Source: Chloroflexota bacterium (GTDB lineage: Bacteria > Chloroflexota > Anaerolineae > 4572-78 > J111). Taken from it: a stretch of DNA of 64,000 nucleotides. Below the pieces are notes generated by a model. The model did no database searches and was not told where the DNA came from. It worked only from the letters and a program-made list of their open reading frames with translations. The stretch spans positions 207,869 to 271,868 of the forward strand of contig BOKF01000009.1 in NCBI GenBank assembly GCA_016860845.1, written 5' to 3'. A program made the position numbers and the translations under genes. Below are positions 1-64,000 of this stretch, piece after piece (the stretch's first letter is position 1; every line of letters starts with the position of its first letter).

Positions 1-65
1 ACGTCCTCTACGGTGATGCCGCCGTTTACGTTGACGACACGAACGCAAAGGATTATCCGTTCTAA
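1..65 (+). CDS. C-terminal end of a sugar ABC transporter substrate-binding protein (partial)
   Basis: An open frame enters from the left edge (first whole codon at position 3) and ends in TAA at 63-65, giving about 20 residues that finish ...AVYVDDTNAKDYPF. A short acidic tail of this kind is typical of periplasmic-binding-protein type I sugar receptors of the rhamnose/ribose class. The gene lies directly before an ATPase and two permeases of the matching importer, so the receptor role is inferred mainly from context. The N-terminal body is outside the window. Confidence 0.6.
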   Translation, partial: VLYGDAAVYVDDTNAKDYPF

Positions 66-89
66 CCACACGCCCTTCCCCAGTATTGT

Positions 90-138
90 GTGTTGCGTGT
101 TGCGTGTTCCGTTTAGGGACTTATGCAACACGCAACAC
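90..138. repeat. Heptamer-iterated hairpin
   Basis: The arm at 90-103 is made of iterated GTGTTGC words and pairs perfectly over 14 bp with 125-138. It sits between the receptor gene and the ATPase gene of the same operon. It may partly terminate or stabilise the receptor mRNA, a common arrangement where receptor is needed in excess. It belongs to the heptamer hairpin family described in the findings. Confidence 0.8.
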
Positions 139-192
139 GTGTCTTAAAGCCGCGCCGGGTTAATTATACATAATCGGTAAAGTATTATCTCT

Positions 193-1689
193 ATGGCTAA
201 CGAATTCTTAGGTCTTACCGGAATTTCTAAATCTTTTGCCGGCGTCCACGCGCTGCGGAATGTTGATCTGACCATCGAGCAGGGCCGGATTCATTGCTTG
301 GTTGGGGAAAATGGGAGTGGTAAATCAACCCTGATCAAAATTATCGCCGGGGTATATGAACGGGATAGCGGCTCCGTTGTTATCAATGGGAAGGAATTCG
401 AACATTTTCACCCCATTGACGCCATTCGTGAGGGCATCCAGGTTATTTATCAGGATTTTTCTCTTTTCCCCAATCTCACCGTGGCGGAGAACATTGCCCT
501 GAACAGAGAACTGGCCGATGGGCGCCGCCTGGTGAACTGGCGGCATGTCCACGATATTGCGGCTAATGCTCTGGCTCAAATTGAGGTGAATATCCCCCTT
601 GATGTAACCGTTGGCGAGGTATCGGTCGCTAATAAGCAACTCATCGCCATTGCCAAAGCCTTACGCCAGAGAGCGCGGCTCATCATTATGGATGAGCCAA
701 CCAGCGCGCTGACCGAGCGGGAAATCCGGGTGTTGTTTGCGGTGATTCGGAAATTGCAGGAGCGACAAAATATTGCCTTTCTTTTCGTTAGTCACAAACT
801 GAACGAAGTTTTGGAGATTTCTGAGAAGATTATCGTCATCCGCAACGGCAAAATTGTCAGCGTGGGGGAGTGCAGTGAATATGACAGCGCCCGCTTAATC
901 TATGAAATGACCGGGCATACCATCACCGAAAAAGTCTATGATTTCGAACCCAACTTGAGCCAGCCGGCCTTGTTCAAGGTTGAAAATTTGAACGCTAACC
1001 GGGTGCTGAAGGACATCAATTTGGAATTACGAGCCGGGGAGATTGTCGGCGTAACCGGCCTCCTGGGTTCTGGCCGCACGGAACTGGCGCTGGCGCTTTA
1101 TGGGATGCTCCCGATTGAGTCCGGCCGGATCTATGTAGACCAAAAGCCCGTTGTCATTCACTCCAATCGAGACGCCATTGCGCATGGGATTGGCTATTTA
1201 CCCGAAGATCGGCTGACCGAGGGCTTGTTTTTGGAACAATCGGTGGCGCGGAATGTAGTGGTGCGCACCATCGGCAACTTACGAGACGCCCTGGGGTTGA
1301 CCGATCCCAGAAAAATTAACGGGCAGGTAAACCAGTGGGTTGAGGGGCTGCGGATCAAGACCTCGAACCCGGCCTTGCCTGTCAAAACGTTATCCGGCGG
1401 TAATCAGCAGCGGGTGGTTCTGGCCAAGTGGCTGGCCAGTAAGCCGAAGGTCATGATTTTAAATGGCCCTACGGTCGGCGTGGATGTAGGCTCCAAAGGT
1501 GAACTCCACAGTTTAATGAAGGAGTTAGCGGGTGAAGGGATGGGTTTGTTAGTAATTTCTGATGACATCCCCGAGCTGTTGCAAACATGCAATCGAATTT
1601 TGCTCATGCGCCACGGACGCATCGTCGAGGAAATCAGATCAAAAGATACGAATGCAAATGAACTCTCTGCCAAACTCATTGAGGACTAA
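193..1689 (+). CDS. Sugar ABC transporter, fused double ATP-binding protein (RbsA/MglA/RhaT family)
   Basis: This is the energy-coupling subunit of a CUT2-type monosaccharide importer, acting on the cytoplasmic face of the membrane. The 498 residues match the family length and contain two ABC domains. The first has a canonical Walker A (GENGSGKST, residues 38-46) and a Walker B ([11 protein letters not shown]). The second has the degenerate P-loop [10 protein letters not shown] and a good signature LSGGNQQR, the usual asymmetry of this family. It is followed by two permease genes with almost no spacing, so the set forms one operon. The substrate cannot be fixed from sequence; pentose, deoxyhexose or a polyol is plausible. 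Confidence 0.93.
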
Positions 1690-1693
1690 CAAG

Positions 1694-2692
1694 GTGAAGC
1701 GTCTTCTGCGTCGAAACGAAACTTTGGTGGCCGTGACCCTGGTTATCCTTTGTCTGGTCATCGGTTTGAATAACCCAACCTTTTTTACCGTTGGTAATGT
1801 TTTTACCCTGCTGCGCAGCAGCATTGTCACCGGTATCTTTGCTATGGCCGTGCTCATTGTGATCATTTCGGGTGGGATTGATGTTTCCTTCACCGCTATC
1901 GGCGTTTTTGCCCTCTATTCCACGGTCAAGCTGATGCTCAGTTTTGCCCCGGATGCCTCAATTTGGGTGGCCTTTATCATTGCGGCGATCATTGGGCTTG
2001 GCCTGGGCTTGATTAATGCCTTTTTCATCGCCCAGTTCAAGCTGCCGACACTCATCGTCACCCTGGGAACGTTAAGTATGTTCCATGGTTTTTTACTTTT
2101 TGCCATTGGCAATCAAATTATCCGTGATGTTCCACCAGCTTTAACCGAGTTCGCCCGGGCAGCGGTGATCCAGCTCCCCCAAGAACGCGGGACGGCTAAC
2201 CTGCACCCGGCTGTATTTCTCCTGATCGCTATTGTGATTATGGTATGGTTGTTGCTCAGGTATACCATGCTGGGGCGCGGTATCTATGCTTTGGGCGGCG
2301 CACGCGAAGCCGCCGAACGGGCCGGCTTCAATGTGACCCAAATTCAATATTTTATCTATAGCTTTGTCGGCCTGGTATCCGGCATCGCCGGGATGACGTT
2401 TGGCGCCTTGGCCCGTCAGGCCAATCCGCAGGATATTGTCGGGATGGAACTGAACGTTATCGCTGCGGTGGTTCTGGGCGGCGCTTATCTGACCGGCGGC
2501 CGGGGCACGGTCATTGGGACGCTTCTGGGCGTCATCCTGGTGGTGATTGCCAACAACAGTTTGATTCTCATCGGGGTGCCTACGGTCTGGCAGCGGGTGG
2601 TTATTGGGATTATCATCCTGGTAGGTACCGGCATACCGGCGATCCAGGAACGTCGAGCCGGTAAGGCCACGGCTGGTTTGGCGGAGGCGTAG
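1694..2692 (+). CDS. Sugar ABC transporter permease (RbsC/RhaP family), first of two
   Basis: This is an integral membrane permease of a CUT2 sugar importer, about 332 residues with 8-10 hydrophobic segments and the conserved cytoplasmic-loop region [16 protein letters not shown] chose the GTG at 1694 because GAGGA lies 8 bases before it and related proteins begin similarly (VKRLLRRNE). In-frame ATGs at 1652 and 1658, or an even longer frame from 1562, would overlap the ATPase gene and lack a ribosome binding site. Paired with the next gene, it probably forms a heterodimeric channel. Confidence 0.9.
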
Positions 2693-2694
2693 TT

Positions 2695-3759
2695 ATGAAT
2701 CAAACAGTTTCACGCAAACCAACCTCCATAAGCCTGCCTTTTGATTTTTACACGCTCCGCTTGTTTGTCATCGCCCTGGTTATCTTCGTCGCCTTTAGTT
2801 TGCTGCTGCCGGGCAAATTCTTCACGGTGCGCAATATGCAGTCAATGGCAGTGCAGTTGCCAGAGTTTGGCATCCTGGCGTTTGCTATTTTGATCACCAT
2901 GTTGACGGGAGGCATTGATCTTTCCATTGTGGGGACGGCCAACCTCTCGGCGATCGTAGCCGCGATGATTCTGACCGGGCTGACCGGCAATGAAGGCGCT
3001 GCGCCCGGCGTGCCGCTCGTGGTCGCTATCCTCGTATCAATGCTAGGAGCGCTGCTGGTGGGATCAATCTGCGGTTTAATTAATGGATTTCTGGTGTCGC
3101 GCATCGGTATCACCCCGATTTTGGCCACGCTGGGTACAGGCGCTATTTACACCGGCCTTTCTTTTGTCATCACGGGAGGCCCGGCCATCACCACCACCCA
3201 GTTGGCGTTCATCGGCAATGACTCGATCCTGGGGCTGCCGATTCCCATCATCGTGTTTATTTTTGTCGTCATTGCTTTTGCCATCCTCCTGAATCGAACC
3301 GTGTTTGGTTTCAATGTTTTTATGTTGGGGACAAATCCTACGGCGGCGCTTTTTTCCGGCATCAACAGCAACAGCGTCCTGCTGCGGACCTATTGGCTGG
3401 CCGGTTTGATCGCCGGCATGGCCGGTATTATCTTTCTGGCCCGCACCAATTCAGCCAAACCAGACTTTGGGGCATCCTTCATTTTGCTAACGGTTCTGAT
3501 TGCCATCCTGGGAGGCGTGAGGTATACCGGCGGTTTTGGCACGGTTTCGGGACTGGTACTGGCTGTGCTCAGTATTCAGATTCTTTCCACCGGCTTGAAC
3601 ATGTTGATGCTGGAATGGTTCCCTTCCAGCGCCGCTATTTTCTTCCGCCAGTTTGCCTGGGGTGGGTTGCTTTTGATAGCAATGGTCCTCAATTACTACT
3701 CGGAAAAACGGCGGAGCCGACAACCAAGTTCAAAGCAGTCGAACGAGTCATCCTCATAA
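2695..3759 (+). CDS. Sugar ABC transporter permease (RbsC/RhaQ family), second of two
   Basis: This second CUT2 permease has 354 residues, a cytoplasmic N-terminus and about ten membrane segments, including the family-typical stretch [15 protein letters not shown] and the loop [11 protein letters not shown]. It starts two bases after the stop of the preceding permease, which implies translational coupling. Having two non-identical permeases beside one fused ATPase is the pattern of rhamnose- and autoinducer-2-type importers rather than the ribose type with one permease. The C-terminal tail is polar and serine-rich. Confidence 0.9.
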
Positions 3760-3790
3760 AAATTTATTCTACTCAAGAAGGTGTCCACTG

Positions 3791-4681
3791 ATGAAAAAAA
3801 TCGCATATCTTGGTTTAGGGATTATGGGCCGGGGCATGGCTGGCAACCTGCTCAAGGCCGGTTACGAGGTGACGGTCTGGAACCGGACCCCGGAACGCGC
3901 TGCCCCGCTGGTGGCGCAGGGAGCCAAACAGGCTGATTCACCCGCTCAAGCCGCCGCCGGAGCCGAGGTCATTATGTACTGCCTCAGCGACGATAAATCT
4001 GTGGAAGACCTGGTCTTTGGCAGCGGCAATTTGCTTGCGAACGTGCGCCAGGGCCAGATTGTGGTGGATATGACCACCTGTCACCCCGACACCACCCGCA
4101 AAGAGGCCGCCGCCTACGCCGAAAAAGGGGTAGAGTTTCTCGACGCGCCGGTGTTTGGCAGCAAGAACGAGGCGGCCAACGGCGGTCTGTGGATTGTGGT
4201 CGGCGGGAAAAAAGAATTGTTTGAGCAGGTCAAGCCGACCCTGGACGTGCTGAGTGAAACAACCCACTACATGGGCGGCACGGCCATGGGCACTTCGATG
4301 AAACTGGTCGGCAACCTGGTGGTTGCATCCCAGTTGGAGGCGTTGGGCGAGGCCATGATCCTGGCGACCAAAGCCGGCCTCAACCCGGAGGATGTGCTGG
4401 GCGTGCTGCATGTGACCGATTTCAAATCGCCCATCTTCGACGGCGTGGGCCAGGCTCTGATCAACCGCGACTTTAGCACGCACTTCGCCCTGAAACTGAT
4501 GCTTAAAGACGCCCACCTGATTTCCCGTTTTGCCCAGGATTTGAACGTGCCGATCCCGGCCTCAGCCGCTACCCGCGAGGTCATCAAGGCCGCGGTCAAC
4601 AAGGGCTGGGGCGAGTTGAACGCTTCGGCCTTTATCCAGGCTCTGGAAGAGCTGGCCGGGGTGCAGGTGAAAAAGCAGTAG
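3791..4681 (+). CDS. NAD(P)-dependent beta-hydroxyacid dehydrogenase (GLYR / 3-hydroxyisobutyrate dehydrogenase family)
   Basis: The enzyme oxidises or reduces a small beta-hydroxyacid/semialdehyde pair. The N-terminal Rossmann motif is [11 protein letters not shown] (7-17) and the catalytic lysine is K171 in GTSMKLVGN. The substrate loop reads [15 protein letters not shown] rather than the DAPVSGG of 3-hydroxyisobutyrate dehydrogenase. That loop is closer to the glyoxylate/succinic-semialdehyde reductase subgroup. At 296 residues it has the family length. It starts 31 bases after the second permease and probably belongs to the sugar-importer operon, handling an acid breakdown product. The exact substrate is unknown. 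Confidence 0.88.
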
Positions 4682-4720
4682 TATCTGCTCGTCTCGTTAA
4701 AACTTCTCGAACTTTTACAG

Positions 4721-4749
4721 TTGTCAACAAGTTTGTCTAATGATATAAT
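4721..4749 (+). promoter_or_regulatory. Sigma70-type promoter of the mazEF pair
   Basis: TTGTCA (4721-4726) and TATAAT (4744-4749) are separated by exactly 17 bp. The predicted transcription start is near 4756, about 40 bases before the antitoxin start codon. Confidence 0.8.
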
Positions 4750-4750
4750 C

Positions 4751-4775
4751 ATCGTATCTTTTTTGTAGATACGAT
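4751..4775. promoter_or_regulatory. Candidate operator palindrome at the mazEF transcription start
   Basis: ATCGTATCT (4751-4759) and AGATACGAT (4767-4775) form a perfect 9-bp inverted repeat with a T-rich 7-base centre, just downstream of the -10 box. AbrB/MazE antitoxins bind such palindromes to repress their own operon, so autoregulation is the likely role (inferred). Confidence 0.65.
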
Positions 4776-4796
4776 ACTGACTGTGGAGAGCAGAAT

Positions 4797-5042
4797 ATGA
4801 TGCAAGCGCGAGTGCAAAAATGGGGCAATAGTCTGGCTGTTCGTATTCCTAAACCCTTTGCCCTGGAAATTGGGCTGGAAAAAAATACCCTCGTTACCGT
4901 TTCTATTTCGGAAGGTAAATTATTACTTGAGCCAATAATTGAACCCAAATATACGCTCGAACAAATGTTAGCCGAAGTGACTGAGGATAATCTGCACCAC
5001 GAAGTTGAGACAGGTGAAGCTGTAGGTAACGAGGTGTGGTGA
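4797..5042 (+). CDS. MazE-type antitoxin, AbrB-fold DNA-binding protein
   Basis: This 81-residue protein starts [22 protein letters not shown] after its first few residues, the classic AbrB/SpoVT swapped-hairpin DNA-binding motif of MazE. The acidic C-terminal half ([27 protein letters not shown]) is the expected toxin-neutralising tail. The toxin gene starts 4 bases after its stop codon. It probably represses its own promoter through the palindrome at 4751-4775. I used the ATG at 4797; an ATG one codon later is equally possible. Confidence 0.92.
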
Positions 5043-5046
5043 AAAG

Positions 5047-5379
5047 ATGGCTTATGTCCCTGAACGAGGTGATGCGGTGTGGTTAAGTTTTACACCCCAA
5101 GCCGGTCACGAACAAGCTGGACGACGCCCCGCGATTGTATTATCCCCAAAATCTTATAATCAGAAGGTGGGTTTGGCGATTTTTTGTCCGATTACGAACC
5201 AGATCAAGGGCTATCCGTTTGAGGTGATGTTACCAAAAGAGGTCGGCGTGACGGGCGTAATTTTATCAGATCAGGTGAAGAGTTTAGATTGGCGGGTCAG
5301 AAAAGCAGAATTTATTGGTTCATTGCCAGAGGAAGTGATAAACGAAGTCTTGGCAAAACTGGGTATCCTGTTGGAATAA
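5047..5379 (+). CDS. MazF-type endoribonuclease toxin
   Basis: The 110 residues match the MazF/PemK/ChpB fold. The sequence RGDAVWLSFTPQAGHEQAGRRPAIVLSP carries the conserved loop with the catalytic-type Arg and the RPAIVLSP strand. The stretch VILSDQVKSLDWRVRKAEFIG matches the family's second conserved block (DQ-KSLDW-R). Enzymes of this family cut mRNA at short specific sequences. The 4-base spacing after the antitoxin shows a standard operon order. The pair sits between the sugar-importer operon and the FGGY kinase with its own promoter, as an accessory module would. Confidence 0.93.
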   Translation: MAYVPERGDAVWLSFTPQAGHEQAGRRPAIVLSPKSYNQKVGLAIFCPITNQIKGYPFEVMLPKEVGVTGVILSDQVKSLDWRVRKAEFIGSLPEEVINEVLAKLGILLE

Positions 5380-5424
5380 GAGAGATGGGTCAGCACGAGC
5401 CAGCAGCACCCCACCCACACCCTC

Positions 5425-5456
5425 TTTCTGACGACTGGTTACTGACGACTGACAGC
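5425..5456. repeat. Heptamer-iterated tract before the FGGY kinase
   Basis: The tract consists of about four 7-nt words of the CTGACGA / CTGGTTA type. No clear second arm is present here, so it is a half element of the family. Confidence 0.55.
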
Positions 5457-5476
5457 TATTTTCAGAGGTGATTTGT

Positions 5477-7030
5477 ATGCCAGGACCTTACATAATCGGC
5501 ATTGACTTTGGCACCGAAAGCGTGCGCGTGGGCATCTTTGATGGGGCCGGACAGCCGGTCGCCTTTGCTTCGCAGGAGTACCCGCTCTACCATCCCCACC
5601 CCGGCTGGGCCGAGCAGAAACCCGACGAGTGGTGGGCGGCGCTGGTCCGGGCAACGCGGGCCGTGCTGGAAAAAAGCGGCGTGGCCAAAGAAGAAATCGC
5701 CGGCCTGGGGGCGGACTGCACCAGTTGCACCGTCGTGCCGATGGATGAAAAATTCCAGCCCCTGCGCCCCGCTATTATCTGGATGGATGTCCGCGCTGCC
5801 GACCAGGCGCGCCGCATCGCTGCCAGCGGTCACCCGGCCCTCAAATACAACGGCTTTGGCAATGTCTCTGCCGAGTGGCTGCCCTGCAAAACCCTCTGGT
5901 TCAAGGAAAATGAGCCGGAGCTGTACCGCCAGGCGGCTTACGTGGGCGAGTTTATTGACTGGCTGACCTACCGCCTGACCGGCGAATGGGTGGCCAGCAT
6001 CAACAACACCAGCATTCGCTGGTATTACGACCGGGCCGAAGGCGGCTGGCCGGAGAGCTTTTACGAACAAATTGGCCTGGGGGATTTGATCCCGAAATTC
6101 CCGCCTAAAGTGCTGGACATGGGGGTTGTCGCCGGGAGACTGCGCCCGGACGTGGCCAACGAACTCGGCTTGCCGGCGGGCATCCCGGTGGCCGAAGGCG
6201 GAGCGGACGCTTTCGTGGCGATGGTCGGCCTGAATGTGCTCCGGCCCGGCCAGATGGCCTTCATCACCGGCTCGTCGCACCTAACCCTGGGCCAGAGCGC
6301 CCAGCCTTTACACGCGCGGGGCATCTTCGGCGCGTACACCGACGCCGTGCTGCCCGGCCAGTATACCGTGGAAGGCGGCCAGGTCTCGACCGGCTCGGTG
6401 GTCAAGTGGTTCAAAGAAAACTTCTGCGGCAGGGAAACGGCTCAGGCGGCAGCGCGGGGGGTGGACGTGTACACCGTCCTCGACGAGCTAGCCGCGCCGA
6501 TACCGCCCGGCTCAGAGGGGCTGATCGTGCTGGATTACTGGCAGGGGAATCGCACCCCCTATGTTGACCCGGAAGCGCGGGGGATCATGCGCGGGCTGTC
6601 ACTCAAGCACACTACGGGTCACATGTTCCGGGCCATCATCGAAGGCATTGCCTACGGCACAGAGCATATTTTACGGACCTTCCGCCAGAATGGCTATGTG
6701 GTGGAGGAGATGGTCGCTGCCGGCGGGCCAACCAAAAGCCCGCTGTGGATGCAAATTCACGCCGATGTCAGCAATGTACCGATCACCCTCACCCGTGTGC
6801 CCGATGGCCCGGCCCTGGGTTCGGCTATTTTAGGCGCGGTGGCTGCCGGTCTCTACCCCGACGTGCAAACCGCTGCTGGCAAAATGGTTCAGGTCCGCAG
6901 CCGGATTGAGCCAAACCCTGCAGTACACCAGGCGTATCAGTTTTACGTTGACCAGTACATCAACACCTACCCGCCGCTGCAAGAACTAACCCATGCCCTG
7001 ACTCGCCACGTCGAGGCGCAGAAGAAGTAG
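5477..7030 (+). CDS. FGGY-family carbohydrate kinase, ribulokinase-like
   Basis: The enzyme is predicted to phosphorylate a pentulose or polyol-derived sugar with ATP. The N-terminal phosphate-binding motif is YIIGIDFGTESVRVG. Further ribulokinase-type blocks are ITGSSHLTLG, EGGQVSTGSVVKWF and the nucleotide-binding AAGGPTKSPLWMQIHADV. At 517 residues it is slightly shorter than E. coli AraB and within the FGGY range. The ATG at 5477 is preferred over an in-frame GTG at 5468, because AGAGG lies 8 bases upstream of the ATG. It may act on the sugar imported by the system at 193-3759, although the mazEF pair intervenes. Confidence 0.9.
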   Translation: MPGPYIIGIDFGTESVRVGIFDGAGQPVAFASQEYPLYHPHPGWAEQKPDEWWAALVRATRAVLEKSGVAKEEIAGLGADCTSCTVVPMDEKFQPLRPAIIWMDVRAADQARRIAASGHPALKYNGFGNVSAEWLPCKTLWFKENEPELYRQAAYVGEFIDWLTYRLTGEWVASINNTSIRWYYDRAEGGWPESFYEQIGLGDLIPKFPPKVLDMGVVAGRLRPDVANELGLPAGIPVAEGGADAFVAMVGLNVLRPGQMAFITGSSHLTLGQSAQPLHARGIFGAYTDAVLPGQYTVEGGQVSTGSVVKWFKENFCGRETAQAAARGVDVYTVLDELAAPIPPGSEGLIVLDYWQGNRTPYVDPEARGIMRGLSLKHTTGHMFRAIIEGIAYGTEHILRTFRQNGYVVEEMVAAGGPTKSPLWMQIHADVSNVPITLTRVPDGPALGSAILGAVAAGLYPDVQTAAGKMVQVRSRIEPNPAVHQAYQFYVDQYINTYPPLQELTHALTRHVEAQKK

Positions 7031-7061
7031 GCTTCACCCCTTCTTCATAAGTTGATTGACC

Positions 7062-7090
7062 AAAAGAGCTACGCCTTGTAGCTCTTTTTT
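7062..7090 (+). terminator. Rho-independent terminator after the FGGY kinase
   Basis: AAAAGAGCTAC (7062-7072) pairs perfectly with 7078-7088 around a 5-base loop, and the T-run follows directly. Confidence 0.9.
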
Positions 7091-7183
7091 ATTTCCAGAA
7101 ATCATCCAGGTGGGTATAGCCGATCAGGCGTTAGCGGTGTTAAGCTTGGAGCGCGTTGAACAATCAAGCGAAGGAGCCTTACT

Positions 7184-7477
7184 ATGACCGAGAAAGAACT
7201 CTACCAGGCCAACATTGAAGCACAACTCAAAGATTGGCTCGCCGGAATTGGAAAATTAAAGGATAAATTTAGCCAGGCTGGAGCTAAAGGCCGGAGTGAT
7301 GAGCAGCTCCAGGTCCTGTCCCGGAACCTGGAAGAGATCGAGAGAAAGTTGGCCCAAGTGATTCAGGCGGATGAAGGACAATGGGAGGCGTATAAGGTTG
7401 AGTTAGATGAAGCTCTGGTATCGTGGCGGTACAATTACGAGCAAGCTCAGGCAGATATATTAAAAACCGACGAGTAA
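7184..7477 (+). CDS. Small coiled-coil protein (sll1863-type stress protein-like)
   Basis: This soluble 97-residue protein is almost entirely alpha-helical, with heptad patterns through LSRNLEEIERKLAQVIQ and the C-terminal helix. The start MTEKELYQANIEAQLKDWLAGIGKLKDK resembles small cyanobacterial/proteobacterial coiled-coil proteins annotated as sll1863-type stress proteins. That match is from memory and moderate. It is preceded by AAGGAG 7 bases upstream of the ATG and stands alone between a terminator and a convergent peptidase gene. No enzymatic motif is visible. Confidence 0.7.
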   Translation: MTEKELYQANIEAQLKDWLAGIGKLKDKFSQAGAKGRSDEQLQVLSRNLEEIERKLAQVIQADEGQWEAYKVELDEALVSWRYNYEQAQADILKTDE

Positions 7478-7491
7478 AGCCGAAGCGCACA

Positions 7492-8622
7492 TTACTCCAA
7501 CTGTACCAACAACTCCGCTACAAGCGCCGCCCGCAGCGGCAAAGCGTCCAAAACGACGTACTCAGACAGGGCATGAGCGCCATAGCCTAACGCGCCCAGC
7601 CCGTCGAGGGTCGGCACCCCCAGCGCAGAAGTAAAGTTGCCATCGCTGCCGCCGCCTGAGCCAATTTTGCCTACCTCAAACCCCAATCCTTGGGCAACAG
7701 TGCGGGCCTTTTCGAAGAGGTCCAGACCGCCCGGTGTCTCCTCAAAGGGCCAGCGATTGATGCCGCCGGTCACTCGCACCTGGCAGCCGGGTAGCTGCGG
7801 CGACAAATTCAGAATTCTTTGGGTCAATGCTTCACCATCAGCCCGAGTCATCACCCGTAAATCAATTTCCGCGCGGGCGTGCGGAGCAATAACGTTAGAG
7901 CGTTCACCGCCGGAAATCACGCCGACATTAACGGTGATGCCGTGGGTCAGGTCGGTCATCGCGTGCAAGATTTGAATCTGGCGGGCCAACTCCTCAATGG
8001 CGCTGGCGCCCTTCTCTGGGTCAACACCGGCATGCGCGGCCACGCCTGTAACTTCCAGCTCAAAACGGCCTACCCCTTTGCGCCAGGTAGTCAGCGGCCC
8101 ATTGCGGGAGCCTTCCAGAACCAGGCAGTAGCTGCTCCGGTGAGCCTCTGCCTCAATCAGCTCGCGCGAGGTCGGGCTGCCAATCTCTTCATCGCTCGTG
8201 AGCAGGTAGACCAGTTTATGCTGCGGCTGCAAGCCCAGCTTATGAATGCCCTGTAAGGCAAACAAGCCATTAAGTGTACCGGCCTTCATATCGTAGACAC
8301 CCGGACCCTGACCGTGTCCGCTTTCAATAGAGAAGGGACGCTTTTTAGCCTCGCCCAGGGGCCAGACGGTGTCGAAGTGGCAGAGGACCAATATTTGCCG
8401 CTCACCTGCCCCATAAGTGATGATGTAATGATCGCCCATTTCCGGCTGCCGGTGAATTGCGGCCAATGTTCCACCCGCTTCCACAAAAGCCTGGGCCATC
8501 ATTTGGCCCATAATATCTACGGCGACTTTGTCATAAGTCGGCGAGTCCTGATTGACCCACTGGGCTAACCGTTCCACCATGGCCGCCTGTTGGTTGGAGA
8601 GATAATCTAAAATTTTACTCAT
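7492..8622 (-). CDS. M20 family metallopeptidase (carboxypeptidase G2-like)
   Basis: This is a predicted co-catalytic zinc exopeptidase or deacylase. The metal and catalytic residues are visible: LCHFDTVWP (HxD), GVYDMKAG (bridging Asp), TSDEEIGS (Glu-Glu) and LGYGAHALSEY (distal His). The 376 residues contain the usual catalytic domain with an inserted dimerisation domain (GVGRFELEVTGVAAHAGVDPEKGASAIEE). Its ATG overlaps the TGA of the upstream GNAT gene (ATGA), so the two are translationally coupled. There is no signal peptide, so it is probably cytoplasmic. Confidence 0.92.
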   Translation of the reverse strand: MSKILDYLSNQQAAMVERLAQWVNQDSPTYDKVAVDIMGQMMAQAFVEAGGTLAAIHRQPEMGDHYIITYGAGERQILVLCHFDTVWPLGEAKKRPFSIESGHGQGPGVYDMKAGTLNGLFALQGIHKLGLQPQHKLVYLLTSDEEIGSPTSRELIEAEAHRSSYCLVLEGSRNGPLTTWRKGVGRFELEVTGVAAHAGVDPEKGASAIEELARQIQILHAMTDLTHGITVNVGVISGGERSNVIAPHARAEIDLRVMTRADGEALTQRILNLSPQLPGCQVRVTGGINRWPFEETPGGLDLFEKARTVAQGLGFEVGKIGSGGGSDGNFTSALGVPTLDGLGALGYGAHALSEYVVLDALPLRAALVAELLVQLE

Positions 8623-9185
8623 GTTTCGAGGTCTTTAGCCGAAATGGGCCGGGTATACTCAGCCATAATCACAATTTGCGTACCCAGAAACTGGCCGTGA
8701 TTCTGGTGAAAAACGAACCCATGGCCTTGGTAAAACTTACGGGCCGGGGTATTGCTGGCCTGGACGGAGACAAAGCACTGCTGCATATGGGCTTTGGCCA
8801 GCGCTGCAAAGCCGGTTTTGAGAATAGCCGTACCGATACCCTCGTGCTGGTACTCCGGCAGCACATAAAGCCGGACTAATTCGGCCCGGCGCTGCGTGGG
8901 GTGATAGCGCTGCAAAAAATGGCCAAAACCCACCACCTCCTGATTCAATTCCGCCACGTAAAACCAATGACCCGGCGCGTCCACGGCGTCGGCCAGATTT
9001 TCGGGCCGGTAGGACCGCTCCAAAAATTCGCGCCGGTTTTCGGGGGCAATCGTTTGATTGTAGGTGGCGTCCCAGGTTATTCGGGCGACATGGGCCACCT
9101 GGGGCAGGTCGGCGAGGGTTACAAGCCTGATGGTTAAGCCCTCGGGTGGGCTTAACAAAAACAGGGGGTTCAGATTTTCTTCCAT
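8619..9185 (-). CDS. GNAT family N-acetyltransferase
   Basis: The 188-residue protein has a single GNAT domain. The acetyl-CoA pyrophosphate-binding segment is RLYVLPEYQHEGIGTAILKTGF, which keeps the Q/RxxGxG/A core. The C-terminal FYQGHGFVFHQ strand is also characteristic. It forms an overlapping pair with the M20 peptidase, which suggests that both act on the same amino-acylated or peptidic substrate (inference). The acceptor is unknown. Confidence 0.88.
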   Translation of the reverse strand: MEENLNPLFLLSPPEGLTIRLVTLADLPQVAHVARITWDATYNQTIAPENRREFLERSYRPENLADAVDAPGHWFYVAELNQEVVGFGHFLQRYHPTQRRAELVRLYVLPEYQHEGIGTAILKTGFAALAKAHMQQCFVSVQASNTPARKFYQGHGFVFHQNHGQFLGTQIVIMAEYTRPISAKDLET

Positions 9186-9191
9186 AATGAA

Positions 9192-9257
9192 AAGTCCTTC
9201 GGCTAAACTCTAATAATAACACACCTTGGGCTATTAGAGAATTTTCCGAAAGGACTT
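9192..9257. terminator. Two-step intergenic hairpin between acetyltransferase genes
   Basis: The outer arms 9192-9202 and 9246-9257 (AAGTCCTTCGG and its near-complement) enclose inner arms CTCTAATA (9208-9215) and TATTAGAG (9232-9239). On the minus strand the structure ends in ...GGACTTTTC, so it could weakly terminate the upstream gene. It separates the two acetyltransferase genes into different units. Confidence 0.6.
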
Positions 9258-9261
9258 CTGT

Positions 9262-10149
9262 TTATTCGTCACGTACGCCGGTTTCCCACGAAGAAAAATC
9301 GGAAGTGGTGGGCAAGGTGATACGCTCCAGCTTGTAGAGATTGGGCATTTGCGGTTCGGAACTGCGAGCAAAACCGGTCACAACATAACCATTTTTGAAG
9401 TAGGTTTCAAAAATGTCGCGGGTAGACTCGCGCCAGCCGCGAGCAATACCCAAATCCACTTTCTTAATTGAGTTCAGATCAGGCGGAATTTGGACCAGCA
9501 GCACATCGTCGTCCATCTCCAAATCTTGGGCCATAGGCCGGGGCAAATTACCTTCCCAGGAGGCAAAGTTGACAAAGCGGTACTTCTCTTCGTTGAGCCA
9601 ATTTTCAGCCCGCGGGCGCGGCTTGGTGCTGCGAATGCGCTCACGCACCCGGTCACTCATTAATTCCCACTCCAGCAAAAAGCGATCGGTGGAGAGACCT
9701 ACTTGCAGAGGATTGTTGACTGCCCCATAGATGTCGCGGGCATAATGGCGGACAATCCCACCCAATTTTTCAATGTTGAGGGTAGCGTTCTTACCCAGCA
9801 GCGGGTCGTAAGTCCAGACGATTAAGTCAATCCCCTGCCGGAGCATCTGGTCGCGCTGAGCCAGCTTGAGCTTCATGCCGATGCCCATTCCCTGGTACTG
9901 TGGCAAAACGCCCATCCGTTGGGAGAAATGGTACAGCTTGGAGCCAGACATCCCCAGGTAGCCATATACAAAGCCGACCAATTCACCACCCACATAAGCG
10001 CCCAGCAGCACTCCCCCATTATGGGCTACGGAGATAAGCTGGGTATAGGGGAAAACCATCAAATCCGTGAAGCCCCAAGTAGCCCGTTGAATCTCGTGGC
10101 ATTTGCGCAAATCGGTTAATGTATTGATGGAGCGAATTTTTACGTCCAT
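9262..10149 (-). CDS. GNAT-fold acetyltransferase, COG3375-like
   Basis: The 295-residue protein has an N-terminal GNAT domain: GGVLLGAYVGGELVGFVYGYLG, then the CoA-binding block RMGVLPQYQGMGIGMKLKLAQRDQML. The sequence DLIVWTYDPLLGKNATLNIEKLGGIVRHYARDIYG is typical of the predicted COG3375 acetyltransferases. The substrate is unknown. The ATG at 10149 is followed by a typical N-terminus. The upstream region is AT-rich and shared with a divergent small ORF. Confidence 0.82.
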   Translation of the reverse strand: MDVKIRSINTLTDLRKCHEIQRATWGFTDLMVFPYTQLISVAHNGGVLLGAYVGGELVGFVYGYLGMSGSKLYHFSQRMGVLPQYQGMGIGMKLKLAQRDQMLRQGIDLIVWTYDPLLGKNATLNIEKLGGIVRHYARDIYGAVNNPLQVGLSTDRFLLEWELMSDRVRERIRSTKPRPRAENWLNEEKYRFVNFASWEGNLPRPMAQDLEMDDDVLLVQIPPDLNSIKKVDLGIARGWRESTRDIFETYFKNGYVVTGFARSSEPQMPNLYKLERITLPTTSDFSSWETGVRDE

Positions 10150-10459
10150 CCCAATCCTGACTGATTACAATAAATTCGAATTTTTGGGGTAAATTTAACA
10201 GTAGTATATCATTCTTAAAGGGAGGCTGCAAGACTAAAAATGAGTAATTAGGCCCAGTCGCATAATTGATGGAAATGGAGCCATTTATTTGCATTGATAA
10301 TTGGATTGGAGTCAAATTTCGTAGTAAAATAGATCGGCAGATAGGAAAATAGGAGCAGGACTTATTGCATATTGAATTTCTCGATTGAGTGGGGGTAAAA
10401 TTCGAAGGAAATTCACTCCTTTTCCAGTGTCACAAATTTTTTCGTCGCGAGAAAATTCA
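10150..10459. other. AT-rich divergent intergenic region
   Basis: About 310 bases without a confident gene, clearly AT-richer than its surroundings. It must contain the promoter of the leftward acetyltransferase. I see only weak inverted repeats (GAGTG / CACTC near 10386-10417, and an AATTTTTTCG / CGAGAAAATT stem near 10435-10458). No RNA gene is recognisable. Confidence 0.5.
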
Positions 10460-10645
10460 ATGGTAGGAAAAACGCTTCGTCTTTTTATTAAAGCCCTGAT
10501 TATTGGGGTGTTAATCAATTTGGGTTTGCAGTATGTTTCAGTCACTCCCCTACCCTACTCTGAAAATACTGTATTGCACCGGCAAGCACAGGATCAAGTT
10601 CCCCTCGACGCTAATTTTCAGACTGCTAACCACGCCGAGGAATAA
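10460..10645 (+). CDS. Possible small single-span membrane protein
   Basis: The 61-residue frame from the ATG at 10460 encodes a short basic start, one hydrophobic helix (LFIKALIIGVLINLGLQYV) and a polar 30-residue tail. An in-frame ATG at 10385 would add 25 residues but looks less protein-like. No family was recognised. It lies in an AT-rich stretch and is followed by the gdh terminator, so it may be a real small membrane protein or chance. The ribosome binding site is weak. Confidence 0.4.
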   Translation: MVGKTLRLFIKALIIGVLINLGLQYVSVTPLPYSENTVLHRQAQDQVPLDANFQTANHAEE

Positions 10646-10707
10646 AAAAAGCGACGCGCTTCCGCCACCGACTACCGGGAAAGTCGCAGGATGGGAGGTG
10701 CGTCGCT
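10644..10707 (-). terminator. Terminator of the glutamate dehydrogenase gene
   Basis: Read on the minus strand, AGCGACGC-type arms (10650-10658 and 10699-10707) are followed by a run of seven U. The loop is long and contains an inner GACT/AGTC pairing. The terminus shares the 13-base string ATAAAAAAAGCGA with the leader terminator at 12002-12036. Confidence 0.75.
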
Positions 10708-10713
10708 CTTGGA

Positions 10714-11961
10714 TTAAACCCAACCCCGCAATTTGGCTGCTTCGGCGACTCGTTCCACGGCAACCAAATAAGCCGCCAAACGATTATGCACTCTTTTGGC
10801 CTGGGCCATTTTATGGACGGCATGAAAGGCATCCGTCATTTTGTTGTCCAGGCGCTCATGGACGGTTGCCAGCGGCCAGTAGTAATCGTAGGCGTTTTGA
10901 ACCAGCTCAAAGTAACTGACCGTTACCCCACCAGCGTTACATAAAAAGTCAGGAATCACATACACGCCGCGCTCGTGCAAAATCCTGTCGGCTTCAGGCG
11001 TAGTGGGACCATTCGCTAATTCGGCCACAATTTTAGCCTTGATCTGTCCGGCGTTCTCCTCGGTAATAACATTTTCCAGCGCAGCGGGAAAGAGTACCGT
11101 CACATCCATCTCCATTAATTCTCGGTTGCTGAGCGAGGTGGTATGGGACATTCCCACCACTGAACCGGTCCCCTTTTTATGGCGCAGGGTGGCTTGAAAT
11201 CCCAGGCCATCTTCCTGAAAAACGCCCCCCTTGGAGTCAGATACGGCTATTACCCGCATCCCCAGGATTTCCTCGGCTAATTGATGGGCAAATTGACCGG
11301 CGTTGCCGTAGCCCTGAATCGCCGCCGTTTTTCCGCGCAGCTCGATGTTCAGCACTTTAGCCGCTTCCCGAACGGTATAGATACCGCCGCGAGCTGTGGC
11401 ATCCTCGCGCCCGGCCGAGCCGCCCAAAGCCAGAGGTTTGCCGGTAATTACCCCCGGCGCTGAATATCCCCGGATAATGCTGTACTCGTCCATCATCCAG
11501 GCCATAATTTGCGGATTGGTGTAAACATCGGGTGCGGGAATATCGGTATCTTCGCCTATAATTTTCCACACGGCCCGGATATAGCCCCGGGCCAGGCGCT
11601 CCTGTTCTGTCGGCGATAGCTCCTTGGGATTGCAGACCACGCCGCCTTTGCCGCCGCCTAGAGGGATATCCACCACGGCTGTTTTCCAGGTCATCCAGGC
11701 GGCCAGGGCGCGCACCGTATCCAGGGTTTCGTCGGGGTGCCAGCGCAGCCCGCCTTTGCAGGCGCCGCGGGCATCGTTGTACTGCACCCGATAGCCTTTG
11801 AATACGCGAACACTACCATCGTCCATGCGCACCGGGATGCTTACGGTAAGCTCGCGCAGGGGTTCGCGCAATAGAGTGTGAGTGGCCGGGTCTAAGCCTA
11901 AAATAGCAGCCGCTTCGTCAAGTTGGCGTTGGGCGATTTCAAACGGATTGTTTTCAGACAT
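10714..11961 (-). CDS. gdhA: Glutamate dehydrogenase (Glu/Leu/Phe/Val dehydrogenase family)
   Basis: It catalyses the reversible oxidative deamination of glutamate to 2-oxoglutarate, linking carbon and nitrogen metabolism. The 415 residues match the hexameric short-form GDH. Substrate-site lysines lie in [10 protein letters not shown] (K69), MTWKTAV (K93) and PLGGGKGGV (K105, catalytic); the catalytic Asp is in DIPAPDVYT. The coenzyme Rossmann motif is [17 protein letters not shown]. The gene is monocistronic, with a terminator at each end. The one in its 5' leader (12002-12036) suggests attenuation. Confidence 0.95.
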
Positions 11962-12001
11962 AGTAAAAACCTTTCATTGCTAGCGTTGAAATTGAGAGCA
12001 T

Positions 12002-12036
12002 AAAAAAAGCGAACTCACGGCTGGGGTGGTTCGCTT
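12002..12036 (-). terminator. Terminator-like hairpin in the gdhA leader
   Basis: On the minus strand AAGCGAAC (12036-12029) pairs with GTTCGCTT (12014-12007). An inner CAC/GTG adds three pairs, and a seven-U run follows. It ends 40 bases before the gdhA start codon. It could be the end of the gatB transcript or an attenuator in the gdhA leader. Confidence 0.75.
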
Positions 12037-12079
12037 CTGCTTTAACTACGGAATGATATTGTTTCTACCTCTGCTTGAA

Positions 12080-12129
12080 ACGCGCCTCGTCGCGCGTCCA
12101 AAAAGTATTCGATTTACCTTGCTATTATA
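12080..12129 (-). promoter_or_regulatory. Candidate gdhA promoter -10 box and leader stem
   Basis: On the minus strand a perfect TATAAT occurs at 12129-12124, without a convincing -35 box at 17 bp. A stem ACGCGC/GCGCGT (12080-12085 with 12092-12097) lies in the predicted leader ahead of the terminator hairpin. The leader would be about 155 bases. Confidence 0.45.
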
Positions 12130-12213
12130 ATCAGGTTTCGGCTAAGTGGGTAGTGACAAAAGTCATTTTGTCCTGGTACGCCTGTCATTAAGTCAGTTTT
12201 GTAACTATAGTAG

Positions 12214-12289
12214 AGGTGACTGGCACTTGGTTAGCCAAGAATTCATTTTCTTAATTCGCTTTGCTAAAGGACAAAAGTGCCAGTCACCT
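12214..12289. repeat. 76-bp element with 15-bp terminal inverted repeats (copy 1)
   Basis: AGGTGACTGGCACTT (12214-12228) is repeated in exact inverted orientation at 12275-12289. The same 15-bp termini bound a second copy at 33424-33506 with a different interior. The right terminus supplies the last codon and the TGA of gatB. Confidence 0.88.
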
Positions 12290-13729
12290 GATGAGCTGCT
12301 CGCGCAGGACTTGTTCAGCCAGTTGTGGATTGGCTTTGCCCCGGGTAGCTTTCATCACCTGGCCGATCAGAAACTTGAGCGTGGCTTCTTTGCCCGCTTT
12401 GAACTGTGCAGCCGGTTCGGGATTGTCGGCAATAACCTGCTGGACGACAGTGACCAATTGACCGGCATCGCTGATCTGCCGCAGCCCTAATTCCTCTACA
12501 ATTTCGAGCGGCGGGCGGCCTGTGTCGAACATCACCCCGAAGGTTTGCTTGGCCGCCGGTTGGTTAATAGTATTGCTGTTGACCAGGTCAATTAGCGCAA
12601 CCAGGTGTTCGGGTTTGACCTTAACCTGGCTCAGCTCGACGCCGCGCTCGCCCAACAGCCGGAAGAGTTCGCCCGACACCCAGTTGCTGACCAGCTTGGG
12701 CGTGACACCTGGCTTGTCGCCGGCTGCGGTCACCACACTTTCGTAATACTCGGCTGTCGCCCGGTCTTCGCTCAAGATAGCCGCCTCTTTTTTGCTCAAG
12801 CCACAATCGGCCAGGTAGCGAGCCAGCTTAGCATCGGGCAATTCAGGCAAATTGGCTTTGATTTGCTCAATCCAGGCCGACTCTAGGTCCAGCGGGGGCA
12901 AATCCGGCTCCGGGAAATAGCGATAGCCGGTATCACCCTCTTTGGTGCGCTGCAAGACCGTGACGCCCCGATTTTCGTCCCAGCCCATCGTCACCTGCTC
13001 GATGGCGCCGCCCGACGCGAGGACCTTTTTTTGCCGCTCGATCTCGTAGGCAATGGAGTTGCGCACCGAGCGGAAGGAGTTAAGATTCTTGATCTCAACC
13101 TTGGTGCCCCACTTCTCACCGCCTGCCTCTTTCAGCGAGAGATTGACCTCGCAGCGCATGGCCCCCTTTTCCATATCGCCGCTGCTCACGCCGAGGTAGC
13201 GGACCAACTGGCGCAGCTTGGTCACGTAAGCATAGGCCTCCTCCGCCGAGTGGATGTCGGCCTCGGTCACAATCTCGACCAGCGGCACCCCGGCCCGGTT
13301 CAAATCCACCAGGCTGGCCCCATTGACATGGACCAGCTTGCCGGTATCCTCTTCCAGGTGGACCCGCCGGATGCGGATACGTTTGGTCTGGCCGTCATCG
13401 GTGTCAATATCTACGTAGCCGCCCCGGCAGAGGGGCAGTTCATACTGAGAAATCTGGTAGCCCTTGGGCAGGTCGGGGTAGAAGTAATTTTTGCGGGCAA
13501 AGACGTTGTGCGGCTGGATCTCGCAGTTCAGGGCCAGGCCAATCATGAGGGTGTACTCGATAGCCCGCCGGTTGATCACCGGCAGCGCGCCGGGCAGGCC
13601 CAGGCAAACCGGGCAGACGTGGGTGTTTGGCGGCGCGGCGAAGAAGTCGGCGCTGCAAGCGCAGAACATTTTGCTGTTGGTGCTCAGTTCGACATGGACT
13701 TCCATGCCGATGATGGGTTGGTAGGTCAT
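12284..13729 (-). CDS. gatB: Aspartyl/glutamyl-tRNA(Asn/Gln) amidotransferase subunit B
   Basis: GatB is the kinase/tRNA-binding subunit of the GatCAB complex, which converts Glu-tRNA(Gln) and/or Asp-tRNA(Asn) to the amidated forms. The 481 residues start [17 protein letters not shown] and contain the family blocks [39 protein letters not shown] and LHLEED-type [13 protein letters not shown]. The C-terminal YqeY-like domain ends [32 protein letters not shown] chose the ATG at 13729 (AGAGGA 6 bases upstream) over the frame extended to 13750. gatA and gatC are not in the window. The last codon and stop lie inside the 15-bp repeat terminus. Confidence 0.96.
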
Positions 13730-13741
13730 GAACCGTCCTCT

Positions 13742-13766
13742 ATATCCCAAATCGAATTTGGGATAT
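13742..13766. repeat. Palindromic hairpin upstream of gatB
   Basis: An 11-bp perfect stem (13742-13752 with 13756-13766, ATATCCCAAAT) has a 3-base loop. Degenerate TTTGGGATAT words continue to 13798. It fills the gap between the nucleotidyltransferase stop and gatB. Confidence 0.7.
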
Positions 13767-13796
13767 TTGGATTATGTTGGGTAATAATTTGGGATA

Positions 13797-14879
13797 TTAA
13801 CTGCCCTCATCCCCCAGCAGCCCCAGTTGCGAATGGTCGCCCAGGGTAAATTTGTAGGCGCGCGGGCGGATGGGAGAGCGATGGACCACCACGTGCCGGC
13901 CAATTAAGCTGTCTTCAATGCGGCGGTTGATGTTGCGAATCTGGCTATGTTCCAAGACAATCGAACGCGAGATTTCGGCGTTTTCGACCAGGCAGTGATG
14001 GTAAATGCTGGTGAAGGGTCCCACATAGGCGTTGACAATACGGGTCTCCTTGCCGATGATGGCCGGGCCGCGGACCACGCTGTTGATAATTTCCGCGCCC
14101 TGTTCGACGGTCACCCGGCTGTCCACTTCACTATCGCGGTCAACGTAGCCCTCGATGGTCGGGGTCAATTCTTCCAGCACCAGGCTGTTGGCCTCCAGCA
14201 TATCCGTCGGCTTGCCGGTATCAATCCACCAGCCCCGGTGAACATAGGCGTGAACATTGTAGCCACGATCCACCAACCACTGAATCGCATCGGTGATTTC
14301 CAGTTCGCCGCGCCAGCTTGACTTGATGGCATTGACCGCCTCAAAGATGTGGGCATCGAACATATAAATGCCGACCAGGGCCAGGTTGCTGGGCGGTTCT
14401 TTGGGTTTTTCGATCAGCTTGATAATCTGCCCATTTTCGTCCAGTTGGGCTACCCCGTATTGCTGGGGTTGGTCTACGTGGGTCAAGACAATCTGCGAGT
14501 TATAGCTGCTGCTGGCAAATTGGGCAATCAGCGGGCTGATACCACCCTGGATGACATTATCGCCCAGAAACATCACAAAATGGTCGTCGCCCAGAAATTC
14601 TTGCGAAATCTTGACGGCATGCGCTAAGCCCAACGGGGCTGCCTGGGGAATATAGGTGATGTTGACATTCCACTGTGTACCTGGCCCCACGGCCCGCTTG
14701 ATCTCTTCGGCCGTGTCGCCGACGACAATGCCAATATCGCTGATTCCGGCATCGCGGATGGCCTCGATAACTCGAAACAGGACCGGCTTGTTGGCGACCG
14801 GGATAAGCTGCTTGGCGCTGGTGTAGGTGAGAGGGTAAAGGCGCGTTCCTTTGCCGCCGCTCAGGATAAGTCCCTTCAT
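13797..14879 (-). CDS. Glucose-1-phosphate thymidylyltransferase-type nucleotidyltransferase (long form)
   Basis: It transfers dTMP or another NMP to a sugar-1-phosphate for polysaccharide precursor synthesis. The N-terminus MKGLILSGGKGTRLYPLTYTSAKQLIPVANKP is the RmlA/StrD pyrophosphorylase signature, followed by MFLGDNV. The 360 residues are longer than classic RmlA (about 290). The extra C-terminal region has hexapeptide-like left-handed beta-helix repeats (AEIINSVVRGPAIIGKETRIVNAYVGP), as in StrD-type enzymes. The ATG at 14879 has AGGAGG 10 bases upstream; an in-frame TTG at 14888 is too close to it. It is the last gene of the capsule/exopolysaccharide block. Confidence 0.9.
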   Translation of the reverse strand: MKGLILSGGKGTRLYPLTYTSAKQLIPVANKPVLFRVIEAIRDAGISDIGIVVGDTAEEIKRAVGPGTQWNVNITYIPQAAPLGLAHAVKISQEFLGDDHFVMFLGDNVIQGGISPLIAQFASSSYNSQIVLTHVDQPQQYGVAQLDENGQIIKLIEKPKEPPSNLALVGIYMFDAHIFEAVNAIKSSWRGELEITDAIQWLVDRGYNVHAYVHRGWWIDTGKPTDMLEANSLVLEELTPTIEGYVDRDSEVDSRVTVEQGAEIINSVVRGPAIIGKETRIVNAYVGPFTSIYHHCLVENAEISRSIVLEHSQIRNINRRIEDSLIGRHVVVHRSPIRPRAYKFTLGDHSQLGLLGDEGS

Positions 14880-14896
14880 TGTGAACAATCCTCCTT

Positions 14897-14966
14897 ATCA
14901 AGTAGCAGGTAGCAGGGTAGCAAGGTAACAAAAAAGGTTTTAGTCACTCTGCTACTTTGCTACCTT
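14897..14966. repeat. Iterated 7-8 nt word hairpin
   Basis: GTAGCAGG-type words (14900-14930) are followed by the complementary CTGCTACTTTGCTACC arm (14949-14966). It separates the nucleotidyltransferase and the CpsB-type gene. Confidence 0.7.
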
Positions 14967-14967
14967 G

Positions 14968-15702
14968 TCAAATAAATACAGGTGCAACTTCCACCGATTC
15001 ATTTTTGACAATCGCCAGGGGTCGGGCGCTGACCATCGCCGCAGCTTGCGCCTGGCCGACAATAAGGGCAGCAGCGTCACGGGCGGCGGCTAAAGTGGGG
15101 GGACGATGATAGGAATGGTGAGCATCTGAGGCAATAAGGTGGACCATACCATTCCGCAGCATGGTTTCAGCCGTTTGCTTGCCCCGCCAGTCGCCATTAC
15201 CGGTCAGGCTGGTCGCGGTGATTTGCGTCAGGCCACCGCGAGCTAAAAATGGCTCGATAAGGGCCGGGTTATCCTGAATGGGCCGGATGCGCTCCGGGTG
15301 GGCCATAATCGGCAGGTAGCCGCGATCAAACAACTCAAAGAGCATGGCATCGGTCCGTTTATCATAGTGGTGAAAAAGTGGCTCGGCCAAAACGTACCGG
15401 CTCTCTCCCAGCGGACCGGCTAAATTGTTAGCCCAATCATCAAACATGTCATCGTACAGCCGGACTTCATGGCCGGGGAGGAGGGTCAGGGGAATACCGG
15501 CTTTATCCAGTTCGACCTGCAATTGGGCGACTCTTTGGGTAACATCCAAACGAGAAAGAGATGTATAATCGCGATGGTGGGGTGTGGCGAAGAGATGGGT
15601 CAGGCCATCGGCCACCGCTTGACGCGCCATAGTCAGGCTTTCGGCTAAATCCCGCGCCCCATCGTCCACGCCGGGCAGAATGTGGGTGTGAATATCAATC
15701 AT
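14968..15702 (-). CDS. CpsB/CapC-type manganese-dependent tyrosine phosphatase
   Basis: This PHP-fold protein-tyrosine phosphatase is expected to dephosphorylate the neighbouring BY-kinase and so tune polysaccharide export. The metal ligands are visible in MIDIHTHILPGVDDGARD, LFATPHH, PGHEVRLYDD, IMAHPERI and LIASDAHHS. The 244 residues equal the family length. The gene follows the BY-kinase and Wzz genes on the same strand, the usual cps regulatory cassette order. Confidence 0.92.
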   Translation of the reverse strand: MIDIHTHILPGVDDGARDLAESLTMARQAVADGLTHLFATPHHRDYTSLSRLDVTQRVAQLQVELDKAGIPLTLLPGHEVRLYDDMFDDWANNLAGPLGESRYVLAEPLFHHYDKRTDAMLFELFDRGYLPIMAHPERIRPIQDNPALIEPFLARGGLTQITATSLTGNGDWRGKQTAETMLRNGMVHLIASDAHHSYHRPPTLAAARDAAALIVGQAQAAAMVSARPLAIVKNESVEVAPVFI

Positions 15703-15789
15703 GAGGCTGTATGTTCCTTACATAAAATTGGGGGACGATGGGCGTCCCCCCGAATGGTATTTAGGCAATTAGAATTTACGGCTCAATTT

Positions 15790-16446
15790 TCAGGCATATT
15801 GGAGTGTAGCATCTACTTGCGCATGGGTCAACACTGCGCCAACCAGGTGGGCATTGACTTTTTCCAGGCGGTCTTTGGCCGCTTTGATGTGATCCCGTTT
15901 GGTGCCCCCCGCTTTGACTACCAATAACACTCCATCCACTTTAGCCGCCAGCAGCGAGGCATCGTTGACGGTCACAATGGGCGGCGCGTCAAAGATGACG
16001 ATCTCAGCCATAGCGGCAAGATGGGCCATGATTTCGGCCACTTTGTTCGAGGCCAGCAGTTGACCGGGAATCGGGGGCAAGGGACCGCTGGTGAGCACCT
16101 GCAGGCTGGTGTTGGGGACCGCCTGAAGCGGCGGCTGTTTGAGGGCGTCATCATCCCGAAAGAGGTTGGTGAAGCCTTTGTCGTTAGACAGGTTAAACAG
16201 GATGTGCTGCGCCGGTTTGCGCAGGTCAGCATCTACCAGGATTACCCGCCGGTCGCCGTCGGCCATGGCCACGGCCAAGTTGGCGACAGCGGCGCTTTTA
16301 CCGTCGGTGGGGGCGGCAGAAGTGACCAGGAGCGTCCGCAGGGGGTGGTCCACACTGGCAAACTCCAAATTGGTGCGCAGTGTACGGTAGGCTTCAGCGG
16401 CGGCGGAGCGAGGATCGGTTAAGGTAATAATAGCGTCGGTTGGCAT
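15790..16446 (-). CDS. BY-kinase (CpsD/CapB-type tyrosine kinase), cytoplasmic domain protein
   Basis: The P-loop tyrosine kinase regulates capsule/exopolysaccharide assembly and is activated by the C-terminus of a Wzz partner. The motifs are Walker A SAAPTDGKSAA (unusual: Asp-Gly in place of Gly-Glu before GKS), Walker A' VILVDADLRKP and Walker B IVIFDAPPI. The 218 residues are the size of Firmicute-style split kinases. The C-terminus ends QVDATLQYA and carries only one tyrosine rather than the usual tyrosine cluster. The start at 16446 is by homology to family N-termini; a longer frame reaches 16485. Confidence 0.9.
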   Translation of the reverse strand: MPTDAIITLTDPRSAAAEAYRTLRTNLEFASVDHPLRTLLVTSAAPTDGKSAAVANLAVAMADGDRRVILVDADLRKPAQHILFNLSNDKGFTNLFRDDDALKQPPLQAVPNTSLQVLTSGPLPPIPGQLLASNKVAEIMAHLAAMAEIVIFDAPPIVTVNDASLLAAKVDGVLLVVKAGGTKRDHIKAAKDRLEKVNAHLVGAVLTHAQVDATLQYA

Positions 16447-16472
16447 AGTTTGACTCAAATAATGACGAGCAG

Positions 16473-16511
16473 ACCCCCTCCCCAACCCTCCCCCTAAAAG
16501 GGGGAGGGAGT
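16473..16511. repeat. CCCTCCC/GGGAGGG palindromic repeat (copy A)
   Basis: C-rich arm ACCCCCTCCCC...CCTCCCCC and G-rich arm GGGGGAGGGAG form a hairpin between the Wzz and BY-kinase genes. Related copies lie at 18860-18943, 23553-23600 and 43587-43621. Confidence 0.8.
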
Positions 16512-16525
16512 CTGCCGTCTACTCT

Positions 16526-17257
16526 TTAATTCGACCCCCGCAGCCCAGGGACAAGCTGGCGGCGTTTTTCTCCCGAAGGATGGGGGGAGTCGCCGGAAAT
16601 GGGGGGGATAGCGCCCAGAACAGCCACACCAATGGCCCGCTCGACATCGGCGGCGGCGCGGATGGTGTCCATTTCCAGCCACTCCAAAAAGAAAATGACG
16701 ATGGCCCCAACTAACAGCCCAAACAGGCCGCCGGCCAGGGTGTTGATTCGAGTTTGGGGCGAATACTGCTCGTAGCCGAGGTTGTAAACACTGTCCAGCA
16801 TCCTCACTTCGATCCGGTCGCGTTTGTCTTGCTGCTGATTCCAGCGGTCGCGATCTTCGATGAAGACCTTAGCCATTGTATCCACCATGTCCATGGCCAC
16901 CTTGGGGTCGCGGTCGCGGGCTTCGATTTCCAGGGTGAAGGTGGAACTGTCGGGATTGACAAAGAGTTTGCTAAGGAGCGCTGGGGTTTGCATATCAAGC
17001 TGGGCGCGATTGATCACCTCCTGGGCCATCGTATGGGTACGGATGTTCTCGGCATAGTTGCGCAGCAGGTCTTTCAAACTGTTGCTGGAACCCCAATCCG
17101 TGGCGCGGGCGGGGACAACGCTCAATTTGACGCTGGCGCTGTAAATGGGCGTCTGCATTTTACTAACGGCAAAAGCGCTGGCAGCGGCAATAACGGCAAC
17201 CACGAGCAAAATCCAGCCCCGTTTGCGCAAGATTCTCAGATAATCGTTGATTTCCAT
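16526..17257 (-). CDS. Wzz-type polysaccharide co-polymerase / BY-kinase adaptor (1)
   Basis: A two-span inner-membrane chain-length regulator. Its 243 residues begin MEINDYLRILRKRGWILLVVAVIAAASAF (first span). The extracytoplasmic Wzz domain contains YSASVKLSV and an alpha-helical region. The second span is near residues 182-200 (LAGGLFGLLVGAIVIFFLEWL). The cytoplasmic tail DTIRAAADVERAIGVAVLGAIPP is the segment that in CapA-type proteins activates the BY-kinase encoded just downstream. A Pro/Ser-rich tail follows. Confidence 0.9.
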   Translation of the reverse strand: MEINDYLRILRKRGWILLVVAVIAAASAFAVSKMQTPIYSASVKLSVVPARATDWGSSNSLKDLLRNYAENIRTHTMAQEVINRAQLDMQTPALLSKLFVNPDSSTFTLEIEARDRDPKVAMDMVDTMAKVFIEDRDRWNQQQDKRDRIEVRMLDSVYNLGYEQYSPQTRINTLAGGLFGLLVGAIVIFFLEWLEMDTIRAAADVERAIGVAVLGAIPPISGDSPHPSGEKRRQLVPGLRGSN

Positions 17258-17289
17258 AAGAGCTGCCTTTCTACATCTACCAGGCTATT

Positions 17290-17380
17290 GTACCATACAA
17301 GAAGCGAAGAAGCGAAGAGGCGATGAGACGAATTTTATTTCCTCGCCTCTTCGCCTCCCGGCTCATCGCGTCCTCTTCGG
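17290..17380. repeat. Iterated 8-nt word hairpin overlapping the wzz2 stop codon
   Basis: AGAAGCGA-type words (17298-17330) face a complementary CCTCTTCGCCTC arm (17341-17358). The adjoining TCATCGCGTCCTCTTCGG encodes the final KRTR-stop of the second Wzz gene, so its last codons derive from repeat-like sequence. Confidence 0.7.
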
Positions 17381-18055
17381 TACTTCAGCCAATACAGGGA
17401 TGCCCAACGCTTCTAATTCGGACCGGCCCCGGACCGTGTCATCCAGGTAATCCAGCAAAAAGGTCAAGGCCAGCCCGGCGGCAAGCGCCAGCAGCAGGCG
17501 CACCGGCAAATTAAGGCGCTGGGTCAGCGAGGCTGGATTAGCGGCCGGTGGCGCTGGTTCATCAATGACGTTGATGAGCGCGCCGGGTGTGCCCAACTGG
17601 GTCAGATATTTGGGACTGTCCTCCTCCATAACTCTGACTATGGCCTGGGCAATGTCGGCCAGCTCGGCGGCGCTGCCCCAGCTCAGGTTTAGCCGCAAAA
17701 TTCGATGTTGTTTTTCGGCAATGGTGACTCCGCTAATGCTGCCCGGCGGAATTTGGACCGAGCTGCCCATCTCGGCCAAGCGCCGGTTGACATCTGCCGC
17801 AAAAGCCTGGCTGCTGACAATCGCCGTCAGATCATCGGCCAGGTACTCCGAAGAAAGCCAGGCGTAATAGCTATCATACGTATACTGATCCGGCAGCTCT
17901 TGCGGCTTGACCCCCACGGTGAAGCGCATGGTGGTACTGTAAGTGGGCGGCGGCGTCTGGCCGGTCAGCAGACTTGCAACGGCGACAACCACCAGCAGCA
18001 GCGCCGGTATCCAGGCTCGCTTCCAGATAATCTGCCAGTACTGTTTGAGTTCCAT
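17363..18055 (-). CDS. Wzz-type polysaccharide co-polymerase (2)
   Basis: A second chain-length determinant family protein of 230 residues with the same architecture as its neighbour: MELKQYWQIIWKRAWIPALLLVVVAVASLL, an external alpha/beta domain (YSTTMRFTVGVKPQELPDQY), and a second span near residues 186-205. The cytoplasmic end is DDTVRGRSELEALGIPVLAEVPKRTR. Two diverged Wzz paralogues in tandem suggest a hetero-oligomeric co-polymerase or two export routes (inference). It sits directly upstream of the first Wzz gene. Confidence 0.88.
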   Translation of the reverse strand: MELKQYWQIIWKRAWIPALLLVVVAVASLLTGQTPPPTYSTTMRFTVGVKPQELPDQYTYDSYYAWLSSEYLADDLTAIVSSQAFAADVNRRLAEMGSSVQIPPGSISGVTIAEKQHRILRLNLSWGSAAELADIAQAIVRVMEEDSPKYLTQLGTPGALINVIDEPAPPAANPASLTQRLNLPVRLLLALAAGLALTFLLDYLDDTVRGRSELEALGIPVLAEVPKRTR

Positions 18056-18166
18056 GGTCGGGCAGCCTTTTCAGTCTATCATACCGCTGCGCCCTTGTCA
18101 TCGGGCGACTCGCGGAAATGGGGCTTCAAAGTATAGGCCAAATGCCAGCATCTTCAAAATCATGGG

Positions 18167-18200
18167 AGTAAGGAGTAGGTAGTAAGGAGTAGGGGAAGAT
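18167..18200. repeat. Heptamer-iterated tract after the glycosyltransferase gene
   Basis: About four 7-nt words of the AGTAAGG / AGTAGGT type lie just downstream of the glycosyltransferase stop codon (minus strand). Confidence 0.65.
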
Positions 18201-18216
18201 TCTTCTATTTCTTACC

Positions 18217-19407
18217 CTAGCTCTTGAACTCCTGCCACTTTTGAGCGACAAAATCCCCCAACTCCTGTTTGAACCGCTCAACGCTGAAACGTTCGGCGTT
18301 AGCGCGGGCGGCGGCGGGGTCAAAGGACAGGCGTTCAAACTGCTCGATAGCATCAATCAGGGCCTCAACCGACTGCTCCCGGAAGAAGAGGCCGGTTTGT
18401 CCCTCGATGACCGTATCCAGCGCCCCGCCCCGGCCAAAGGCAATGACCGGCCGGCCCGCCGCCTGAGCCTCGACCGGGGCAATGCCGAAATCCTCAAAGC
18501 CGGGGAACAAAAAGGCCCGGCAGTTCGCCATCAAGCCAGCGACGGTCTCTCCCGGTAGGCGCCCTTTGAATTCGACCGTCGGCCCGGCCATTGCCTCTAA
18601 CCTGGCCCGGTCGCGCCCGTCGCCGACAATAATCAGCCGTCGGCCCAAACGAGTCAGAGCCTGCACGGCCAGATCAATGCGTTTGTACGGAATCAAACGG
18701 GAGACGATGAGGTAAAAATCGCCGGGGGACTGGCCCGCCGGCAGCGGCCGAAATTGAGTCGTATCCACCGGCGGATAGATGATAACCGAATCGCGCCGGT
18801 AATACTTTTTGATGCGGGTTTGAATATCAGTAGAAATAGCGACGAAATGATGAACGCCTTTATCCCCCCTCAATCCCCCCCTTAAAGGGAGGGAAGCATC
18901 TTCACTTTCCCCCTCCCTCGTAGGGAGGGGGCAGGGAGAGGGTTGCTGCGCCGCTTCAAAATCCCACTGCCGCAAGCGCCGGATCACCGGTCCAATCGTC
19001 CAGCCCACCCAACGACCAAATCCCTCACGGGCCGCATAGCTCCCGTAATCCCAAACGTAGCGGGTCGGGGCCAGACAGTAACAGATGTGCAGTTGCTGGG
19101 GGATATGACGCAACCCGTGAATGAAGCCGCTTTTATTGGATAAAATGAGATCGTAGCCGCTAAAATCCATGCTTTCCACGGCGGCCGGGTAGAGCGGCAG
19201 GTAAGGCTGGTGGTGACGATGGATGGCCGGAGCGCGGTTCAGCCAGGTCGGGCGAATATCCCAGCAGCGGTAGGCCTCCGGCATCAGCTCCGGCCCATAA
19301 ATGGTAGTAAAAACCGGTGCGCCGGGGTAAAATTCGACCAGCCGCTCCAGCACATTCTCCGCGCCGCCCATCTGGTTGAGCCAGTCGTGAGCCAGAGCAA
19401 TTTTCAT
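18217..19407 (-). CDS. Glycosyltransferase family 4 (GT-B), with in-frame repeat insertion
   Basis: It transfers a sugar from a nucleotide-sugar donor during exopolysaccharide assembly in the cytoplasm. The N-terminal domain starts MKIALAHDWLNQMGGAENVLERL. The C-terminal donor domain has YLIVSRLIPYKRIDLAVQA, LIIVGDGRDRARLEAM and the EX7E-like region FPGFEDFGIAPVEAQAAGRPVIAFGRGG. The 396 residues include about 30 aberrant residues (PSPCPLPTREGE...SLPLRGGLRGDKG, encoded near 18860-18943) between WDFEAAQ and HHFVAIS. This is a translated CCCTCCC/GGGAGGG repeat. The frame stays open, so the protein may still work. I chose the ATG at 19407; a TTG at 19416 is possible. Confidence 0.93.
   Translation of the reverse strand: MKIALAHDWLNQMGGAENVLERLVEFYPGAPVFTTIYGPELMPEAYRCWDIRPTWLNRAPAIHRHHQPYLPLYPAAVESMDFSGYDLILSNKSGFIHGLRHIPQQLHICYCLAPTRYVWDYGSYAAREGFGRWVGWTIGPVIRRLRQWDFEAAQQPSPCPLPTREGESEDASLPLRGGLRGDKGVHHFVAISTDIQTRIKKYYRRDSVIIYPPVDTTQFRPLPAGQSPGDFYLIVSRLIPYKRIDLAVQALTRLGRRLIIVGDGRDRARLEAMAGPTVEFKGRLPGETVAGLMANCRAFLFPGFEDFGIAPVEAQAAGRPVIAFGRGGALDTVIEGQTGLFFREQSVEALIDAIEQFERLSFDPAAARANAERFSVERFKQELGDFVAQKWQEFKS
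18860..18943. repeat. CCCTCCC/GGGAGGG palindromic repeats inserted in a glycosyltransferase gene (copy B)
   Basis: Two adjacent C-rich/G-rich hairpins (18863-18893 and 18907-18943) lie wholly inside the coding region and keep the reading frame. Related intergenic copies are at 16473, 23553 and 43587. Confidence 0.88.
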
Positions 19408-19412
19408 GGGTC

Positions 19413-19637
19413 TCAAATCATAAAGCGCAGCCGGGCCATAAAATCGCCCACCTCTTTGAGTTTGCGGGCGCTGGCTTCGTCGTTTCTGGCCCGAAACTGC
19501 TCGACTATTGCTTCCAGTTCGGCAAAAAAGACGCCATCGCAGGCGCTGACATTATCGCTGATGAGTTTCTGCAACTCGTCTCGATCCCTGGCTCGGATTA
19601 TTTTTTTGACCAGTTCCTGGGCTTGCTGGTGGGTCAT
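19413..19637 (-). CDS. Small conserved-looking hypothetical protein
   Basis: This 74-residue acidic/basic alpha-helical protein begins MTHQQAQELVKKIIRARDRDELQKLISDN and ends FMARLRFMI. It has no membrane span or known catalytic motif. The stop lies five bases before the glycosyltransferase start, so they are probably cotranscribed. The upstream side is bounded by a heptamer hairpin. The helical pattern resembles short helical modules found at the N-termini of larger Chloroflexota proteins (a weak recollection, not a firm match). Confidence 0.65.
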   Translation of the reverse strand: MTHQQAQELVKKIIRARDRDELQKLISDNVSACDGVFFAELEAIVEQFRARNDEASARKLKEVGDFMARLRFMI

Positions 19638-19712
19638 GTCAGTAAACAGTAGTCAGAGATCAGTAGCCAGAAGTTCGTTATTGCTCACTGACTACTGGCT
19701 ACTGGCTACTAC
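19637..19712. repeat. Heptamer-iterated hairpin (CAGTAGT words)
   Basis: The left arm 19639-19670 is made of CAGTAGT / CAGAGAT-like words and the right arm 19685-19712 of the complementary ACTGACT / ACTGGCT words. The intervening loop is 14 bases. A second AT-rich inverted tract (CAATTATCAATTG...GACAATTA) follows at 19760-19788. Confidence 0.8.
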
Positions 19713-19812
19713 CATACTCCTTTGAAGGGTTTGTTGGCCCAATGATAACACGATAACTAACAATTATCAATTGATAGTTGACAATTACCTTTTGACCCTT
19801 AATAATTGAACT

Positions 19813-21177
19813 ATGATCGAAAATTTGTTAAAGCGCGGCCCCGGTCAAACGGTGGCTTTTGTGCCTCAGCCCGACGCCAACTCGCTGGCTGAAACGATGG
19901 TCGCCTTTGCCAATGCCGATGGCGGTACGATCTTAATCGGCTTGAATGAGCAGGGGCGGGTGGTTGACTACATGATGGATGAGGCGGTGCAGGGCCATCT
20001 GGTGCGGGCGCTGCTCATGTGCCGCCCGCCGGTCGTAACTGATTGGGAGCAGTATGAACTGCCGGGCGGCATCGTCGTTGCCCTCAAAATTGCCCGCAGC
20101 CCGGAGCTGCATGCCCTGGCCGATGGCCGGGTGTTGATCCGGGCGGGGGTGGAAAACCGGCCCATGGGCGGCGAGGCGATTCGCCACCTGGCCGCGACCA
20201 AATCCAGCGGTGATTTCGAGAGCGAGCCGGTCAGCGGGGCGACCCTGGTTGACCTGGACAAAACCCTTTTGGACGAGTACATGCGCCTCCGGGCTGAGCG
20301 CGGCTACCGATCCACAGCCGGAGGGCTGCAGGACCACCTAGTTGACATAGGGGCGATGATCGAGGACGGCACGCCCACGGTTGCCGGAATGCTGCTCTTT
20401 GGCAAGCACCCGCAGACATTTTTGCCGCAGAGCGGGCTTATTTTTGTAAAATTCCTGGGCAAAGAGGCGCGGGGGCGCGACGGGCTGGCCGGCTATGGCC
20501 GGCGGGTCGAAATTGAAGGGCCGGCTGCCCGGATTATCGAGCGAGCCTGGCAGGTGGTCAACGAAGAGATGCGGGTCGAGGCGGTCGTTAATGGGCTAAA
20601 GCGGGAAGAAATGCCGGAGTATCCCCGTTTTGCCGTGCGCGAGGCCCTGGTCAATGCCGTCTGCCACCGCGATTACCGCCTGAGCGGGCGGCGGGTCGAG
20701 ATCCGCATGTACGAAGACCGGCTGGAGGTCATCAGCCCCGGCGGCCTGCCCGGCTACATCACCCTTGATAACATCGTCGAGGAACACTTCTCGCGCAATC
20801 CCCGGCTGGTCGCCGGGCTGTTCCAGTGGGGCTACATCGAAGAATTGGGCCTGGGGATTGACCGGATGATCGAAGAGATGCTGCAGCACGGCCACGCCGC
20901 TCCCAATTTTGAGGCCAAGCCGTACTCGTTTACGGTGCGGCTGCATAACACGCTGGAGCGCAGCCCGGTTAAAAATTGGCCGAGCAATATGAATGAGCGC
21001 CAGCTACGGGCGATGAATTTAATCGAAGAAATCGGGCGCATCACTAACCGCGATTACCGCCAGCTCTGCCCGGAGGTCAACCCGGAAACGCTCCGGCTGG
21101 ACTTAGTGGATCTGGTGGATAAGGGCTTGTTGTTGAAGATTGGCGATAAAAAGGGGACGTACTATATTTTGAAGTGA
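19813..21177 (+). CDS. AlbA_2/Schlafen-type domain and GHKL-like ATP-binding protein
   Basis: The 454 residues contain an N-terminal AlbA_2 (Schlafen/DUF-type, putative nucleic acid-binding) domain with SLAETMVAFANADGGTILIGLNEQGRV. A HATPase_c_4-like domain follows (AVREALVNAVCHRDYRLSGRRVEIRMYEDRLEVISPGGLPG). The C-terminal part is a winged-helix-like region (LEEIGRITNRDYRQLCPEVNPETLRLDLVDLVDKGLL). Proteins of this architecture are widespread and often called RecG-like or transcriptional regulators; their biochemical role is poorly known. It is monocistronic, closed by a strong terminator at 21199-21228. Confidence 0.85.
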   Translation: MIENLLKRGPGQTVAFVPQPDANSLAETMVAFANADGGTILIGLNEQGRVVDYMMDEAVQGHLVRALLMCRPPVVTDWEQYELPGGIVVALKIARSPELHALADGRVLIRAGVENRPMGGEAIRHLAATKSSGDFESEPVSGATLVDLDKTLLDEYMRLRAERGYRSTAGGLQDHLVDIGAMIEDGTPTVAGMLLFGKHPQTFLPQSGLIFVKFLGKEARGRDGLAGYGRRVEIEGPAARIIERAWQVVNEEMRVEAVVNGLKREEMPEYPRFAVREALVNAVCHRDYRLSGRRVEIRMYEDRLEVISPGGLPGYITLDNIVEEHFSRNPRLVAGLFQWGYIEELGLGIDRMIEEMLQHGHAAPNFEAKPYSFTVRLHNTLERSPVKNWPSNMNERQLRAMNLIEEIGRITNRDYRQLCPEVNPETLRLDLVDLVDKGLLLKIGDKKGTYYILK

Positions 21178-21198
21178 TCTCGCTTTTCCAACAGGTCG

Positions 21199-21228
21199 GA
21201 GCAGGTTGAAAACCTGCTCTATTTTTTT
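21199..21228 (+). terminator. Rho-independent terminator after the AlbA/ATPase gene
   Basis: GAGCAGGTT (21199-21207) pairs with AACCTGCTC (21211-21219) around a GAA loop, followed by TA and seven T. Confidence 0.9.
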
Positions 21229-21326
21229 AAGATTTTGTGAAGGATTTATAACGTGCCCAGGTAAAAAAAGGAAAGTTTTAACGTCAGCACAGGCTAAAAA
21301 TAGAATAGAAACGAACCGGAGGACGC

Positions 21327-22370
21327 ATGGGACAGTTGAGGCTGCGGGTATGGGCGAAAGTTTTGTTAGGCGGATTAATGGGATTGGTTTTGACGTTGAG
21401 TTGGGTCAGTGGGGTCGGTCTGGCTGAGTCACCCGACCAAACGGTGATGCTGCCTGCTCCCTCCAGTTCAAACACCAACGACCCGCCGGTTCTGCCTTAC
21501 GCTTACGCCCGTGTTGTCACCCACAATGTGCTGGTGTATGAAACAAGCGGCATTACCCCGGTGCGCTCGTTAGGGGCCGGCTATGTCTGGGTCAGCTTGG
21601 CCCATTCCCGGCCCATTACCCTCAACGAGCAGGCCTGGTACGTCATCAACGAGAATGAGTACGTGCAGGCCGACCAGCTCGCTCCCTTTACTCCCTCAAC
21701 CTTTCAAGGCGTCACCTTGACCGGCACGCCTGAACAACCCTTTGCCTGGCTGGTTTTTGATATGTGGGCTTCGGCTGCGCCGGGCGTACCTGCCGCCAGC
21801 GGCGCACCCCTGTTCAAGCGTTACACCCGGGTGACAATTTTTGAAGAGCAGCTTGTCGGCGACCGGTTTTGGTACCGGATTGGGCCGGACCTGTGGCTGG
21901 AACAGGGGAACCTGGGGATAGTCAAACCGGTAGCCCGACCTGAGGAGATTGGCCCTAACGACCAGTGGATCGAGATTAATCTATACGAACAAACTCTGGC
22001 CGCCTACGAGGGCGACCGGATGGTCTACGCCACGCTTGTTTCGTCGGGCCTGCCCTGGTGGCAAACTCAGCCAGGACTTTTCCGCGTCTGGGTTAAGGTG
22101 CAGCAGGGCAAAATGAGCGGGCGAGATGGCTACCCCGACTACTATTACCTGGAAGATGTCCCTTGGACCATGTATTTCAACGGCCAGTTCGCTCTGCACG
22201 GCGCTTACTGGCACGACAAATTTGGCCTGCGTCACTCCCACGGCTGCGTAAACTTGACCCCCAAGGATGCCCTGTGGTTATTTAACTGGGCTACGCCAGC
22301 GACCAGCCGCTACAATTATACCCTGGCCACGGAAGAAAATCCCGGCACGTGGGTTTGGGTGCATGAGTAG
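21327..22370 (+). CDS. L,D-transpeptidase (YkuD domain), exported
   Basis: A cell-wall cross-linking or protein-anchoring enzyme acting outside the membrane. The N-terminus (MGQLRLRVWAKVLLGGLMGLVLTLSWVSGVGLA) is a signal peptide. A middle SH3-like region follows, and the YkuD domain begins around residue 215 (WIEINLYEQTLAAYEGDRMVYATLVSSG). The catalytic signature is HGAYWHDKFGLRHSHGCVNLTPKDA (His near 290, Cys near 307). The start ATG has GGAGG just upstream. The 347 residues are in the normal range. The gene converges on the ABC ATPase across a 26-bp palindrome. Confidence 0.92.
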   Translation: MGQLRLRVWAKVLLGGLMGLVLTLSWVSGVGLAESPDQTVMLPAPSSSNTNDPPVLPYAYARVVTHNVLVYETSGITPVRSLGAGYVWVSLAHSRPITLNEQAWYVINENEYVQADQLAPFTPSTFQGVTLTGTPEQPFAWLVFDMWASAAPGVPAASGAPLFKRYTRVTIFEEQLVGDRFWYRIGPDLWLEQGNLGIVKPVARPEEIGPNDQWIEINLYEQTLAAYEGDRMVYATLVSSGLPWWQTQPGLFRVWVKVQQGKMSGRDGYPDYYYLEDVPWTMYFNGQFALHGAYWHDKFGLRHSHGCVNLTPKDALWLFNWATPATSRYNYTLATEENPGTWVWVHE

Positions 22371-22395
22371 TAGGACAAGCTTAAGCTTGTCCTAC
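22370..22395. terminator. 26-bp perfect palindrome between convergent genes
   Basis: A fully self-complementary sequence centred on AAGCTTAAGCTT joins the stop codons of the L,D-transpeptidase (plus) and ABC ATPase (minus). Its symmetric position suggests a bidirectional terminator or mRNA 3'-end stabiliser, although there is no long T-run. Confidence 0.75.
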
Positions 22396-23093
22396 ATGCC
22401 GTTTTTCACTTCCTCCCTATGAATCACCCCGTCCAGCATCGTAATGACCCGGTCCGCGAACTCGGCCATGCGCGGGTCGTGAGTAACATAAATGACCGTT
22501 TTACCCTGTTCCTGGTTGAGCTGGCGGATCAGGCGCATCACTTCAAAACCGGTCTCGGAGTCCAGGTCGCCGGTCATCTCGTCGCCGACGATAATCGGCG
22601 GATTATTGGCCAGGGCGCGGGCAATGGCTACCCGCTGCTGCTGGCCGCCGGAAAGCTCGCTGGGGTAGTGGTCCATGCGGTCGGCCAGCCCCACCTGCTC
22701 CAGCAGCATCTCCGCGCGGGCTTTGCGCTCTTTGCGTTTGAGCTGCCTGGCCAACACCATCGGCGCTTCGACGTTTTCAAAGGCGGTGAAGTTATTCAGC
22801 AGGTTGAAGGTTTGAAAGATAAAGCCCAGCTTCTGCAGGCGCAGGCGGGCCACCTGCTCTTCTTTCATGGCTACCAGATTCTCGCCGTCAATCACAATAT
22901 GGCCCCGGCCCGGCTCATCCAGGCCACCCAATAGATTGAGCAGGGTGGTTTTGCCGGAGCCGCTCGGCCCCATCAGGCACAGCATTTCACCCCGGGGCAC
23001 GTCAATGGTCACACCGCGCAGGGCGGGCACGGCCTCTTTGCCCATCAAATAACTTTTGTGGATATTGTCCACGCGGATGATCGGATCGGTCAT
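22392..23093 (-). CDS. ABC transporter ATP-binding protein (MacB/LolD family), orphan
   Basis: The 233 residues form one complete ABC domain: Walker A GPSGSGKTTLL, Q-loop FIFQTFNLL, signature LSGGQQQRVAIARAL, H-loop VIYVTHDPRM. After the Walker B strand (IIVGDEMTGDLDS) a Met replaces the usual Pro of DEPTG. The family drives mechanotransmission exporters (lipoproteins, macrolides, peptides) with FtsX-like permeases. No permease gene is adjacent, so the partner must be elsewhere. A heptamer tract lies directly upstream. Confidence 0.9.
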   Translation of the reverse strand: MTDPIIRVDNIHKSYLMGKEAVPALRGVTIDVPRGEMLCLMGPSGSGKTTLLNLLGGLDEPGRGHIVIDGENLVAMKEEQVARLRLQKLGFIFQTFNLLNNFTAFENVEAPMVLARQLKRKERKARAEMLLEQVGLADRMDHYPSELSGGQQQRVAIARALANNPPIIVGDEMTGDLDSETGFEVMRLIRQLNQEQGKTVIYVTHDPRMAEFADRVITMLDGVIHREEVKNGM

Positions 23094-23103
23094 ATTTTGG
23101 ATT

Positions 23104-23195
23104 TACGATTTACGATTTATGATTTACGATTTATGCATTACGCTTTACGCTTCACGCCTCACGCACCACACACCATCATCACGCCTCACGCTTCA
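23104..23195. repeat. Long heptamer-iterated tract (TACGATT words)
   Basis: At least eleven consecutive, gradually drifting 7-nt words run from 23104 to about 23180 (TACGATT, TATGATT, TACGCTT, CACGCCT). The tract continues into the 3' end of the MazG-like gene and supplies its last codons and stop. It is the clearest exact-period example in the window. Confidence 0.9.
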
Positions 23196-23523
23196 CAGGG
23201 TGCTTTTGTTCATTCTTGGCTAATTTATCAAAGATTATCTCGGCTACATCCAGTTCCATTATGTCGGCCAGGCTGAAGCAGTAGATGAACACGTCAGCCA
23301 ATTCCTCGGCGATGGCCTGCCGGGCGGCCGGGTCGGCCTGGGGGAGAGCGGTGGCTTCGGCAGTAGTCAGCCACTGGAAATGCTCCATCAATTCGGCTGC
23401 CTCGATGGCAATGGACATGCTCAAATTTTTGGGCGAATGAAACTGCCGCCACGCCCGCGCATCTCTAAACTCGCGCACGGCCTGCTGAATAGCGGTGATA
23501 GAAGCGGCGTTTGTTGGAACCAT
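23179..23523 (-). CDS. MazG-like nucleotide pyrophosphohydrolase (dCTPase/RS21-C6 type)
   Basis: A housecleaning all-alpha NTP pyrophosphatase of 114 residues, probably acting on dCTP or modified dNTPs. The metal-binding motifs are IEAAELMEHFQW (ExxE) and EELADVFIYCFSLAD (ExxD), and the N-terminal REFRDARAWRQFHSPKNLSMSI fits the iMazG/dCTPP1 subgroup. The final KHPVKREA-stop lies in the heptamer-repeat tract, so the native C-terminus may have been replaced. Adjacent genes are unrelated. Confidence 0.9.
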   Translation of the reverse strand: MVPTNAASITAIQQAVREFRDARAWRQFHSPKNLSMSIAIEAAELMEHFQWLTTAEATALPQADPAARQAIAEELADVFIYCFSLADIMELDVAEIIFDKLAKNEQKHPVKREA

Positions 23524-23552
23524 TTTTGCCTCACATCCTGACTGCCGACCAC

Positions 23553-23600
23553 ACCCCCTCCCTAGCCCTCCCCCTCAGAGAGGGAGGGTTGGGGTGGGGG
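23553..23600. repeat. CCCTCCC/GGGAGGG palindromic repeat (copy C)
   Basis: ACCCCCTCCC...CCTCCCCCTC faces GAGGGAGGG...GGGGTGGGG. It lies between the MFS transporter and MazG-like genes. A heptamer tract of GTCGGCG / GTCGGCC words follows at 23601-23632 up to the MFS stop codon. Confidence 0.82.
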
Positions 23601-23630
23601 TACGGCTGTCGGCGGTCGGCCATCGGCGGT

Positions 23631-24932
23631 CTACTTTTCCTTTATTTTCAACACCACCATGCTGCTGCCCACAAAAAAAAGCACGGCCAGGCCAAAGACG
23701 ACCGTGTAGCCGGCGGTGCTTGTGCCGGTCAGTCCGTTCAAGCCGTCAATCACAGGGCCGCCCAACCGCCCACTGATGCTGCCCAATACCGTTGCCGCAT
23801 TGGCCAGGCCCAGGTAGAGCGCCCCTTCTTCCTTGGGCACAATATCGGTGGCCAAGGCCCAACTGGCGCTGGTAAAAATCCCGGCGCCAACGGCCAGGAG
23901 TCCTCCCGCCAGAAAAAGCAGATTGACGTCGCGCAGAAAGACAAACAGCATGGCCCCGGCGGCGGCCAGCAGCCCGGCGGCGACCAGCAGCGGCCGGCGG
24001 CCTATCCGGTCGGCGATAGCCCCCGCGGGCAAAACCAGGAGAAAAATGCCCGCGCCAAGCAGTAAAATAATTTGGCTGCTCAAGGCCTGAGTTTCGGCGG
24101 GCGACAGGTTGAGCACGTCTTGCATGTAGTTCAAGAGAAAGGTCCGCATGGAAATTGCCGCCGCCCAAAAAAGAAAGCGGTTAGCCATCCACCAGGGCAA
24201 GGCCGGGGGCAAATGGCTGAGATTCAGCTTAAACAGGGTTAATGGATTTTCGAAGGTGGACGAGGGCGGGGCGGCGATAGCAGCCGGTCCCCGGCGGAGG
24301 GTCTGCAAGGTCAGCCAGAGGATAAGCCAGAGCAGGCCCACTACCGCCAGCGGCGCGGCCCACAAGTTGCCTTGAGCCAGAGTTAACCCGGCCAACCCGA
24401 CTCCAATGACTGCGCCGGTCGCCTCCAACACCGTTTTAAGGCCGGCCATTGTGCCGTGCTGCCACAGCGGCACCCGGTCGGGCACCAGGGCCTGCCACGG
24501 ACCCTGAATCGTGTTGGAACTCAGCGAAACCAGGATGACGGCCAGCAGCAGCAGTCCCAGGTTATGCGCGCCGGCCACCAGGGCCAGGGCCAGGGTGAGG
24601 CCGATCACCCCGGCCAGCAGAAAAGGGATGCGCCGGCCCCAGCGAGTCTGGCTGCGGTCGCTCCACCGGCCGACGAGCGGCTGGGCAAAAAGGGCCACGA
24701 CCAGGCTGGTAATGGTGATCAGGCTGAGTGTAGAATTTTTGAGGGCCGGCGGAGCCAACAACCGGACCTTTTCGGTGTAAATGAAGGGATCCAGGATGTT
24801 GAGCGCCGCCGTCAGCCCCAGCCCAAACAGGCCCAGCCCGACCAGGAAGGGCAGGCTGCGGGTTTCAAGGCCGGGGACTGAGGCAACGTCTACTTGTACT
24901 TGAATTTCTGACTTCGGGTGGGTAATTTCCAT
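23631..24932 (-). CDS. MFS transporter (SLC45/sugar-transporter-like)
   Basis: An integral membrane secondary transporter of 433 residues with twelve predicted spans. The loop-2/3 motif is VGRWSDRSQTRWGRRIPFLLAGV and the equivalent loop in the second half is AGAIADRIGRRPLLVAAG. The D-RSQTRWGRRIPF loop is typical of the GPH/SLC45-like sugar-transporter branch. The substrate is unknown. The start MEITHPKSEIQVQVDV leaves a 30-residue cytoplasmic N-terminus. Confidence 0.88.
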   Translation of the reverse strand: MEITHPKSEIQVQVDVASVPGLETRSLPFLVGLGLFGLGLTAALNILDPFIYTEKVRLLAPPALKNSTLSLITITSLVVALFAQPLVGRWSDRSQTRWGRRIPFLLAGVIGLTLALALVAGAHNLGLLLLAVILVSLSSNTIQGPWQALVPDRVPLWQHGTMAGLKTVLEATGAVIGVGLAGLTLAQGNLWAAPLAVVGLLWLILWLTLQTLRRGPAAIAAPPSSTFENPLTLFKLNLSHLPPALPWWMANRFLFWAAAISMRTFLLNYMQDVLNLSPAETQALSSQIILLLGAGIFLLVLPAGAIADRIGRRPLLVAAGLLAAAGAMLFVFLRDVNLLFLAGGLLAVGAGIFTSASWALATDIVPKEEGALYLGLANAATVLGSISGRLGGPVIDGLNGLTGTSTAGYTVVFGLAVLFFVGSSMVVLKIKEK

Positions 24933-25076
24933 GACAAACGGGAGGATTGTAGCACAAAAGGGATAGAACAGAAACTATTGCTTGCTTTTGTTCTAATGGC
25001 CTAATTCGTAATTCATTGATAGAGCAAACAATGGGACGTAAGGTTGGCCTACCAGCCAACACTTTTTGATTTGGGA
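24933..25076. other. Intergenic region upstream of the MFS gene
   Basis: The region should hold the leftward MFS promoter. I see a stem AGAACA/TGTTCT (24966-24993 area) and a GTTGGC-CTACCA-GCCAAC hairpin followed by CTTTTT (25043-25066) that would terminate rightward transcription. No gene is visible. Confidence 0.5.
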
Positions 25077-25106
25077 TTGTCAGGTAAGCCTAACGTATGA
25101 TACAAT
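25077..25106 (+). promoter_or_regulatory. Sigma70-type promoter for the structured leader
   Basis: TTGTCA (25077-25082) and TACAAT (25101-25106) with 18-bp spacing. The predicted start is near 25113. Confidence 0.75.
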
Positions 25107-25112
25107 AAGGAG

Positions 25113-25228
25113 AAATGAAGAAAGTTGCCGCAACACGACTTGCCCGGATCAGGTGAACGACCACCCAACCCAATTATGGTTGCTTAGAGGAGTATATCCG
25201 CGCCGCCTGATCAAAGGCGGTGTTTTTA
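25113..25228 (+). ncRNA. Structured leader or small RNA with terminator/antiterminator switch
   Basis: The predicted transcript begins just before an ATG (25115) that opens a 13-codon frame, MKKVAATRLARIR-stop (25115-25156). GATCAGGTG (25147-25155) is complementary over nine positions (one G-U) to 25204-25212. The same 3' bases form the left arm of the terminator 25201-25222, followed by TTTTT. The two structures are mutually exclusive. A CAACC/GGTTG hairpin (25166-25182) lies between. It was not recognised as a known riboswitch class. Confidence 0.55.
25201..25227 (+). terminator. Terminator in the leader of the 25281 gene
   Basis: An eight-pair stem CGCCGCCT/AGGCGGTG (25201-25208 with 25215-25222) has a 6-base loop and is followed by TTTTT. 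It lies 54 bases before the next start codon. Confidence 0.8.
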
Positions 25229-25280
25229 TTATTGGAAGGGCGGGGGATGCTGTTATCAAAAGGCAAAGGAGATTTATCAG

Positions 25281-25742
25281 ATGACTGACACTTGGCTAGA
25301 CGAACTTTATCAGATGCACAACGAGGATAAGGCCAAACAGCAATCTTTACAAAAGAATGACCCCCTTGATTTGAGCATTCTGTCTAAAAATCGGGTTGAA
25401 TTAGCCGCAGCCGTAATGCGGAGTGTCAATGCTCACAACCTGATGCGTCGCTTGCAAAGCGCCTTGTTGGGAGGTAAGGGAATTATTGACGTATTTGATA
25501 GCAAAGATGACTATGATCGAGTAATCACTTTAGTTTGGCAAGGCCCTATTTCGAACGCTCGCAAACCTGACCCGGAAGACCCAGCCGAATATCAGTACAT
25601 TTCAGTTAGCGCACGAGGCAAAAAGCTTTATGTGAATGACCAAGAAGTTACATCTCTTACCCCTGAGGCTCTCAAGAAAGCACTCGTTGAAGCGGCTAAA
25701 AAGCCGGGCAAAATCAAGCGCAGCAACAAGGCCAAAAAGTAA
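25281..25742 (+). CDS. Hypothetical protein downstream of the structured leader
   Basis: The 153-residue protein was not recognised. The N-terminal half is helical and charged (DELYQMHNEDKAKQQSLQKNDPLDLSILSKNRVELAAAVM). The middle contains strands and an IIDVFDSKDDYDRVITLVWQGPI segment. The C-terminus is strongly basic (KKPGKIKRSNKAKK), consistent with nucleic-acid contact (speculative). Base composition is AT-richer than its neighbours. AGGAG lies a few bases upstream of the ATG at 25281. The upstream terminator/antiterminator suggests regulated readthrough. Confidence 0.75.
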   Translation: MTDTWLDELYQMHNEDKAKQQSLQKNDPLDLSILSKNRVELAAAVMRSVNAHNLMRRLQSALLGGKGIIDVFDSKDDYDRVITLVWQGPISNARKPDPEDPAEYQYISVSARGKKLYVNDQEVTSLTPEALKKALVEAAKKPGKIKRSNKAKK

Positions 25743-25804
25743 CTCCTAATTTTGTTGTGGGAGTCGTTTATCGCAATGCTAGCCAAGAACATTTTTTAGA
25801 CCTC

Positions 25805-25846
25805 TTGATGATACCTCTCACAGAAGGTATAATACCCTTGAGAGAG
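25805..25846 (+). promoter_or_regulatory. nfeD promoter with palindrome over the -10 box
   Basis: TTGATG (25805-25810) and TATAAT (25828-25833) have 17-bp spacing. A broken palindrome CCTCTC...AAGGTAT-ATACCcTT...GAGAGG (about 25814-25846) is centred near the -10 box and could be a repressor site. Confidence 0.65.
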
Positions 25847-25855
25847 GATACCATA

Positions 25856-27166
25856 ATGTCACTCAAGCGGTTAGTTACCCTGATTTATTTCATCTTAGTC
25901 GTCGCGCACCTGGCTGCGCCGCTGGCCTCGGCCCAGGAGGCGGACAAAGAGGTGCTGGTGGTGGATCTCACCGGCCCGGTCACGCCGATTATGCTCGGCC
26001 TGATCGAGCGCTCCATCGTCGAGGCCGATAGCCGCAATGCGGAGGCGCTGGTGCTCCGGCTGGACACGCCCGGCGGCAGCGTTGACCTGACCAAGAGCAT
26101 TATTCAGGCGATGATCGCAGCGGATGTGCCAATTGTGGTCTATGTCTGGCCGCCGGGGGGACACGCCGCGTCGGCGGGCACGTTCATTACCCTGGCCGGC
26201 CATGTCGCGGCGATGGCCCCCCGGACCAGCATCGGCGCGGCCAGCCCGATTGAGGGCGGCGGCGCTGACATTGACGAAACCCTGCGCGCCAAAATTCAGA
26301 ATATTCTCGTGGCCGACATCAAAGGTCTGGCCGACCGGCGGGGCGAAAAGGCGTTGGAATGGGCCGAGCAGGCCATTACCGAGGCCAAGGCCGCCAGCGC
26401 CGACGAGGCCCTCGACCTGGGGGTAATTGATTTTGTGGCCAGAGACCTCGACGATTTACTCCAACAAGTGGATGGGTTCAAGGTCGAGGTGGCCGGTGAG
26501 GAAGTGACTCTCGATACTGCCGATGCTAACATTAGCTTTTTGGAAATAACGGCGATCGAGGAGCTTTTAAGCATTCTGACCAACCCGACCATTGCCCTGT
26601 TCCTTATCTCCATCGGCGGCCTGGCTATCGTTTACGAAATCGCCAATCCCGGCGGCTACATGAGCGGCGTGGTCGGCGTCATCTGCTTGCTGATTGGCCT
26701 CTACGCTCTGGGGCAGTTGCCGGTCAATTACGCCGGCCTGGCTTTGATTCTGCTGGCCCTGGCCTTGTTTGGAGCGGAGTTCTTTGTCCACAGCCACGGG
26801 GCGCTGACCACCGGCGGGGTGGTTGCCTTCATCATCGGGGCGCTCATTCTCTTTAACACCGACGAATTTACCTACCAACTACCCTTGCCTTCAGTCGTCG
26901 GTATTCCGGCGGCGATAGCGGTGATCCTGGCCTTTGCCGTGCGGAAAGCCTGGCAGGCTCGCCGGGCCAAGCCGGTCACGGGGCAGGAAGGCTTGCTGGG
27001 GTCTATTGGGATGGTCAAAGTGGCTTTGGAGCCTGAGGGCAGTGTCTTTATCTGGGGCGAGCGCTGGCAGGCGACCAGCGCCAACGGCCAGCCGATTCAG
27101 GCCGGTGAGCGGGTCAAAGTGACAGCCATAGAGGGGCTGCACTTGACGGTGGAGAAAATAGCCTAA
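25856..27166 (+). CDS. NfeD-family membrane-bound serine protease (long form)
   Basis: This ClpP-fold membrane protease/scaffold is usually linked to stomatin-type proteins. A signal-anchor (MSLKRLVTLIYFILVVAHLAAPLASA) is followed by the 1510-N-like protease domain (VLVVDLTGPVTPIMLGLI, LDTPGGSVDLTKSI, nucleophile region GGHAASAGTFITLAGH and SIGAASPIEGG). Four or five spans come next, and the C-terminal NfeD OB-fold (LLGSIGMVKVALEPEGSVFIWGERWQA). The 436 residues make this the complete NfeDL form. The ATG at 25856 was chosen (GAGAGGA upstream, proper signal peptide); the frame is open back to 25757. No stomatin partner follows. Confidence 0.9.
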   Translation: MSLKRLVTLIYFILVVAHLAAPLASAQEADKEVLVVDLTGPVTPIMLGLIERSIVEADSRNAEALVLRLDTPGGSVDLTKSIIQAMIAADVPIVVYVWPPGGHAASAGTFITLAGHVAAMAPRTSIGAASPIEGGGADIDETLRAKIQNILVADIKGLADRRGEKALEWAEQAITEAKAASADEALDLGVIDFVARDLDDLLQQVDGFKVEVAGEEVTLDTADANISFLEITAIEELLSILTNPTIALFLISIGGLAIVYEIANPGGYMSGVVGVICLLIGLYALGQLPVNYAGLALILLALALFGAEFFVHSHGALTTGGVVAFIIGALILFNTDEFTYQLPLPSVVGIPAAIAVILAFAVRKAWQARRAKPVTGQEGLLGSIGMVKVALEPEGSVFIWGERWQATSANGQPIQAGERVKVTAIEGLHLTVEKIA

Positions 27167-27653
27167 ATTGGTCATTATGATTCTAACTATTTTCATATAT
27201 TTTTCTAAGGAATTTCCTATAAATATACTGTACTAGTAATAGTAGTAGTAAGCCGTTATCTATTTCACATACCAACCCTTTATCCTCAATTTACTTTGCC
27301 CCTTAACATTCAATAGAAAATTCAATAAAGTGCCTTACCTGGAAGTAGAGTCAATTATTGGATGTTTATCTTCGCTGTAGAAGAATAACCAACACATTGT
27401 GGTGTAAATGAAGCTATAGTCTGGAGCGGCACTTTTGGTTGATTTACCCCCAAAAGTGTTATGACAAACCGTTGGTTTACTTCTGCCGTACTGTATTGGT
27501 CATTAGAGGAGACCCTAAATTGACTTCGTTCGTGTATCCCTTCTATTCGACAGAAGGGTTTTTTTGTTAGCGCCTTGAGTTGATCGTTCGATTGGCCAGG
27601 CTGCCTTTTTTGTTTCGGTTTTGTTTTGCCTTAAACAATGGGAGAAGATTGTG
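27167..27653. other. AT-rich non-coding region upstream of the response regulator
   Basis: About 490 bases without a plausible gene, much AT-richer than the rest. It contains a GTAATAGTAGTAGTAA simple stretch (27234-27251), a stem CACTTTTG/CAAAAGTG (27429-27459 area), and a strong terminator at 27538-27565. The stretch 27340-27565 could be a structured RNA ending at that terminator, but I found no clear promoter and recognise no RNA family. Confidence 0.5.
27538..27565 (+). terminator. Rho-independent terminator upstream of the response regulator
   Basis: CCCTTCT (27538-27544) pairs with AGAAGGG (27552-27558), followed by seven T. No coding gene precedes it for 370 bases, so it probably ends a non-coding transcript or acts as an attenuator. 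Confidence 0.85.
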
Positions 27654-28346
27654 ATGGCTGATACGTTGTTGGTTATTGAAGATGACATGGCTTTCAGCAA
27701 TGCACTGCGGCTGATATTAACCAAAAGTGGTTTCCAAGTGCATGTGGCCCACAATGCGCTTGTAGGCTTACAAAAAGCTTTTACCGTCAACCCAGATGCG
27801 GTTATCCTGGATATTATGCTGCCCGATTTGGACGGTTGGCAAATATGTTCTCGCCTCAAAGAGACGTCTAATATACCGATTATTATGCTAACCGCCTTTG
27901 GCTCAGAGGAAAATGTGGTTAAAGGTCTAAATTTGGGAGCCGATGGATATATTATCAAGCCTGTTACGGCTCAAGAGCTAGTGGCCCGTATCACTGCAAT
28001 TCTACGGCGCGTCCCTCGCTTAAATGGAAAAGATAGTAATGATCGTAAGCGTATCTTCACCTATGATAATCTGGTCGTTGATTATGAAAGACACCAGGTA
28101 ACTGTCGGGGGCAAAAGCATTTACTTAAGTCCAACAGAGTTTCGTCTTTTATCAGTGCTAATCCAGTACCAAGGACATACACTTCCTCATGACTTTCTAT
28201 TGCGAGAAGTTTGGGGATCAGAGTATATGAGTGAAATGGATTGTTTACGCCTATATATTAGTTATCTCCGGCGCAAGATTGAAACAGATCCAAACAAGCC
28301 TAGTTTGATCTACAATGAGTGGGGGATTGGCTATCGGTTTGGATAG
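27654..28346 (+). CDS. OmpR/PhoB-family response regulator, orphan
   Basis: A two-component DNA-binding regulator of 230 residues. The receiver domain occupies about residues 4-116, with acidic pocket D10/D11, phosphoacceptor D53 (VILDIMLPDLDGW), T near 82 (MLTAFG) and the conserved K (IIKPV). The winged-helix effector (130-230) has YLSPTEFRLLSVLIQYQG and LRLYISYLRRKIE. The ATG at 27654 with GGGAG upstream is preferred over the longer frame from 27621. No histidine kinase gene is adjacent. The gene is AT-richer than its neighbours, suggesting transfer (inferred). Confidence 0.93.
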   Translation: MADTLLVIEDDMAFSNALRLILTKSGFQVHVAHNALVGLQKAFTVNPDAVILDIMLPDLDGWQICSRLKETSNIPIIMLTAFGSEENVVKGLNLGADGYIIKPVTAQELVARITAILRRVPRLNGKDSNDRKRIFTYDNLVVDYERHQVTVGGKSIYLSPTEFRLLSVLIQYQGHTLPHDFLLREVWGSEYMSEMDCLRLYISYLRRKIETDPNKPSLIYNEWGIGYRFG

Positions 28347-28379
28347 GGCTATAGGGGGGCCTCAGAGGTATTTACTTTT

Positions 28380-28727
28380 TTATTTGGGTCCCTCATCCAA
28401 ATCCAAAATAGAAGGATAGCGAGTACGGCTGCAATGAGGGCAGCCGAGCAGGGGGTTAGGCACTTCGCTGAAACATTCGCTGCACCAGCCGGTCACTTCG
28501 ACCTGCTGTTTGAAGCCAAAAAACTTTTTGACGACAACGCCATCCAATTTGAGGGCCGAGGAACCGTTGGCCCGCAGAATATCGGGCACGGGGCAGTTCT
28601 GGCATAGGCCGGGCTGCCACGGCGGCGATTCGGGATTCTGCTCAATCAGGCGGCAGGCCTGGACGCTGCGGCCCCGGTGAAAGTCGCCAAAATAATATTT
28701 ACACTCTTTGCCAGCAGGCGTTTTCAT
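28380..28727 (-). CDS. Hypothetical zinc-binding protein
   Basis: The 115-residue soluble protein carries several cysteine pairs: ECKYYFGDFHRGRSVQACR, GLCQNCPVPD, GWCSECFSE and LGCPHCSRTRYPS. At least one complete zinc ribbon (WCSEC...GCPHC) is likely, and a second site from the first four cysteines is possible. No catalytic motif or named family was recognised. It lies upstream of EF-P on the same strand with a 100-base gap, and is convergent with the response regulator. Confidence 0.72.
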   Translation of the reverse strand: MKTPAGKECKYYFGDFHRGRSVQACRLIEQNPESPPWQPGLCQNCPVPDILRANGSSALKLDGVVVKKFFGFKQQVEVTGWCSECFSEVPNPLLGCPHCSRTRYPSILDLDEGPK

Positions 28728-28771
28728 AATAAAGTAGTATAGCAGGCTTACGTTAGAAACGCATTAGAACA

Positions 28772-28800
28772 GATGAGGCGAAGTTTGTCCTCGCCTCATC
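28772..28800. repeat. Hairpin downstream of efp
   Basis: GATGAGGCGA (28772-28781) is perfectly complementary to TCGCCTCATC (28791-28800). TTCGCCTCTTCGC words continue to 28818, so it is part of the iterated-word hairpin family. Confidence 0.7.
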
Positions 28801-28827
28801 CTGCCTTCGCCTCTTCGCGTCTCTGTC

Positions 28828-29385
28828 TTATACGCGGGTGAGATACTGCCCGGTGCGGGTGTCAATGCGAATGACATCGCCGACGTTGACAAACAAAGGC
28901 GTATTCACCACCAGGCCGGTGGAAACAGTGACCGGCTTGGTTGCGCCCTGAGCGGTGTCGCCGGCAAAGCCCGGTTCCGCTTCGACCACCTCCAGCTCTA
29001 CGGTCGTCGGAATTTCGATGTCCAGCGCCTCGCCGTTATAGCTGGAAATTTTTACTTTCATCCCCTCGGTTAAATAGGGCACAATGTCGCCCAGCACATC
29101 GGCGTTGAAGGCCGGCTGCTCGTAGGTTTCGGTATCCATGAAGTGATACAACTCGCCGTCGTTGTAAAGATATTGGGCCTCGGTGTGATCCAGGCTGATA
29201 TCCGCGACCCGCTCGCCGCCGCTAAAGGTTTTCTCGTAAATGGAGCCGGTGCGCAGATTGACCACTTTGGTCCGGATCGTGGCTCCGCCACGTCCTGTTT
29301 TGTTGTGGGTAAATTCCAATACTTTGTAAAGCTCGCCCTCGTGGGTAAAGGTGGTCCCTTTGCGCAAGGCATTGACTTCGATCAT
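28828..29385 (-). CDS. efp: Elongation factor P
   Basis: EF-P binds ribosomes stalled on polyproline and stimulates peptide bond formation. The 185 residues equal the family length, with a KOW-like N-domain (MIEVNALRKGTTFTHEGELYKVLEFTHNKTGRGGATIRTKV) and two OB domains ending VIRIDTRTGQYLTRV. The domain I tip reads K-T-G-R32-G-G-A, with arginine at the position modified as lysine in E. coli EpmA-type systems. The typical proline of PGK/PGR is Thr. The true start is the ATG at 29385; the frame is open upstream to 29475 through a heptamer hairpin. Confidence 0.96.
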   Translation of the reverse strand: MIEVNALRKGTTFTHEGELYKVLEFTHNKTGRGGATIRTKVVNLRTGSIYEKTFSGGERVADISLDHTEAQYLYNDGELYHFMDTETYEQPAFNADVLGDIVPYLTEGMKVKISSYNGEALDIEIPTTVELEVVEAEPGFAGDTAQGATKPVTVSTGLVVNTPLFVNVGDVIRIDTRTGQYLTRV

Positions 29386-29419
29386 AATTCTTTCCTCCAA
29401 GATGTGATAGGTAAATATA

Positions 29420-29493
29420 CTGATGCGTGATACGTGAGGCGTGATGCATAAGCTAGAATCTGTAACTTTACGCATTACGCATCCCGCATTACC
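29420..29493. repeat. Heptamer-iterated hairpin upstream of efp (TGATGCG words)
   Basis: The left arm 29420-29452 uses CGTGATG / CGTGAGG words and the right arm 29467-29493 uses the complementary TTACGCA / TCCCGCA words. The element lies immediately upstream of the EF-P ribosome binding site. A related copy is at 63656-63725. Confidence 0.85.
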
Positions 29494-29530
29494 GCTAAAA
29501 TTCGGCGGTCAACACAAAGTTCCCGAATAA

Positions 29531-29567
29531 CAAAATCTGAAATCCAAAATCTGAAATCCAAAATCCT
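29531..29567. repeat. Heptamer-iterated tract (AAATCTG / AAATCCA words) at the dinG 3' end
   Basis: Five 7-nt words run directly up to the stop codon of the DinG-type gene. Confidence 0.75.
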
Positions 29568-32425
29568 TAGATTCCTCCGTAATCAATCCAATCCTCGGCC
29601 ATTTTGGGCAGGTTAGCCAGCAGGCCGCGCTGCTCGGTGACGTTGGGCAGCGATTCAAGAAAGGCCTGGCCGTAACTTTTGCTGATGACCCGCCGGTCGA
29701 AAATGGCTACGACGCCTCGATCCTGGTGGGAGCGGATGAGCCGTCCAAAGCCCTGGCGAAACATTAAAATGGCCTGCGGAATAGAATATTGGCTAAAAGC
29801 GTCGTCAAAGGTTTCGGCGCGGGCGGCCACAATCGGGTCGCTGGGCACGGCGAAAGGAACGCGGGTGATGACCACGCAGCTCAGGGCCGAGCCGGGAATA
29901 TCTACGCCCTCCCAGAAGGAACGCGTGCCCAGCAAAACCGCCTGCTCGGCATTCTTGAAATTTTCGAGCATCTGGCGGCGATTGGTTCCATCGCCCTGCT
30001 CATAGACGACAATCCCGGCTTCGGCGAGCGCGCCTTTGATGTTGTTGGCTGTGTTGCGCAGTTGGGTGTAGGCGGTAAAAAGCACCAGGGTCCGGCCCCG
30101 AATTTGTTTGACCAGGTCAACCAGGGCCGCTTCCACTGCTTTCTGGTGGCCCGGTGAATCCGGCTCAGGAATATCGGTGGGCAGGTAAAGCAGGGTGTTG
30201 TTCTCGTAATCAAACGGCGAGCCAACCGCCGCTTCCTCGGCGTCCCACAGGTGCAGCCGTTCCTGGAGATATTCAAAGGAGTTGTGGGTGCGCAGCGTGG
30301 CCGAGGTCAGTACCACCGACTCTTTCGGTTTCAGCAGATGCTCATGCACCAGGCTGCCGACATGCAGCGGCGCATTATGCAGCGACAAGGCCTTGGTTTG
30401 CATATTCTGCTCCACCCACAAAATCCGCTCCCGGCTGGGTTGGGCCAAAATGACGTGCAAATTGCTGCGCACCTCGTCCAATTGGCTGCGATAGAAGGCC
30501 AGGGTGGCCAGCAGTTCCTCCCAATTCGGCACATCGTAGCTTTCTAACTCGGTCAGCATGGTGTAGAGGATACTCAAAGCTCTGGAAACATCGTCCAGAC
30601 CGGCCCCGGTATGATCCCAGGTCAATTCCACGTTTGACCAAGCTGACTGGGCGCGGGTATCGTCGGTGAGGCGGATCTTCTGATTGTAGCGGCTGCCGCC
30701 GGGAAATTCGTTCACAAAGGTGCTGAGCGCCGTGAAAAGCTGGCGCACGCCCTTGGCCGCCTTGTCCACCGCCTCGTGGCTCTTGTAGACGATGTCGTTG
30801 ACATCGCCCCGGACGTGGTTGGGCACGGCGCTCAAGCAGCGGCGGCCAACCTCATGGATAAAGCCGGCCCGCTGGCCGCTGCTGCGTAAGGGCTGGCTCA
30901 ACTCGCTCAACAGTTGCCCCAGCGACTTTTGATCTACCTGGAAACTCAACTGGTTGGTCACATTGTCTTCCAGGTGGTGAGCCTCGTCAATAATCAAGTA
31001 TTTGTACTCAGGAATAACCCGGCTGTCTACGGCAATATCGGCCAGCAGCAGGGCGTGGTTGACCACAATCACATGGGCCGATTCGGCGGCGCGGCGGGCG
31101 CGGGCGTAAAAACAGGTTTCGGCGGTGCAGGTGCGCGGGGTGCAGGTTGTGCTGTCGGAAGCAATCTGGCTCCACAGGGCCTGCTCGGCATAGTCGGGCA
31201 TAAACAATTCTTCCCGATCGCCGGTGGTGGTGCTGGGCAGCCAGACTAACAGTTTGGCCAGCAGCCGCAGCTCTTTGGGATTGAGATTTTCCTTCTCCCG
31301 AAACATCTGCACCCGGTGCGGGCAGACATAATTGCTGCGCCCCTTGAGCGCCACGGCTCTAAATTCAACCGGCAAGATTCTTTGCAGCGCCGGAATATCT
31401 TTGTTGATAAGCTGGTCTTGCAGATTGATCGTATTGGTCGAGATGACCACCCGCTGCCCGTTCTGCACGGCCCAGTAGATTGCCGGGATCAGGTAGGCCA
31501 TGGATTTGCCGGTGCCGGTGCCGGCCTCGACCATCAAGTGGTGCGACTCGTTGAAGGCGCCAGCCACGCTGGCGAGCATGTCAACCTGCTGCGGGCGGTA
31601 CTCAAATCCGGCGAAGCTGCGTTCAAACAGGCCATCTTTTTCCAGCAGCCCGGAGAGTGTTTTTATGTCCAACGGCGTTGGGTTGGGCGCGGGTTTCAAA
31701 GGCGGGTCAAAAGCCCGGCTGTCCGGGCCGGAGCGCATCAGGGCAAAGCCGCCATCCACCGAAAAGTCATCCATCAGCCCCTTGGCGGCCAACTGCTGGC
31801 CCAGCGTGCCGACCGGGGCGCTGTAGCGGCGTTCCCGGCCCAGGTCGCGGAAAATGAGGGCCAGGGGCCAATCGGTCCGGCTGGCAATATGGGCCACCTC
31901 TTCGATGATCCGACCGTCGAGGCGGCGGGCCTGATCGAGCAGGGCTTCAAAGAGCCGCCGCGCTGCCTCAGCATCATCGAGCGCCCGGTGAGCCTGCCCG
32001 TCGGGCGGCAGGGTGACCGCCAGGTAGTTCAAAAGGGCGGTCAGCCCATAACGACCGGCATGCGGCAGCAGAATACTGGCCAGTTCAAAGGTGTCAATCC
32101 CGACATTTTGCTCAAACAAGCCTTGCCGGTATAAAAAACTCAAATCAAAGCCAATATTGTGGCCGATAATCGGGTTATCCCCCACAAAACGGCGCAGGTC
32201 CGGCAATACTGTCTCAATTTTGGGCGCGCCTTTAAGGTCGGCCGGGGTAATACCGGTCAGTTGTTGAATCTTATAGGGGACAGGCCGGCCCGGATCAAGC
32301 ATGGTCTGGAAGGTTTCGTAAACCTGGCTGCCTTTGAAGCGAATCGCGCCGATTTCCAGAATCGCATCCTGCTCCGGGTCGAGGCCCGTTGTTTCAATGT
32401 CAAGGGAAACATATACTCTGGCCAA
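29567..32425 (-). CDS. dinG: DinG-type helicase with N-terminal DnaQ-like exonuclease domain
   Basis: A predicted DNA-repair enzyme of 952 residues, the length of exonuclease-fused DinG proteins. Residues 1-165 are a DEDD exonuclease (VSLDIETTGLDP, IIGHNIGFDLSF, HRALDDAEAARRL). The helicase follows with Walker A VEAGTGTGKSMAYL, DEAH box LIIDEAHHLEDN, and motifs TSATL and QGFGRLIRSHQDRGVV. Four cysteines (NYVCPHR and CTPRTCTAETC) provide the XPD-like Fe-S cluster ligands. This differs from Firmicute DinG, where the Fe-S cysteines are often lost. It is likely an SF2 5'-3' helicase. Confidence 0.93.
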   Translation of the reverse strand: MARVYVSLDIETTGLDPEQDAILEIGAIRFKGSQVYETFQTMLDPGRPVPYKIQQLTGITPADLKGAPKIETVLPDLRRFVGDNPIIGHNIGFDLSFLYRQGLFEQNVGIDTFELASILLPHAGRYGLTALLNYLAVTLPPDGQAHRALDDAEAARRLFEALLDQARRLDGRIIEEVAHIASRTDWPLALIFRDLGRERRYSAPVGTLGQQLAAKGLMDDFSVDGGFALMRSGPDSRAFDPPLKPAPNPTPLDIKTLSGLLEKDGLFERSFAGFEYRPQQVDMLASVAGAFNESHHLMVEAGTGTGKSMAYLIPAIYWAVQNGQRVVISTNTINLQDQLINKDIPALQRILPVEFRAVALKGRSNYVCPHRVQMFREKENLNPKELRLLAKLLVWLPSTTTGDREELFMPDYAEQALWSQIASDSTTCTPRTCTAETCFYARARRAAESAHVIVVNHALLLADIAVDSRVIPEYKYLIIDEAHHLEDNVTNQLSFQVDQKSLGQLLSELSQPLRSSGQRAGFIHEVGRRCLSAVPNHVRGDVNDIVYKSHEAVDKAAKGVRQLFTALSTFVNEFPGGSRYNQKIRLTDDTRAQSAWSNVELTWDHTGAGLDDVSRALSILYTMLTELESYDVPNWEELLATLAFYRSQLDEVRSNLHVILAQPSRERILWVEQNMQTKALSLHNAPLHVGSLVHEHLLKPKESVVLTSATLRTHNSFEYLQERLHLWDAEEAAVGSPFDYENNTLLYLPTDIPEPDSPGHQKAVEAALVDLVKQIRGRTLVLFTAYTQLRNTANNIKGALAEAGIVVYEQGDGTNRRQMLENFKNAEQAVLLGTRSFWEGVDIPGSALSCVVITRVPFAVPSDPIVAARAETFDDAFSQYSIPQAILMFRQGFGRLIRSHQDRGVVAIFDRRVISKSYGQAFLESLPNVTEQRGLLANLPKMAEDWIDYGGI

Positions 32426-32429
32426 AAGA

Positions 32430-32536
32430 TGTCTGCTTTCTAGGTTTCCAGGGCAGCGGGGTAGCAGCCTAGCAAAACTGCTAGCTGTTACCTGGCTACC
32501 TGCTACTTTGTCACTTGGCTACGTGTTACTTTGACA
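32430..32536. repeat. Iterated 7-8 nt word hairpin upstream of dinG
   Basis: GGTAGCA/CCTAGCA words (32458-32475) face CTGGCTACCTGCTAC and CTTGGCTACGTGTTAC words (32491-32531). It lies between the divergent dinG and 32707 genes. Confidence 0.65.
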
Positions 32537-32639
32537 TATTATACAGGGAATTAGATGTTTGAGCGAAATCTGATATATTTGTCTCGCTGGTACAAAGCTA
32601 AAAACCATGCTAGAATATTAAGAGTTAGAATGAAGCTGA

Positions 32640-32672
32640 AGACCCTAAAGGTCTCAAAGACCTTTAGGGTCT
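32640..32672. repeat. Perfect 15-bp hairpin upstream of the GTPase module
   Basis: AGACCCTAAAGGTCT (32640-32654) and its exact complement (32658-32672) have a 3-base loop and no T-run. A shorter relative (AGACCT-TCG-AGGTCT) occurs at 43003-43017. Confidence 0.85.
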
Positions 32673-32706
32673 GGGGCCAAGAGGAAAATCCAAGGGGTTA
32701 TTTGAC

Positions 32707-33411
32707 GTGAATTTATGGAACCGCTTTATGGCCTGGCTGACGGACGCTGACCCCAAAGCTGCGACCGGCCCGGCCGCCCAACCCACTGCCTCACCTGATC
32801 CGGGTCAAGACATCGAAGCCCAACTGCAACTCCTGGAAAACAAGCTGGATCAAACCGTTCAGGACCTGGCCGATGGCTTGATTAATCGCGCCCAATTTGA
32901 AAACCTGTACCGTCATTACCAGAATCAACGGCGCATCATGCGCGGCTTTATGCAACAGGCCAGCGACCCGGCCATGCTCAAAGTGGGTACCGGCGAGAGC
33001 ATGGTTATTCGCCAGCGCTTTGCAGCCAAGGTGCAGGCTTATGCCGTTTATGATAACCTCACCAGCCTGCCGCTGCACACGGTCGGCCAGTTTCCGTTGG
33101 AAAGCGAACTGGTGGTTGGCTTTTTCTCCGGCTTCCGCTCGGCCATCGCCGAAATTATGGGCACGGGCGCCCGCAAAGCAGTTACCGACGATGGTAAGGT
33201 GCTGATTTATGTCCCCGGCCAGAAAACCACCCTGATTGTGCTCTACTCGACCGATCCGGCGGATATCGAGAGCCTCAGCCTGCGCCAGGCGCATGAGCAC
33301 TTTGAAAAGATCAATGCTGCTGCTCTGGCTAACTCGCCCATTCCCGAAAATCAACTCCTATTCAATTACGATATGTTTCTCAAAGTGAGCCAGTCCCCTG
33401 GGGAAAAGTAA
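32707..33411 (+). CDS. Hypothetical protein preceding a Rab-like GTPase
   Basis: The 234-residue protein is unrecognised. A short helical start (MNLWNRFMAWLTDADPK) leads to a Pro/Ala linker, then a coiled-coil helix (IEAQLQLLENKLDQTVQDLADGLINRAQFENLYRHYQNQRRIM, residues 37-80). The C-terminal alpha/beta domain (about 95-234) alternates strands and helices (KVQAYAVYDNLTSLP, KVLIYVPGQKTTLIVLYSTDPADIESLSLRQAHEHFEKIN). That pattern is reminiscent of roadblock/longin-like small-GTPase partners; this is a fold guess only. It is preceded by a 15-bp hairpin and separated from the GTPase gene by the 83-bp inverted-repeat element. Confidence 0.78.
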   Translation: MNLWNRFMAWLTDADPKAATGPAAQPTASPDPGQDIEAQLQLLENKLDQTVQDLADGLINRAQFENLYRHYQNQRRIMRGFMQQASDPAMLKVGTGESMVIRQRFAAKVQAYAVYDNLTSLPLHTVGQFPLESELVVGFFSGFRSAIAEIMGTGARKAVTDDGKVLIYVPGQKTTLIVLYSTDPADIESLSLRQAHEHFEKINAAALANSPIPENQLLFNYDMFLKVSQSPGEK

Positions 33412-33423
33412 AGGTGACTGCTC

Positions 33424-33506
33424 AGGTGACTGGCACTTTCGCTTCAATAAAATATGTACTGAAGCAAAATCAAGCCTCATTTATCCGATTGAAGTGCCAG
33501 TCACCT
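33424..33506. repeat. 83-bp element with 15-bp terminal inverted repeats (copy 2)
   Basis: Termini AGGTGACTGGCACTT (33424-33438) and its exact inverse (33492-33506) match copy 1 at 12214-12289. The interior differs and has its own GCTTCA/TGAAGC stem. An extra AGGTGACTG lies just upstream (33412-33420), overlapping the end of the 32707 gene. Confidence 0.88.
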
Positions 33507-33563
33507 GGTAGGCTGAGTAGTTACGATTGTTGAGATAATTGCCAGAGGCGTCCAGAGAGAGTT

Positions 33564-34088
33564 ATGACCGAGATAACTTCGGAGCAAATCCTGCGATACA
33601 AAGTCGCCATCATCGGCGATGGCAACGTTGGCAAGACGACTCTGCTGCGGCGTTTCGCTACCGGCATGTTCCAAGAGTCGCGGATTATGACCATTGGGGT
33701 TGACTTCCAGACGGTGAATGTCAAAAGCGGCGGCTTATCGTTTAAGTTGACCGTGTGGGATCTGGCCGGCCAGGAGCGTTTTGCCTCCTTTCGGGAGAAC
33801 TTCTACCGGGGCGCGCGGGCGGTGGCCATGGTCTTCGATGTGACCGACCGGCAGTCATTTGAGGATCTGTCCCGCTGGCTGCAAGAGGCTAAAACAGTGG
33901 TGGATCATAACCGCTTCCTGGTGATCGGTAATAAAATTGATATGCCCAATCGGATCGTGGAGGCGGGCGAGGGTAAACAATATGCCGCTTCGATCAGCGC
34001 CGCCTACCTGGAAACCAGCGCCAAAACCGGCGATGGCGTAGCCCGCCTCTTTGAGTTATTAGCCAGAGCAGCGCACACCCAACGTTAA
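33564..34088 (+). CDS. Rab/Ras-like small GTPase
   Basis: A 174-residue single-domain GTPase of the eukaryote-like Rab/Rup type. All five G motifs are intact: G1 GDGNVGKTTLL, G2 region TIGVDFQT (Thr), G3 WDLAGQER, G4 GNKID and G5 ETSAKTG. The effector-like stretch TIGVDFQTVNV and the Q of GQE are preserved, so it should hydrolyse GTP. It lacks a C-terminal prenylation cysteine. Such bacterial GTPases are linked to polarity or motility in the few studied cases (MglA is a more distant relative). Neighbours are the 234-residue protein upstream and a cyclic-nucleotide-binding protein downstream. Confidence 0.93.
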   Translation: MTEITSEQILRYKVAIIGDGNVGKTTLLRRFATGMFQESRIMTIGVDFQTVNVKSGGLSFKLTVWDLAGQERFASFRENFYRGARAVAMVFDVTDRQSFEDLSRWLQEAKTVVDHNRFLVIGNKIDMPNRIVEAGEGKQYAASISAAYLETSAKTGDGVARLFELLARAAHTQR

Positions 34089-34136
34089 CGCATGGGCAAG
34101 CCTCCAATCGTCCCCATAATTAAAGCCAAAGTCCCA

Positions 34137-34165
34137 TTGACGTTTTTTGGGGGCTATGTTAAGAT
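34137..34165 (+). promoter_or_regulatory. Sigma70-type promoter of the cyclic-nucleotide-binding gene
   Basis: TTGACG (34137-34142) and TAAGAT (34160-34165) with exactly 17-bp spacing, 60 bases before the start codon. The gene is therefore independently expressed from the GTPase gene. Confidence 0.72.
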
Positions 34166-34225
34166 GAAAGAACAATCAGGGGTTTATTTATCGCGCCCCC
34201 GGACTTGTTTAAGGAGAAGCCGCGC

Positions 34226-34711
34226 ATGTCGAAAAAGTACATTTTGGAGCAGGTTGATATCTTTCAGGATTTAGACTCCAATCAACTGGCTGCAATTGAG
34301 GCAGTTTGCCACGAAAAAAGTTATAGTCAGGGCGAAGTTATCTTTAAAGAAAACCTGGCCAGCAATGAATTTTACATTATTGCCGAGGGAGAAGTAGAAA
34401 TTCAAGTAGACCCGGACACAATTGGCGATGGCTCCAACCTCCACGAGCCGACTACCATCGCCGTGCTGCGCCGGGGGCAGTCTTTTGGCGAAGTAGCCTT
34501 GGTTGATCCGGGAGTTCGCTCGGCCTCGGCCCGCTGCCGTTCCGAAACAAGCAAACTGCTGGTCATCGAGCGCAAAGATTTTATGAAGCTGCTCGAAAGC
34601 AATTATGAAATGGGCTACGTGATCATGCGTAACCTGGCCGCCGATCTGGCCCTTAAAATCCGGCAGACCAACTTAATGGTGCGCGAGTCATTGATGTACG
34701 CCAAGAAATAG
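34226..34711 (+). CDS. Cyclic nucleotide-binding domain protein
   Basis: The 161-residue protein is essentially one cNMP-binding beta-barrel: FQDLDSNQLAAIEAVCHEKSYSQGEVIFKENLASNEFYIIAEGEVEIQV, then the phosphate-binding cassette RRGQSFGEVALVDPGVRSASARC (FGE-L and R-A features). There is no DNA-binding helix-turn-helix, so it is not a CRP-type regulator. It may sense cAMP/cGMP and act on a partner protein, plausibly the nearby GTPase. The ATG at 34226 follows AAGGAGAAG, so it is preferred over a frame beginning at 34205. It ends at a strong terminator. Confidence 0.9.
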   Translation: MSKKYILEQVDIFQDLDSNQLAAIEAVCHEKSYSQGEVIFKENLASNEFYIIAEGEVEIQVDPDTIGDGSNLHEPTTIAVLRRGQSFGEVALVDPGVRSASARCRSETSKLLVIERKDFMKLLESNYEMGYVIMRNLAADLALKIRQTNLMVRESLMYAKK

Positions 34712-34728
34712 CTGTGACCTTCTAAAGA

Positions 34729-34758
34729 AAAAGCCCCCGCTGTTCACGGGGGCTTTTT
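34729..34758 (+). terminator. Rho-independent terminator of the cNMP gene
   Basis: AGCCCCCG (34732-34739) pairs with CGGGGGCT (34747-34754) around a 7-base loop, with a T5 run. Confidence 0.92.
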
Positions 34759-34783
34759 GTTGCGGGTTGTGGTTGCAAAGTAA

Positions 34784-34827
34784 GTGATGGAGTCCCAAAG
34801 CTCAGCTTTGGACTCCGAAACTATCAC
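34784..34827. repeat. Intergenic hairpin (GGAGTCC...GGACTCC)
   Basis: GGAGTCC-C-AAAGCT (34789-34802) pairs with AGCTTTGGACTCC (34804-34816). Outer GTGAT/ATCAC pairs extend it to 34784-34827. It lies between convergent genes. Confidence 0.75.
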
Positions 34828-34854
34828 CTGCAATTTAACCACCACCTTGTGGCG

Positions 34855-35547
34855 TTAGTCTAGCCACCAGGCTGAAATATACTGAATCAAGCCCCCTAGA
34901 AACAGGATGATGCCCAGGAACATAGCTCCCCCTGTTATGAATAAGGTAGTTCTAACCACAACAGTACTATCGGTCAGGGCATAAAAGAAAAGAAACAAGA
35001 CCACCGTGACGACCAGCGCTCCCAGGCAGCCTGTGCCGCCCTGGAACATTTTCTTCAGGCCGCCTTTTTTGCGCTGCTCAACAAATTTCTTGAACACGAT
35101 GGTGATATACTCTTGATTAACCCCTCTCATTTTTAAGCTGGCTTTCATCTGCGGGCGAGTTTGGCCTTGTTGGTATAAATGCTCCGCATATTCAAGCCAT
35201 GCGGCTATTTCTTCCTGTCTATGGCGCGCTGAAAAACTATACTCGGTGATTTGTTCTTCGGGTCTTTCCTGCTGCGGTGCTCTTGGTCGAGGTTCGACTT
35301 TTTTAGGGGTGATTGAAGCGCTTCCCCCTGATTCGAGCCTGGCGAGGGCTGTTTGAGCTTTCGTATTGGCGGGATTTAGCTTCAGGACGTTTTTTAGGCA
35401 AATAATTGCGTCTTCTTGATCCAGTACGGACGCCAGCCACCACCAGGCTGTTTCATTTTTGGGGTCCTGTCTAAGAATTTTTTGCAGAATTTCACGGGCT
35501 TGGTCTTTATCGCCTGCTTTAGCCGCAGCAATGCCCTGTTGGATCAT
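34855..35547 (-). CDS. TPR-containing membrane protein
   Basis: The 230 residues start with one or two tetratricopeptide-type helical pairs (MIQQGIAAAKAGDKDQAREILQKILRQDPKNETAWWWLASVL, then CLKNVLKLNPANTKAQTALARLE). A linker follows, then a helical region (EEIAAWLEYAEHLYQQGQTRPQMKASLKMRGVNQEYI). Two C-terminal membrane spans lie near residues 176-200 and 205-228 (LGALVVTVVLFLFFYALT, LFITGGAMFLGIILFLGGLIQYI). It is probably a cytoplasmic-facing scaffold anchored in the membrane. No partner is obvious. Confidence 0.78.
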   Translation of the reverse strand: MIQQGIAAAKAGDKDQAREILQKILRQDPKNETAWWWLASVLDQEDAIICLKNVLKLNPANTKAQTALARLESGGSASITPKKVEPRPRAPQQERPEEQITEYSFSARHRQEEIAAWLEYAEHLYQQGQTRPQMKASLKMRGVNQEYITIVFKKFVEQRKKGGLKKMFQGGTGCLGALVVTVVLFLFFYALTDSTVVVRTTLFITGGAMFLGIILFLGGLIQYISAWWLD

Positions 35548-35621
35548 GCGTACTTTTCCTCTTACTATGCCTTACCCGTTGGGTTGTCATTGAGCCATAA
35601 ACGGACTCACACCATAAGAGA

Positions 35622-37373
35622 TTACTGGACAGTTTGATTAACCGGCAGGGCGCGGATTTCGTATCCAGACTGGAGGTAGGGATGCTCCTCATAAAACAGC
35701 CGCGCCGGGCGGGGTAGGCGCTTGATTTCAATGTCTCGCTTCAACAACGGCACCAACGTTTGGAAGTTGATCCAGGCCCGGATGCGAATACCTAACTCGG
35801 TGTTATGAATCGCATCATCGTACAGGTCGGGGTGTTTGGGCATCTGCCCGGCTACATCAATCAGGCTGACCCGGTTTTCGGCGGCCCACAGCCGGAAAAC
35901 CCGGTTCTGCAAATCGGCCATGCGCCGCATGTTGGCGTAGCTGATCGGCCAGTAAATCCGGTTAAGATAACCATAAAGCACCCGGTGACGGGCCGGATCG
36001 AGCACCAGGCCGTCGTACACGAACCAGTCAAAGGTGGCCAGCACAAATTTAACGTTCTGGGCCTCCAGGTCGTGTTTAATTTTATTCAGATCGGCCAGGA
36101 TAGCTTTAAGGGCCAGTGCTTTGCCCAGATGCGCCCGGTCCGGTTTAAACTCATTCAGTCCATCGGGTAGAAAAAAAGTCTGCTCCGGCTTGGCCGGTTC
36201 TGAACCGGTGATGGAAAACTGCTCGACCAGGGAACGAGCGCGTGCCGCCAGGGCCGAATATTCGCTCAACTGATCCAGCCAGGTTTTATCGTTCGAGTCC
36301 ACGTTGGCAAAGTTGGGAGCTACGCCGGCGGGCGGCTGGCCAAAGGTAACGTCGGCGGGGTAGCTGACCATAGTGCGCGGGTCAAACTGGTTGGAGCCTT
36401 CATAATATACCACGTAGTCAACATCCAGCGGCAGCACTTCGTAGCGGGCCACCGCGGCGATGTCGCGCGAGCCAATACCCTCCCGCCCGGCATTAATCAC
36501 CTCAAAACGCACGTTGTAGCCTGACTCCTGCGCCCACAGGTTGAGCCAATGCTGCAACAGTTCGGGGTAAGAAAAGGGCAGCGAGTGGCCGTCCACCGTT
36601 GTCGAAGCGCCGACACAGGCAATGCGAATCGTCCGCGCCGGTTTTTTAAGGCTAAGGGCAGGGCCGCGCCAGCCGAACGGGTTGGTCGTCAGGCCGGTGG
36701 GCAGCGTGACATTGGCTGGGTAGCGATAGCGCGGGTAGGCGGTTCGCCAGGACGGGTCGTAGCTGTAGACCTCCGGCGGGACAGCCCGGAAAATGCCCGA
36801 GTTGAGAAAGTAGCCATCCGATAAGTACTTATTCCACAGATAGTTAGCTCGATAGCCGTACTGCTCCGCCCTGGCCGCATGTTCCGGTCGAACGGCAAAA
36901 GGGGTCAATCGTTCCGGCGAGGTGTAAATCCACTCCGGCTTGACATACGGCGTGAACTTAAAATCGTTGACAAAATCATCCAGGGTGTAGACAGCCAGGG
37001 TGTCGAGGGCAGGCGGGGTTGGAGCCGGCTTAGTTGCCTCGGTCAGCAGTTCTTCGGCTTGAGTTCCGGCAGGAATGCACAGTTTCCAGCCGACTTCAAT
37101 CAAATCGGGGTTGGTAACTTCGGCAAAGCTGGCATCGGCGGCATGCTTCTGGTTAGTAGCACTGATAATAGCCGGGTAGGCCAGCAAGTCGCCCAGCAGC
37201 TTGTCGGCAATTTTACTCAACCAGTCATCGGCTTGAACGGTGTAGATTTCGGCACAGGCGGAGTCTCTTATGGAGGGAACAGCGGCAGTCGCAGCGGTGG
37301 GGAAGATGGAGGCGGCCAGCAGCGCCGCGAGGAGTTCTAAACAGAGGCTAATTTGTCGTATTTTTAGGCTCAT
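35622..37373 (-). CDS. Exported SGNH-hydrolase-like protein with N-terminal LysM-like segment
   Basis: The 583 residues begin with a hydrophobic signal (LCLELLAALLAASIFPTAATAA). A LysM-like region follows (IYTVQADDWLSKIADKLLGDLLAYPAIISATN...LIEVGWKLCIPAG, about 42-104). The SGNH/GDSL domain has IACVGASTTVDGHSLPFSYPELLQHWL (nucleophile Ser in GAST), NAGREGIGS, YYEGSNQ and the terminal DDAIHNTE (Asp/His). It resembles polysaccharide O-acetylation or deacetylation enzymes of the cell surface (inferred). Its ATG overlaps the TGA of the upstream 65-residue membrane ORF. Confidence 0.85.
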   Translation of the reverse strand: MSLKIRQISLCLELLAALLAASIFPTAATAAVPSIRDSACAEIYTVQADDWLSKIADKLLGDLLAYPAIISATNQKHAADASFAEVTNPDLIEVGWKLCIPAGTQAEELLTEATKPAPTPPALDTLAVYTLDDFVNDFKFTPYVKPEWIYTSPERLTPFAVRPEHAARAEQYGYRANYLWNKYLSDGYFLNSGIFRAVPPEVYSYDPSWRTAYPRYRYPANVTLPTGLTTNPFGWRGPALSLKKPARTIRIACVGASTTVDGHSLPFSYPELLQHWLNLWAQESGYNVRFEVINAGREGIGSRDIAAVARYEVLPLDVDYVVYYEGSNQFDPRTMVSYPADVTFGQPPAGVAPNFANVDSNDKTWLDQLSEYSALAARARSLVEQFSITGSEPAKPEQTFFLPDGLNEFKPDRAHLGKALALKAILADLNKIKHDLEAQNVKFVLATFDWFVYDGLVLDPARHRVLYGYLNRIYWPISYANMRRMADLQNRVFRLWAAENRVSLIDVAGQMPKHPDLYDDAIHNTELGIRIRAWINFQTLVPLLKRDIEIKRLPRPARLFYEEHPYLQSGYEIRALPVNQTVQ

Positions 37374-37567
37374 CGGTTCTGGTCTGGAGCAGAGATTGTG
37401 GTGTTATCCTGGTTTAATTTCAGGGTTGAAAAGCGATAGCCATCGAACCAGCGCAGCAAGCCCTCACTTAAAACCAGCATGAGCGCGGTAGCCAGAATCA
37501 GGAGAATGAGGTTAACCAGCCAATTCCGCAACTTCGAGTTAGCTTGTTTCCAGGGCCAAATCCGCAT
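37370..37567 (-). CDS. Small single-span membrane protein coupled to the SGNH hydrolase
   Basis: The 65-residue product has a basic N-terminus (MRIWPWKQANSKLRNWLV), one span (LILLILATALMLVLSEGLL) and a tail RWFDGYRFSTLKL. This resembles the N-terminal anchor that often precedes the catalytic domain in membrane-bound SGNH proteins. Its stop codon overlaps the start of the SGNH gene (ATGA), so they are translationally coupled. It may be a split-off anchor or an independent small subunit. Confidence 0.62.
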   Translation of the reverse strand: MRIWPWKQANSKLRNWLVNLILLILATALMLVLSEGLLRWFDGYRFSTLKLNQDNTTISAPDQNR

Positions 37568-37726
37568 GGTCCACCTCGTTTGGTTAGGGTAACAAAGAAT
37601 TCCTCCACCCTGGTCATTTTAGCACATCGTCTTGCTGCTGACAATAGGCCAATTCGTTTGTGCAAACGGCCTGACTGTGCTTAAATGGAGCCTGCTGCTG
37701 AAAGAAGGCGCTGAGGTTATTGGCAA

Positions 37727-39013
37727 ATGCGTGCTCTGGCCGATTTGGTTCGTCTGATTCTACTGCTGTTGCTGCTGCCGGTGATCCTGATTATCATCGG
37801 GCCGCTGCTGATTCTGGCGGCTCTAAGGGGGCGGCAGCAGATTGGACCCATTATCCTGAATACTTCCCGCAGTTCGGCCCGGCGGGCCGGAGCCGGGATC
37901 GTCGGGCTGCTCCTGTGGGGTTTGGTTTGGGGTGGCTTGGCCTGGCTGATTGCCGCCGCTTTTACACCACTGCCAAATGTCGCTCAACAGCCTGTCAGCG
38001 TCGCCGTGACTCCTATAGCACAGCTCCAGAGTTCGCCAACCCCTCCTCCACCCTCACCGCCTGCGGAGAGTCCGCAACCAGGCGACACGCCAACGGTCCG
38101 GGCAGCTTCCCCAACCCCAGTCCCTTCAAACACACCCACCCCAAACAGCACTGTTACCCCCACCAAAGTAACAGTGACGGCAACCTTAATTGCGGCCGTC
38201 GTCGCTACTTCAACCGAGACTGCTCCAGTCCCCACGCCGACCCCTACTCAGGAGCCGACGCCTACTCCTACTCCGCCACCCCCGCCGACCAACACCGCAA
38301 CTGCCACCTCCACCTCGACCCCGCTGCCGCCGACCTTCACCCTAACTCCAGTCCCGCCGACGGCCACGCCGACTGATACACCGACCTCCACGGCCACCTC
38401 GACTCCGCCGCCGACCGCAACCCCCACCGCTACGGCCACCTTTACCCCGACGCCGATCCCACCAACGGCCACGCCAACCGCCACCCCAACGGCCACGGCC
38501 ACTCCCAGGCCAACCGCTACCCCAACGCCAACTAACACGCCCACGCCGACCGTCACCCCTACCCCAACCTTGCCCGCAACGGTGCGCCAGGCCGCTATCG
38601 CCGCGGTAGAGGCCGGCAATGATTTGCTGCACGATGCGATTGTCGAGGCGACCGAGGATAACCTAAAAAAAATGGGGACGGTCTGGCAGGGCAGAGCGCT
38701 GACTACTGCTCGCGCCTTTGCCACCGATATTTACGACCGGTATGCCAAACCGTTAAACGTGAAGTTTGAGTATCTTAATCGCCCGGCAATTGAGAGCCAA
38801 CTTCCGGGCAACCGCCTGGTGGTGACGAGTTCGGAACGCTGGACTTATGGCGGTCCGACCAAAACGGATTATCAAGAAGCCTTTAGATTCATCTATACCA
38901 TCACCCGGCGCAACGGCCAGTGGGTTATCACCGAATACAATTTTCTCAATTTGCCCGGGTCAACCCCCTCACCGACCCGGACGCCGACCCGAGCCGTGAC
39001 CGGCGGCGGTTAA
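37727..39013 (+). CDS. Membrane protein with PTATP-rich linker and C-terminal IMS-like domain
   Basis: The 428 residues begin with two spans ([30 protein letters not shown] and [22 protein letters not shown]). About 200 residues of Pro/Thr repeats follow ([23 protein letters not shown]..., residues 105-285), typical of Chloroflexota surface proteins. A folded C-terminal domain follows (residues 290-405): [23 protein letters not shown]...[30 protein letters not shown]...[11 protein letters not shown]. It resembles the ARC6/IMS-type domain (moderate confidence). A likely surface-displayed protein of unknown role. The low-complexity region is prone to repeat-length variation. Confidence 0.85.
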
Positions 39014-39068
39014 CCGACAGTCTGGTAGGGGCGCAAGGCCTTGCGCCCTTACGCCTAAAAATTGGACC

Positions 39069-39848
39069 TCATTCCTCGCCGCGTCGAGCGATGATGACCG
39101 CCTCGTGCAGCGTAAAATACATCGTCTCATCAGCCCAGCGCGGAGCGAAAAAGGGCTGGAGCAGCTCCGGCAGATGGCGCATCATCTCCAGCAGCTTCTC
39201 CTTGGTGGCGGCAGAGGCGTACTGCCGGTCGGCCCACTCGTGGAACTCGAACTCTTTGCTCAGTTCGCGGCTGGCTTCGACCCTCAGGCCGGCGTCTTCA
39301 ATCATCGCCTGCAGGCGCACCAGCGGATAAACCCAGTTATGTGACGGGTCGCGCAGCTTTTCGTAGGCATTGTAGTAACCGGCGGCCTGCCGGTCGGGCA
39401 CGGTGATGTTGTCAGTGAAACCGAGCAAGCCGCCTGGCTTGAGCACGCGGGCAAACTCCGTCAGAGCCTGGCGGGAATTGGGAAAGTGGTGAAGGGCGAT
39501 ACGGCAGGTGACCAGGTCAAACGAGGCGCCGTCAAAGGGCAGACTCTCGGCATCGGCGGGCTGAGTTTCGACGTTGGTCAAGCCGCGTTTGGCCGCCAGC
39601 TCGGCGGTTTTGGCCAGCATCTCCGCGGTCAAATCCGTGGCGACAACGCGAGCCACATGCGGAGCAAAAGCCAGGGCGGTATGGCCCGCGCCCGTCGCGA
39701 CATCCAACACCTGCCAGCCCGGCTGCGGCCGGACCAGTTCCACTAACAGCGCCAGGCTTTCCCCTTTGGCGTGAACATCGCTCGTCGCGTAAGCGTCGCT
39801 CGACGGGCCGAATTGGGCCTGGACTTTGGCTTTTTGTTCAGCGGACAT
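39069..39848 (-). CDS. SAM-dependent class I methyltransferase (UbiE-like)
   Basis: The 259 residues form a Rossmann methyltransferase: motif I VLDVATGAGHTALAFAPHV, motif post-I VVATDLTAEML, motif II region DLVTCRIALHHFPNSRQALTEFARVLKPGGLLGFTDN. The small-molecule class with CRIALHHF is typical of UbiE/MenG-like or YcgJ-like enzymes. The substrate is unknown. It is bounded on its 5' side by an iterated-word hairpin (39886-39987) and by nothing notable 3'. Confidence 0.9.
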   Translation of the reverse strand: MSAEQKAKVQAQFGPSSDAYATSDVHAKGESLALLVELVRPQPGWQVLDVATGAGHTALAFAPHVARVVATDLTAEMLAKTAELAAKRGLTNVETQPADAESLPFDGASFDLVTCRIALHHFPNSRQALTEFARVLKPGGLLGFTDNITVPDRQAAGYYNAYEKLRDPSHNWVYPLVRLQAMIEDAGLRVEASRELSKEFEFHEWADRQYASAATKEKLLEMMRHLPELLQPFFAPRWADETMYFTLHEAVIIARRGEE

Positions 39849-39885
39849 CAGTTTATCCTCTCCTCATCTTCATAGGGTACTGTTC

Positions 39886-39987
39886 AGGTCACAGAGACGC
39901 ACAGAGATAACACCGAGATGCACAGAGAAATCAATCCTTTTTCTCTCCGTGTCCCTCCGTGCCTGCTCTGTGAATCTCCGTGTCACT
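39886..39987. repeat. Iterated-word hairpin (CACAGAGA words)
   Basis: The left arm (39886-39930) uses CACAGAGA-like words and the right arm (39941-39987) the complementary TCTCCGTG / TCTGTGAA words. It separates the lipoprotein and methyltransferase genes. Confidence 0.75.
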
Positions 39988-39990
39988 TGC

Positions 39991-40545
39991 TTATTTAACC
40001 AGCCGGGCCAACAAATTGACGGCCTCAACCGGGTGGGCCGTGTGCTTGGGGATAATCCAGGCCAAGCCCTCGATATCGGTGGCGCAGTAGCGTTTGCCTC
40101 GTATGAGGCAGGCAGAGTCGCCCAGGTAAGGACTGGCTAACTGCGCTTGTCCCAATTCGTCAAAGGACAGGAGCAGGTCCGCTTCGACCAGTTGGGCCAC
40201 TGTTTCAGGCTCGACCGGGGCCAGGTCTATCGGCACACCTGCCGCCAGATGGGTCAGGATATACTCGCTGATACTCTCCCTGGCCTGGCTGGTATAGTTG
40301 ACCTGGCTGCCTGTCTCCGCCTCAAAGTTACGCAGCCGTTCCTGGAACTGCCTGGCCCTGGCGCTTGGGTCCTGAGGATCATAAACCCCTACCAGGGCCA
40401 CCTCAGCCCGCTCGACGACTACCGTCTCCACCAGCACCTGCACTTTGGGTCGGGGCTGAAACAGAGACACGGCACAAGCGAGCGATAAAATCAGCAGCCC
40501 AGTCATGCCTAAAACGGACATCTTCAACCCGCTCATACCGAACAT
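39991..40545 (-). CDS. Small lipoprotein, truncated solute-binding-protein-like
   Basis: The protein is about 184 residues from the ATG at 40545. A hydrophobic signal ends in LILSLAC (possible lipobox, lipidated Cys). The body resembles the N-terminal lobe of ABC sugar-binding proteins (EVALVGVYDPQDPSARARQFQERLRNFEAETGSQVNYTSQ...AAGVPIDLAPVEPETVAQLVEADLLLSFDEL). It then jumps to a short end (GLAWIIPKHTAHPVEAVNLLARLVK) that looks like a binding-protein C-lobe strand-helix. About half the usual 400 residues are missing. Later ATGs (40536, 40521, 40506) are alternative starts. No permease genes are nearby. Confidence 0.65.
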   Translation of the reverse strand: MFGMSGLKMSVLGMTGLLILSLACAVSLFQPRPKVQVLVETVVVERAEVALVGVYDPQDPSARARQFQERLRNFEAETGSQVNYTSQARESISEYILTHLAAGVPIDLAPVEPETVAQLVEADLLLSFDELGQAQLASPYLGDSACLIRGKRYCATDIEGLAWIIPKHTAHPVEAVNLLARLVK

Positions 40546-40621
40546 TGTACCCTGTCTCCGGTTTGGCGCAACTGTCCGGCCGTCCAACAAAGCAAGCTTC
40601 GCCTTCGAGACAAGTTCTGCC

Positions 40622-40682
40622 CTCTATCTTCCATTCTCTATCCTCTATCCTCCATCTTCTATCTTCCATCCCCCATCTTCCA
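40622..40682. repeat. Heptamer-iterated tract upstream of uvrD (CTCTATC words)
   Basis: Eight consecutive 7-nt words from 40622 to 40677 (CTCTATC, TTCCATT, CTCCATC, CCCCATC variants) lie between the divergent lipoprotein gene and the helicase start. It is open in the helicase frame, which artificially extends the ORF upstream. Confidence 0.9.
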
Positions 40683-40741
40683 AATCTCCTCCCTTCGTGG
40701 TACAATCCCAGCCCGGAAACGCAAGATTGGAGCAAACTCTG

Positions 40742-42994
40742 ATGGATCTTTTAGCCGATCTCAACTCTGCCCAGCGAGAGGCCGTGACCACGATCAGCGG
40801 GCCGGTGCTGGCCCTGGCCGGGCCGGGGTCGGGCAAAACGCGGGCGCTGACCCATCGCATTGCTTACCTCATCAAAGCCTGCGGCGTGGCTCCCTGGCAT
40901 ATTGTGGCGGTCACTTTTACCAACAAGGCCGCCCGCGAGATGAAAAGCCGCCTGGAAGAGATGCTGAGCGAGGCCCAGGTAGCCAGTCTGGCCGTGGGCA
41001 CGTTCCATGCCCTGTGCGCCCGCTGGCTGCGCCAGGATATTCAGGCGCTGGGCCACTATACCCGCAGTTTCAACATTTACGATACCGACGACCAGCAAGC
41101 TGTGGTCAAGCGAGCTGTCCGTGACCTGGACCTGGATGAAAAAGCCTGGAAACCGGCCTCGATCCACCATGCCATTTCCAAAGCCAAAAATGAAATGATC
41201 CTGCCCGACAAGTTCCCCCGCCGAACCTGGCAGGAGGAGATTGTCGCCCGTGTTTACGAGCGCTACCAAAAGGTGCTGGTCGAAAACAACGCCCTGGACT
41301 TTGACGACCTGCTGCTGATCACCTTGCAGCTTTTCCGCGACAATAAGGATGTGCGGGAAAAGTACCAGCAGCAGTACCAGCACGTCATGGTGGACGAGTT
41401 CCAGGACACCAACATGGTCCAGTATGAGCTGACCAAAATTGTGGCCGGCGGCCATCGCAACCTGTTTGTGGTCGGCGACCTGGACCAGGGGGTTTACTCC
41501 TGGCGTGGGGCCGATTATCGCAACGTGCTGCGTTTCCGCGAGGATTACCCCGACCACAAGCTGATTCGCCTCTCCCAAAATTACCGCTCCACCGACACCA
41601 TTCTGACCGCGGCCAAGCATGTCATCCGCAAAAACAAAAACCGGATTGACAACGAACTGTTCACCGAGCGCGGCCAGGGGGCCAAAATCCGGGTAATTGA
41701 AGCCTACAACGAGCGCGAGGAAGCCAGTTTTGTGGCCGAGGAGATTCGCCGGCTGCAGCAGGAGGGGTACGCCCTGGGCGATATCGCGGTGATGTACCGG
41801 ACCAACGCCCAAAGCCGCCTGCCCGAAGAAATTTTTATCACCCACAACATCCCCTATCGCCTGCTGCGCGGCACCAGCTTTTACCAGCGCAAGGAAATCA
41901 AAGACGCCCTGGCCTACCTCCGCCTGATCCACAACCCGGAAGACAGCGTCAGCCTGGAGCGAATCATCAACGTGCCGCCGCGGGCTATCGGCGCAAAGAC
42001 AGTGGCTGACCTGTACGGCTGGGCCTATGAGTCCGGGATTACACCCTGGCAAGCCTTGCAGCAGTTGGTCGCCGATGAAGAAGTGAGCCAGCCTGAGTCT
42101 GACCATCAGAGCTTGCCGGCGACTCGCCTCTCGCCTCCCCGCCTCCCCGCGCCCTTCAAAGGCAAAGCCCGGCGAGCCTTGGTCGAATTTGGGCAAGTGA
42201 TGGCTATGCTCGTCAACGCCAAGAAAAAGCTGAACCTGACCGAACTGTACGAACTGACCCTGGCTCGCACCGGCTACAAAACCTTTATCAAAGACAATAC
42301 CCCCGAAGGCGATGATCGTTGGGAAAACCTGGAGGAGCTGGGCCGTAAAGCCGCGGATTTCGGCGGGCTGGAAGGCGACGAAGCCCTGAGCCTGTTTTTG
42401 GAAGGCGTCGCCCTGGTTTCCGATGTGGATGCCCTGGGCGATGAAGGCGACCGCGTTCCCCTGCTGACCCTGCACACGGCCAAGGGGCTGGAATTTCCGG
42501 TCGTATTTATGATTGGCATGGAAGAAGGCATCTTTCCCCACAGCCGCAGCCTGGCTGACCCTGAACAGATGGAAGAGGAGCGCCGCCTGGCCTACGTCGG
42601 CCTGACTCGGGCCAAAGACCGGCTCTATCTTGTCCGCGCCTTCCGCCGCTCCAGCTACGGTTTTGACGAACCTACCGCCCCCTCCCGCTTTCTGGCCGAC
42701 ATTCCGCCGGAGCTGCTGGAAGATAACAGCCAGCGCAAACGTCCCGGCTCCCCCTTCACCACCCGCCAGGAGGCCCGCCAGCTTAGCAGCCGCTGGAACC
42801 AACCGGCCCGAGTGAGTGCGCCGCCCAAAACAAGCGGCTTCAAAACCGGCGACCGGGTGCATCACAGCAAATTTGGCGATGGTACCGTCATCAAGGTGGA
42901 GCGGGAAGGCGATGAGGAATTTGTGCAGGTCGCCTTCCCCAGCCAGGGCATCAAAAAGCTGTCCACCAGCTTCGCCCCGTTGGAGAAGCGGTAA
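40742..42994 (+). CDS. pcrA: UvrD/PcrA-type superfamily 1 DNA helicase
   Basis: A 3'-5' DNA helicase for repair and replication-fork maintenance, 750 residues from the ATG at 40742. Motifs are Q-motif LNSAQREAVTTISGP, Walker A GPGSGKTRALTHRIAYLI, II VDEFQDTN, III GDLDQGVYSWRGADYRN, IV QNYRST, V LHTAKGLEFPVVF and VI EERRLAYVGLTRAKDRLYLV. The C-terminal Tudor-like module (GDRVHHSKFGDGTVIKVE) binds RNA polymerase in PcrA. A longer frame from 40505 runs through a heptamer tract and is not credible. A Pro-rich insertion (LSPPRLPAPF, 42121-42152) lies in the 2B-region linker. Confidence 0.95.
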   Translation: MDLLADLNSAQREAVTTISGPVLALAGPGSGKTRALTHRIAYLIKACGVAPWHIVAVTFTNKAAREMKSRLEEMLSEAQVASLAVGTFHALCARWLRQDIQALGHYTRSFNIYDTDDQQAVVKRAVRDLDLDEKAWKPASIHHAISKAKNEMILPDKFPRRTWQEEIVARVYERYQKVLVENNALDFDDLLLITLQLFRDNKDVREKYQQQYQHVMVDEFQDTNMVQYELTKIVAGGHRNLFVVGDLDQGVYSWRGADYRNVLRFREDYPDHKLIRLSQNYRSTDTILTAAKHVIRKNKNRIDNELFTERGQGAKIRVIEAYNEREEASFVAEEIRRLQQEGYALGDIAVMYRTNAQSRLPEEIFITHNIPYRLLRGTSFYQRKEIKDALAYLRLIHNPEDSVSLERIINVPPRAIGAKTVADLYGWAYESGITPWQALQQLVADEEVSQPESDHQSLPATRLSPPRLPAPFKGKARRALVEFGQVMAMLVNAKKKLNLTELYELTLARTGYKTFIKDNTPEGDDRWENLEELGRKAADFGGLEGDEALSLFLEGVALVSDVDALGDEGDRVPLLTLHTAKGLEFPVVFMIGMEEGIFPHSRSLADPEQMEEERRLAYVGLTRAKDRLYLVRAFRRSSYGFDEPTAPSRFLADIPPELLEDNSQRKRPGSPFTTRQEARQLSSRWNQPARVSAPPKTSGFKTGDRVHHSKFGDGTVIKVEREGDEEFVQVAFPSQGIKKLSTSFAPLEKR
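42121..42152. repeat. Iterated-word insertion inside the uvrD/pcrA coding region
   Basis: Words CTCGCCT, CTCGCCT, CCCCGCCT and CCCCGCG run in frame, encoding TRLSPPRLPAP. They lie in a variable linker of the helicase. Confidence 0.65.
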
Positions 42995-43002
42995 ATTTAA
43001 AG

Positions 43003-43017
43003 ACCTTCGAGGTCTGT
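43003..43017. repeat. Short hairpin after the helicase gene
   Basis: AGACCT-TCG-AGGTCT with flanking A/T pairs; related in sequence to the perfect hairpin at 32640-32672. Confidence 0.6.
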
Positions 43018-43026
43018 TTAGAACTT

Positions 43027-43055
43027 TTGCCCCTTCCCCTTCCCCATGCTATAAT
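43027..43055 (+). promoter_or_regulatory. Sigma70-type promoter of the tRNA-Ser/SRP RNA unit
   Basis: TTGCCC (43027-43032) and TATAAT (43050-43055) with 17-bp spacing. The predicted start near 43062 is about 80 bases upstream of the first tRNA. Confidence 0.7.
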
Positions 43056-43085
43056 TTTTTGCCGTTGCCGTAAGAATTTACCTTA

Positions 43086-43136
43086 ACGGCGCATCAATTA
43101 ATAATTGACAATTCATTATTGACAATTAATTGTTAG
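43086..43136. repeat. AT-rich iterated inverted tract before the tRNA genes
   Basis: CAATTAATAATTGACAATT-type words with their complements (43095-43134) form an AT-rich hairpin between the promoter and the first tRNA-Ser. Confidence 0.65.
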
Positions 43137-43139
43137 CCT

Positions 43140-43226
43140 GGGGAGGTGCCAGAGTGGTCGAATGGGGCGGTCTCGAAAACCGCTGTAGGCTCCGGTCTAC
43201 CGTGGGTTCGAATCCCACCCTCCCCG
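43140..43226 (+). tRNA. tRNA-Ser (anticodon CGA)
   Basis: Acceptor stem GGGGAGG (43140-43146) pairs with CCTCCCC (43219-43225), discriminator G at 43226, 87 nt with a long variable arm typical of class II tRNAs. The anticodon arm GCGGT-CTCGAAA-ACCGC gives anticodon CGA, which reads UCG. The T-loop GGGTTCGAATCCC is perfect. CCA is not encoded. Confidence 0.97.
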
Positions 43227-43251
43227 CTGAAACGTTGAACGTTTAACGTTT

Positions 43252-43337
43252 GGAGAGGTCGCATAGCTGGTCTAGTGCGCGCGATTGGAAATCGCGTAGG
43301 TGTAACAGCCTCGAGGGTTCGAATCCCTCCCTCTCCG
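43252..43337 (+). tRNA. tRNA-Ser (anticodon GGA)
   Basis: Acceptor GGAGAGG (43252-43258) pairs with CCTCTCC (43330-43336), discriminator G, 86 nt, long variable arm. The anticodon arm CGCGA-TTGGAAA-TCGCG gives GGA, reading UCC/UCU. The T-arm GGGTTCGAATCCC is intact. CCA is not encoded. The 25-base spacer from the first tRNA-Ser is itself made of AACGTTT heptamer words. Confidence 0.97.
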
Positions 43338-43351
43338 CCTTTATCAGTATA

Positions 43352-43418
43352 GGTGTAGTCAGATGTCAGTAGTCAGACAAAATTTTTTCTGACTACTGAC
43401 TACTGGCTACTGACATCT
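43352..43418. repeat. Heptamer-iterated hairpin between tRNA-Ser and SRP RNA
   Basis: The left arm GATGTCAGTAGTCAG (43362-43376) and right arm CTGACTACTGAC...CTGACATC (43389-43417) are CAGTAGT/CTGACTA words around a loop containing TTTTTT. On the plus strand the loop and arms could act as a processing or pause site. Confidence 0.82.
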
Positions 43419-43420
43419 GT

Positions 43421-43576
43421 TCAGAGCGAGGGCAACCGGGTAGTGTTGAGGGTTGGGTCCTGCGCGGCAGGAGCCTGCGAACCAGGTCAGGTCCGGAAGG
43501 AAGCAGCCTTAAGTGGTCCCTCCTGGGCGCCGTAGGGCAGCCTGGCCGGAGCTACTCGGTTGCCGTCGCCCTGAGC
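43421..43576 (+). ncRNA. ffs: Signal recognition particle RNA (bacterial small SRP RNA)
   Basis: The domain IV hallmark GGTCAGGTCCGGAAGGAAGCAGCC spans 43486-43508 (Ffh-binding GGAA tetraloop region and AGCAG internal loop). The ends pair over a long helix: 43422-43444 (GAGCGAGGGCAACCGGGTAG-like) with 43553-43575. The approximately 155-nt length is longer than E. coli 4.5S RNA. It scaffolds Ffh for co-translational membrane targeting. It follows the two tRNA-Ser genes on the same strand. Confidence 0.95.
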
Positions 43577-43586
43577 AACAGCAATT

Positions 43587-43621
43587 CCCTCCCCTGCGAG
43601 GGGGAGGGGCCAGGGAGGGGG
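43587..43621. repeat. CCCTCCC/GGGAGGG palindromic repeat (copy D)
   Basis: CCCTCCCC-TGCGA-GGGGGAGGGG plus a second GGGAGGGGG arm, directly after the SRP RNA. Same family as 16473, 18860 and 23553. Confidence 0.82.
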
Positions 43622-43628
43622 TCAATGG

Positions 43629-43653
43629 GCGGATCAGTTTGATCCGCTTTTTT
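43629..43653 (+). terminator. Rho-independent terminator of the SRP RNA unit
   Basis: GCGGATCA (43629-43636) pairs with TGATCCGC (43640-43647) around GTT, followed by six T. It ends just four bases before the GNAT start codon. Confidence 0.9.
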
Positions 43654-43656
43654 CTT

Positions 43657-44436
43657 ATGAACGCTGATCAAATCCTTGCCCTGTTTGACCAGGAACAACG
43701 GCGTGATGTCGAATTTTCCGATGTCCGCCGCGAGGTGACGCCTACCGTGGTCCGGCAAGTGGGCCTCTACCACCCGGAGAGCGCCATTATTTATTCCTGG
43801 CTCACCCCCGATAATGTCGAGGCCGCTATCCGCGCCGAAATTGCTTACTTTGACCACCTGGGTCACGAGCTTGAGTGGAAAGTTTACGCCCATGACACGC
43901 CTGCCGATTTGAAAGACCGGCTTTTGGCCCACGGTTTTGAAGCCGAAGAGCCTGAAGCTCTGGTTGTCCTCGACCTCGAGAGCGCCCCCGCCGTCTTGTT
44001 CCAGCCTGTAAGCCACGACGTGCGGCGCATCACCGACCCCGATAATCTGCGTGACCTGGCGATTGTGCATGAAGGTGTCTGGCAAGAGGACTTTACGATC
44101 CTCCACGAGCGTTTAGCCCATGATTTACAGCAGGACCCCGCTCACATCTGCATCTACGCCGCCTATGTTGACGGACTTCCGGCCAGTGCGGCCTGGATCT
44201 ATTTTCACGAAGGCAGCCAATTTGCCAGCCTGTGGGGCGGATCAACCCTGCCGGCTTATCGGAAGCGCGGTCTTTACAGCGCCGTGCTGGCCGTCCGCGC
44301 CCAAGAGGCGCGCCGCCGGGGTGTCCGCTTTCTGACCGTAGATGCCAGCCCTATGAGCCGGCCTATCCTGCAATCCTTCGGCTTCCAGTGGCTAACCACT
44401 ATCTACCCCTGCAAATGGCCGGGCAAACAGAGCTAG
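43657..44436 (+). CDS. GNAT family N-acetyltransferase
   Basis: The 259 residues begin MNADQILALFDQEQRRDVEF. The N-terminal half is a degenerate GNAT-like or substrate domain (YSWLTPDNVEAAIRAEIAYFDHLGHELEWKVYAHDTPADLKDRLLAHGF). The C-terminal half is a normal GNAT fold with AAYVDGLPASAAWIYFH and the acetyl-CoA segment ALWGGSTLPAYRKRGLYSAVLAVRAQEARRRG (here FASLWGG). The substrate is unknown. The frame is open back to 43513 through the SRP RNA, but the ATG at 43657 after the terminator is the sensible start. There is no clear ribosome binding site, so translation may be nearly leaderless. Confidence 0.88.
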   Translation: MNADQILALFDQEQRRDVEFSDVRREVTPTVVRQVGLYHPESAIIYSWLTPDNVEAAIRAEIAYFDHLGHELEWKVYAHDTPADLKDRLLAHGFEAEEPEALVVLDLESAPAVLFQPVSHDVRRITDPDNLRDLAIVHEGVWQEDFTILHERLAHDLQQDPAHICIYAAYVDGLPASAAWIYFHEGSQFASLWGGSTLPAYRKRGLYSAVLAVRAQEARRRGVRFLTVDASPMSRPILQSFGFQWLTTIYPCKWPGKQS

Positions 44437-44443
44437 CTTAACG

Positions 44444-45988
44444 ATGCTGAGCCATCCAACAGCCCAACCGATAAGTCAGCAGCCTCAGCACAGGCGATTC
44501 AACTCTGCTTGGTGGCGCAGCCTGGGAGCGGTTGGTCTGCTCCTGGCGCTGTGGGCTGGATATCAGCTCACCGGCCAGCCGGTTACCCTGGTGATCAACG
44601 GCCAGCCCTACCCTATGCGCACTCACCGCCTGGAAGTGGCGGCGATTGTCCAAGCTGCCGGATTGACCTTGCAGCCTGAAGATCGGGTCCAGCCGCCGCT
44701 CAACCACCAACTCGCGCCGGGCGAAACCCTCGCCATCCAACTGGCCCGGCCGGTCTCGATTGAAGCGGATGGCCGGACCTGGCGTCTGCTGACTCATCAG
44801 CCCACCGTCGGCGAGGTTCTGGCCGAGGCTGGCCTGATAACCAATCCTCGGGACAAGATTTTGATTGAGGGGCAAGTTGTCCCGCCCCAGTCGCCTTTAC
44901 CGGCAGGCCAAAGTGCGCCCTCTTTAGCTAAAGGTATCACTCATCTCCTGGCCGCCGCCCGAACGCCGCAAGGGGCCATCGCCTCAGCCCGCCCTGCGCC
45001 GGTCCAACTGATTATCCGGCGGGCCGTGCCGATCAGCCTGCACGACGGCCAGGTTAGCAGCACGTTTTACACAACCCAGCCCAACGTCGGCGAGGCGCTG
45101 TTGGAACAAGGTTTAACCCTGTTTTTAGGGGATAAGGTAACGCCCGGTCTCGGTACACGCCTGTCGCCGGGGATGCGAATTTACGTGCAGCGCTCGCTGC
45201 CGGTCGCTCTGACGGTGGACGGCCGGCTCATCAAAACACGCACGCGCGGCAAGACGGTCGGCGAAGTGTTAGCCCAGGAAGGTGTGGCGCTGATGGGCGA
45301 GGATTACAGCCGGCCAGCAGCCAAACAGCCGATTGCCGGCGATACCCTGATTGAAGTGGTTCGGGTGCGTGAAGCCGTTGAAATCGAAGAGGAATTTATC
45401 CCCTTTGAAAGCGAGTGGATTCCCGATGCCGAGATGGAGGTTGACCAGCAAGAAAAACGGCAGGTGGGCGTGACCGGGGTCATCAAGAGCCGCACCCGGA
45501 TTCGGTATGAAAACGGCCAGGAGGTGTGGCGGAGACTGGAAGATGAGTGGTTAGACCAGGAGCCAAGCACCCAGATTATTGCTTATGGCACCAGCGTGGT
45601 CGTGCGCACTCTGGACACGCCGGCCGGCCCGATTGAATACTGGCGCAAGATCCCGATGCTGGTCACTCCCTATAACGCCGCTACTTCCGGCAAATCTGCC
45701 GACCATCCCCAATACGGCATCACTCGCACGGGCCTGCGCGTGGGCTTTGGCATGGCCGCGGTTGATCCCAAGGTAATTCCGCTGATGACCAAAATCTACG
45801 TACCTGATTACGGCATCGCCCTGGCTGCCGATACCGGGGGTTTGATTGTGGGCAAACATATTGACCTGGCTTTTGACGACCACCAGCCCCTGCCCGATCT
45901 CTACGGCTGGCGCGATGTCTACATGCTCACCCCCGTTCCGCCCGCAGACAAAATTCGCTATGTTTTGCCGCAATGGCCGCCGCAGTAA
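44444..45988 (+). CDS. Cell-wall protein with DUF348 (ubiquitin-like) repeats, G5-like region and C-terminal 3D domain
   Basis: This 514-residue predicted secreted muralytic enzyme starts with a membrane signal near 25-45 (SLGAVGLLLALWAGYQL). Three DUF348-type repeats follow (PVTLVINGQPYPMRTHRLEVAAIVQAAGL; ISLHDGQVSSTFYTTQPNVGEALLEQGL; VALTVDGRLIKTRTRGKTVGEVLAQEGV). A G5-like segment follows (VREAVEIEEEFIPFESEWIPDAEMEVDQQEKRQVGVTGV). The C-terminal 3D domain has DPKVIPLMTKIYVPDYGIALAADTGGLIVGKHIDLAF, with the three conserved Asp. Relatives (RpfB-like/YabE-like) hydrolyse peptidoglycan. It is likely cotranscribed with the GNAT gene (8-base gap). Confidence 0.9.
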   Translation: MLSHPTAQPISQQPQHRRFNSAWWRSLGAVGLLLALWAGYQLTGQPVTLVINGQPYPMRTHRLEVAAIVQAAGLTLQPEDRVQPPLNHQLAPGETLAIQLARPVSIEADGRTWRLLTHQPTVGEVLAEAGLITNPRDKILIEGQVVPPQSPLPAGQSAPSLAKGITHLLAAARTPQGAIASARPAPVQLIIRRAVPISLHDGQVSSTFYTTQPNVGEALLEQGLTLFLGDKVTPGLGTRLSPGMRIYVQRSLPVALTVDGRLIKTRTRGKTVGEVLAQEGVALMGEDYSRPAAKQPIAGDTLIEVVRVREAVEIEEEFIPFESEWIPDAEMEVDQQEKRQVGVTGVIKSRTRIRYENGQEVWRRLEDEWLDQEPSTQIIAYGTSVVVRTLDTPAGPIEYWRKIPMLVTPYNAATSGKSADHPQYGITRTGLRVGFGMAAVDPKVIPLMTKIYVPDYGIALAADTGGLIVGKHIDLAFDDHQPLPDLYGWRDVYMLTPVPPADKIRYVLPQWPPQ

Positions 45989-46035
45989 AGTAACAGGATA
46001 GCAGTATCTGCTACTTTGTTACCTTGCTACTTGTT
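45985..46035. repeat. Iterated-word hairpin upstream of rsmA
   Basis: GTAACAGGATAGCAG faces CTGCTACTTTGTTAC around TAT (45988-46021), and CTTGCTACTTG continues to the ribosome binding site of rsmA. Confidence 0.72.
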
Positions 46036-46048
46036 TAAAGGACCTCCT

Positions 46049-46978
46049 GTGGACTCTCTCTCAACCCTTCTCAAGAAATACGGCCTTCGTCCCCGCAAAG
46101 AACTGGGACAAAATTTTTTAACCGATCCGGTTCACCTGGCTAAAATTGTTGACGTTGCCGGGTTGACTCCTTCCGACACCGTTTTAGAAATCGGCCCCGG
46201 CCCCGGTACGCTGACGCGCCTGTTGGCCGAGCAAGCCGGGCGGGTTATCGCCGTCGAACTCGACCCACACATGGTCACTCTGCTCAAAAATGAATACGGC
46301 CATCTCAAGAATTTAATCGTGGTCGAAGCCGATATTTTGCAGACCGATTTGAGCCGTTTAATCCGCTCGGCTGAGAACTCTGAGCAGGTATCCTTAGTCA
46401 ATGGCCGACCCCCGATCCCCAACCCCCGACCCTCCACCTACAAAGTTGTCGCTAACCTCCCCTACTACATTACCTCTGCCGTGATCCGTCATCTGTTAGA
46501 GGCGACTCCCCAACCAGAGCGGGTCGTGGTCACCGTCCAGAAGGAGGTGGCTCAGCGGATGGTGGCCAAGCCGGGGCAAATGAGCCTGTTGGCCGTCAGC
46601 GTGCAATTTTACGGACAGCCCAGCCTGGCCCATCACATCCCGGCTGGCGCATTTTATCCCGTCCCTAAAGTAGACTCCGCCGTCGTGCGCATTGACACCT
46701 TTGCCCAGCCGGTCGTTGCCGTGGCTGATACCGATTATTTTTTCCGGGTAGTCAAAGCCGGTTTTGGCCAAAAACGGAAACAATTGAAAAACTCGCTGGC
46801 GGCGGGCCTGGCCAAACCTATACCGGCAGTTATCGAGGCCTTGACCAGGGCTAACATTGACCCAACCCGGCGGGCCGAAACCTTAAGTTTAGAGGAATGG
46901 GGCCGCCTGGCCGAAGTTTTGAAAAGTCCGCCGTCAGGAGACGACGGGCAAAATCAGGGAATTTTGCATTCCACTTGA
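46049..46978 (+). CDS. rsmA: 16S rRNA dimethyladenosine transferase RsmA (KsgA), with an in-frame insertion
   Basis: It dimethylates two adjacent adenosines near the 3' end of 16S rRNA during small-subunit assembly. The 309 residues begin with LLKKYGLRPRKELGQNFLTDP. SAM motif I is VLEIGPGPGTLTRLLAEQAGRVIAVELD, motif IV is VVANLPYYITSAVI, and the C-terminal domain has VPKVDSAVVRI. The GTG at 46049 has AAAGGA 6 bases upstream. Between SAM motif III (DILQTDLSRLI) and the NLPYY motif there are about 25 extra residues including GRPPIPNPRPST, encoded by a heptamer tract. A small-RNA promoter -35 box overlaps the stop codon. Confidence 0.95.
   Translation: MDSLSTLLKKYGLRPRKELGQNFLTDPVHLAKIVDVAGLTPSDTVLEIGPGPGTLTRLLAEQAGRVIAVELDPHMVTLLKNEYGHLKNLIVVEADILQTDLSRLIRSAENSEQVSLVNGRPPIPNPRPSTYKVVANLPYYITSAVIRHLLEATPQPERVVVTVQKEVAQRMVAKPGQMSLLAVSVQFYGQPSLAHHIPAGAFYPVPKVDSAVVRIDTFAQPVVAVADTDYFFRVVKAGFGQKRKQLKNSLAAGLAKPIPAVIEALTRANIDPTRRAETLSLEEWGRLAEVLKSPPSGDDGQNQGILHST
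46408..46435. repeat. Heptamer-iterated insertion within rsmA
   Basis: Four 7-nt words (ACCCCCG, ATCCCCA, ACCCCCG, ACCCTCC) run in frame, encoding PPIPNPRPST in a surface position between conserved motifs. Confidence 0.8.
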
Positions 46979-47003
46979 CAAAAATAAGAAATGATTGTAT
47001 ATT
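46975..47003 (+). promoter_or_regulatory. Consensus sigma70 promoter of small RNA 1
   Basis: TTGACA (46975-46980) and TATATT (46998-47003) with exactly 17-bp spacing. The -35 box overlaps the rsmA stop codon. Confidence 0.85.
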
Positions 47004-47008
47004 ATTTC

Positions 47009-47096
47009 ACAAGGCATTTCTCTCCTTTCTTGTTGTTTGCCTCCCTCCTTAATAGGATGACCCCGGCGCTGCCCCCACCCGGGGTCATCTGTTTTT
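47009..47096 (+). ncRNA. Candidate small RNA 1 with anti-SD-like C-rich motif
   Basis: The predicted transcript runs from about 47009 to the terminator (47056-47096). Unpaired 5' sequence contains the block CTTGTTGTTTGCCTCCC followed by TCCTT (47029-47050). It is shared almost exactly with small RNA 2. The CCTCCC-TCCTT core resembles the 16S rRNA 3' end and could pair with Shine-Dalgarno sequences. No open reading frame of note is present. Confidence 0.65.
47056..47096 (+). terminator. Terminator of small RNA 1
   Basis: GATGACCCCGG (47056-47066) pairs with CCGGGGTCATC (47079-47089), followed by TG and T5. Confidence 0.88.
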
Positions 47097-47102
47097 AAAG
47101 CC

Positions 47103-47131
47103 AAACAGGCTGCACTAAATGCAGCCTGTTT
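47103..47131. terminator. Symmetric hairpin between the two small RNAs
   Basis: AAACAGGCTGCA (47103-47114) pairs perfectly with TGCAGCCTGTTT (47120-47131). With A and T runs on both sides it could act on either strand. Confidence 0.75.
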
Positions 47132-47158
47132 AAAATTTGCCCAAATGATCCAAGTTGC

Positions 47159-47187
47159 TTGACAAAGGGGGGTGAGCCGGGTATAAC
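47159..47187 (+). promoter_or_regulatory. Consensus sigma70 promoter of small RNA 2
   Basis: TTGACA (47159-47164) and TATAAC (47182-47187) with 17-bp spacing. Confidence 0.85.
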
Positions 47188-47193
47188 TTTTCC

Positions 47194-47280
47194 ACAACAG
47201 GCGGCAATGGTCCTCTTGTTGTTTTCCTCCCCTCCTCAAGTCGGTTGCTCCGGGTACCCTCCGGGGCAACCACTTTTTTA
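47194..47280 (+). ncRNA. Candidate small RNA 2 with anti-SD-like C-rich motif
   Basis: The predicted transcript starts near 47194 and ends at the T6 run near 47279. It repeats the block CTTGTTGTTTTCCTCCC then CTCCT (47215-47237) in the same position relative to promoter and terminator as small RNA 1. About 20 of 22 positions of the block are identical, whereas the terminator stems differ entirely. Confidence 0.65.
47243..47279 (+). terminator. Terminator of small RNA 2
   Basis: GGTTGC-T-CCGG (47243-47253) pairs with CCGG-G-GCAACC (47261-47271), one G-U, followed by AC and six T. Confidence 0.88.
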
Positions 47281-47329
47281 AACCGTTAGCAGGTTGAAGG
47301 TTGAAAGGCTAGACGCCACATTCAACGTG

Positions 47330-48619
47330 CTAACGTTCCACGATCAAACGGTGATATTTCTTCTTTCCGGCCCGGAGCAAAATCCCGGCCGGGGTCAAAT
47401 TGTCCGGAGTCAAAACTGCTTCCGCTTCATCCACGCGTTGATCGTTCACGTAGATTCCACCCTGCTGGACCATACGCCGCGCTTCTCCACGCGATTGGGT
47501 CAGGCCAGTTTCGGCAAAAATTTCCAAAACACCTACTCCTTGCTCTAGGCGGGTGCGAGGTATGAGAGTCGTAGGCAGATCAGCTAGTGCATCGCTATCC
47601 TTAACCTCAACACTATCTGTTAAGGCAATATTATCTTCTACAACAATAAGTCTTCTTCCAAAGGCAGCACTGGCGGTAGTCTGAGCAGCACGCGCTGCTT
47701 CTTCACCATGAGTAATTTTGGTCGCTTCAAAGGCCAAAACCCGCTTGGCTTCGCGCAGCTCGGCCCCTTCGAGGGCAGCCAGCCGGTTGATCTCCGTGAT
47801 GGGCAAAAAGGTGAAGATTTTCAGCAGCTTGGCCACATCGCGGTCATCACAGTTGATCCAATACTGGTAATAATCGTAGGGGCTGAGTCTTTCGGGGTCC
47901 AGCCAGACCGCCCCGGCGGCGGTTTTGCCCATCTTGGCCCCGTCGGCCGTCGTCAGCAAGTGGTAGGTCATGGCCTGGGCAGTTGCCCCTTCAACCCGGC
48001 GAATTAAATCTACGCCGGCCAGCAGATTGCTCCACTGGTCGTCGCCGCCCATCTGCATGGTACAGCCGTAGCGGCGGTAGAGTTCCAGAAAATCATAGGC
48101 TTGCAGGAGCTGGTAGTTAAACTCGATGAAACTCAAGCCCCGCTCCAGGCGCAGCTTGTAGGCTTCGGCGGCCAGCATGCGGTTGACGCTAAAATGGCGG
48201 CCAATCTCGCGCAGGAAGGAAATGTATTTGAGGTCCAGCAGCCACCTGGCGTTATTTTCAGGGATGGCCCGGCCCTCGTCAAAGTGCAGATAATGGTTAA
48301 GTTGGGCGTGGAGTTTATGAGCATTCGCCTCGATACTTTCTTCGGAAAGCATCTGGCGCATCTCGGTTTTGCCGCTGGGGTCGCCAACCATGGTCGTGCC
48401 GCCGCCGACCAGGCCAATCGGCCGGTGCCTGGCTCGCTGCAAGTGCATCATAGCCATTACAGGGACCAGGTGGCCGGCGTGCATGCTATCGGCCGTACCG
48501 TCGAAGCCCACGTAAAATGTTATCTGCCCTTCACCTAACATTTTGCGGACGGCATCCTCATCTGTCACCTGGGCAATGAAGCCGCGCTCCTGGAGAATGT
48601 CAAAGGCGTTGTCGCTCAT
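47330..48619 (-). CDS. tyrS: Tyrosyl-tRNA synthetase
   Basis: It charges tRNA-Tyr. The 429 residues contain the class I features: YVGFDGTADSMHAGHLVPVMAMMHL (HIGH-like HAGH), the tyrosine-binding YQLLQAYDFLELYRRYGCTMQMGGDDQWSN, and the KMSKS-like loop DGAKMGKTAAGA. A C-terminal S4 domain (EIFAETGLTQSRGEARRMVQQGGIYVNDQRV) ends the protein. The ATG at 48619 is used; a GTG at 48628 is possible. Its 3' end (RLIVER-stop) lies within an iterated GGTTGAA/AACGTT tract (47285-47335). It is convergent with the small RNAs. Confidence 0.96.
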   Translation of the reverse strand: MSDNAFDILQERGFIAQVTDEDAVRKMLGEGQITFYVGFDGTADSMHAGHLVPVMAMMHLQRARHRPIGLVGGGTTMVGDPSGKTEMRQMLSEESIEANAHKLHAQLNHYLHFDEGRAIPENNARWLLDLKYISFLREIGRHFSVNRMLAAEAYKLRLERGLSFIEFNYQLLQAYDFLELYRRYGCTMQMGGDDQWSNLLAGVDLIRRVEGATAQAMTYHLLTTADGAKMGKTAAGAVWLDPERLSPYDYYQYWINCDDRDVAKLLKIFTFLPITEINRLAALEGAELREAKRVLAFEATKITHGEEAARAAQTTASAAFGRRLIVVEDNIALTDSVEVKDSDALADLPTTLIPRTRLEQGVGVLEIFAETGLTQSRGEARRMVQQGGIYVNDQRVDEAEAVLTPDNLTPAGILLRAGKKKYHRLIVER

Positions 48620-48679
48620 AATTGTCACAAACTCACTTCTTTTGCGTTGGATTTGGCTATTATACTAAGCTCACTATTT

Positions 48680-49654
48680 TCAGCCAATCTGCCACAACCT
48701 CACGCTCTGGTCCACACTGCCCGAAACCAGCAGAGCGCCGTCGCCGTTAAAGGCAACGCTGGTGACGGGTTTGCTGTGGCCGGCCAACTGCTGGATTGGA
48801 CGGCCGCTTGCAACCTCCCAAAAACGGACCGTGTGATCGTAGTTGCCCGCTGCCAAAATCTGCCCGCCGGGATGAAAGGCCACACTGTTGACCCAGTTGA
48901 CATAGCGGGGGCGCAGGCCAATCAGGCGCGGCAGCCGGTAGACAACCTCCCGCCAGTTCCGCAGCCGCATCTGCCGGACTTCCTGCCCGGTCGAGACATC
49001 CCACAGCCGCACCGTTCGATCTTTGCTGCCCGAAGCCAGGAGTAAACCGTCGGGGCTGAAGGCGAGGCTCCAGACAAAGCCGGTATGGCCGAGCAGTTGC
49101 GACTTCTCCTTGCCGGTCGAGCGGTGCCACAAGCGCACCGTTTTATCGGCGCTGGCCGAGGCCAGAACACGGCCACCTGGACTCTGCGGCGTGTCAGGGC
49201 TGAAGGCCACGCTCAGCACGGCCTGGGTGTGCCCTTTGAGCGTCATAATTTCCTGGCCGCCGCCCACACTCCACAGGCGAATCGTCTGATCCGCGCCGCC
49301 CGAAGCCAGGACGCGCCCATCCGGGCTAAAATTGACGCTCCAGACCGCGCCGGTATGCCCCTGGAATCGCTGCACTTCCTGGCCGCTGGCCGCGTCCCAC
49401 AAGCAGATCAAGCCATCTTTACTGGCCGAAGCTAAGGTCTGTCCATCGGGGTTAAAGGCAACATTCCAGACCGTATCCGTATGCCCGGACAGCCGCCGGA
49501 TTTCCTGGCCGCTGGACACATCCCACAGGCAAATAGTTTTATCCTGGCTGGCCGAAGCTAAAATGTGACTATCGGGGCTAAAGGCGACGCTGAGAACGGC
49601 GTCGGTGTGACCTTGTAAGATTTTGTGTAGGCGAGGTTTAATTGTCGGTTGCAT
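48680..49654 (-). CDS. WD40-repeat protein
   Basis: The 324 residues consist almost wholly of seven WD40 repeats (first: LQGHTDAVLSVAFSPDSHILASASQDKTICLWDVSSGQEI; last: LAGHSKPVTSVAFNGDGALLVSGSVDQSVRLWQIG), so it forms one complete beta-propeller. There is no signal peptide, kinase or other domain. Repeat 6 carries a short insert (MRLRNWREVVYRLPRLIGLRPRYVNW). Propellers of this kind are protein-binding scaffolds; the partner is unknown. The high internal repetition makes the gene a candidate for recombination. Confidence 0.93.
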   Translation of the reverse strand: MQPTIKPRLHKILQGHTDAVLSVAFSPDSHILASASQDKTICLWDVSSGQEIRRLSGHTDTVWNVAFNPDGQTLASASKDGLICLWDAASGQEVQRFQGHTGAVWSVNFSPDGRVLASGGADQTIRLWSVGGGQEIMTLKGHTQAVLSVAFSPDTPQSPGGRVLASASADKTVRLWHRSTGKEKSQLLGHTGFVWSLAFSPDGLLLASGSKDRTVRLWDVSTGQEVRQMRLRNWREVVYRLPRLIGLRPRYVNWVNSVAFHPGGQILAAGNYDHTVRFWEVASGRPIQQLAGHSKPVTSVAFNGDGALLVSGSVDQSVRLWQIG

Positions 49655-49678
49655 CGAAGATGAATAGGAAATTTCGTC

Positions 49679-50131
49679 TTACGGCCTTATCCCAAAGTAG
49701 GAATAAGCGGCGGCGACGGCAATGCCCAGCCAGGTCGTCCCGGCGTCAGTTAACGTGGTGACGGCATCAGGGTATAACATCGAGCCGGCAACCAAGGCGG
49801 CCAGACCCGAAATGATCCAGACCAAAACGTACCCCCCGGCGATATAAGCGGTAATCCGTTTTGAACTCTCGCTCAAGTCGGAAGTTAACGTTTTAGCCCC
49901 GGGAGCCTCCCCCGGTTTGGTCGTGGCCAGTTCAGCCACAACCAGGGCCGAAACCAGTCCAGCCACGGTTGTATGCACAAAAATGACCCCGGACGGAATA
50001 TCCCCCGCCTGGCAGGTGCCGCCAGAGACGCAACGGGCTATGTTGATCATGTAAATCATAGTAAAGGTGTACAAGCCCAACAGGATAATGGCAATGACTC
50101 CCCCGAAAAGCAGCGCAAAGGGTTTCGACAT
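49679..50131 (-). CDS. Small multi-span membrane protein of unknown function
   Basis: The 150 residues have three or four predicted membrane spans (LLFGGVIAIILLGLYTFTMIYMI, GVIFVHTTVAGLVSALVVAELA, AYIAGGYVLVWIISGLAALVAGSM, TTWLGIAVAAAYSYFGI). A pair of cysteines lies in the first external loop (RCVSGGTCQAG), which could form a disulfide. No family was recognised. It lies downstream of the GH5-like gene and upstream of the WD40 gene on the same strand. Confidence 0.75.
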   Translation of the reverse strand: MSKPFALLFGGVIAIILLGLYTFTMIYMINIARCVSGGTCQAGDIPSGVIFVHTTVAGLVSALVVAELATTKPGEAPGAKTLTSDLSESSKRITAYIAGGYVLVWIISGLAALVAGSMLYPDAVTTLTDAGTTWLGIAVAAAYSYFGIRP

Positions 50132-50149
50132 TTTGTAGTCTCCTTGAAA

Positions 50150-50185
50150 GTAGTAGACAGTAACCAGTAGTCAGTAATCAGATAG
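50150..50185. repeat. Heptamer-iterated tract (CAGTAAT words)
   Basis: About five 7-nt words of the CAGTAAC / CAGTAGT / CAGTAAT type between two minus-strand genes. Confidence 0.72.
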
Positions 50186-50191
50186 TTTCGT

Positions 50192-52351
50192 TTATGCTCG
50201 CTCTGGAATGCGCAGCTCCATTCCTACCCGGATTAGACTTGGATTAGCCAGCTTGTCGCGGTTGGCCTCGAAAATGAGTGTCCACAAAGCGGCCTGGCCA
50301 TAAAGTTTTAAGGCGATTTTACTGAGTGTATCGCCGGACTGGACAACGTAGCTATCCTGGATACCGTCGTCAGGGGGCGGCTCCGGGGAATCGGTGGGAG
50401 GTTCTTCCTGGGGAGGAGTCGAGGGCAGGGTGGTGAGGAAGCGCTGGCTGCGCTGAGCCATCCCGTCCAGAATGGTTTGGGTGGCTTGGGGAGTCGCGCC
50501 AATCACCCGCTCGACCAGCAGCGCGCCCGCGCCGCGCATGGCGTCCAGCCGGGCATCGGGAATCTGCTCCAGGGGAGCGATGACGGTAATGTAGGCCCAA
50601 CGCTCGCCGGCCTCCTCGGCGGCAAAGGTCAAATCCGGGGCAAAGCGGCGGATATATTTGAGCGCGGCCGGGCCGTAGGTTTCAAAGTCGGCCAGCAGCA
50701 GGACGTGCTCGCCGGGTTGAGGAGCGGGGCCGTCGGCGGGGGGCGGGACCGGAATCTCTTGGCCCATAGCTACCAAATATTGCGCGCCGGCCCGAACATC
50801 TAACTCGACGCTCTGGCCTGGGGCGAAAGTTTGCTGCTTGGTGCGCTGGCGGTCCGTATAGAGCCGATAGACATCGGTTTCGCGGGCGCGATTCCAGGTG
50901 AGGATCAAGTCCCAGGGGTCAACCGATAAGCGGCCAGCGCCCTGGGCGTCAATGAGCAGGCCCTGCGGGTCCTGCTTGATAAAGCAGTGGGCCAGCCCGC
51001 CGTCGGCCTGCCAGCGGACAGCTTCATCCTGGTAAATATAGCCACCGATGGTCGTTTGCTGGGGCACGTCGAAACGATAGGAAAAACTGCTCTCCAGGTC
51101 GCGCTTGACGGTGAGGGTAGCGGGCTGCTCGACCGGCGGCCAATCCTGGCTGAAGCGTAACACCAGATCACGGATAGGTTTGGGCTGGTCGCCCGCGCTG
51201 AAAACCCCAAAATTGGCCTGGTACGGATTTTCGGGGGCCTGAACGTTATTCAGCATCCACTTGTAACCGCCGGCAAAAGCATTGGCCCGCAGAAAGGCGT
51301 AAGTCGCGGCTTCGTACAGAGCGGTCAGATTGGGGTGAACCGGCTGGCTCTGGCGTGGGTCGGCGCTGGATTGGTTGCTCCAGCCAAACTCGCCGAAGAT
51401 GAGGGGATGCTTGGGAAAGGCCCGGCGCAGCCCGTTCAGGTTAGCCACATTGGTATTGAAGCCGCTCAGGGTGATCGCGTCGTAGTGGTGATACTCCTGG
51501 AAATCAAGCAGGCGGTTGGCCGGCAGAGAAGCAAATTGCAGCCAATTCCAGCCGACCGTCAGCAGGTGGGCGCTGCCGGCGGCGCGAATCGGGTCAATTC
51601 GGGCGCGCAGCCATGCCTCTACCGTTTTGTCCAGAACTTCGATAAAGTTGTGCCAGGGGGTCGCTTCGCCGGAGAGCATAAAATCCACAATCGTGCCCTT
51701 GCCCCGGCGGACAAAAGCATTGGCGGCGGAATCATATTCCAGGAAAATGCGCAGGGCGTTGATGTAGTAAAAAGCCGTATCGGCATCGAGATGGGCCGGG
51801 ATCTGGCGGCGGCGCTGCAAATCGGTGGCTTCGGCCCGGCTGACCCGCACGCCGTACTGGTCAACCAGTTGGCTGGTGTGGATGGGCGGGCGCAGGTTTT
51901 TGGGGTAAATGGCGCCAACCAGGTTATAAAAAACCGGCTCGTTTTCCAGGTCATAAGCCATGACCGTTGGCACATCTTTATAGCGAGCCGCAATTTTGGC
52001 GTCCAGTTGGCCGACCCGCCCCAAATCCAGCCAGTGGGCATCATTCAGGGTTAACAGCACCAGCAGTTGGTGATCCTGGGCCAGCGACAACACCTGATCA
52101 AGCTTGGCAAAGTTGTCTTTACGAATATCCTCGGCCAGGGCGGCATGCACAAACAAGCGAACGGTGTTAAAGCCGCTGTCTTGGGCCTTGCGAAAATCGC
52201 GGGCGATAAGGGCCGGGTCGAACAGGGCGGATTCCCACATCTTCCAGGCCCGGTCAAAATAACCGGCATAATTAACCCCTAGCGCAAAAAAAGGCTGGCC
52301 TTTGGGATTGACCAGGTAACGTTTATCGGCTGAAATCTTGACCAGGGCCAT
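50192..52351 (-). CDS. GH5-like glycoside hydrolase with C-terminal LysM domain
   Basis: The 719-residue protein has a TIM-barrel region of the GH5/cellulase-mannanase type (residues 1-400): ISADKRYLVNPKGQPFFALGVNYAGYFDRAWKMWE, acid/base Glu in YDLENEPVF (about 137), nucleophile Glu in LIFGEFGWSNQ (about 320). A beta-rich region and an unknown alpha/beta domain follow. A LysM domain ends it (YVVQSGDTLSKIALKLYGQAALWTLIFEANRDKLANPSLIRVGMELRIPE). The ATG at 52351 has GGAGG 7 bases upstream. No signal peptide is visible, odd for a glycan-binding enzyme, so export may be non-classical. Confidence 0.88.
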   Translation of the reverse strand: MALVKISADKRYLVNPKGQPFFALGVNYAGYFDRAWKMWESALFDPALIARDFRKAQDSGFNTVRLFVHAALAEDIRKDNFAKLDQVLSLAQDHQLLVLLTLNDAHWLDLGRVGQLDAKIAARYKDVPTVMAYDLENEPVFYNLVGAIYPKNLRPPIHTSQLVDQYGVRVSRAEATDLQRRRQIPAHLDADTAFYYINALRIFLEYDSAANAFVRRGKGTIVDFMLSGEATPWHNFIEVLDKTVEAWLRARIDPIRAAGSAHLLTVGWNWLQFASLPANRLLDFQEYHHYDAITLSGFNTNVANLNGLRRAFPKHPLIFGEFGWSNQSSADPRQSQPVHPNLTALYEAATYAFLRANAFAGGYKWMLNNVQAPENPYQANFGVFSAGDQPKPIRDLVLRFSQDWPPVEQPATLTVKRDLESSFSYRFDVPQQTTIGGYIYQDEAVRWQADGGLAHCFIKQDPQGLLIDAQGAGRLSVDPWDLILTWNRARETDVYRLYTDRQRTKQQTFAPGQSVELDVRAGAQYLVAMGQEIPVPPPADGPAPQPGEHVLLLADFETYGPAALKYIRRFAPDLTFAAEEAGERWAYITVIAPLEQIPDARLDAMRGAGALLVERVIGATPQATQTILDGMAQRSQRFLTTLPSTPPQEEPPTDSPEPPPDDGIQDSYVVQSGDTLSKIALKLYGQAALWTLIFEANRDKLANPSLIRVGMELRIPERA

Positions 52352-52699
52352 CGAGACGCCTCCCCATCTGATTTTGGTTTCGCAGGCGCACGTGAATGAG
52401 GTAAAACGTGAGACGCCACGATTCAAGTGCTATCCCTTGAAATCATTAACGTTTCACGTGTTACGTTTTAGATTGCTGTACGCCTCTGAGACCAGTATAC
52501 CATAACTAAGCAGATTTGTGGAACATAATATTAGGGTTTGGCGAATTTGGCCTAATTCTTTACGAATGTTAAAAATTTTTTACTTGCAAAGTACCCTTAT
52601 CTCAGGTACAATTATAAAGCAATCGGCGATGATCCTTGAGCAGATTAGCCAAAGATTATCACGATAGCAAACTGCTAATTGCTAACTGAGAATTAAGCG
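52352..52699. other. Divergent intergenic region between the GH5-like and GNAT-like genes
   Basis: About 350 bases. It contains an iterated hairpin (TAAAACGT...ACGTTTTA, 52402-52470), AT-rich DNA, a rightward promoter TTGCAA-17-TACAAT (52584-52612) and a short tract of GCTAATT-type words (52667-52693). No gene is visible. Confidence 0.6.
52584..52612 (+). promoter_or_regulatory. Promoter of the 52700 gene
   Basis: TTGCAA (52584-52589) and TACAAT (52607-52612), 17-bp spacing. Confidence 0.68.
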
Positions 52700-53773
52700 T
52701 TGATAAAAGCCTTTCATTTGCGCGACTCACACCTTGTGGCGCGCCTTCAGCGGGTGGGGACGCCTCTGGACATTGAAGAGCAGTTGACGCATCCCCGCTC
52801 CCCCTTGCGCTCAGTGCTGCTGGATACTATTCTAGCGCCGCACGCGGGCCCCTCAACTTTCATCCTTGACCAACAAGATGAACATGGCAAGAGTTTGGGC
52901 TTGGCTCAGGTGCGGTCGCGGCCAGGGCGGCCGGAGCGGGACGTGGTTTTCATGTCCCCGGCGCTGACCAACGGCAATGGCAGCCACGCGATTTGGCAGC
53001 GGTTGTTAGCCCACGTCTGCGTTAAAACAGCGGAGCAGGGCAGCTTGCGAGTTTACGCTCGTTTACCGGTCAAGAGTGAAGAGCTGCAATTATTTAAAAA
53101 CGTCGGCTTTCTTGAATACGGCCAGGAAGATATTTACCAACTTGACCCGGCGATCAACCGCACCGCTATTCGTACCGGCTTACCCCTGCGGCTGCAGCGG
53201 CCCAGCGATGGCTGGGGGTTACAAAAACTGTACACCACGCTGGCCCCGCGGACGGTTCAAAATGCGGAAGGCCTGGCCCAGGGGCAGTGGGCTTTGACCC
53301 AACGGCGCTGGGGTGAGCAGGGCCGGCGCGAAGGCTATGTTTGGGAGGTAGACGGCGAAATTCTGAGCGCGCTGCACATTCGTTCCGGTAAGCGCGGCTA
53401 CTGGATGCGCACCTTACTTCACCCCGACGCGCTCGAGCAGGCGGAAGCCCTGGGCGAGGCTGCATTGAGCTTAACCGCGGCTCAGCCCCAATTGCCCGTC
53501 TATTTTGCCCTGAGAGAATTTGAAGCCGGCTGGCGCAACGTTTTACCGGAACTAGGTTTCAAAGCTCTGACCAGCCAGACCCTGGTGGTCAAACATATGG
53601 CCGTGCGCGTGCGCAAACTTTCTCCGGCTCTCATCCCAGCCCTGGAGCAAACACCCACCGAAGGCGCGGCCACTACCGTTATGTCGCCTATCGAGCTGGC
53701 GCAACCAACAGCCGCACCCAAAAAACGGCAGGCTCGACGCGCTAATCATCAGATTTTCACGTCAATTCTTTAG
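52700..53773 (+). CDS. Tandem GNAT-like protein of unknown function
   Basis: The 357 residues have two GNAT-like halves: DRDVVFMSPALTNGNGSHAIWQRLLAHVCVKTAEQGSLRVYARLP...LFKNVGFLEYGQEDIYQL, and YWMRTLLHPDALEQAEALGEAALSLTAAQPQLPVYFALREFEAGWRNVLPELGFKALTSQTLVVKHM. Both keep the terminal 'GF' strand but lack the R/QxxGxG/A cofactor loop, so acetyl-CoA binding is doubtful. The start is a TTG at 52700 with a poor ribosome binding site. It lies upstream of the R3H ATPase gene (72-base gap). Confidence 0.72.
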   Translation: MIKAFHLRDSHLVARLQRVGTPLDIEEQLTHPRSPLRSVLLDTILAPHAGPSTFILDQQDEHGKSLGLAQVRSRPGRPERDVVFMSPALTNGNGSHAIWQRLLAHVCVKTAEQGSLRVYARLPVKSEELQLFKNVGFLEYGQEDIYQLDPAINRTAIRTGLPLRLQRPSDGWGLQKLYTTLAPRTVQNAEGLAQGQWALTQRRWGEQGRREGYVWEVDGEILSALHIRSGKRGYWMRTLLHPDALEQAEALGEAALSLTAAQPQLPVYFALREFEAGWRNVLPELGFKALTSQTLVVKHMAVRVRKLSPALIPALEQTPTEGAATTVMSPIELAQPTAAPKKRQARRANHQIFTSIL

Positions 53774-53845
53774 AGTGAAGACAGCATCAGGTAGTAAAAT
53801 ACCTGGCGCAACTTTTATAAGTGCGGAGGCATCAACATCGAAACT

Positions 53846-55480
53846 GTGAGCGATTTATCTGAACAAATAAAAATAACCGACGATCTTGAAGCTCTATTAA
53901 GCGTTTTGCCGCCCTACATCAAAGAGGCCCTGGAGGCAGCCAATGACGGCGAAAAACTTATCGAGATTGTCATGGATTTGGGCCGCCAGCCGGAGGCTCG
54001 CTACACCGACCGCGAAGTCATCCTGAGCGAACGCGAAATCACCCAGGACGATATTGACTACGTTACCGAACGCATCGGCAAATTTATGGGTGACAACCGG
54101 GCCGGCATCGAGCGCACCCTGCACCGCATTTCGGCCATTCTCAACCGGCAGGGTAAAGTGATTGGTCTGACCAGCCGGGTAGGCCGGGCTGTATTTGGCA
54201 CGGTAGATGTTGTCCAGGATATTCTGGAGTCTGGCCAGAGCCTGCTGCTGCTGGGCCGGCCCGGCGTGGGCAAAACGACCCTGCTGCGCGAAGCGGCCCG
54301 GGTGCTGGCCGAGACCAAGCGGGTGATTATTGTGGACACGTCAAATGAAATTGCCGGTGACGGTGATATTCCCCATCCGGCCATTGGCCGCGCCCGGCGC
54401 ATGCAAGTGGCCCGGCCCAGTTTACAGCACGAGGTCATGATCGAGGCCGTGGAAAACCACATGCCCGAAGTGATTATCATTGACGAAATTGGGCGCCAAC
54501 TGGAAGCCGAAGCCGCCCGGACCATTGCCGAGCGGGGGGTGCAACTGGTCGGTACTGCTCACGGCCAAACGCTGGAAAACTTGCTGTTGAACCCCACCCT
54601 GTCGGACCTGGTCGGCGGTATTGACAGCGTGACCCTTTCTGACGAGGAGGCCCGGCGGCGCGGCACCCAAAAAACGGTACTGGAACGCCGCGCCCCACCG
54701 ACCTTTGATGTGCTGGTGGAAATTCAGGACCGGCAGACGTTTGCCGTACATCACGATGTAGCCCGTGCGGTTGACTCCCTGCTGCGTCAAAAACCGCTCC
54801 TGCCTGAAATTCGCTACCGTGACGAAGCCGGCGAGGTTAAGATTGAGACGCCAGCCCAACCGGCGGCAGCACCCGCCAGGGATAGGGATAGAGATACCAG
54901 AGAAGTGATGCCCGTGGCCAAAGGCAAAAATGGCGACTACGGCGACTTTCGCGGCAAAATGGCGGCCAGCGGGATGCTTGATTTTGAAAGCACCAAATCC
55001 ATGCAGCCCATCAAAATCTTCCCCTACGGCATCGGCCAGAACCGGCTGCGCCAGGCAGCCAGAACGCTGCGGGTGCCGGTCACGCTGGTAGACGACCTGG
55101 ACGACGCCGACATTTTGATGACGCTCAAGAGCTATTACCGCAAGCACCCCCAGCCCATTACCGAGGCGGAGCGGCTGGGTAAGCCGGTTTATGTCCTGCG
55201 CTCCAATACCGTCATTCAGATGGAATCTTGCCTGGCCGATATTTTTTCTTTAAGTGAGCGGGAGAGTGACCCGGCCTCAATAGCGATGCGCGAAACCCAG
55301 GAAGCGATCCGCAAAATTCTATCCGGCACGCGCAGTGTGGAGTTGTCGCCGCAGAGCGCCCATATCCGCCGCGAGCAGCACGAGCTGGCCCGGCAGGCCA
55401 AGCTGGTCTCGCACAGTCTAGGCCGCGAACCTTACCGCCGCGTCCGCATCTACCGTGATGCGCCAACCGGAAGTAAATAA
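53846..55480 (+). CDS. SpoIIIAA/Ycf45-type P-loop ATPase with C-terminal R3H domain
   Basis: The 544 residues contain a RecA/secretion-ATPase-like domain with Walker A GRPGVGKTTLL (about residue 138), VIIVDTSNEIAGDGDIPHPAIGRARRM, Walker B EVIIIDEIG, and sensor TAHGQTLENLL. A long linker follows, then an R3H domain (SIAMRETQEAIRKIL...ELSPQSAHIRREQHELARQAKLVSHSLGREPYRRVRIYRD). Homologues occur in cyanobacteria/plastids (Ycf45); R3H implies single-stranded nucleic-acid binding. The listed start is GTG at 53846, but the best ribosome binding site (GGAGG, 53825-53829) is 16 bases upstream. It fits an in-frame AUC codon at 53837 instead. Confidence 0.92.
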   Translation: MSDLSEQIKITDDLEALLSVLPPYIKEALEAANDGEKLIEIVMDLGRQPEARYTDREVILSEREITQDDIDYVTERIGKFMGDNRAGIERTLHRISAILNRQGKVIGLTSRVGRAVFGTVDVVQDILESGQSLLLLGRPGVGKTTLLREAARVLAETKRVIIVDTSNEIAGDGDIPHPAIGRARRMQVARPSLQHEVMIEAVENHMPEVIIIDEIGRQLEAEAARTIAERGVQLVGTAHGQTLENLLLNPTLSDLVGGIDSVTLSDEEARRRGTQKTVLERRAPPTFDVLVEIQDRQTFAVHHDVARAVDSLLRQKPLLPEIRYRDEAGEVKIETPAQPAAAPARDRDRDTREVMPVAKGKNGDYGDFRGKMAASGMLDFESTKSMQPIKIFPYGIGQNRLRQAARTLRVPVTLVDDLDDADILMTLKSYYRKHPQPITEAERLGKPVYVLRSNTVIQMESCLADIFSLSERESDPASIAMRETQEAIRKILSGTRSVELSPQSAHIRREQHELARQAKLVSHSLGREPYRRVRIYRDAPTGSK

Positions 55481-55485
55481 CCTGG

Positions 55486-55596
55486 AGGGTTGGAAGGTTT
55501 CATTGGCGAGCGCAACCGAACGGTTGAAATTTTACCACTCATAAGGTGGCAAAACCAGTCTTCCAACCTTCCAACCTTCCATTCCTCCTACTGATC
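55486..55596. repeat. Iterated-word hairpin (GGTTGGAA / TTCCAACC)
   Basis: GGAGGGTTGGAAGGTT (55484-55499) is complementary to the CTTCCAACCTTCCAACC arm (55560-55580), with an inner ACCACT/AGGTGG-like region. It separates the R3H ATPase and thymidylate kinase genes. Confidence 0.78.
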
Positions 55597-55626
55597 CTTC
55601 CTCAATGGAATTTGTACAGGTAAGTT

Positions 55627-56274
55627 ATGAGTCTCTTCATCACCTTCGAGGGTCCCGACGGTTCCGGCAAAAGCACCCAAATCAATCTGGTTGTTGACCA
55701 TCTCTCCCGCCGAGGGTATCGGGTTCTTTGCACCCGTGAACCGGGGGGGACCGCCATCGGCAGCCAGATTCGCCAGGTGCTGCACGACGTCAACAATACG
55801 GAGATGTCAGCCAGGGCCGAGATTTTGCTCTACTCGGCCAGCCGCGCCCAATTGGTGGAACAAGTCATTCTGCCGCATCTGGCCCAGGGTGGGATCGTTT
55901 TATGTGATCGCTACGCCGACAGCACCTACGCCTATCAAGGCTATGGCCGCCAGTTGGATTTTGACACGCTCCGCATGATTACCCATTTTGCTACACAAGG
56001 TCTCAAACCTGATTTAACCGTCTATCTGGATCTGCCGGTGGAGGAAGGCTTGCGCCGCAAATCGGCGGCGAATGTGACCGGCGAGGGCGAGTGGAATCGC
56101 ATGGACCAGCTTGAACTGGCTTTTCACCAGCGTGTTCGGGCCGGTTACCTGGAAATGGCCCAAAAAGAACCGGAGCGCTGGCTCATCGTAGATGCCATCG
56201 CCCCGGTGGATCAAATCAATCAGATTATTTGTCAGCGGTTGGAGCAGGTGTTGGCAGTAACCAGTAAACAGTAG
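55627..56274 (+). CDS. tmk: Thymidylate kinase
   Basis: It phosphorylates dTMP to dTDP. The 215 residues carry P-loop FEGPDGSGKST (8-17), the DR(Y/H) motif LCDRYADSTYAYQGYGR and the LID region GLRRKSAANVTGEGEWNRMDQ. The arginine is not in the P-loop but in the LID, as in E. coli-type TMK (the P-loop is DGSGKS). The last residues AVTSKQ and the stop codon are encoded by CAGTAAC / CAGTAAA heptamer words (56255-56282), so the C-terminus appears repeat-derived. Confidence 0.95.
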   Translation: MSLFITFEGPDGSGKSTQINLVVDHLSRRGYRVLCTREPGGTAIGSQIRQVLHDVNNTEMSARAEILLYSASRAQLVEQVILPHLAQGGIVLCDRYADSTYAYQGYGRQLDFDTLRMITHFATQGLKPDLTVYLDLPVEEGLRRKSAANVTGEGEWNRMDQLELAFHQRVRAGYLEMAQKEPERWLIVDAIAPVDQINQIICQRLEQVLAVTSKQ

Positions 56275-56282
56275 CCAGTACA
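56255..56282. repeat. Heptamer-iterated tract at the tmk 3' end
   Basis: Four 7-nt words (CAGTAAC, CAGTAAA, CAGTAGC, CAGTACA) provide the final codons and TAG of tmk. Confidence 0.82.
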
Positions 56283-56334
56283 AAGATACGCCAATACCTG
56301 TGAAAAGTTTTTTTCACGTATCCCGCACTACGCT

Positions 56335-56739
56335 TCACTCATACCAATCGTCGTCTGCGCCGCCACCACCCCCGGCGCCGGCCAAATCCGGCATAGATCG
56401 CTCGATGCTTTCGGGGTCCTCTCCCGCTTCCAACCGGTCCACCACCTCGTTGAACTCCGGCCCTAAATCCTCGCCCATTTCGCCGCTCATTTTGCGCATC
56501 CAGCGGGCCATAGATTTGGGATCATTCTCGTCCAGCCCGGCCAAACTACTCGGATCGGCCAGGCTCTCCATGCGGCTCTCCTCGGAACGGAGGACGGCTA
56601 CTTTAGAAACCAGTCGCTTCAAGTTTGCCCCACCGCAGCGCGGGCAGGCCGCTTGTTTTGTCGCCACCTCGGCAAAGCTGCGAAAAAAAATGTTGACCCG
56701 TTTGTGGCAGTCGTAACAGCCGTACTCGTAAATCGGCAT
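56335..56739 (-). CDS. FmdB-family zinc ribbon protein
   Basis: This 134-residue protein starts MPIYEYGCYDCHKRVNIFFRSF and has a second CPRCGG pair, forming the four-cysteine FmdB regulatory-type zinc ribbon. The C-terminal half is acidic and helical (ENDPKSMARWMRKMSGEMGEDLGPEFNEVVDRLEAGEDPESIERSMPDL) with a Gly-rich tail ending DDDWYE, typical of Chloroflexota members. The function is unknown. The ATG at 56739 has GGGAG 7 bases upstream. The longer frame to 56763 is unlikely. Confidence 0.88.
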   Translation of the reverse strand: MPIYEYGCYDCHKRVNIFFRSFAEVATKQAACPRCGGANLKRLVSKVAVLRSEESRMESLADPSSLAGLDENDPKSMARWMRKMSGEMGEDLGPEFNEVVDRLEAGEDPESIERSMPDLAGAGGGGGADDDWYE

Positions 56740-56906
56740 CGCTGCGCTCCCTCGACATTTCAAGATAAGTTGGGATAATTATACTACCGTCCTTCGGCCA
56801 AATCAAGCAGTTTTGAAACCCTGATTTTCCGGGTAGAAAATTGCTTCCCAGAAGGTTTGGCGGCATGATAATTAGCAGTCAGCATCTTAGTTAAGAGGAG
56901 AAACTG

Positions 56907-57530
56907 TTGTCTCGGCGCATTGAACCTTACAATCACCACGAAAAACCCATCCTGGTAGTCATTTCAGGGCCATCGGGAGTAGGCAAAGACATGACGATTG
57001 CCCGCCTCAAGGAGATGGGCTATCCTTTTCATTTCGTCGTCACGGCGACGACCCGCCCCCAGCGGCCCACCGAGATCAATGGGGTGGATTATATCTTTGT
57101 CTCGACGGGCGAGTTTGCCGAGATGATCGAGCAGGGCGAATTACTGGAATATGCCGTCGTCTACGGCGACTACAAAGGCATCCCCAAAGCGCAAGTCCGG
57201 GAGGCCCTGGCCAGTGGTAAAGATGTGATTATGCGAATTGACGTTCAGGGTGCGGCCACCATTCGCCGCCTGGTGCCGGAGGCCGTGTTGATTTACATTT
57301 CGGCTGAGTCGGAAGAAGCCCTGGTGAACCGTCTGCGCCAGCGCAAAACCGAGCCGGAAGATCAACTCAAAATGCGTATTGCCACCGCCCGGCAGGAATT
57401 AAAACGGCTGGATCTGTTCGATTACGTCGTGATCAATGCCGACGACAAACTCGACGAAACGTGCCGCAAAATTGCCGCCATCATTACCGCCGAAAAATGT
57501 CGCGTGGAACAACGCGAAATCAATTTATAG
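56907..57530 (+). CDS. gmk: Guanylate kinase
   Basis: It phosphorylates GMP to GDP. The 207 residues have P-loop ISGPSGVGKDMTI (Asp after the Lys where Ser/Thr/Gly is common), the GMP-binding VTATTRPQRPTEINGVDYIFVS and YGDYKGIPKAQV, and RIDVQGAATIR. The start is a TTG at 56907 with GAGGAG 6 bases upstream. It is followed at 9 bases by the rhomboid gene, so the two are cotranscribed. Confidence 0.95.
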   Translation: MSRRIEPYNHHEKPILVVISGPSGVGKDMTIARLKEMGYPFHFVVTATTRPQRPTEINGVDYIFVSTGEFAEMIEQGELLEYAVVYGDYKGIPKAQVREALASGKDVIMRIDVQGAATIRRLVPEAVLIYISAESEEALVNRLRQRKTEPEDQLKMRIATARQELKRLDLFDYVVINADDKLDETCRKIAAIITAEKCRVEQREINL

Positions 57531-57539
57531 GAAAGCCTT

Positions 57540-58316
57540 ATGACTCAACCTTATTCAGATTTTGACTCGCCCTCGCCAACGCCTCCTTCCCACCATTACT
57601 TGCCCCTGCCGCTCAATAAACCTTTTTTTACTTATATTTTACTGGCCGCGATTGTCCTCATCTGGCTCGGCATGACCGCAATGGGCGGCTCAACCAACGC
57701 CACAGTGCTGGTCCGCTTTGGGGCCAATTACGGCCCGCTGATTCTAGAGGGTGAAATCTGGCGGCTGTTCACCTCGATGTTTTTGCATATTGGGTTAATG
57801 CACCTGGCCTTTAATGCTTATGCTCTTTTCATCTTTGGCCTGGAGATGGAGCGCCTCTACGGGCCAGATCGTTTTATTGTCATCTATATTCTATCCGGCC
57901 TGTTTGGCAACCTGGCCAGTTTTGCCAGTCGTGGCCCGAACCTGTTTTCGGCCGGGGCCTCCGGCGCAATTTTTGGGATCATCGGGATGAATCTGGCTTT
58001 CTTTTTACTCCACCGGGAAGCCTTTGGGCAGTTTGGCCGCCAGCGGGTCATGAATACTCTGGTCGTGATCGGCATTAATCTCTTCTTTGGTTTTACCGTA
58101 CCCGGCATTGACAACCTCGCCCACCTCGGCGGCCTAGTGGCCGGGTTTGCCCTGGGCTATGGCCTGGCCCCCCGTTATAAAGTAGTGGACGAGTATACCA
58201 CCACCCCACGCGTCGTGGATACCGTTTCATTGTTAAGCCGCTGGTGGGCGCCAACCCTGGGAGCCCTGCTTCTGGCAAGCGGCGTGCCGCTGGCGGTCTC
58301 TTTTTGGTCAGGCTGA
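57540..58316 (+). CDS. Rhomboid family intramembrane serine protease
   Basis: The 258 residues include six to seven spans. The catalytic Ser lies in SAGASGAIFGIIGMN (about residue 140) and the catalytic His in IDNLAHLGGLVAGFALG (about 193). Loop L1 contains the WR motif (EIWRLFTSMFLHIGLMHLAFNAYAL). It cleaves single-pass membrane proteins in the bilayer. The N-terminal 25 residues are Pro/Ser-rich and cytoplasmic. It is cotranscribed with gmk. Confidence 0.94.
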   Translation: MTQPYSDFDSPSPTPPSHHYLPLPLNKPFFTYILLAAIVLIWLGMTAMGGSTNATVLVRFGANYGPLILEGEIWRLFTSMFLHIGLMHLAFNAYALFIFGLEMERLYGPDRFIVIYILSGLFGNLASFASRGPNLFSAGASGAIFGIIGMNLAFFLLHREAFGQFGRQRVMNTLVVIGINLFFGFTVPGIDNLAHLGGLVAGFALGYGLAPRYKVVDEYTTTPRVVDTVSLLSRWWAPTLGALLLASGVPLAVSFWSG

Positions 58317-58362
58317 AAATTCTGGACTCCAGAACGCCCTGATCGTGAGCAGGAGGTCAACA

Positions 58363-59235
58363 ATGTCTGAGACATTATTAAACCTGCGCCAGCCTCATTT
58401 CGCCGACGACATGTGGTACAGCTCCGACAGCGCCCAATTGCAACTGGACCTGCAAAATTATTTTGCCAGCGCGCCCCCCCACCCGGCCGGACTGCTGGGC
58501 CTGATCGCGCCGCATGCGGGCTACTTTTTTAGCGGGCATGTCGCCGGAGCGGCCTTTGCCGGGTTGACTCCCGGTGCTTTTGAGGCCGTCGTCCTTATCG
58601 GCCCCGACCACCGCGGCGCGGCTCCCGGCGCAATTTCGACCCCGGCTGTAGCTGCTTGGCGCACCCCGCTGGGCGATATTCCGGTCAATTGGGATTTATT
58701 GCAGGCGATTCAAGACGAGATTAACCTGGAACTGCTCTCCAACGACGAGGAACATTCCCTGGAAGTTGAACTTCCTTTCCTGCAGATGGCCCTGCGGCAG
58801 TTCAAACTGGTCCCCCTGTTGATGGGCATCCAGTCCCCCGAAATCTGCCGCCGGTTAGCTACGACTCTAGTTAACGCTATTCGACAGGCGTCCTCCCCAC
58901 AATCAGAGGAGATTGAGGGAGATGGAAGTGTTCTTCTGGTGGCCAGCAGCGACTTGAGCCACTACTTTGACGACGATACCGCCCGGCAGTTGGATCAGAC
59001 CACGCTCCAATTTATCCTTAAATTGGATGCCGATGGCCTGATCCGGCACGTCGAAGCGGGCCGCCGCCAGGGCCAGCCTTTTGCCTGCGGCGCCGGCCCG
59101 ATCGCCGTGATCATCCACGCTGCCACCGCCCTGGGCGCAACCCAGGCCACTCTCCTCAAATACGCCACCAGCGCCGACGCCCACCCGCGCAAGGATCGGG
59201 TGGTGGGGTATGCAGCCGTAGCGATAAGTAAATAA
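58363..59235 (+). CDS. MEMO1 / AmmeMemoRadiSam system protein B-like protein
   Basis: The 290 residues match the MEMO fold related to extradiol dioxygenases: LLGLIAPHAGYFFSGHVAGAAFAGL, VVLIGPDHRGAAPGA, DEEHSLEVELPFLQMAL and VLLVASSDLSHYFDDDTARQLD. The putative metal-ligand histidines (APHAGY, GPDHRG, DLSHYFD) are kept. The bacterial role is unclear; in AmmeMemoRadiSam clusters it accompanies a radical SAM and an AMMECR1 protein, neither seen here. The ATG at 58363 has AGGAGG 6 bases upstream (alternative GTG at 58345). The priA start follows one base after its stop. Confidence 0.9.
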   Translation: MSETLLNLRQPHFADDMWYSSDSAQLQLDLQNYFASAPPHPAGLLGLIAPHAGYFFSGHVAGAAFAGLTPGAFEAVVLIGPDHRGAAPGAISTPAVAAWRTPLGDIPVNWDLLQAIQDEINLELLSNDEEHSLEVELPFLQMALRQFKLVPLLMGIQSPEICRRLATTLVNAIRQASSPQSEEIEGDGSVLLVASSDLSHYFDDDTARQLDQTTLQFILKLDADGLIRHVEAGRRQGQPFACGAGPIAVIIHAATALGATQATLLKYATSADAHPRKDRVVGYAAVAISK

Positions 59236-59236
59236 G

Positions 59237-62200
59237 ATGTTTGCCGAAGTAGTTGTAGACCGCCCCATTATTAAACGAGACCGGCGCAGTTTTGTGGATG
59301 CACCCGAAGACGCCGATATTTCCTATCCAGAAGTGAGTGAACTGGCCGAAGACGAGTCCTTCTCGGCCAACAATCCACTGGCGCTGACCTTTCATTATGC
59401 AGTTCCGGCGCACCTGGCCGGTCAAATCCAGCCCGGCCAGTGGGTGGCGGTGCCTTTTCGCAGCGAACAACTCCCGGCGATCGTGGTTGGCCTGAGCGAA
59501 ACCTCGCCGGTGGACGAGACCAAGCCCATCGCAGACATCCTCGACCCTATGCCCGTCCTGAACCCGGCCCAAATCGGCCTGGCCTGCTGGCTCTCCCAAG
59601 AGACTCTGGCCCCCCTGGCGATCTGCGTGCGCCACTTTTTGCCGCCCGGCTCCAGCCGCAAATCCGAATTTGTCTTGAAACCCGCTTCTACAGCCATCAA
59701 TCCACCACCAGGTCTCAATGCGCCAGAACAGATTTTGCTCAATTACCTGAGCCAGCACGGCAGCGTGCCTCTCATCGAGGTCGAACCCGGCGTGGCCGAG
59801 TCCCTGCTGGCAAAAGGTCTGGCTCGCAAAGAGTCTACCCTGACCAAGCCCCGCGTCGGCCCCAAGGTGGACCGCACCGTAGAACTGTTGATCGCTCCCG
59901 ACGAGGTTGAGGCTGCCCTGCCCAGCCTGGGACGGCCCTCCAAACAGGCTGAAGTCCTGCTCCACCTGGCCGACCTCGATGATCCTCTGCCGCCCCTGGC
60001 CGACGTGCTGGCCCACGTGGGCTGCTCCCGCGAACAGGTCAAATCCCTGGCTGAGAAAGGCTGGCTGGAGATCATTCCCAAACAAACCCGGCTGGCCGTC
60101 CCGCCCAGGGCCGCGGACTCAAGCTCGCATTCCAGCGAGACTGACTCGGAAGCAGAGGCAACTTTGCTCAATTACCTGCTGGCGCAAAAGCAGCCTGTCC
60201 CGCTTGACGAGGTCATGACTGCGACTGATGTAAACCGGAACATCCTCAACAAACTCGTCAAAAAAGGACTGCTCGCCCGTTTTGACGAGCCGGAACGAGT
60301 CACTTTGACCCTGCCGGCGGCCCAACTCAGCGAAGCGGTGATTGAGCTGCGCGGGGTGCAAAAACAGGCCGAAGTTCTCCGGCTGCTGGCCGCCGAAGAT
60401 GGGCCGGTTTGGGTGGGCTGGGTCTATGCTCAGACCAACGCTAACCTGCAAACCCTGAAAGAGCTGGCCGGGGCCGGCCTGGTCAGCATGGATGATGCCC
60501 GCCGCTGGCGCGACCCGCTGGCCGGGCGCAGTTTTACCCTCGATACGCCGCCTACCCTCAGCCAAGAGCAGCAGGCCGTGTGGGAGGCAGTCGCCGCCGC
60601 CTGGAAGTCACGCCGGAGCGGGACCAAGCCCATCCTCATCCACGGCGTGACCGGCTCCGGCAAGACTGAAATTTACCTGCGGGCTATTGCCGCAGCGCTG
60701 CAAGCCGGCCAGGGGGCGCTTATGCTCGTCCCCGAAATTACTCTGGCTACCCAGAGCGTCGAGCGGGTATCGGCCCGATTTCCGGGCCAGGTGGCGGTCT
60801 GGCACTCGGCCCTGTCCCCGGGAGAGCGGTACGATACCTGGGAGCGAGTCCGTCACGGCGACCTACCGATTGTGGTCGGGCCGCGTTCGGCCCTGTTTGC
60901 CCCGGTCAAAAATCTGGGGGTCATCATTGTAGATGAGGAACACGAACCGGCCTATAAGCAGCGCGACCGCCTGCCCATCTTTCATGCCCGTGACGCCGCC
61001 TTGGAGTTGAGCCGCCTCAGCCGGGCGCTGGCGATCATGGGCAGCGCCACTCCCGATGTCGTCACCTACCGCCAGGCCGAGCGCGGCGAGTACCAACTGC
61101 TGACCCTGCCCAACCGCATCCTGGCCCACACCCAGCACGTGGCGGTGCAGCAAGCGATAGTGAAGAGAAAGATAGCAGATAGCAGATGGCAGGTGGCAGA
61201 TAGAAAAGAATCCCTATCTTCCAACCTTCCATCCCTCCAGTTTGTCACTCTCCCCCTGCCCCATGTCGAAATTGTTGACCTGCGGGAGGAATTGAAGGCA
61301 GGCAACCGCACCATTTTCAGTCGGGCCTTGCAAGACGCCATGCGCGAGACGCTGCGCCGTGAGGAGCAAGTCATCCTGTTTCTTAACCGGCGAGGCGCGG
61401 CCAGTTTTGTGATCTGCCGGGATTGCGGCACCGTGCTGCGCTGCCCGCGCTGCGATACAACCCTGACCTACCACACCAGCGGCGAGTTGATTATGTGCCA
61501 TTACTGCGGCTATCGCGACCGGACGCCGGAGCACTGCCCCCAGTGTGGCAGCGAGCGGATTCGCTACTTTGGGCTGGGCACGCAGCGGGTCGAAGAAGCG
61601 GTCAAGGCCAAGTTTCCCCAGGCGCAAACCATTCGCTGGGATTGGGACACGACCCGGCAGCAGGGCAGCCATGATGTGTTTTTACAGCATTTTATGACCG
61701 GGCGGGCCAATGTTATGGTCGGCACGCAGATGGTAGCCAAGGGCCTGGATTTGCCCCTGGTCACGCTGGTGGGCGTCATCTCCGCCGACACCGCCCTCTA
61801 CCTGCCCGATTTCCGCGCCGCCGAGCGCACCTTTCAACTGCTGATGCAGGTGGCGGGCCGGGCCGGGCGCAGCCCCCTGGGCGGGCGCGTCATCATCCAG
61901 ACCTACAACCCGGATCAGGTCGCCCTGCAAGCGGCCAGCCAGCACGACTACCTGGGTTTTTATCAAACCGAGCTGGCCTTTCGCCAGGAGCAACGCTACC
62001 CCCCTTTCAAACGGCTGGCTTTGCTGATGTACAGCGGCTCCGGCCCAGATCGCAGCGCCGCCGAGGCTCACCAATTGGCCGAGCGGCTGCGCCTGCACGT
62101 AGATCGCCGGGGACTGCCGGCGGTGGAGATTATCGGCCCCACGCCGAGCTACGTCCCCCGCGTCCGCTCCCAGTTCCGCTGGCACATACTCCTGCGTGCC

Positions 62201-62284
62201 CATGATCCGGCAGCCGTACTGCGGCCCCTTTTGCCGCTGCCCCAGGGGTGGAAGGTGGATATTGATCCGGTGACGCTGTTGTAA
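59237..62284 (+). CDS. priA: Primosomal protein N' (replication-restart helicase) with expanded winged-helix array
   Basis: PriA reloads the replisome at collapsed forks. The 1015 residues greatly exceed the usual 730-820. The 3'-DNA-binding domain covers about 45-140. Four ~70-residue winged-helix-like modules then start near 165, 236, 306 and 376 (each L-x-x-L/Y-L...LaxKGLL). The helicase has Walker A HGVTGSGKTEIY (about 469) and VDEEHEPAYKQ (about 566). The zinc region 724-775 has four CxxC pairs (CRDCGTVLRCPRCD...CHYCGY...CPQCGS). About 25 residues near 643-670 (KRKIADSRWQVADRKES...) are a repeat-derived insertion. The MEMO gene precedes with one-base spacing. Confidence 0.95.
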   Translation: MFAEVVVDRPIIKRDRRSFVDAPEDADISYPEVSELAEDESFSANNPLALTFHYAVPAHLAGQIQPGQWVAVPFRSEQLPAIVVGLSETSPVDETKPIADILDPMPVLNPAQIGLACWLSQETLAPLAICVRHFLPPGSSRKSEFVLKPASTAINPPPGLNAPEQILLNYLSQHGSVPLIEVEPGVAESLLAKGLARKESTLTKPRVGPKVDRTVELLIAPDEVEAALPSLGRPSKQAEVLLHLADLDDPLPPLADVLAHVGCSREQVKSLAEKGWLEIIPKQTRLAVPPRAADSSSHSSETDSEAEATLLNYLLAQKQPVPLDEVMTATDVNRNILNKLVKKGLLARFDEPERVTLTLPAAQLSEAVIELRGVQKQAEVLRLLAAEDGPVWVGWVYAQTNANLQTLKELAGAGLVSMDDARRWRDPLAGRSFTLDTPPTLSQEQQAVWEAVAAAWKSRRSGTKPILIHGVTGSGKTEIYLRAIAAALQAGQGALMLVPEITLATQSVERVSARFPGQVAVWHSALSPGERYDTWERVRHGDLPIVVGPRSALFAPVKNLGVIIVDEEHEPAYKQRDRLPIFHARDAALELSRLSRALAIMGSATPDVVTYRQAERGEYQLLTLPNRILAHTQHVAVQQAIVKRKIADSRWQVADRKESLSSNLPSLQFVTLPLPHVEIVDLREELKAGNRTIFSRALQDAMRETLRREEQVILFLNRRGAASFVICRDCGTVLRCPRCDTTLTYHTSGELIMCHYCGYRDRTPEHCPQCGSERIRYFGLGTQRVEEAVKAKFPQAQTIRWDWDTTRQQGSHDVFLQHFMTGRANVMVGTQMVAKGLDLPLVTLVGVISADTALYLPDFRAAERTFQLLMQVAGRAGRSPLGGRVIIQTYNPDQVALQAASQHDYLGFYQTELAFRQEQRYPPFKRLALLMYSGSGPDRSAAEAHQLAERLRLHVDRRGLPAVEIIGPTPSYVPRVRSQFRWHILLRAHDPAAVLRPLLPLPQGWKVDIDPVTLL
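61170..61242. repeat. Heptamer-iterated insertion inside priA
   Basis: Five 7-nt words (AGATAGC, AGATAGC, AGATGGC, AGGTGGC, AGATAGA; 61170-61204) are followed by a C/T-rich arm (CCTATCTTCCAACCTTCC, 61212-61229). The whole is in frame within the helicase core. Confidence 0.85.
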
Positions 62285-62392
62285 TGCTCCTTTGATAAAT
62301 ATATCTATCCCGAAACCCCGGATGATTTCCCTACTCCTGAAGCCAGTTACACCGATCCGGCCTCTTTTATTCAGGAGAGACTGGCCCCTTAA
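62285..62392 (+). pseudogene. In-frame open continuation after the priA stop codon
   Basis: After the priA TAA the same frame continues for 35 codons (CSFDKYIYPETPDDFPTPEASYTD...FIQERLAP) to TAA at 62390-62392. The residue pattern looks protein-like. It may be the 3' remnant of a lost gene, a former priA tail, or chance. No start codon with a ribosome binding site is available. Confidence 0.3.
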
Positions 62393-63558
62393 CTCTGCTC
62401 CACCCCGATCTTCTTGAATAACTTCTGCTTAATCTGGGCGTCATAGACCTGCCACTTGAGGTCGCGGAACTCTTCCCCCGCCTCCCCCGATAGAAAGCCG
62501 ATGGGAATCTCAAAGCCGCCGGCCAGCATCTTGCCGCCGCCAAAGTAATGGCCGGCCTCATCTTTACCAAAGACATCTTTGATGAACTCGTCGGGGTCCA
62601 GGGTAATCTTGAGCGTGCGCATCGAACCGATGACCTTCTCCTGCTGGTCAATTCCGGTGACAATGCCATAGACGATCGCCGTGTGGATATTCTCCTCACT
62701 CAGCAGAAAATCGGCGGCCTGGGGAATGGCGTCTCGATCCTCGGCCCGAACGTAGCCGATGCCGGCGATAGAAAAGCTCTCCACTGTCAAGCGGTCGCCC
62801 AGCGCCCGGCGAATCAGCTCCATCACCTGTTTGGAACGCGACTGCCGCATAATCTGGCCCAACAACTCAGCGTCGGCAAACCAGCTCAAAAAGCTGGCGG
62901 CCTGAAAATCCTCGGTGTTGGCCTGAATAAAGCTGTTGGTGTCGCTGATCAGGCCGTGCATTAAAGCAGTGGCAGCAATGACGTGCGTCTTGTTTGACTT
63001 TTCCAGCACCACCAAACCCTGCTCCAGGTACTTGGCGTAAATCGTCGCCACTGCGCCGGTGCGGCGGATGTCGCTGAACTGGGGCTTGAGGCGCTCCTGG
63101 AGTTCGTGATGATCTACAGTAATCAAAGCAGGCACTCCCGCGGCTTCCAGAGCCTGGAAAATCTCTTCCGCGGTGGTGCCCTGGTTGTCCACAAAAACCG
63201 CTCCCTGGTATTGGCCCAGGTCCATGGCCGGATCATAATGCAGCAAATTGAGGCCGAGCAGCCGGACCAGGGCAATATTCTGCTGGTGGCTAATTTTGCC
63301 GTTATAGACAATATCCGTCTCAATATCAAACTGGGCGCTGATGAGGCGATGGGCATAAGCAGCGGAAATAGCATCGGGATCAGGATAATCATGCAGGACG
63401 ACGATATGGCGTTCACCCCGATGCGCCTCCAATAACTCAGCCAATTTTTGGGCCTTTGATTTGGCGACCGCCACCTCCCGCGTTTCCAACGAAGCTGCAC
63501 TGCCGTTATTATCTGCCGTCTCGTCCTGCACGCCATCTAAATTTGCCTTGGTCGCCAT
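62389..63558 (-). CDS. DHH-family phosphoesterase (NrnA-like)
   Basis: A predicted manganese-dependent phosphoesterase, probably acting on short oligonucleotides, 3'-phosphoadenosine 5'-phosphate or cyclic dinucleotides. The 389 residues have the DHH motifs: VVLHDYPDPDAISAAYAHRLI (variant of motif I), VFVDNQGTT (motif II) and ITVDHHELQERL (motif III, DHH). The C-terminal half carries a DHHA1-like domain with a FGGGKMLAGGFEIP glycine-rich block (GGGH-type, here FGGGK). The N-terminal 40 residues are polar and variable. It converges with priA, leaving a 100-base gap. Confidence 0.88.
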   Translation of the reverse strand: MATKANLDGVQDETADNNGSAASLETREVAVAKSKAQKLAELLEAHRGERHIVVLHDYPDPDAISAAYAHRLISAQFDIETDIVYNGKISHQQNIALVRLLGLNLLHYDPAMDLGQYQGAVFVDNQGTTAEEIFQALEAAGVPALITVDHHELQERLKPQFSDIRRTGAVATIYAKYLEQGLVVLEKSNKTHVIAATALMHGLISDTNSFIQANTEDFQAASFLSWFADAELLGQIMRQSRSKQVMELIRRALGDRLTVESFSIAGIGYVRAEDRDAIPQAADFLLSEENIHTAIVYGIVTGIDQQEKVIGSMRTLKITLDPDEFIKDVFGKDEAGHYFGGGKMLAGGFEIPIGFLSGEAGEEFRDLKWQVYDAQIKQKLFKKIGVEQS

Positions 63559-63655
63559 AAGCCTCCTTAAATAATCGTAATTTTTTGCTAATCACCCAAG
63601 TTAATTGTTATTAGGCAGTTCCAAGATTTAAATCATCCAATTGTTCTCACCGGCT

Positions 63656-63725
63656 TGATGCGTGATACGTGATGCGTAAGAAATCTTGCCTGGATACCAT
63701 CACGCATCACGCATTACGTATCACG
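63656..63725. repeat. Heptamer-iterated hairpin (TGATGCG words)
   Basis: Left arm GATGCGTGATACGTGATGCG (63657-63676) and right arm CACGCATCACGCATTACG (63701-63718), loop about 24 bases. Same word type as the efp hairpin at 29420-29493. Confidence 0.88.
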
Positions 63726-63816
63726 AACTTTGGATAATTATTTTCTTGGAGTTGCCTTATAGCCGCGTTAACGGGTTTGACGACATGCTGCCGATGATCG
63801 TGGGTCCAAAGGGGGG

Positions 63817-63845
63817 TTGAAAAATTCCTCTTGTTATGCTAAGAT
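63817..63845 (+). promoter_or_regulatory. Rightward promoter near the window edge
   Basis: TTGAAA (63817-63822) and TAAGAT (63840-63845) with exactly 17-bp spacing; no coding start follows within the window. Confidence 0.65.
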
Positions 63846-64000
63846 AAGGGTAATTAAGAGTCTACTCTATGTACAGGACAAAAATTTCAGAGAGAACAGG
63901 AAATCATCCATTTTGAGTTGAATATCAAAAACGATGGACCGCAAATGGTCTAAGCCATAGCGAAAAAGGCTTTTGGCCAAACGTCCGTGTTTTTTGAGTT

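Follow-up and report, generated by a model that had tools for sequence, protein, structure and literature searches.

Two complete promoter-to-terminator units lie in tandem on the plus strand between rsmA and the convergent gene tyrS in the window, by which we mean the whole 64,000-nt stretch of Chloroflexota DNA that was analyzed. In each, a sigma-70 promoter precedes a leader (46 nt in one unit, 50 nt in the other) that ends in a strong terminator, and each is predicted to yield a small RNA whose start was placed from the -10 box. The features of this interval are as follows.

46016..46978, plus strand: rsmA, the upstream neighbor (Pfam RrnaAD)
46975..47003, plus strand: unit 1 promoter, TTGACA-N17-TATATT, with a -35 box that overlaps the rsmA stop codon
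47009..47096, plus strand: predicted small RNA of unit 1, about 88 nt
47022..47030, plus strand: CTCCTTTCT, first anti-Shine-Dalgarno (anti-SD) element of unit 1
47040..47052, plus strand: C-rich tail CCTCCCTCCTTAA, second anti-SD element of unit 1, from the sequence and from folds
47056..47096, plus strand: unit 1 terminator, with 11-bp arms (47056-47066 and 47079-47089) and a T-run
47159..47187, plus strand: unit 2 promoter, TTGACA-N17-TATAAC, from the sequence and from the combined rule described below
47193..47279, plus strand: predicted small RNA of unit 2, about 87 nt
47194..47222, plus strand: predicted 5' hairpin of unit 2, in which ACAACAGG (47194-47201) pairs with CTTGTTGT (47215-47222), and which contains AACAGGCGG
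47222..47237, plus strand: pyrimidine tail of unit 2, TTTTCCTCCCCTCCTC, from folds and sequence comparison
47243..47279, plus strand: unit 2 terminator, with 11-bp arms (47243-47253 and 47261-47271) and a T-run
47330..48628, minus strand: tyrS, the convergent neighbor (Pfam tRNA-synt_1b)

That two promoter-to-terminator units stand here in tandem had been proposed in a sequence-only reading of this DNA, and it is borne out by a combined rule that accepts a promoter with at most two mismatches in all and a terminator of at least eight pairs (G-T allowed) followed by a T-run. Applied to both strands of the window, this rule returned exactly these two units, and in 60 dinucleotide-shuffled windows it returned one match in total. 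An earlier version of the rule, with G-T pairs disallowed, detected unit 1 alone, and a simple scanner detected the unit 1 promoter and both terminators and missed the unit 2 promoter. The C-rich block that the same reading saw in both leaders was recovered as an 18-nt stretch (47028-47045 and 47214-47231) containing a single mismatch; among 2,000 shuffles of the unit 2 leader none reached this length, and the longest shared block was 15 nt. The motif CTTGTTGTTTNCCTCCC on its own is weaker evidence than the combined rule: with up to three mismatches, a shuffled window should contain 0.66 copies on average, and 18 of 100 shuffles contained at least two; both of the real matches are exact. Because the unit 1 -35 box overlaps the rsmA stop codon, rsmA messages probably also extend into unit 1. 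Neither unit matched an Rfam family at the gathering score, and the best match at E values up to 1 was an unrelated archaeal family with 19.6 bits, against the 88 required.

When a species-genome collection was scanned with CTTGTTGTTTNCCTCCC, 83 stretches were found, which is about or below the roughly 120 that, by our estimate, a string with 16 fixed positions would match by chance in both strands of 257 Gb. A mechanical filter for a promoter and a T-run left L058, L065, and L083, the last of which was dropped on reading as unrelated and without a terminator stem; the remaining loci were dropped by the filter alone, and ten, counting L083, were read by eye. The unit pair was thereby located in two Anaerolineales MAGs, H5_CFX7 (L065, genome G001) and H5_CFX5 (L058, G002), whose TyrS proteins are 97% and 86% identical to that of the window. 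In the comparison with H5_CFX5, the unit 1 RNA agrees at 83 of 91 positions, the unit 2 RNA at 65 of 93, and each promoter at 21 of 29, and the unit 1 leader is identical throughout (44/44), while the inter-unit spacer and the 100-base flanks on the upstream and downstream sides agree only as well as shuffled sequence does. Genome G011 repeats the pattern: its two RNAs agree at 68/89 and 57/91 positions, and all three of these segments again fall to shuffle level. H5_CFX7 is so similar overall that it cannot discriminate (RNAs 98.9%, upstream flank 84%, spacer 77%). On these comparisons, both small-RNA genes are very probably real and under selection. The C-rich block is thus kept in relatives while the flanks diverge. 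The further claim, that conservation is confined to this block, describes the two units of the window as compared with each other; it does not describe the unit 1 orthologues of close relatives, which keep the whole leader.

One or both units occur in 12 of the 25 genomes examined from the order, all of them MAGs, so absences carry little weight. Outside the order, neither unit was found in three scans of 396 genomes of the class each and one of 295. The pattern TTGCCTCCC(N)TCCTTA matched 4 of the 295 genomes, all four at unit 1, and model R1 matched 7 of 396, six at unit 1; the seventh, in G057 (E of 0.003), is complementary to an acpP leader, as judged by eye. Scoring with R1 was limited to 15 candidates per genome, and weak members may be missed. 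CTCCTT-TTGTTG-CCTCC matched 22 of 396 genomes, six of them at unit 1, and the other 16 were counted as chance on the reversed-pattern control alone, which gave 22 matches. A TTGACA-TATA-TTGTTG pattern was set aside as too loose (171/396 genomes). For unit 2, a promoter followed by ACAGGCGG matched 8 of the order's 25 genomes and gave zero control matches there, and it matched 12 of 396 across the class, 7 of these being unit 2 beside tyrS. The matches in G053, G073, G095, and G152 look unrelated, that in G152 entering an apparent tRNA gene, and G005:C355, which is located elsewhere and has no T-run, was dropped from the unit 2 set; H5_CFX5 was added to the set from its tyrS flank. Model R2, built from unit 2, matched 22 of the 25 genomes of the order at E values up to 1, mostly as noise. 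G005:C315 was accepted after reading, and the matches in G024 (E of 0.0034), G019, G015, G020, G009:C205, and G005:C91 were read, found to be without promoter or terminator, and rejected.

Seven of the order's 25 genomes carry unit 1, which occupies two kinds of locus. Six of the seven genomes were matched by sequence, and the seventh, G005, was reached through the unit 2 model (E of 1.3e-4); its unit 1 has a promoter, a tail, and a terminator. Unit 1 lies on the tyrS side in G001, G002, and G011. It lies directly downstream of tsaD in G006 and G008 and downstream of tsaD with a phosphofructokinase gene in between in G005, and in G007 it is at a contig end. An Lrp/AsnC-family gene follows 3' of unit 1 on the same strand, at no more than about 200 nt in G005, G006, and G007 and at about 3.1 kb in G008. 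Gene identities at the tsaD-side loci come from Pfam for G005 and for TsaD of G006 and from motifs for the others. The Lrp/AsnC-family genes that follow unit 1 in G005-G008 are placed as follows.

L283, 2239-2724
L284, from 3770
L285, from 292, minus strand
L286, from 6997

The Lrp frame of G006 is broken after 58 codons in this assembly.

The unit 1 family, counted with the window, has eight members. CTCCTTTC occurs in seven of them and is absent from G005, and the tail TTTGCCTCCC(C)TCCTTA occurs in seven, G011 carrying TTGCCTCCTTTCCTAA instead. One- and three-base indels are found among relatives within the conserved leader. G005 has lost the upstream loop and retains TTTGCCTCCCCTCCTTAAG, which singles out the C-rich tail ahead of the terminator as the leading candidate for unit 1's functional part.

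Of the order's 25 genomes, 15 yielded a tyrS gene, and a promoter-terminator unit faces it at 8 of these 15 loci (G001, G002, G009-G013, and G016). The most constant part of unit 2 is its 5' end, AACAGGCGG, present in 8 of 9 sequences including the window; H5_CFX5 has AACAAGAGA. In seven relatives, among them L139-L144, and in the window, AACAGGCGG stands at a fixed short distance past the -10 box. A 15-base tract ahead of the unit 2 terminator contains 12 to 15 pyrimidines in eight of the nine sequences; in G010 it contains 9. CCTCC itself, which had been put forward as the shared anti-SD motif, is indeed anti-SD-like, and it occurs in five of the nine unit 2 leaders and is absent from four. 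The wider unit 2 family thus tells against CCUCC as a universal seed, and within it the principal contact may be the 5' AACAGGCGG. R2, which was built without unit 1 sequences, matched unit 1 of G001, G002, G006, G007, and G011 at E values of 2.7e-4 to 0.006 and that of G008 at 0.06, which suggests that units 1 and 2 are paralogues. The same search gave the unrelated G024 site at 0.0034, which shows that an E value near 0.003 is unsafe, and the shared tail alone could yield the unit 1 matches; these therefore serve merely as supporting evidence of kinship.

In predicted folds of unit 1, CUCCUU of the first anti-SD element is unpaired with a probability of 0.9. The first CCUCC is unpaired at 0.43 in the window lineage and at 1.0 in G006-G008, and the 3' CCUCC at 0.98 to 1.0 in the window (0.99), G001, G002, and G006-G008; the single CCUCC of G011 is at 0.66. 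Both CCUCC copies in the unit 2 leader of the window are predicted to be fully unpaired (1.0). A single-stranded C-rich seed, as first proposed, is thus consistent with the unit 1 tail, which is mostly unpaired in the folds. The proposal does not extend to CTTGTTGTTT, most of which lies in a stem both in unit 2 and in the unit 1 copies of G006-G008, nor to CTTGTTGT as a free seed in unit 2, where it is predicted to fold back on the 5' end (ACAACAGG).

The unit 2 5' hairpin of the window has a z score of -2.1. The unit 1 leader hairpin of G006-G008, ACAAACAATAG-loop-TTGTTGTTTG, beats shuffled sequences (z of -8.1, -7.7, and -3.0), and the unit 1 stem of the window lineage is weak (z of about -1.7). 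No 5' fold above chance was seen in G011 (unit 1) or in G009, G010, G012, G013, and G016. Stem changes, counted on hand-read terminator arms, comprise one double-sided change in 11 pairs for unit 1 (three sequences) and double-sided changes at 3 of 11 pairs for unit 2 (six sequences), with one pair broken in G012. Alignment-based covariance was abandoned, as MAFFT misaligned the terminators and RNAalifold returned nothing for unit 2 and, for unit 1, five pairs that were spurious, and apparent 5'-stem covariation in G005 was rejected, as its minimum-energy fold uses a different stem.

The 16S rRNA 3' end of the order is GGATCACCTCCTTTCTAGGGA (six copies, from 4 of 11 genomes searched). Nine of its bases are repeated in the 5' part of unit 1 as CTCCTTTCT, an anti-SD element that the sequence-only reading had missed, and the unit 1 tail contains CCTCCTTA. 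In a stretch this rich in pyrimidines, a nine-base match could be coincidence. Predicted duplexes with SD strings are comparable to those of the 16S tail, some stronger and some weaker: the unit 1 loop exceeds the 16S tail on CAAGAAAGGAGAAU (-18.6 versus -14.1) and falls short of it on AGAAAGGAGGU (-13.5 versus -17.6).

Sites complementary to the loop with at most two mismatches number 79 in six genomes, six being the small-RNA genes themselves; the reversed pattern gave 42. We read 51 of the other 73, and 29 of these 51 lie 3 to 13 nt before the ATG of an ORF of over 50 amino acids, a placement shared by 5.4% of random positions and by 7 of 162 sites that lack an SD. Such enrichment at ribosome-binding sites is expected of any anti-SD string, so the mechanism is feasible, with no target singled out. 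Among the best complementary leaders, with genes assigned by eye, are those of glnA and ilvD in G008 (one mismatch each) and gcvH in G007 (two). Among the 51 sites in six genomes, only one leader recurred, in L212 and L215; as these are close relatives, we claim no target. In the window, 54 ORFs were scanned crudely, with starts chosen by SD strength, and nothing stood out from the 16S tail's own pairing.

On balance, we favor the reading that the units belong to a new family of trans-acting anti-SD small RNAs, from an uncultured Chloroflexota order, that would mask ribosome-binding sites in the manner of LhrC and NfeR1, and we hold it reasonably probable that pairing with SD sites is how they act. 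The locus would then produce two related RNAs, each transcribed independently and acting in trans, with a foldable 5' part, a C/U-rich tail containing CCUCC, and an intrinsic terminator. The CCUCC tail would pair with the SD sites of target mRNAs, and in unit 1 the CUCCUUUCU element would provide an additional pairing site; such pairing would keep the 30S subunit off and so repress translation. Redundant anti-SD sites within one molecule would be a feature shared with LhrC and NfeR1. A more specific version, possible and rather doubtful, is that two imitations of the 16S 3' end in one molecule (CUCCUUUCU in the 5' part and CCUCCUUA in the tail) compete with the 30S subunit for SD sites, perhaps tuned to nitrogen and amino-acid genes; the tuning is suggested because unit 1 at its second kind of locus precedes an Lrp/AsnC-family gene and the best complementary leaders in G007 and G008 are, as judged by eye, those of gcvH, glnA, and ilvD.

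Mimicry of the 16S tail might instead act as a global brake, engaging strong SD sites at large and lowering initiation broadly under some condition. The two 16S-like stretches of unit 1, CTCCTTTCT and CCTCCTTA, would suit such a brake, as would the finding that loop-complementary sites are mostly ordinary ribosome-binding sites of unrelated genes (29/51), but the unit 1 leader is conserved well past its anti-SD bases (44/44), which suggests more specific contacts, and G005 lacks the mimic loop; we regard a global brake as unlikely. We attach similarly little probability to the idea that the C/U tracts or AACAGGCGG hold or titrate an RNA-binding protein, with mRNA pairing being secondary. In unit 2 the pyrimidine character (12 to 15 of 15 in 8/9) is better kept than CCTCC (5/9), and the 5' AACAGGCGG in 8 of 9 sequences would also agree with protein binding, yet the near letter-perfect unit 1 tail in 7 of 8 members exceeds what a loose pyrimidine tract would need.

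Could the elements act in cis only, as terminators or spacers of rsmA and the convergent tyrS beside chance promoter-like strings? Unit 1 does start right at the stop codon of rsmA and carries a terminator at which rsmA messages would end. This is nevertheless very improbable, given promoters kept at 21/29 and 21/29 against flanks at shuffle level, a leader identical at 44/44, unit 1 copies that adjoin other genes as well, and a single rule match in 60 shuffled windows. That short peptides encoded in the leaders account for the conservation is scarcely credible: short open frames exist, for example at 47159-47281, but the 17 predicted RNAs share no start, frame, or peptide, the conserved unit 1 leader tolerates one- and three-base indels, and five short ORFs across the units gave no Pfam match.

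The favored reading, that of trans-acting anti-SD RNAs, invites comparison with known C-rich RNAs. LhrC of Listeria monocytogenes exists in five copies and has lapB as a tested target, and its plan is a 5' stem-loop, a single-stranded CUCCC stretch, and a terminator, with predicted SD masking (PMC4132741). Both units of the window likewise combine a stem-loop, a single-stranded C/U stretch, and a terminator, and they share with LhrC redundant C/U-rich sites and the presence of more than one copy. In contrast to LhrC, there are two diverged copies here, with longer CCUCC tails, and the plan is weaker in relatives, as unit 1 of G011 and several unit 2 relatives are without an above-chance 5' fold. 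The lack of an Rfam match at the units bears on LhrC only if Rfam models LhrC. The rhizobial alpha-r14 RNA NfeR1 has three hairpins that each carry CCUCCUCCC (PMC10746234). It resembles our units in a constant, unpaired anti-SD motif, in stems that differ in sequence, and in redundant motifs. Unlike its three hairpins, each unit here has a single C-rich tail, CCUCCCUCCU or CCUCCCCUCCU; this CCUCCC(C)UCCU tail lies outside a hairpin and is joined in unit 1 by the loop CUCCUUUCU. The two also differ in phylum, and no Rfam match links them.

CCUCCUCCC is also the motif of the CcsR RNAs. In Rhodobacter, RNase E releases CcsR1-4 from a single precursor shared with the DUF1127 gene ccaF1 (PMC10253847). 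The likeness is that several C-rich, anti-SD-like RNAs stand in tandem; unlike CcsR and CIN1, each unit here has its own promoter and terminator, and Pfam found no DUF1127 domain in the neighbors or in the five short ORFs across the units. For RsaE, RoxS, IsrR, and other Firmicutes RNAs with C-rich motifs, UCCC has been proposed to contact SD regions (PMC4132741); the likeness to RsaE, RoxS, and IsrR is the C-rich motif, and sequence relation was compared through Rfam only. With respect to the anti-SD class, unit 1 keeps its tail in 7 of 8 members, with the 3' CCUCC at 0.98 to 1.0 unpaired in six sequences. By the tests made here, the family appears to belong to neither LhrC nor NfeR1.

Our search of the open-licence PMC literature found no trans-acting small RNA described in Chloroflexota; the Chloroflexi-1 motif is listed for Chloroflexus aggregans (PMC2864571). 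Posttranscriptional control has been little explored in this phylum. Should the proposed mode of action hold, Chloroflexota would have anti-SD regulation that uses redundant C/U sites, and the family would offer compact, testable genes for studying it.

Three further features of the window were noted. Between the units, at 47103-47131, lies a perfect 12-bp inverted repeat, AAACAGGCTGCA / TGCAGCCTGTTT, with a 5-nt loop; it is terminator-like, and H5_CFX7 keeps its right half only. Two genes upstream of the small RNAs, positions 44444-45988 encode a 514-amino-acid protein with four DUF348 stretches, a G5 domain, and a 3D domain. On the plus strand at 43140-43581, Rfam identifies a pair of tRNA genes and, after them, a large bacterial SRP RNA.
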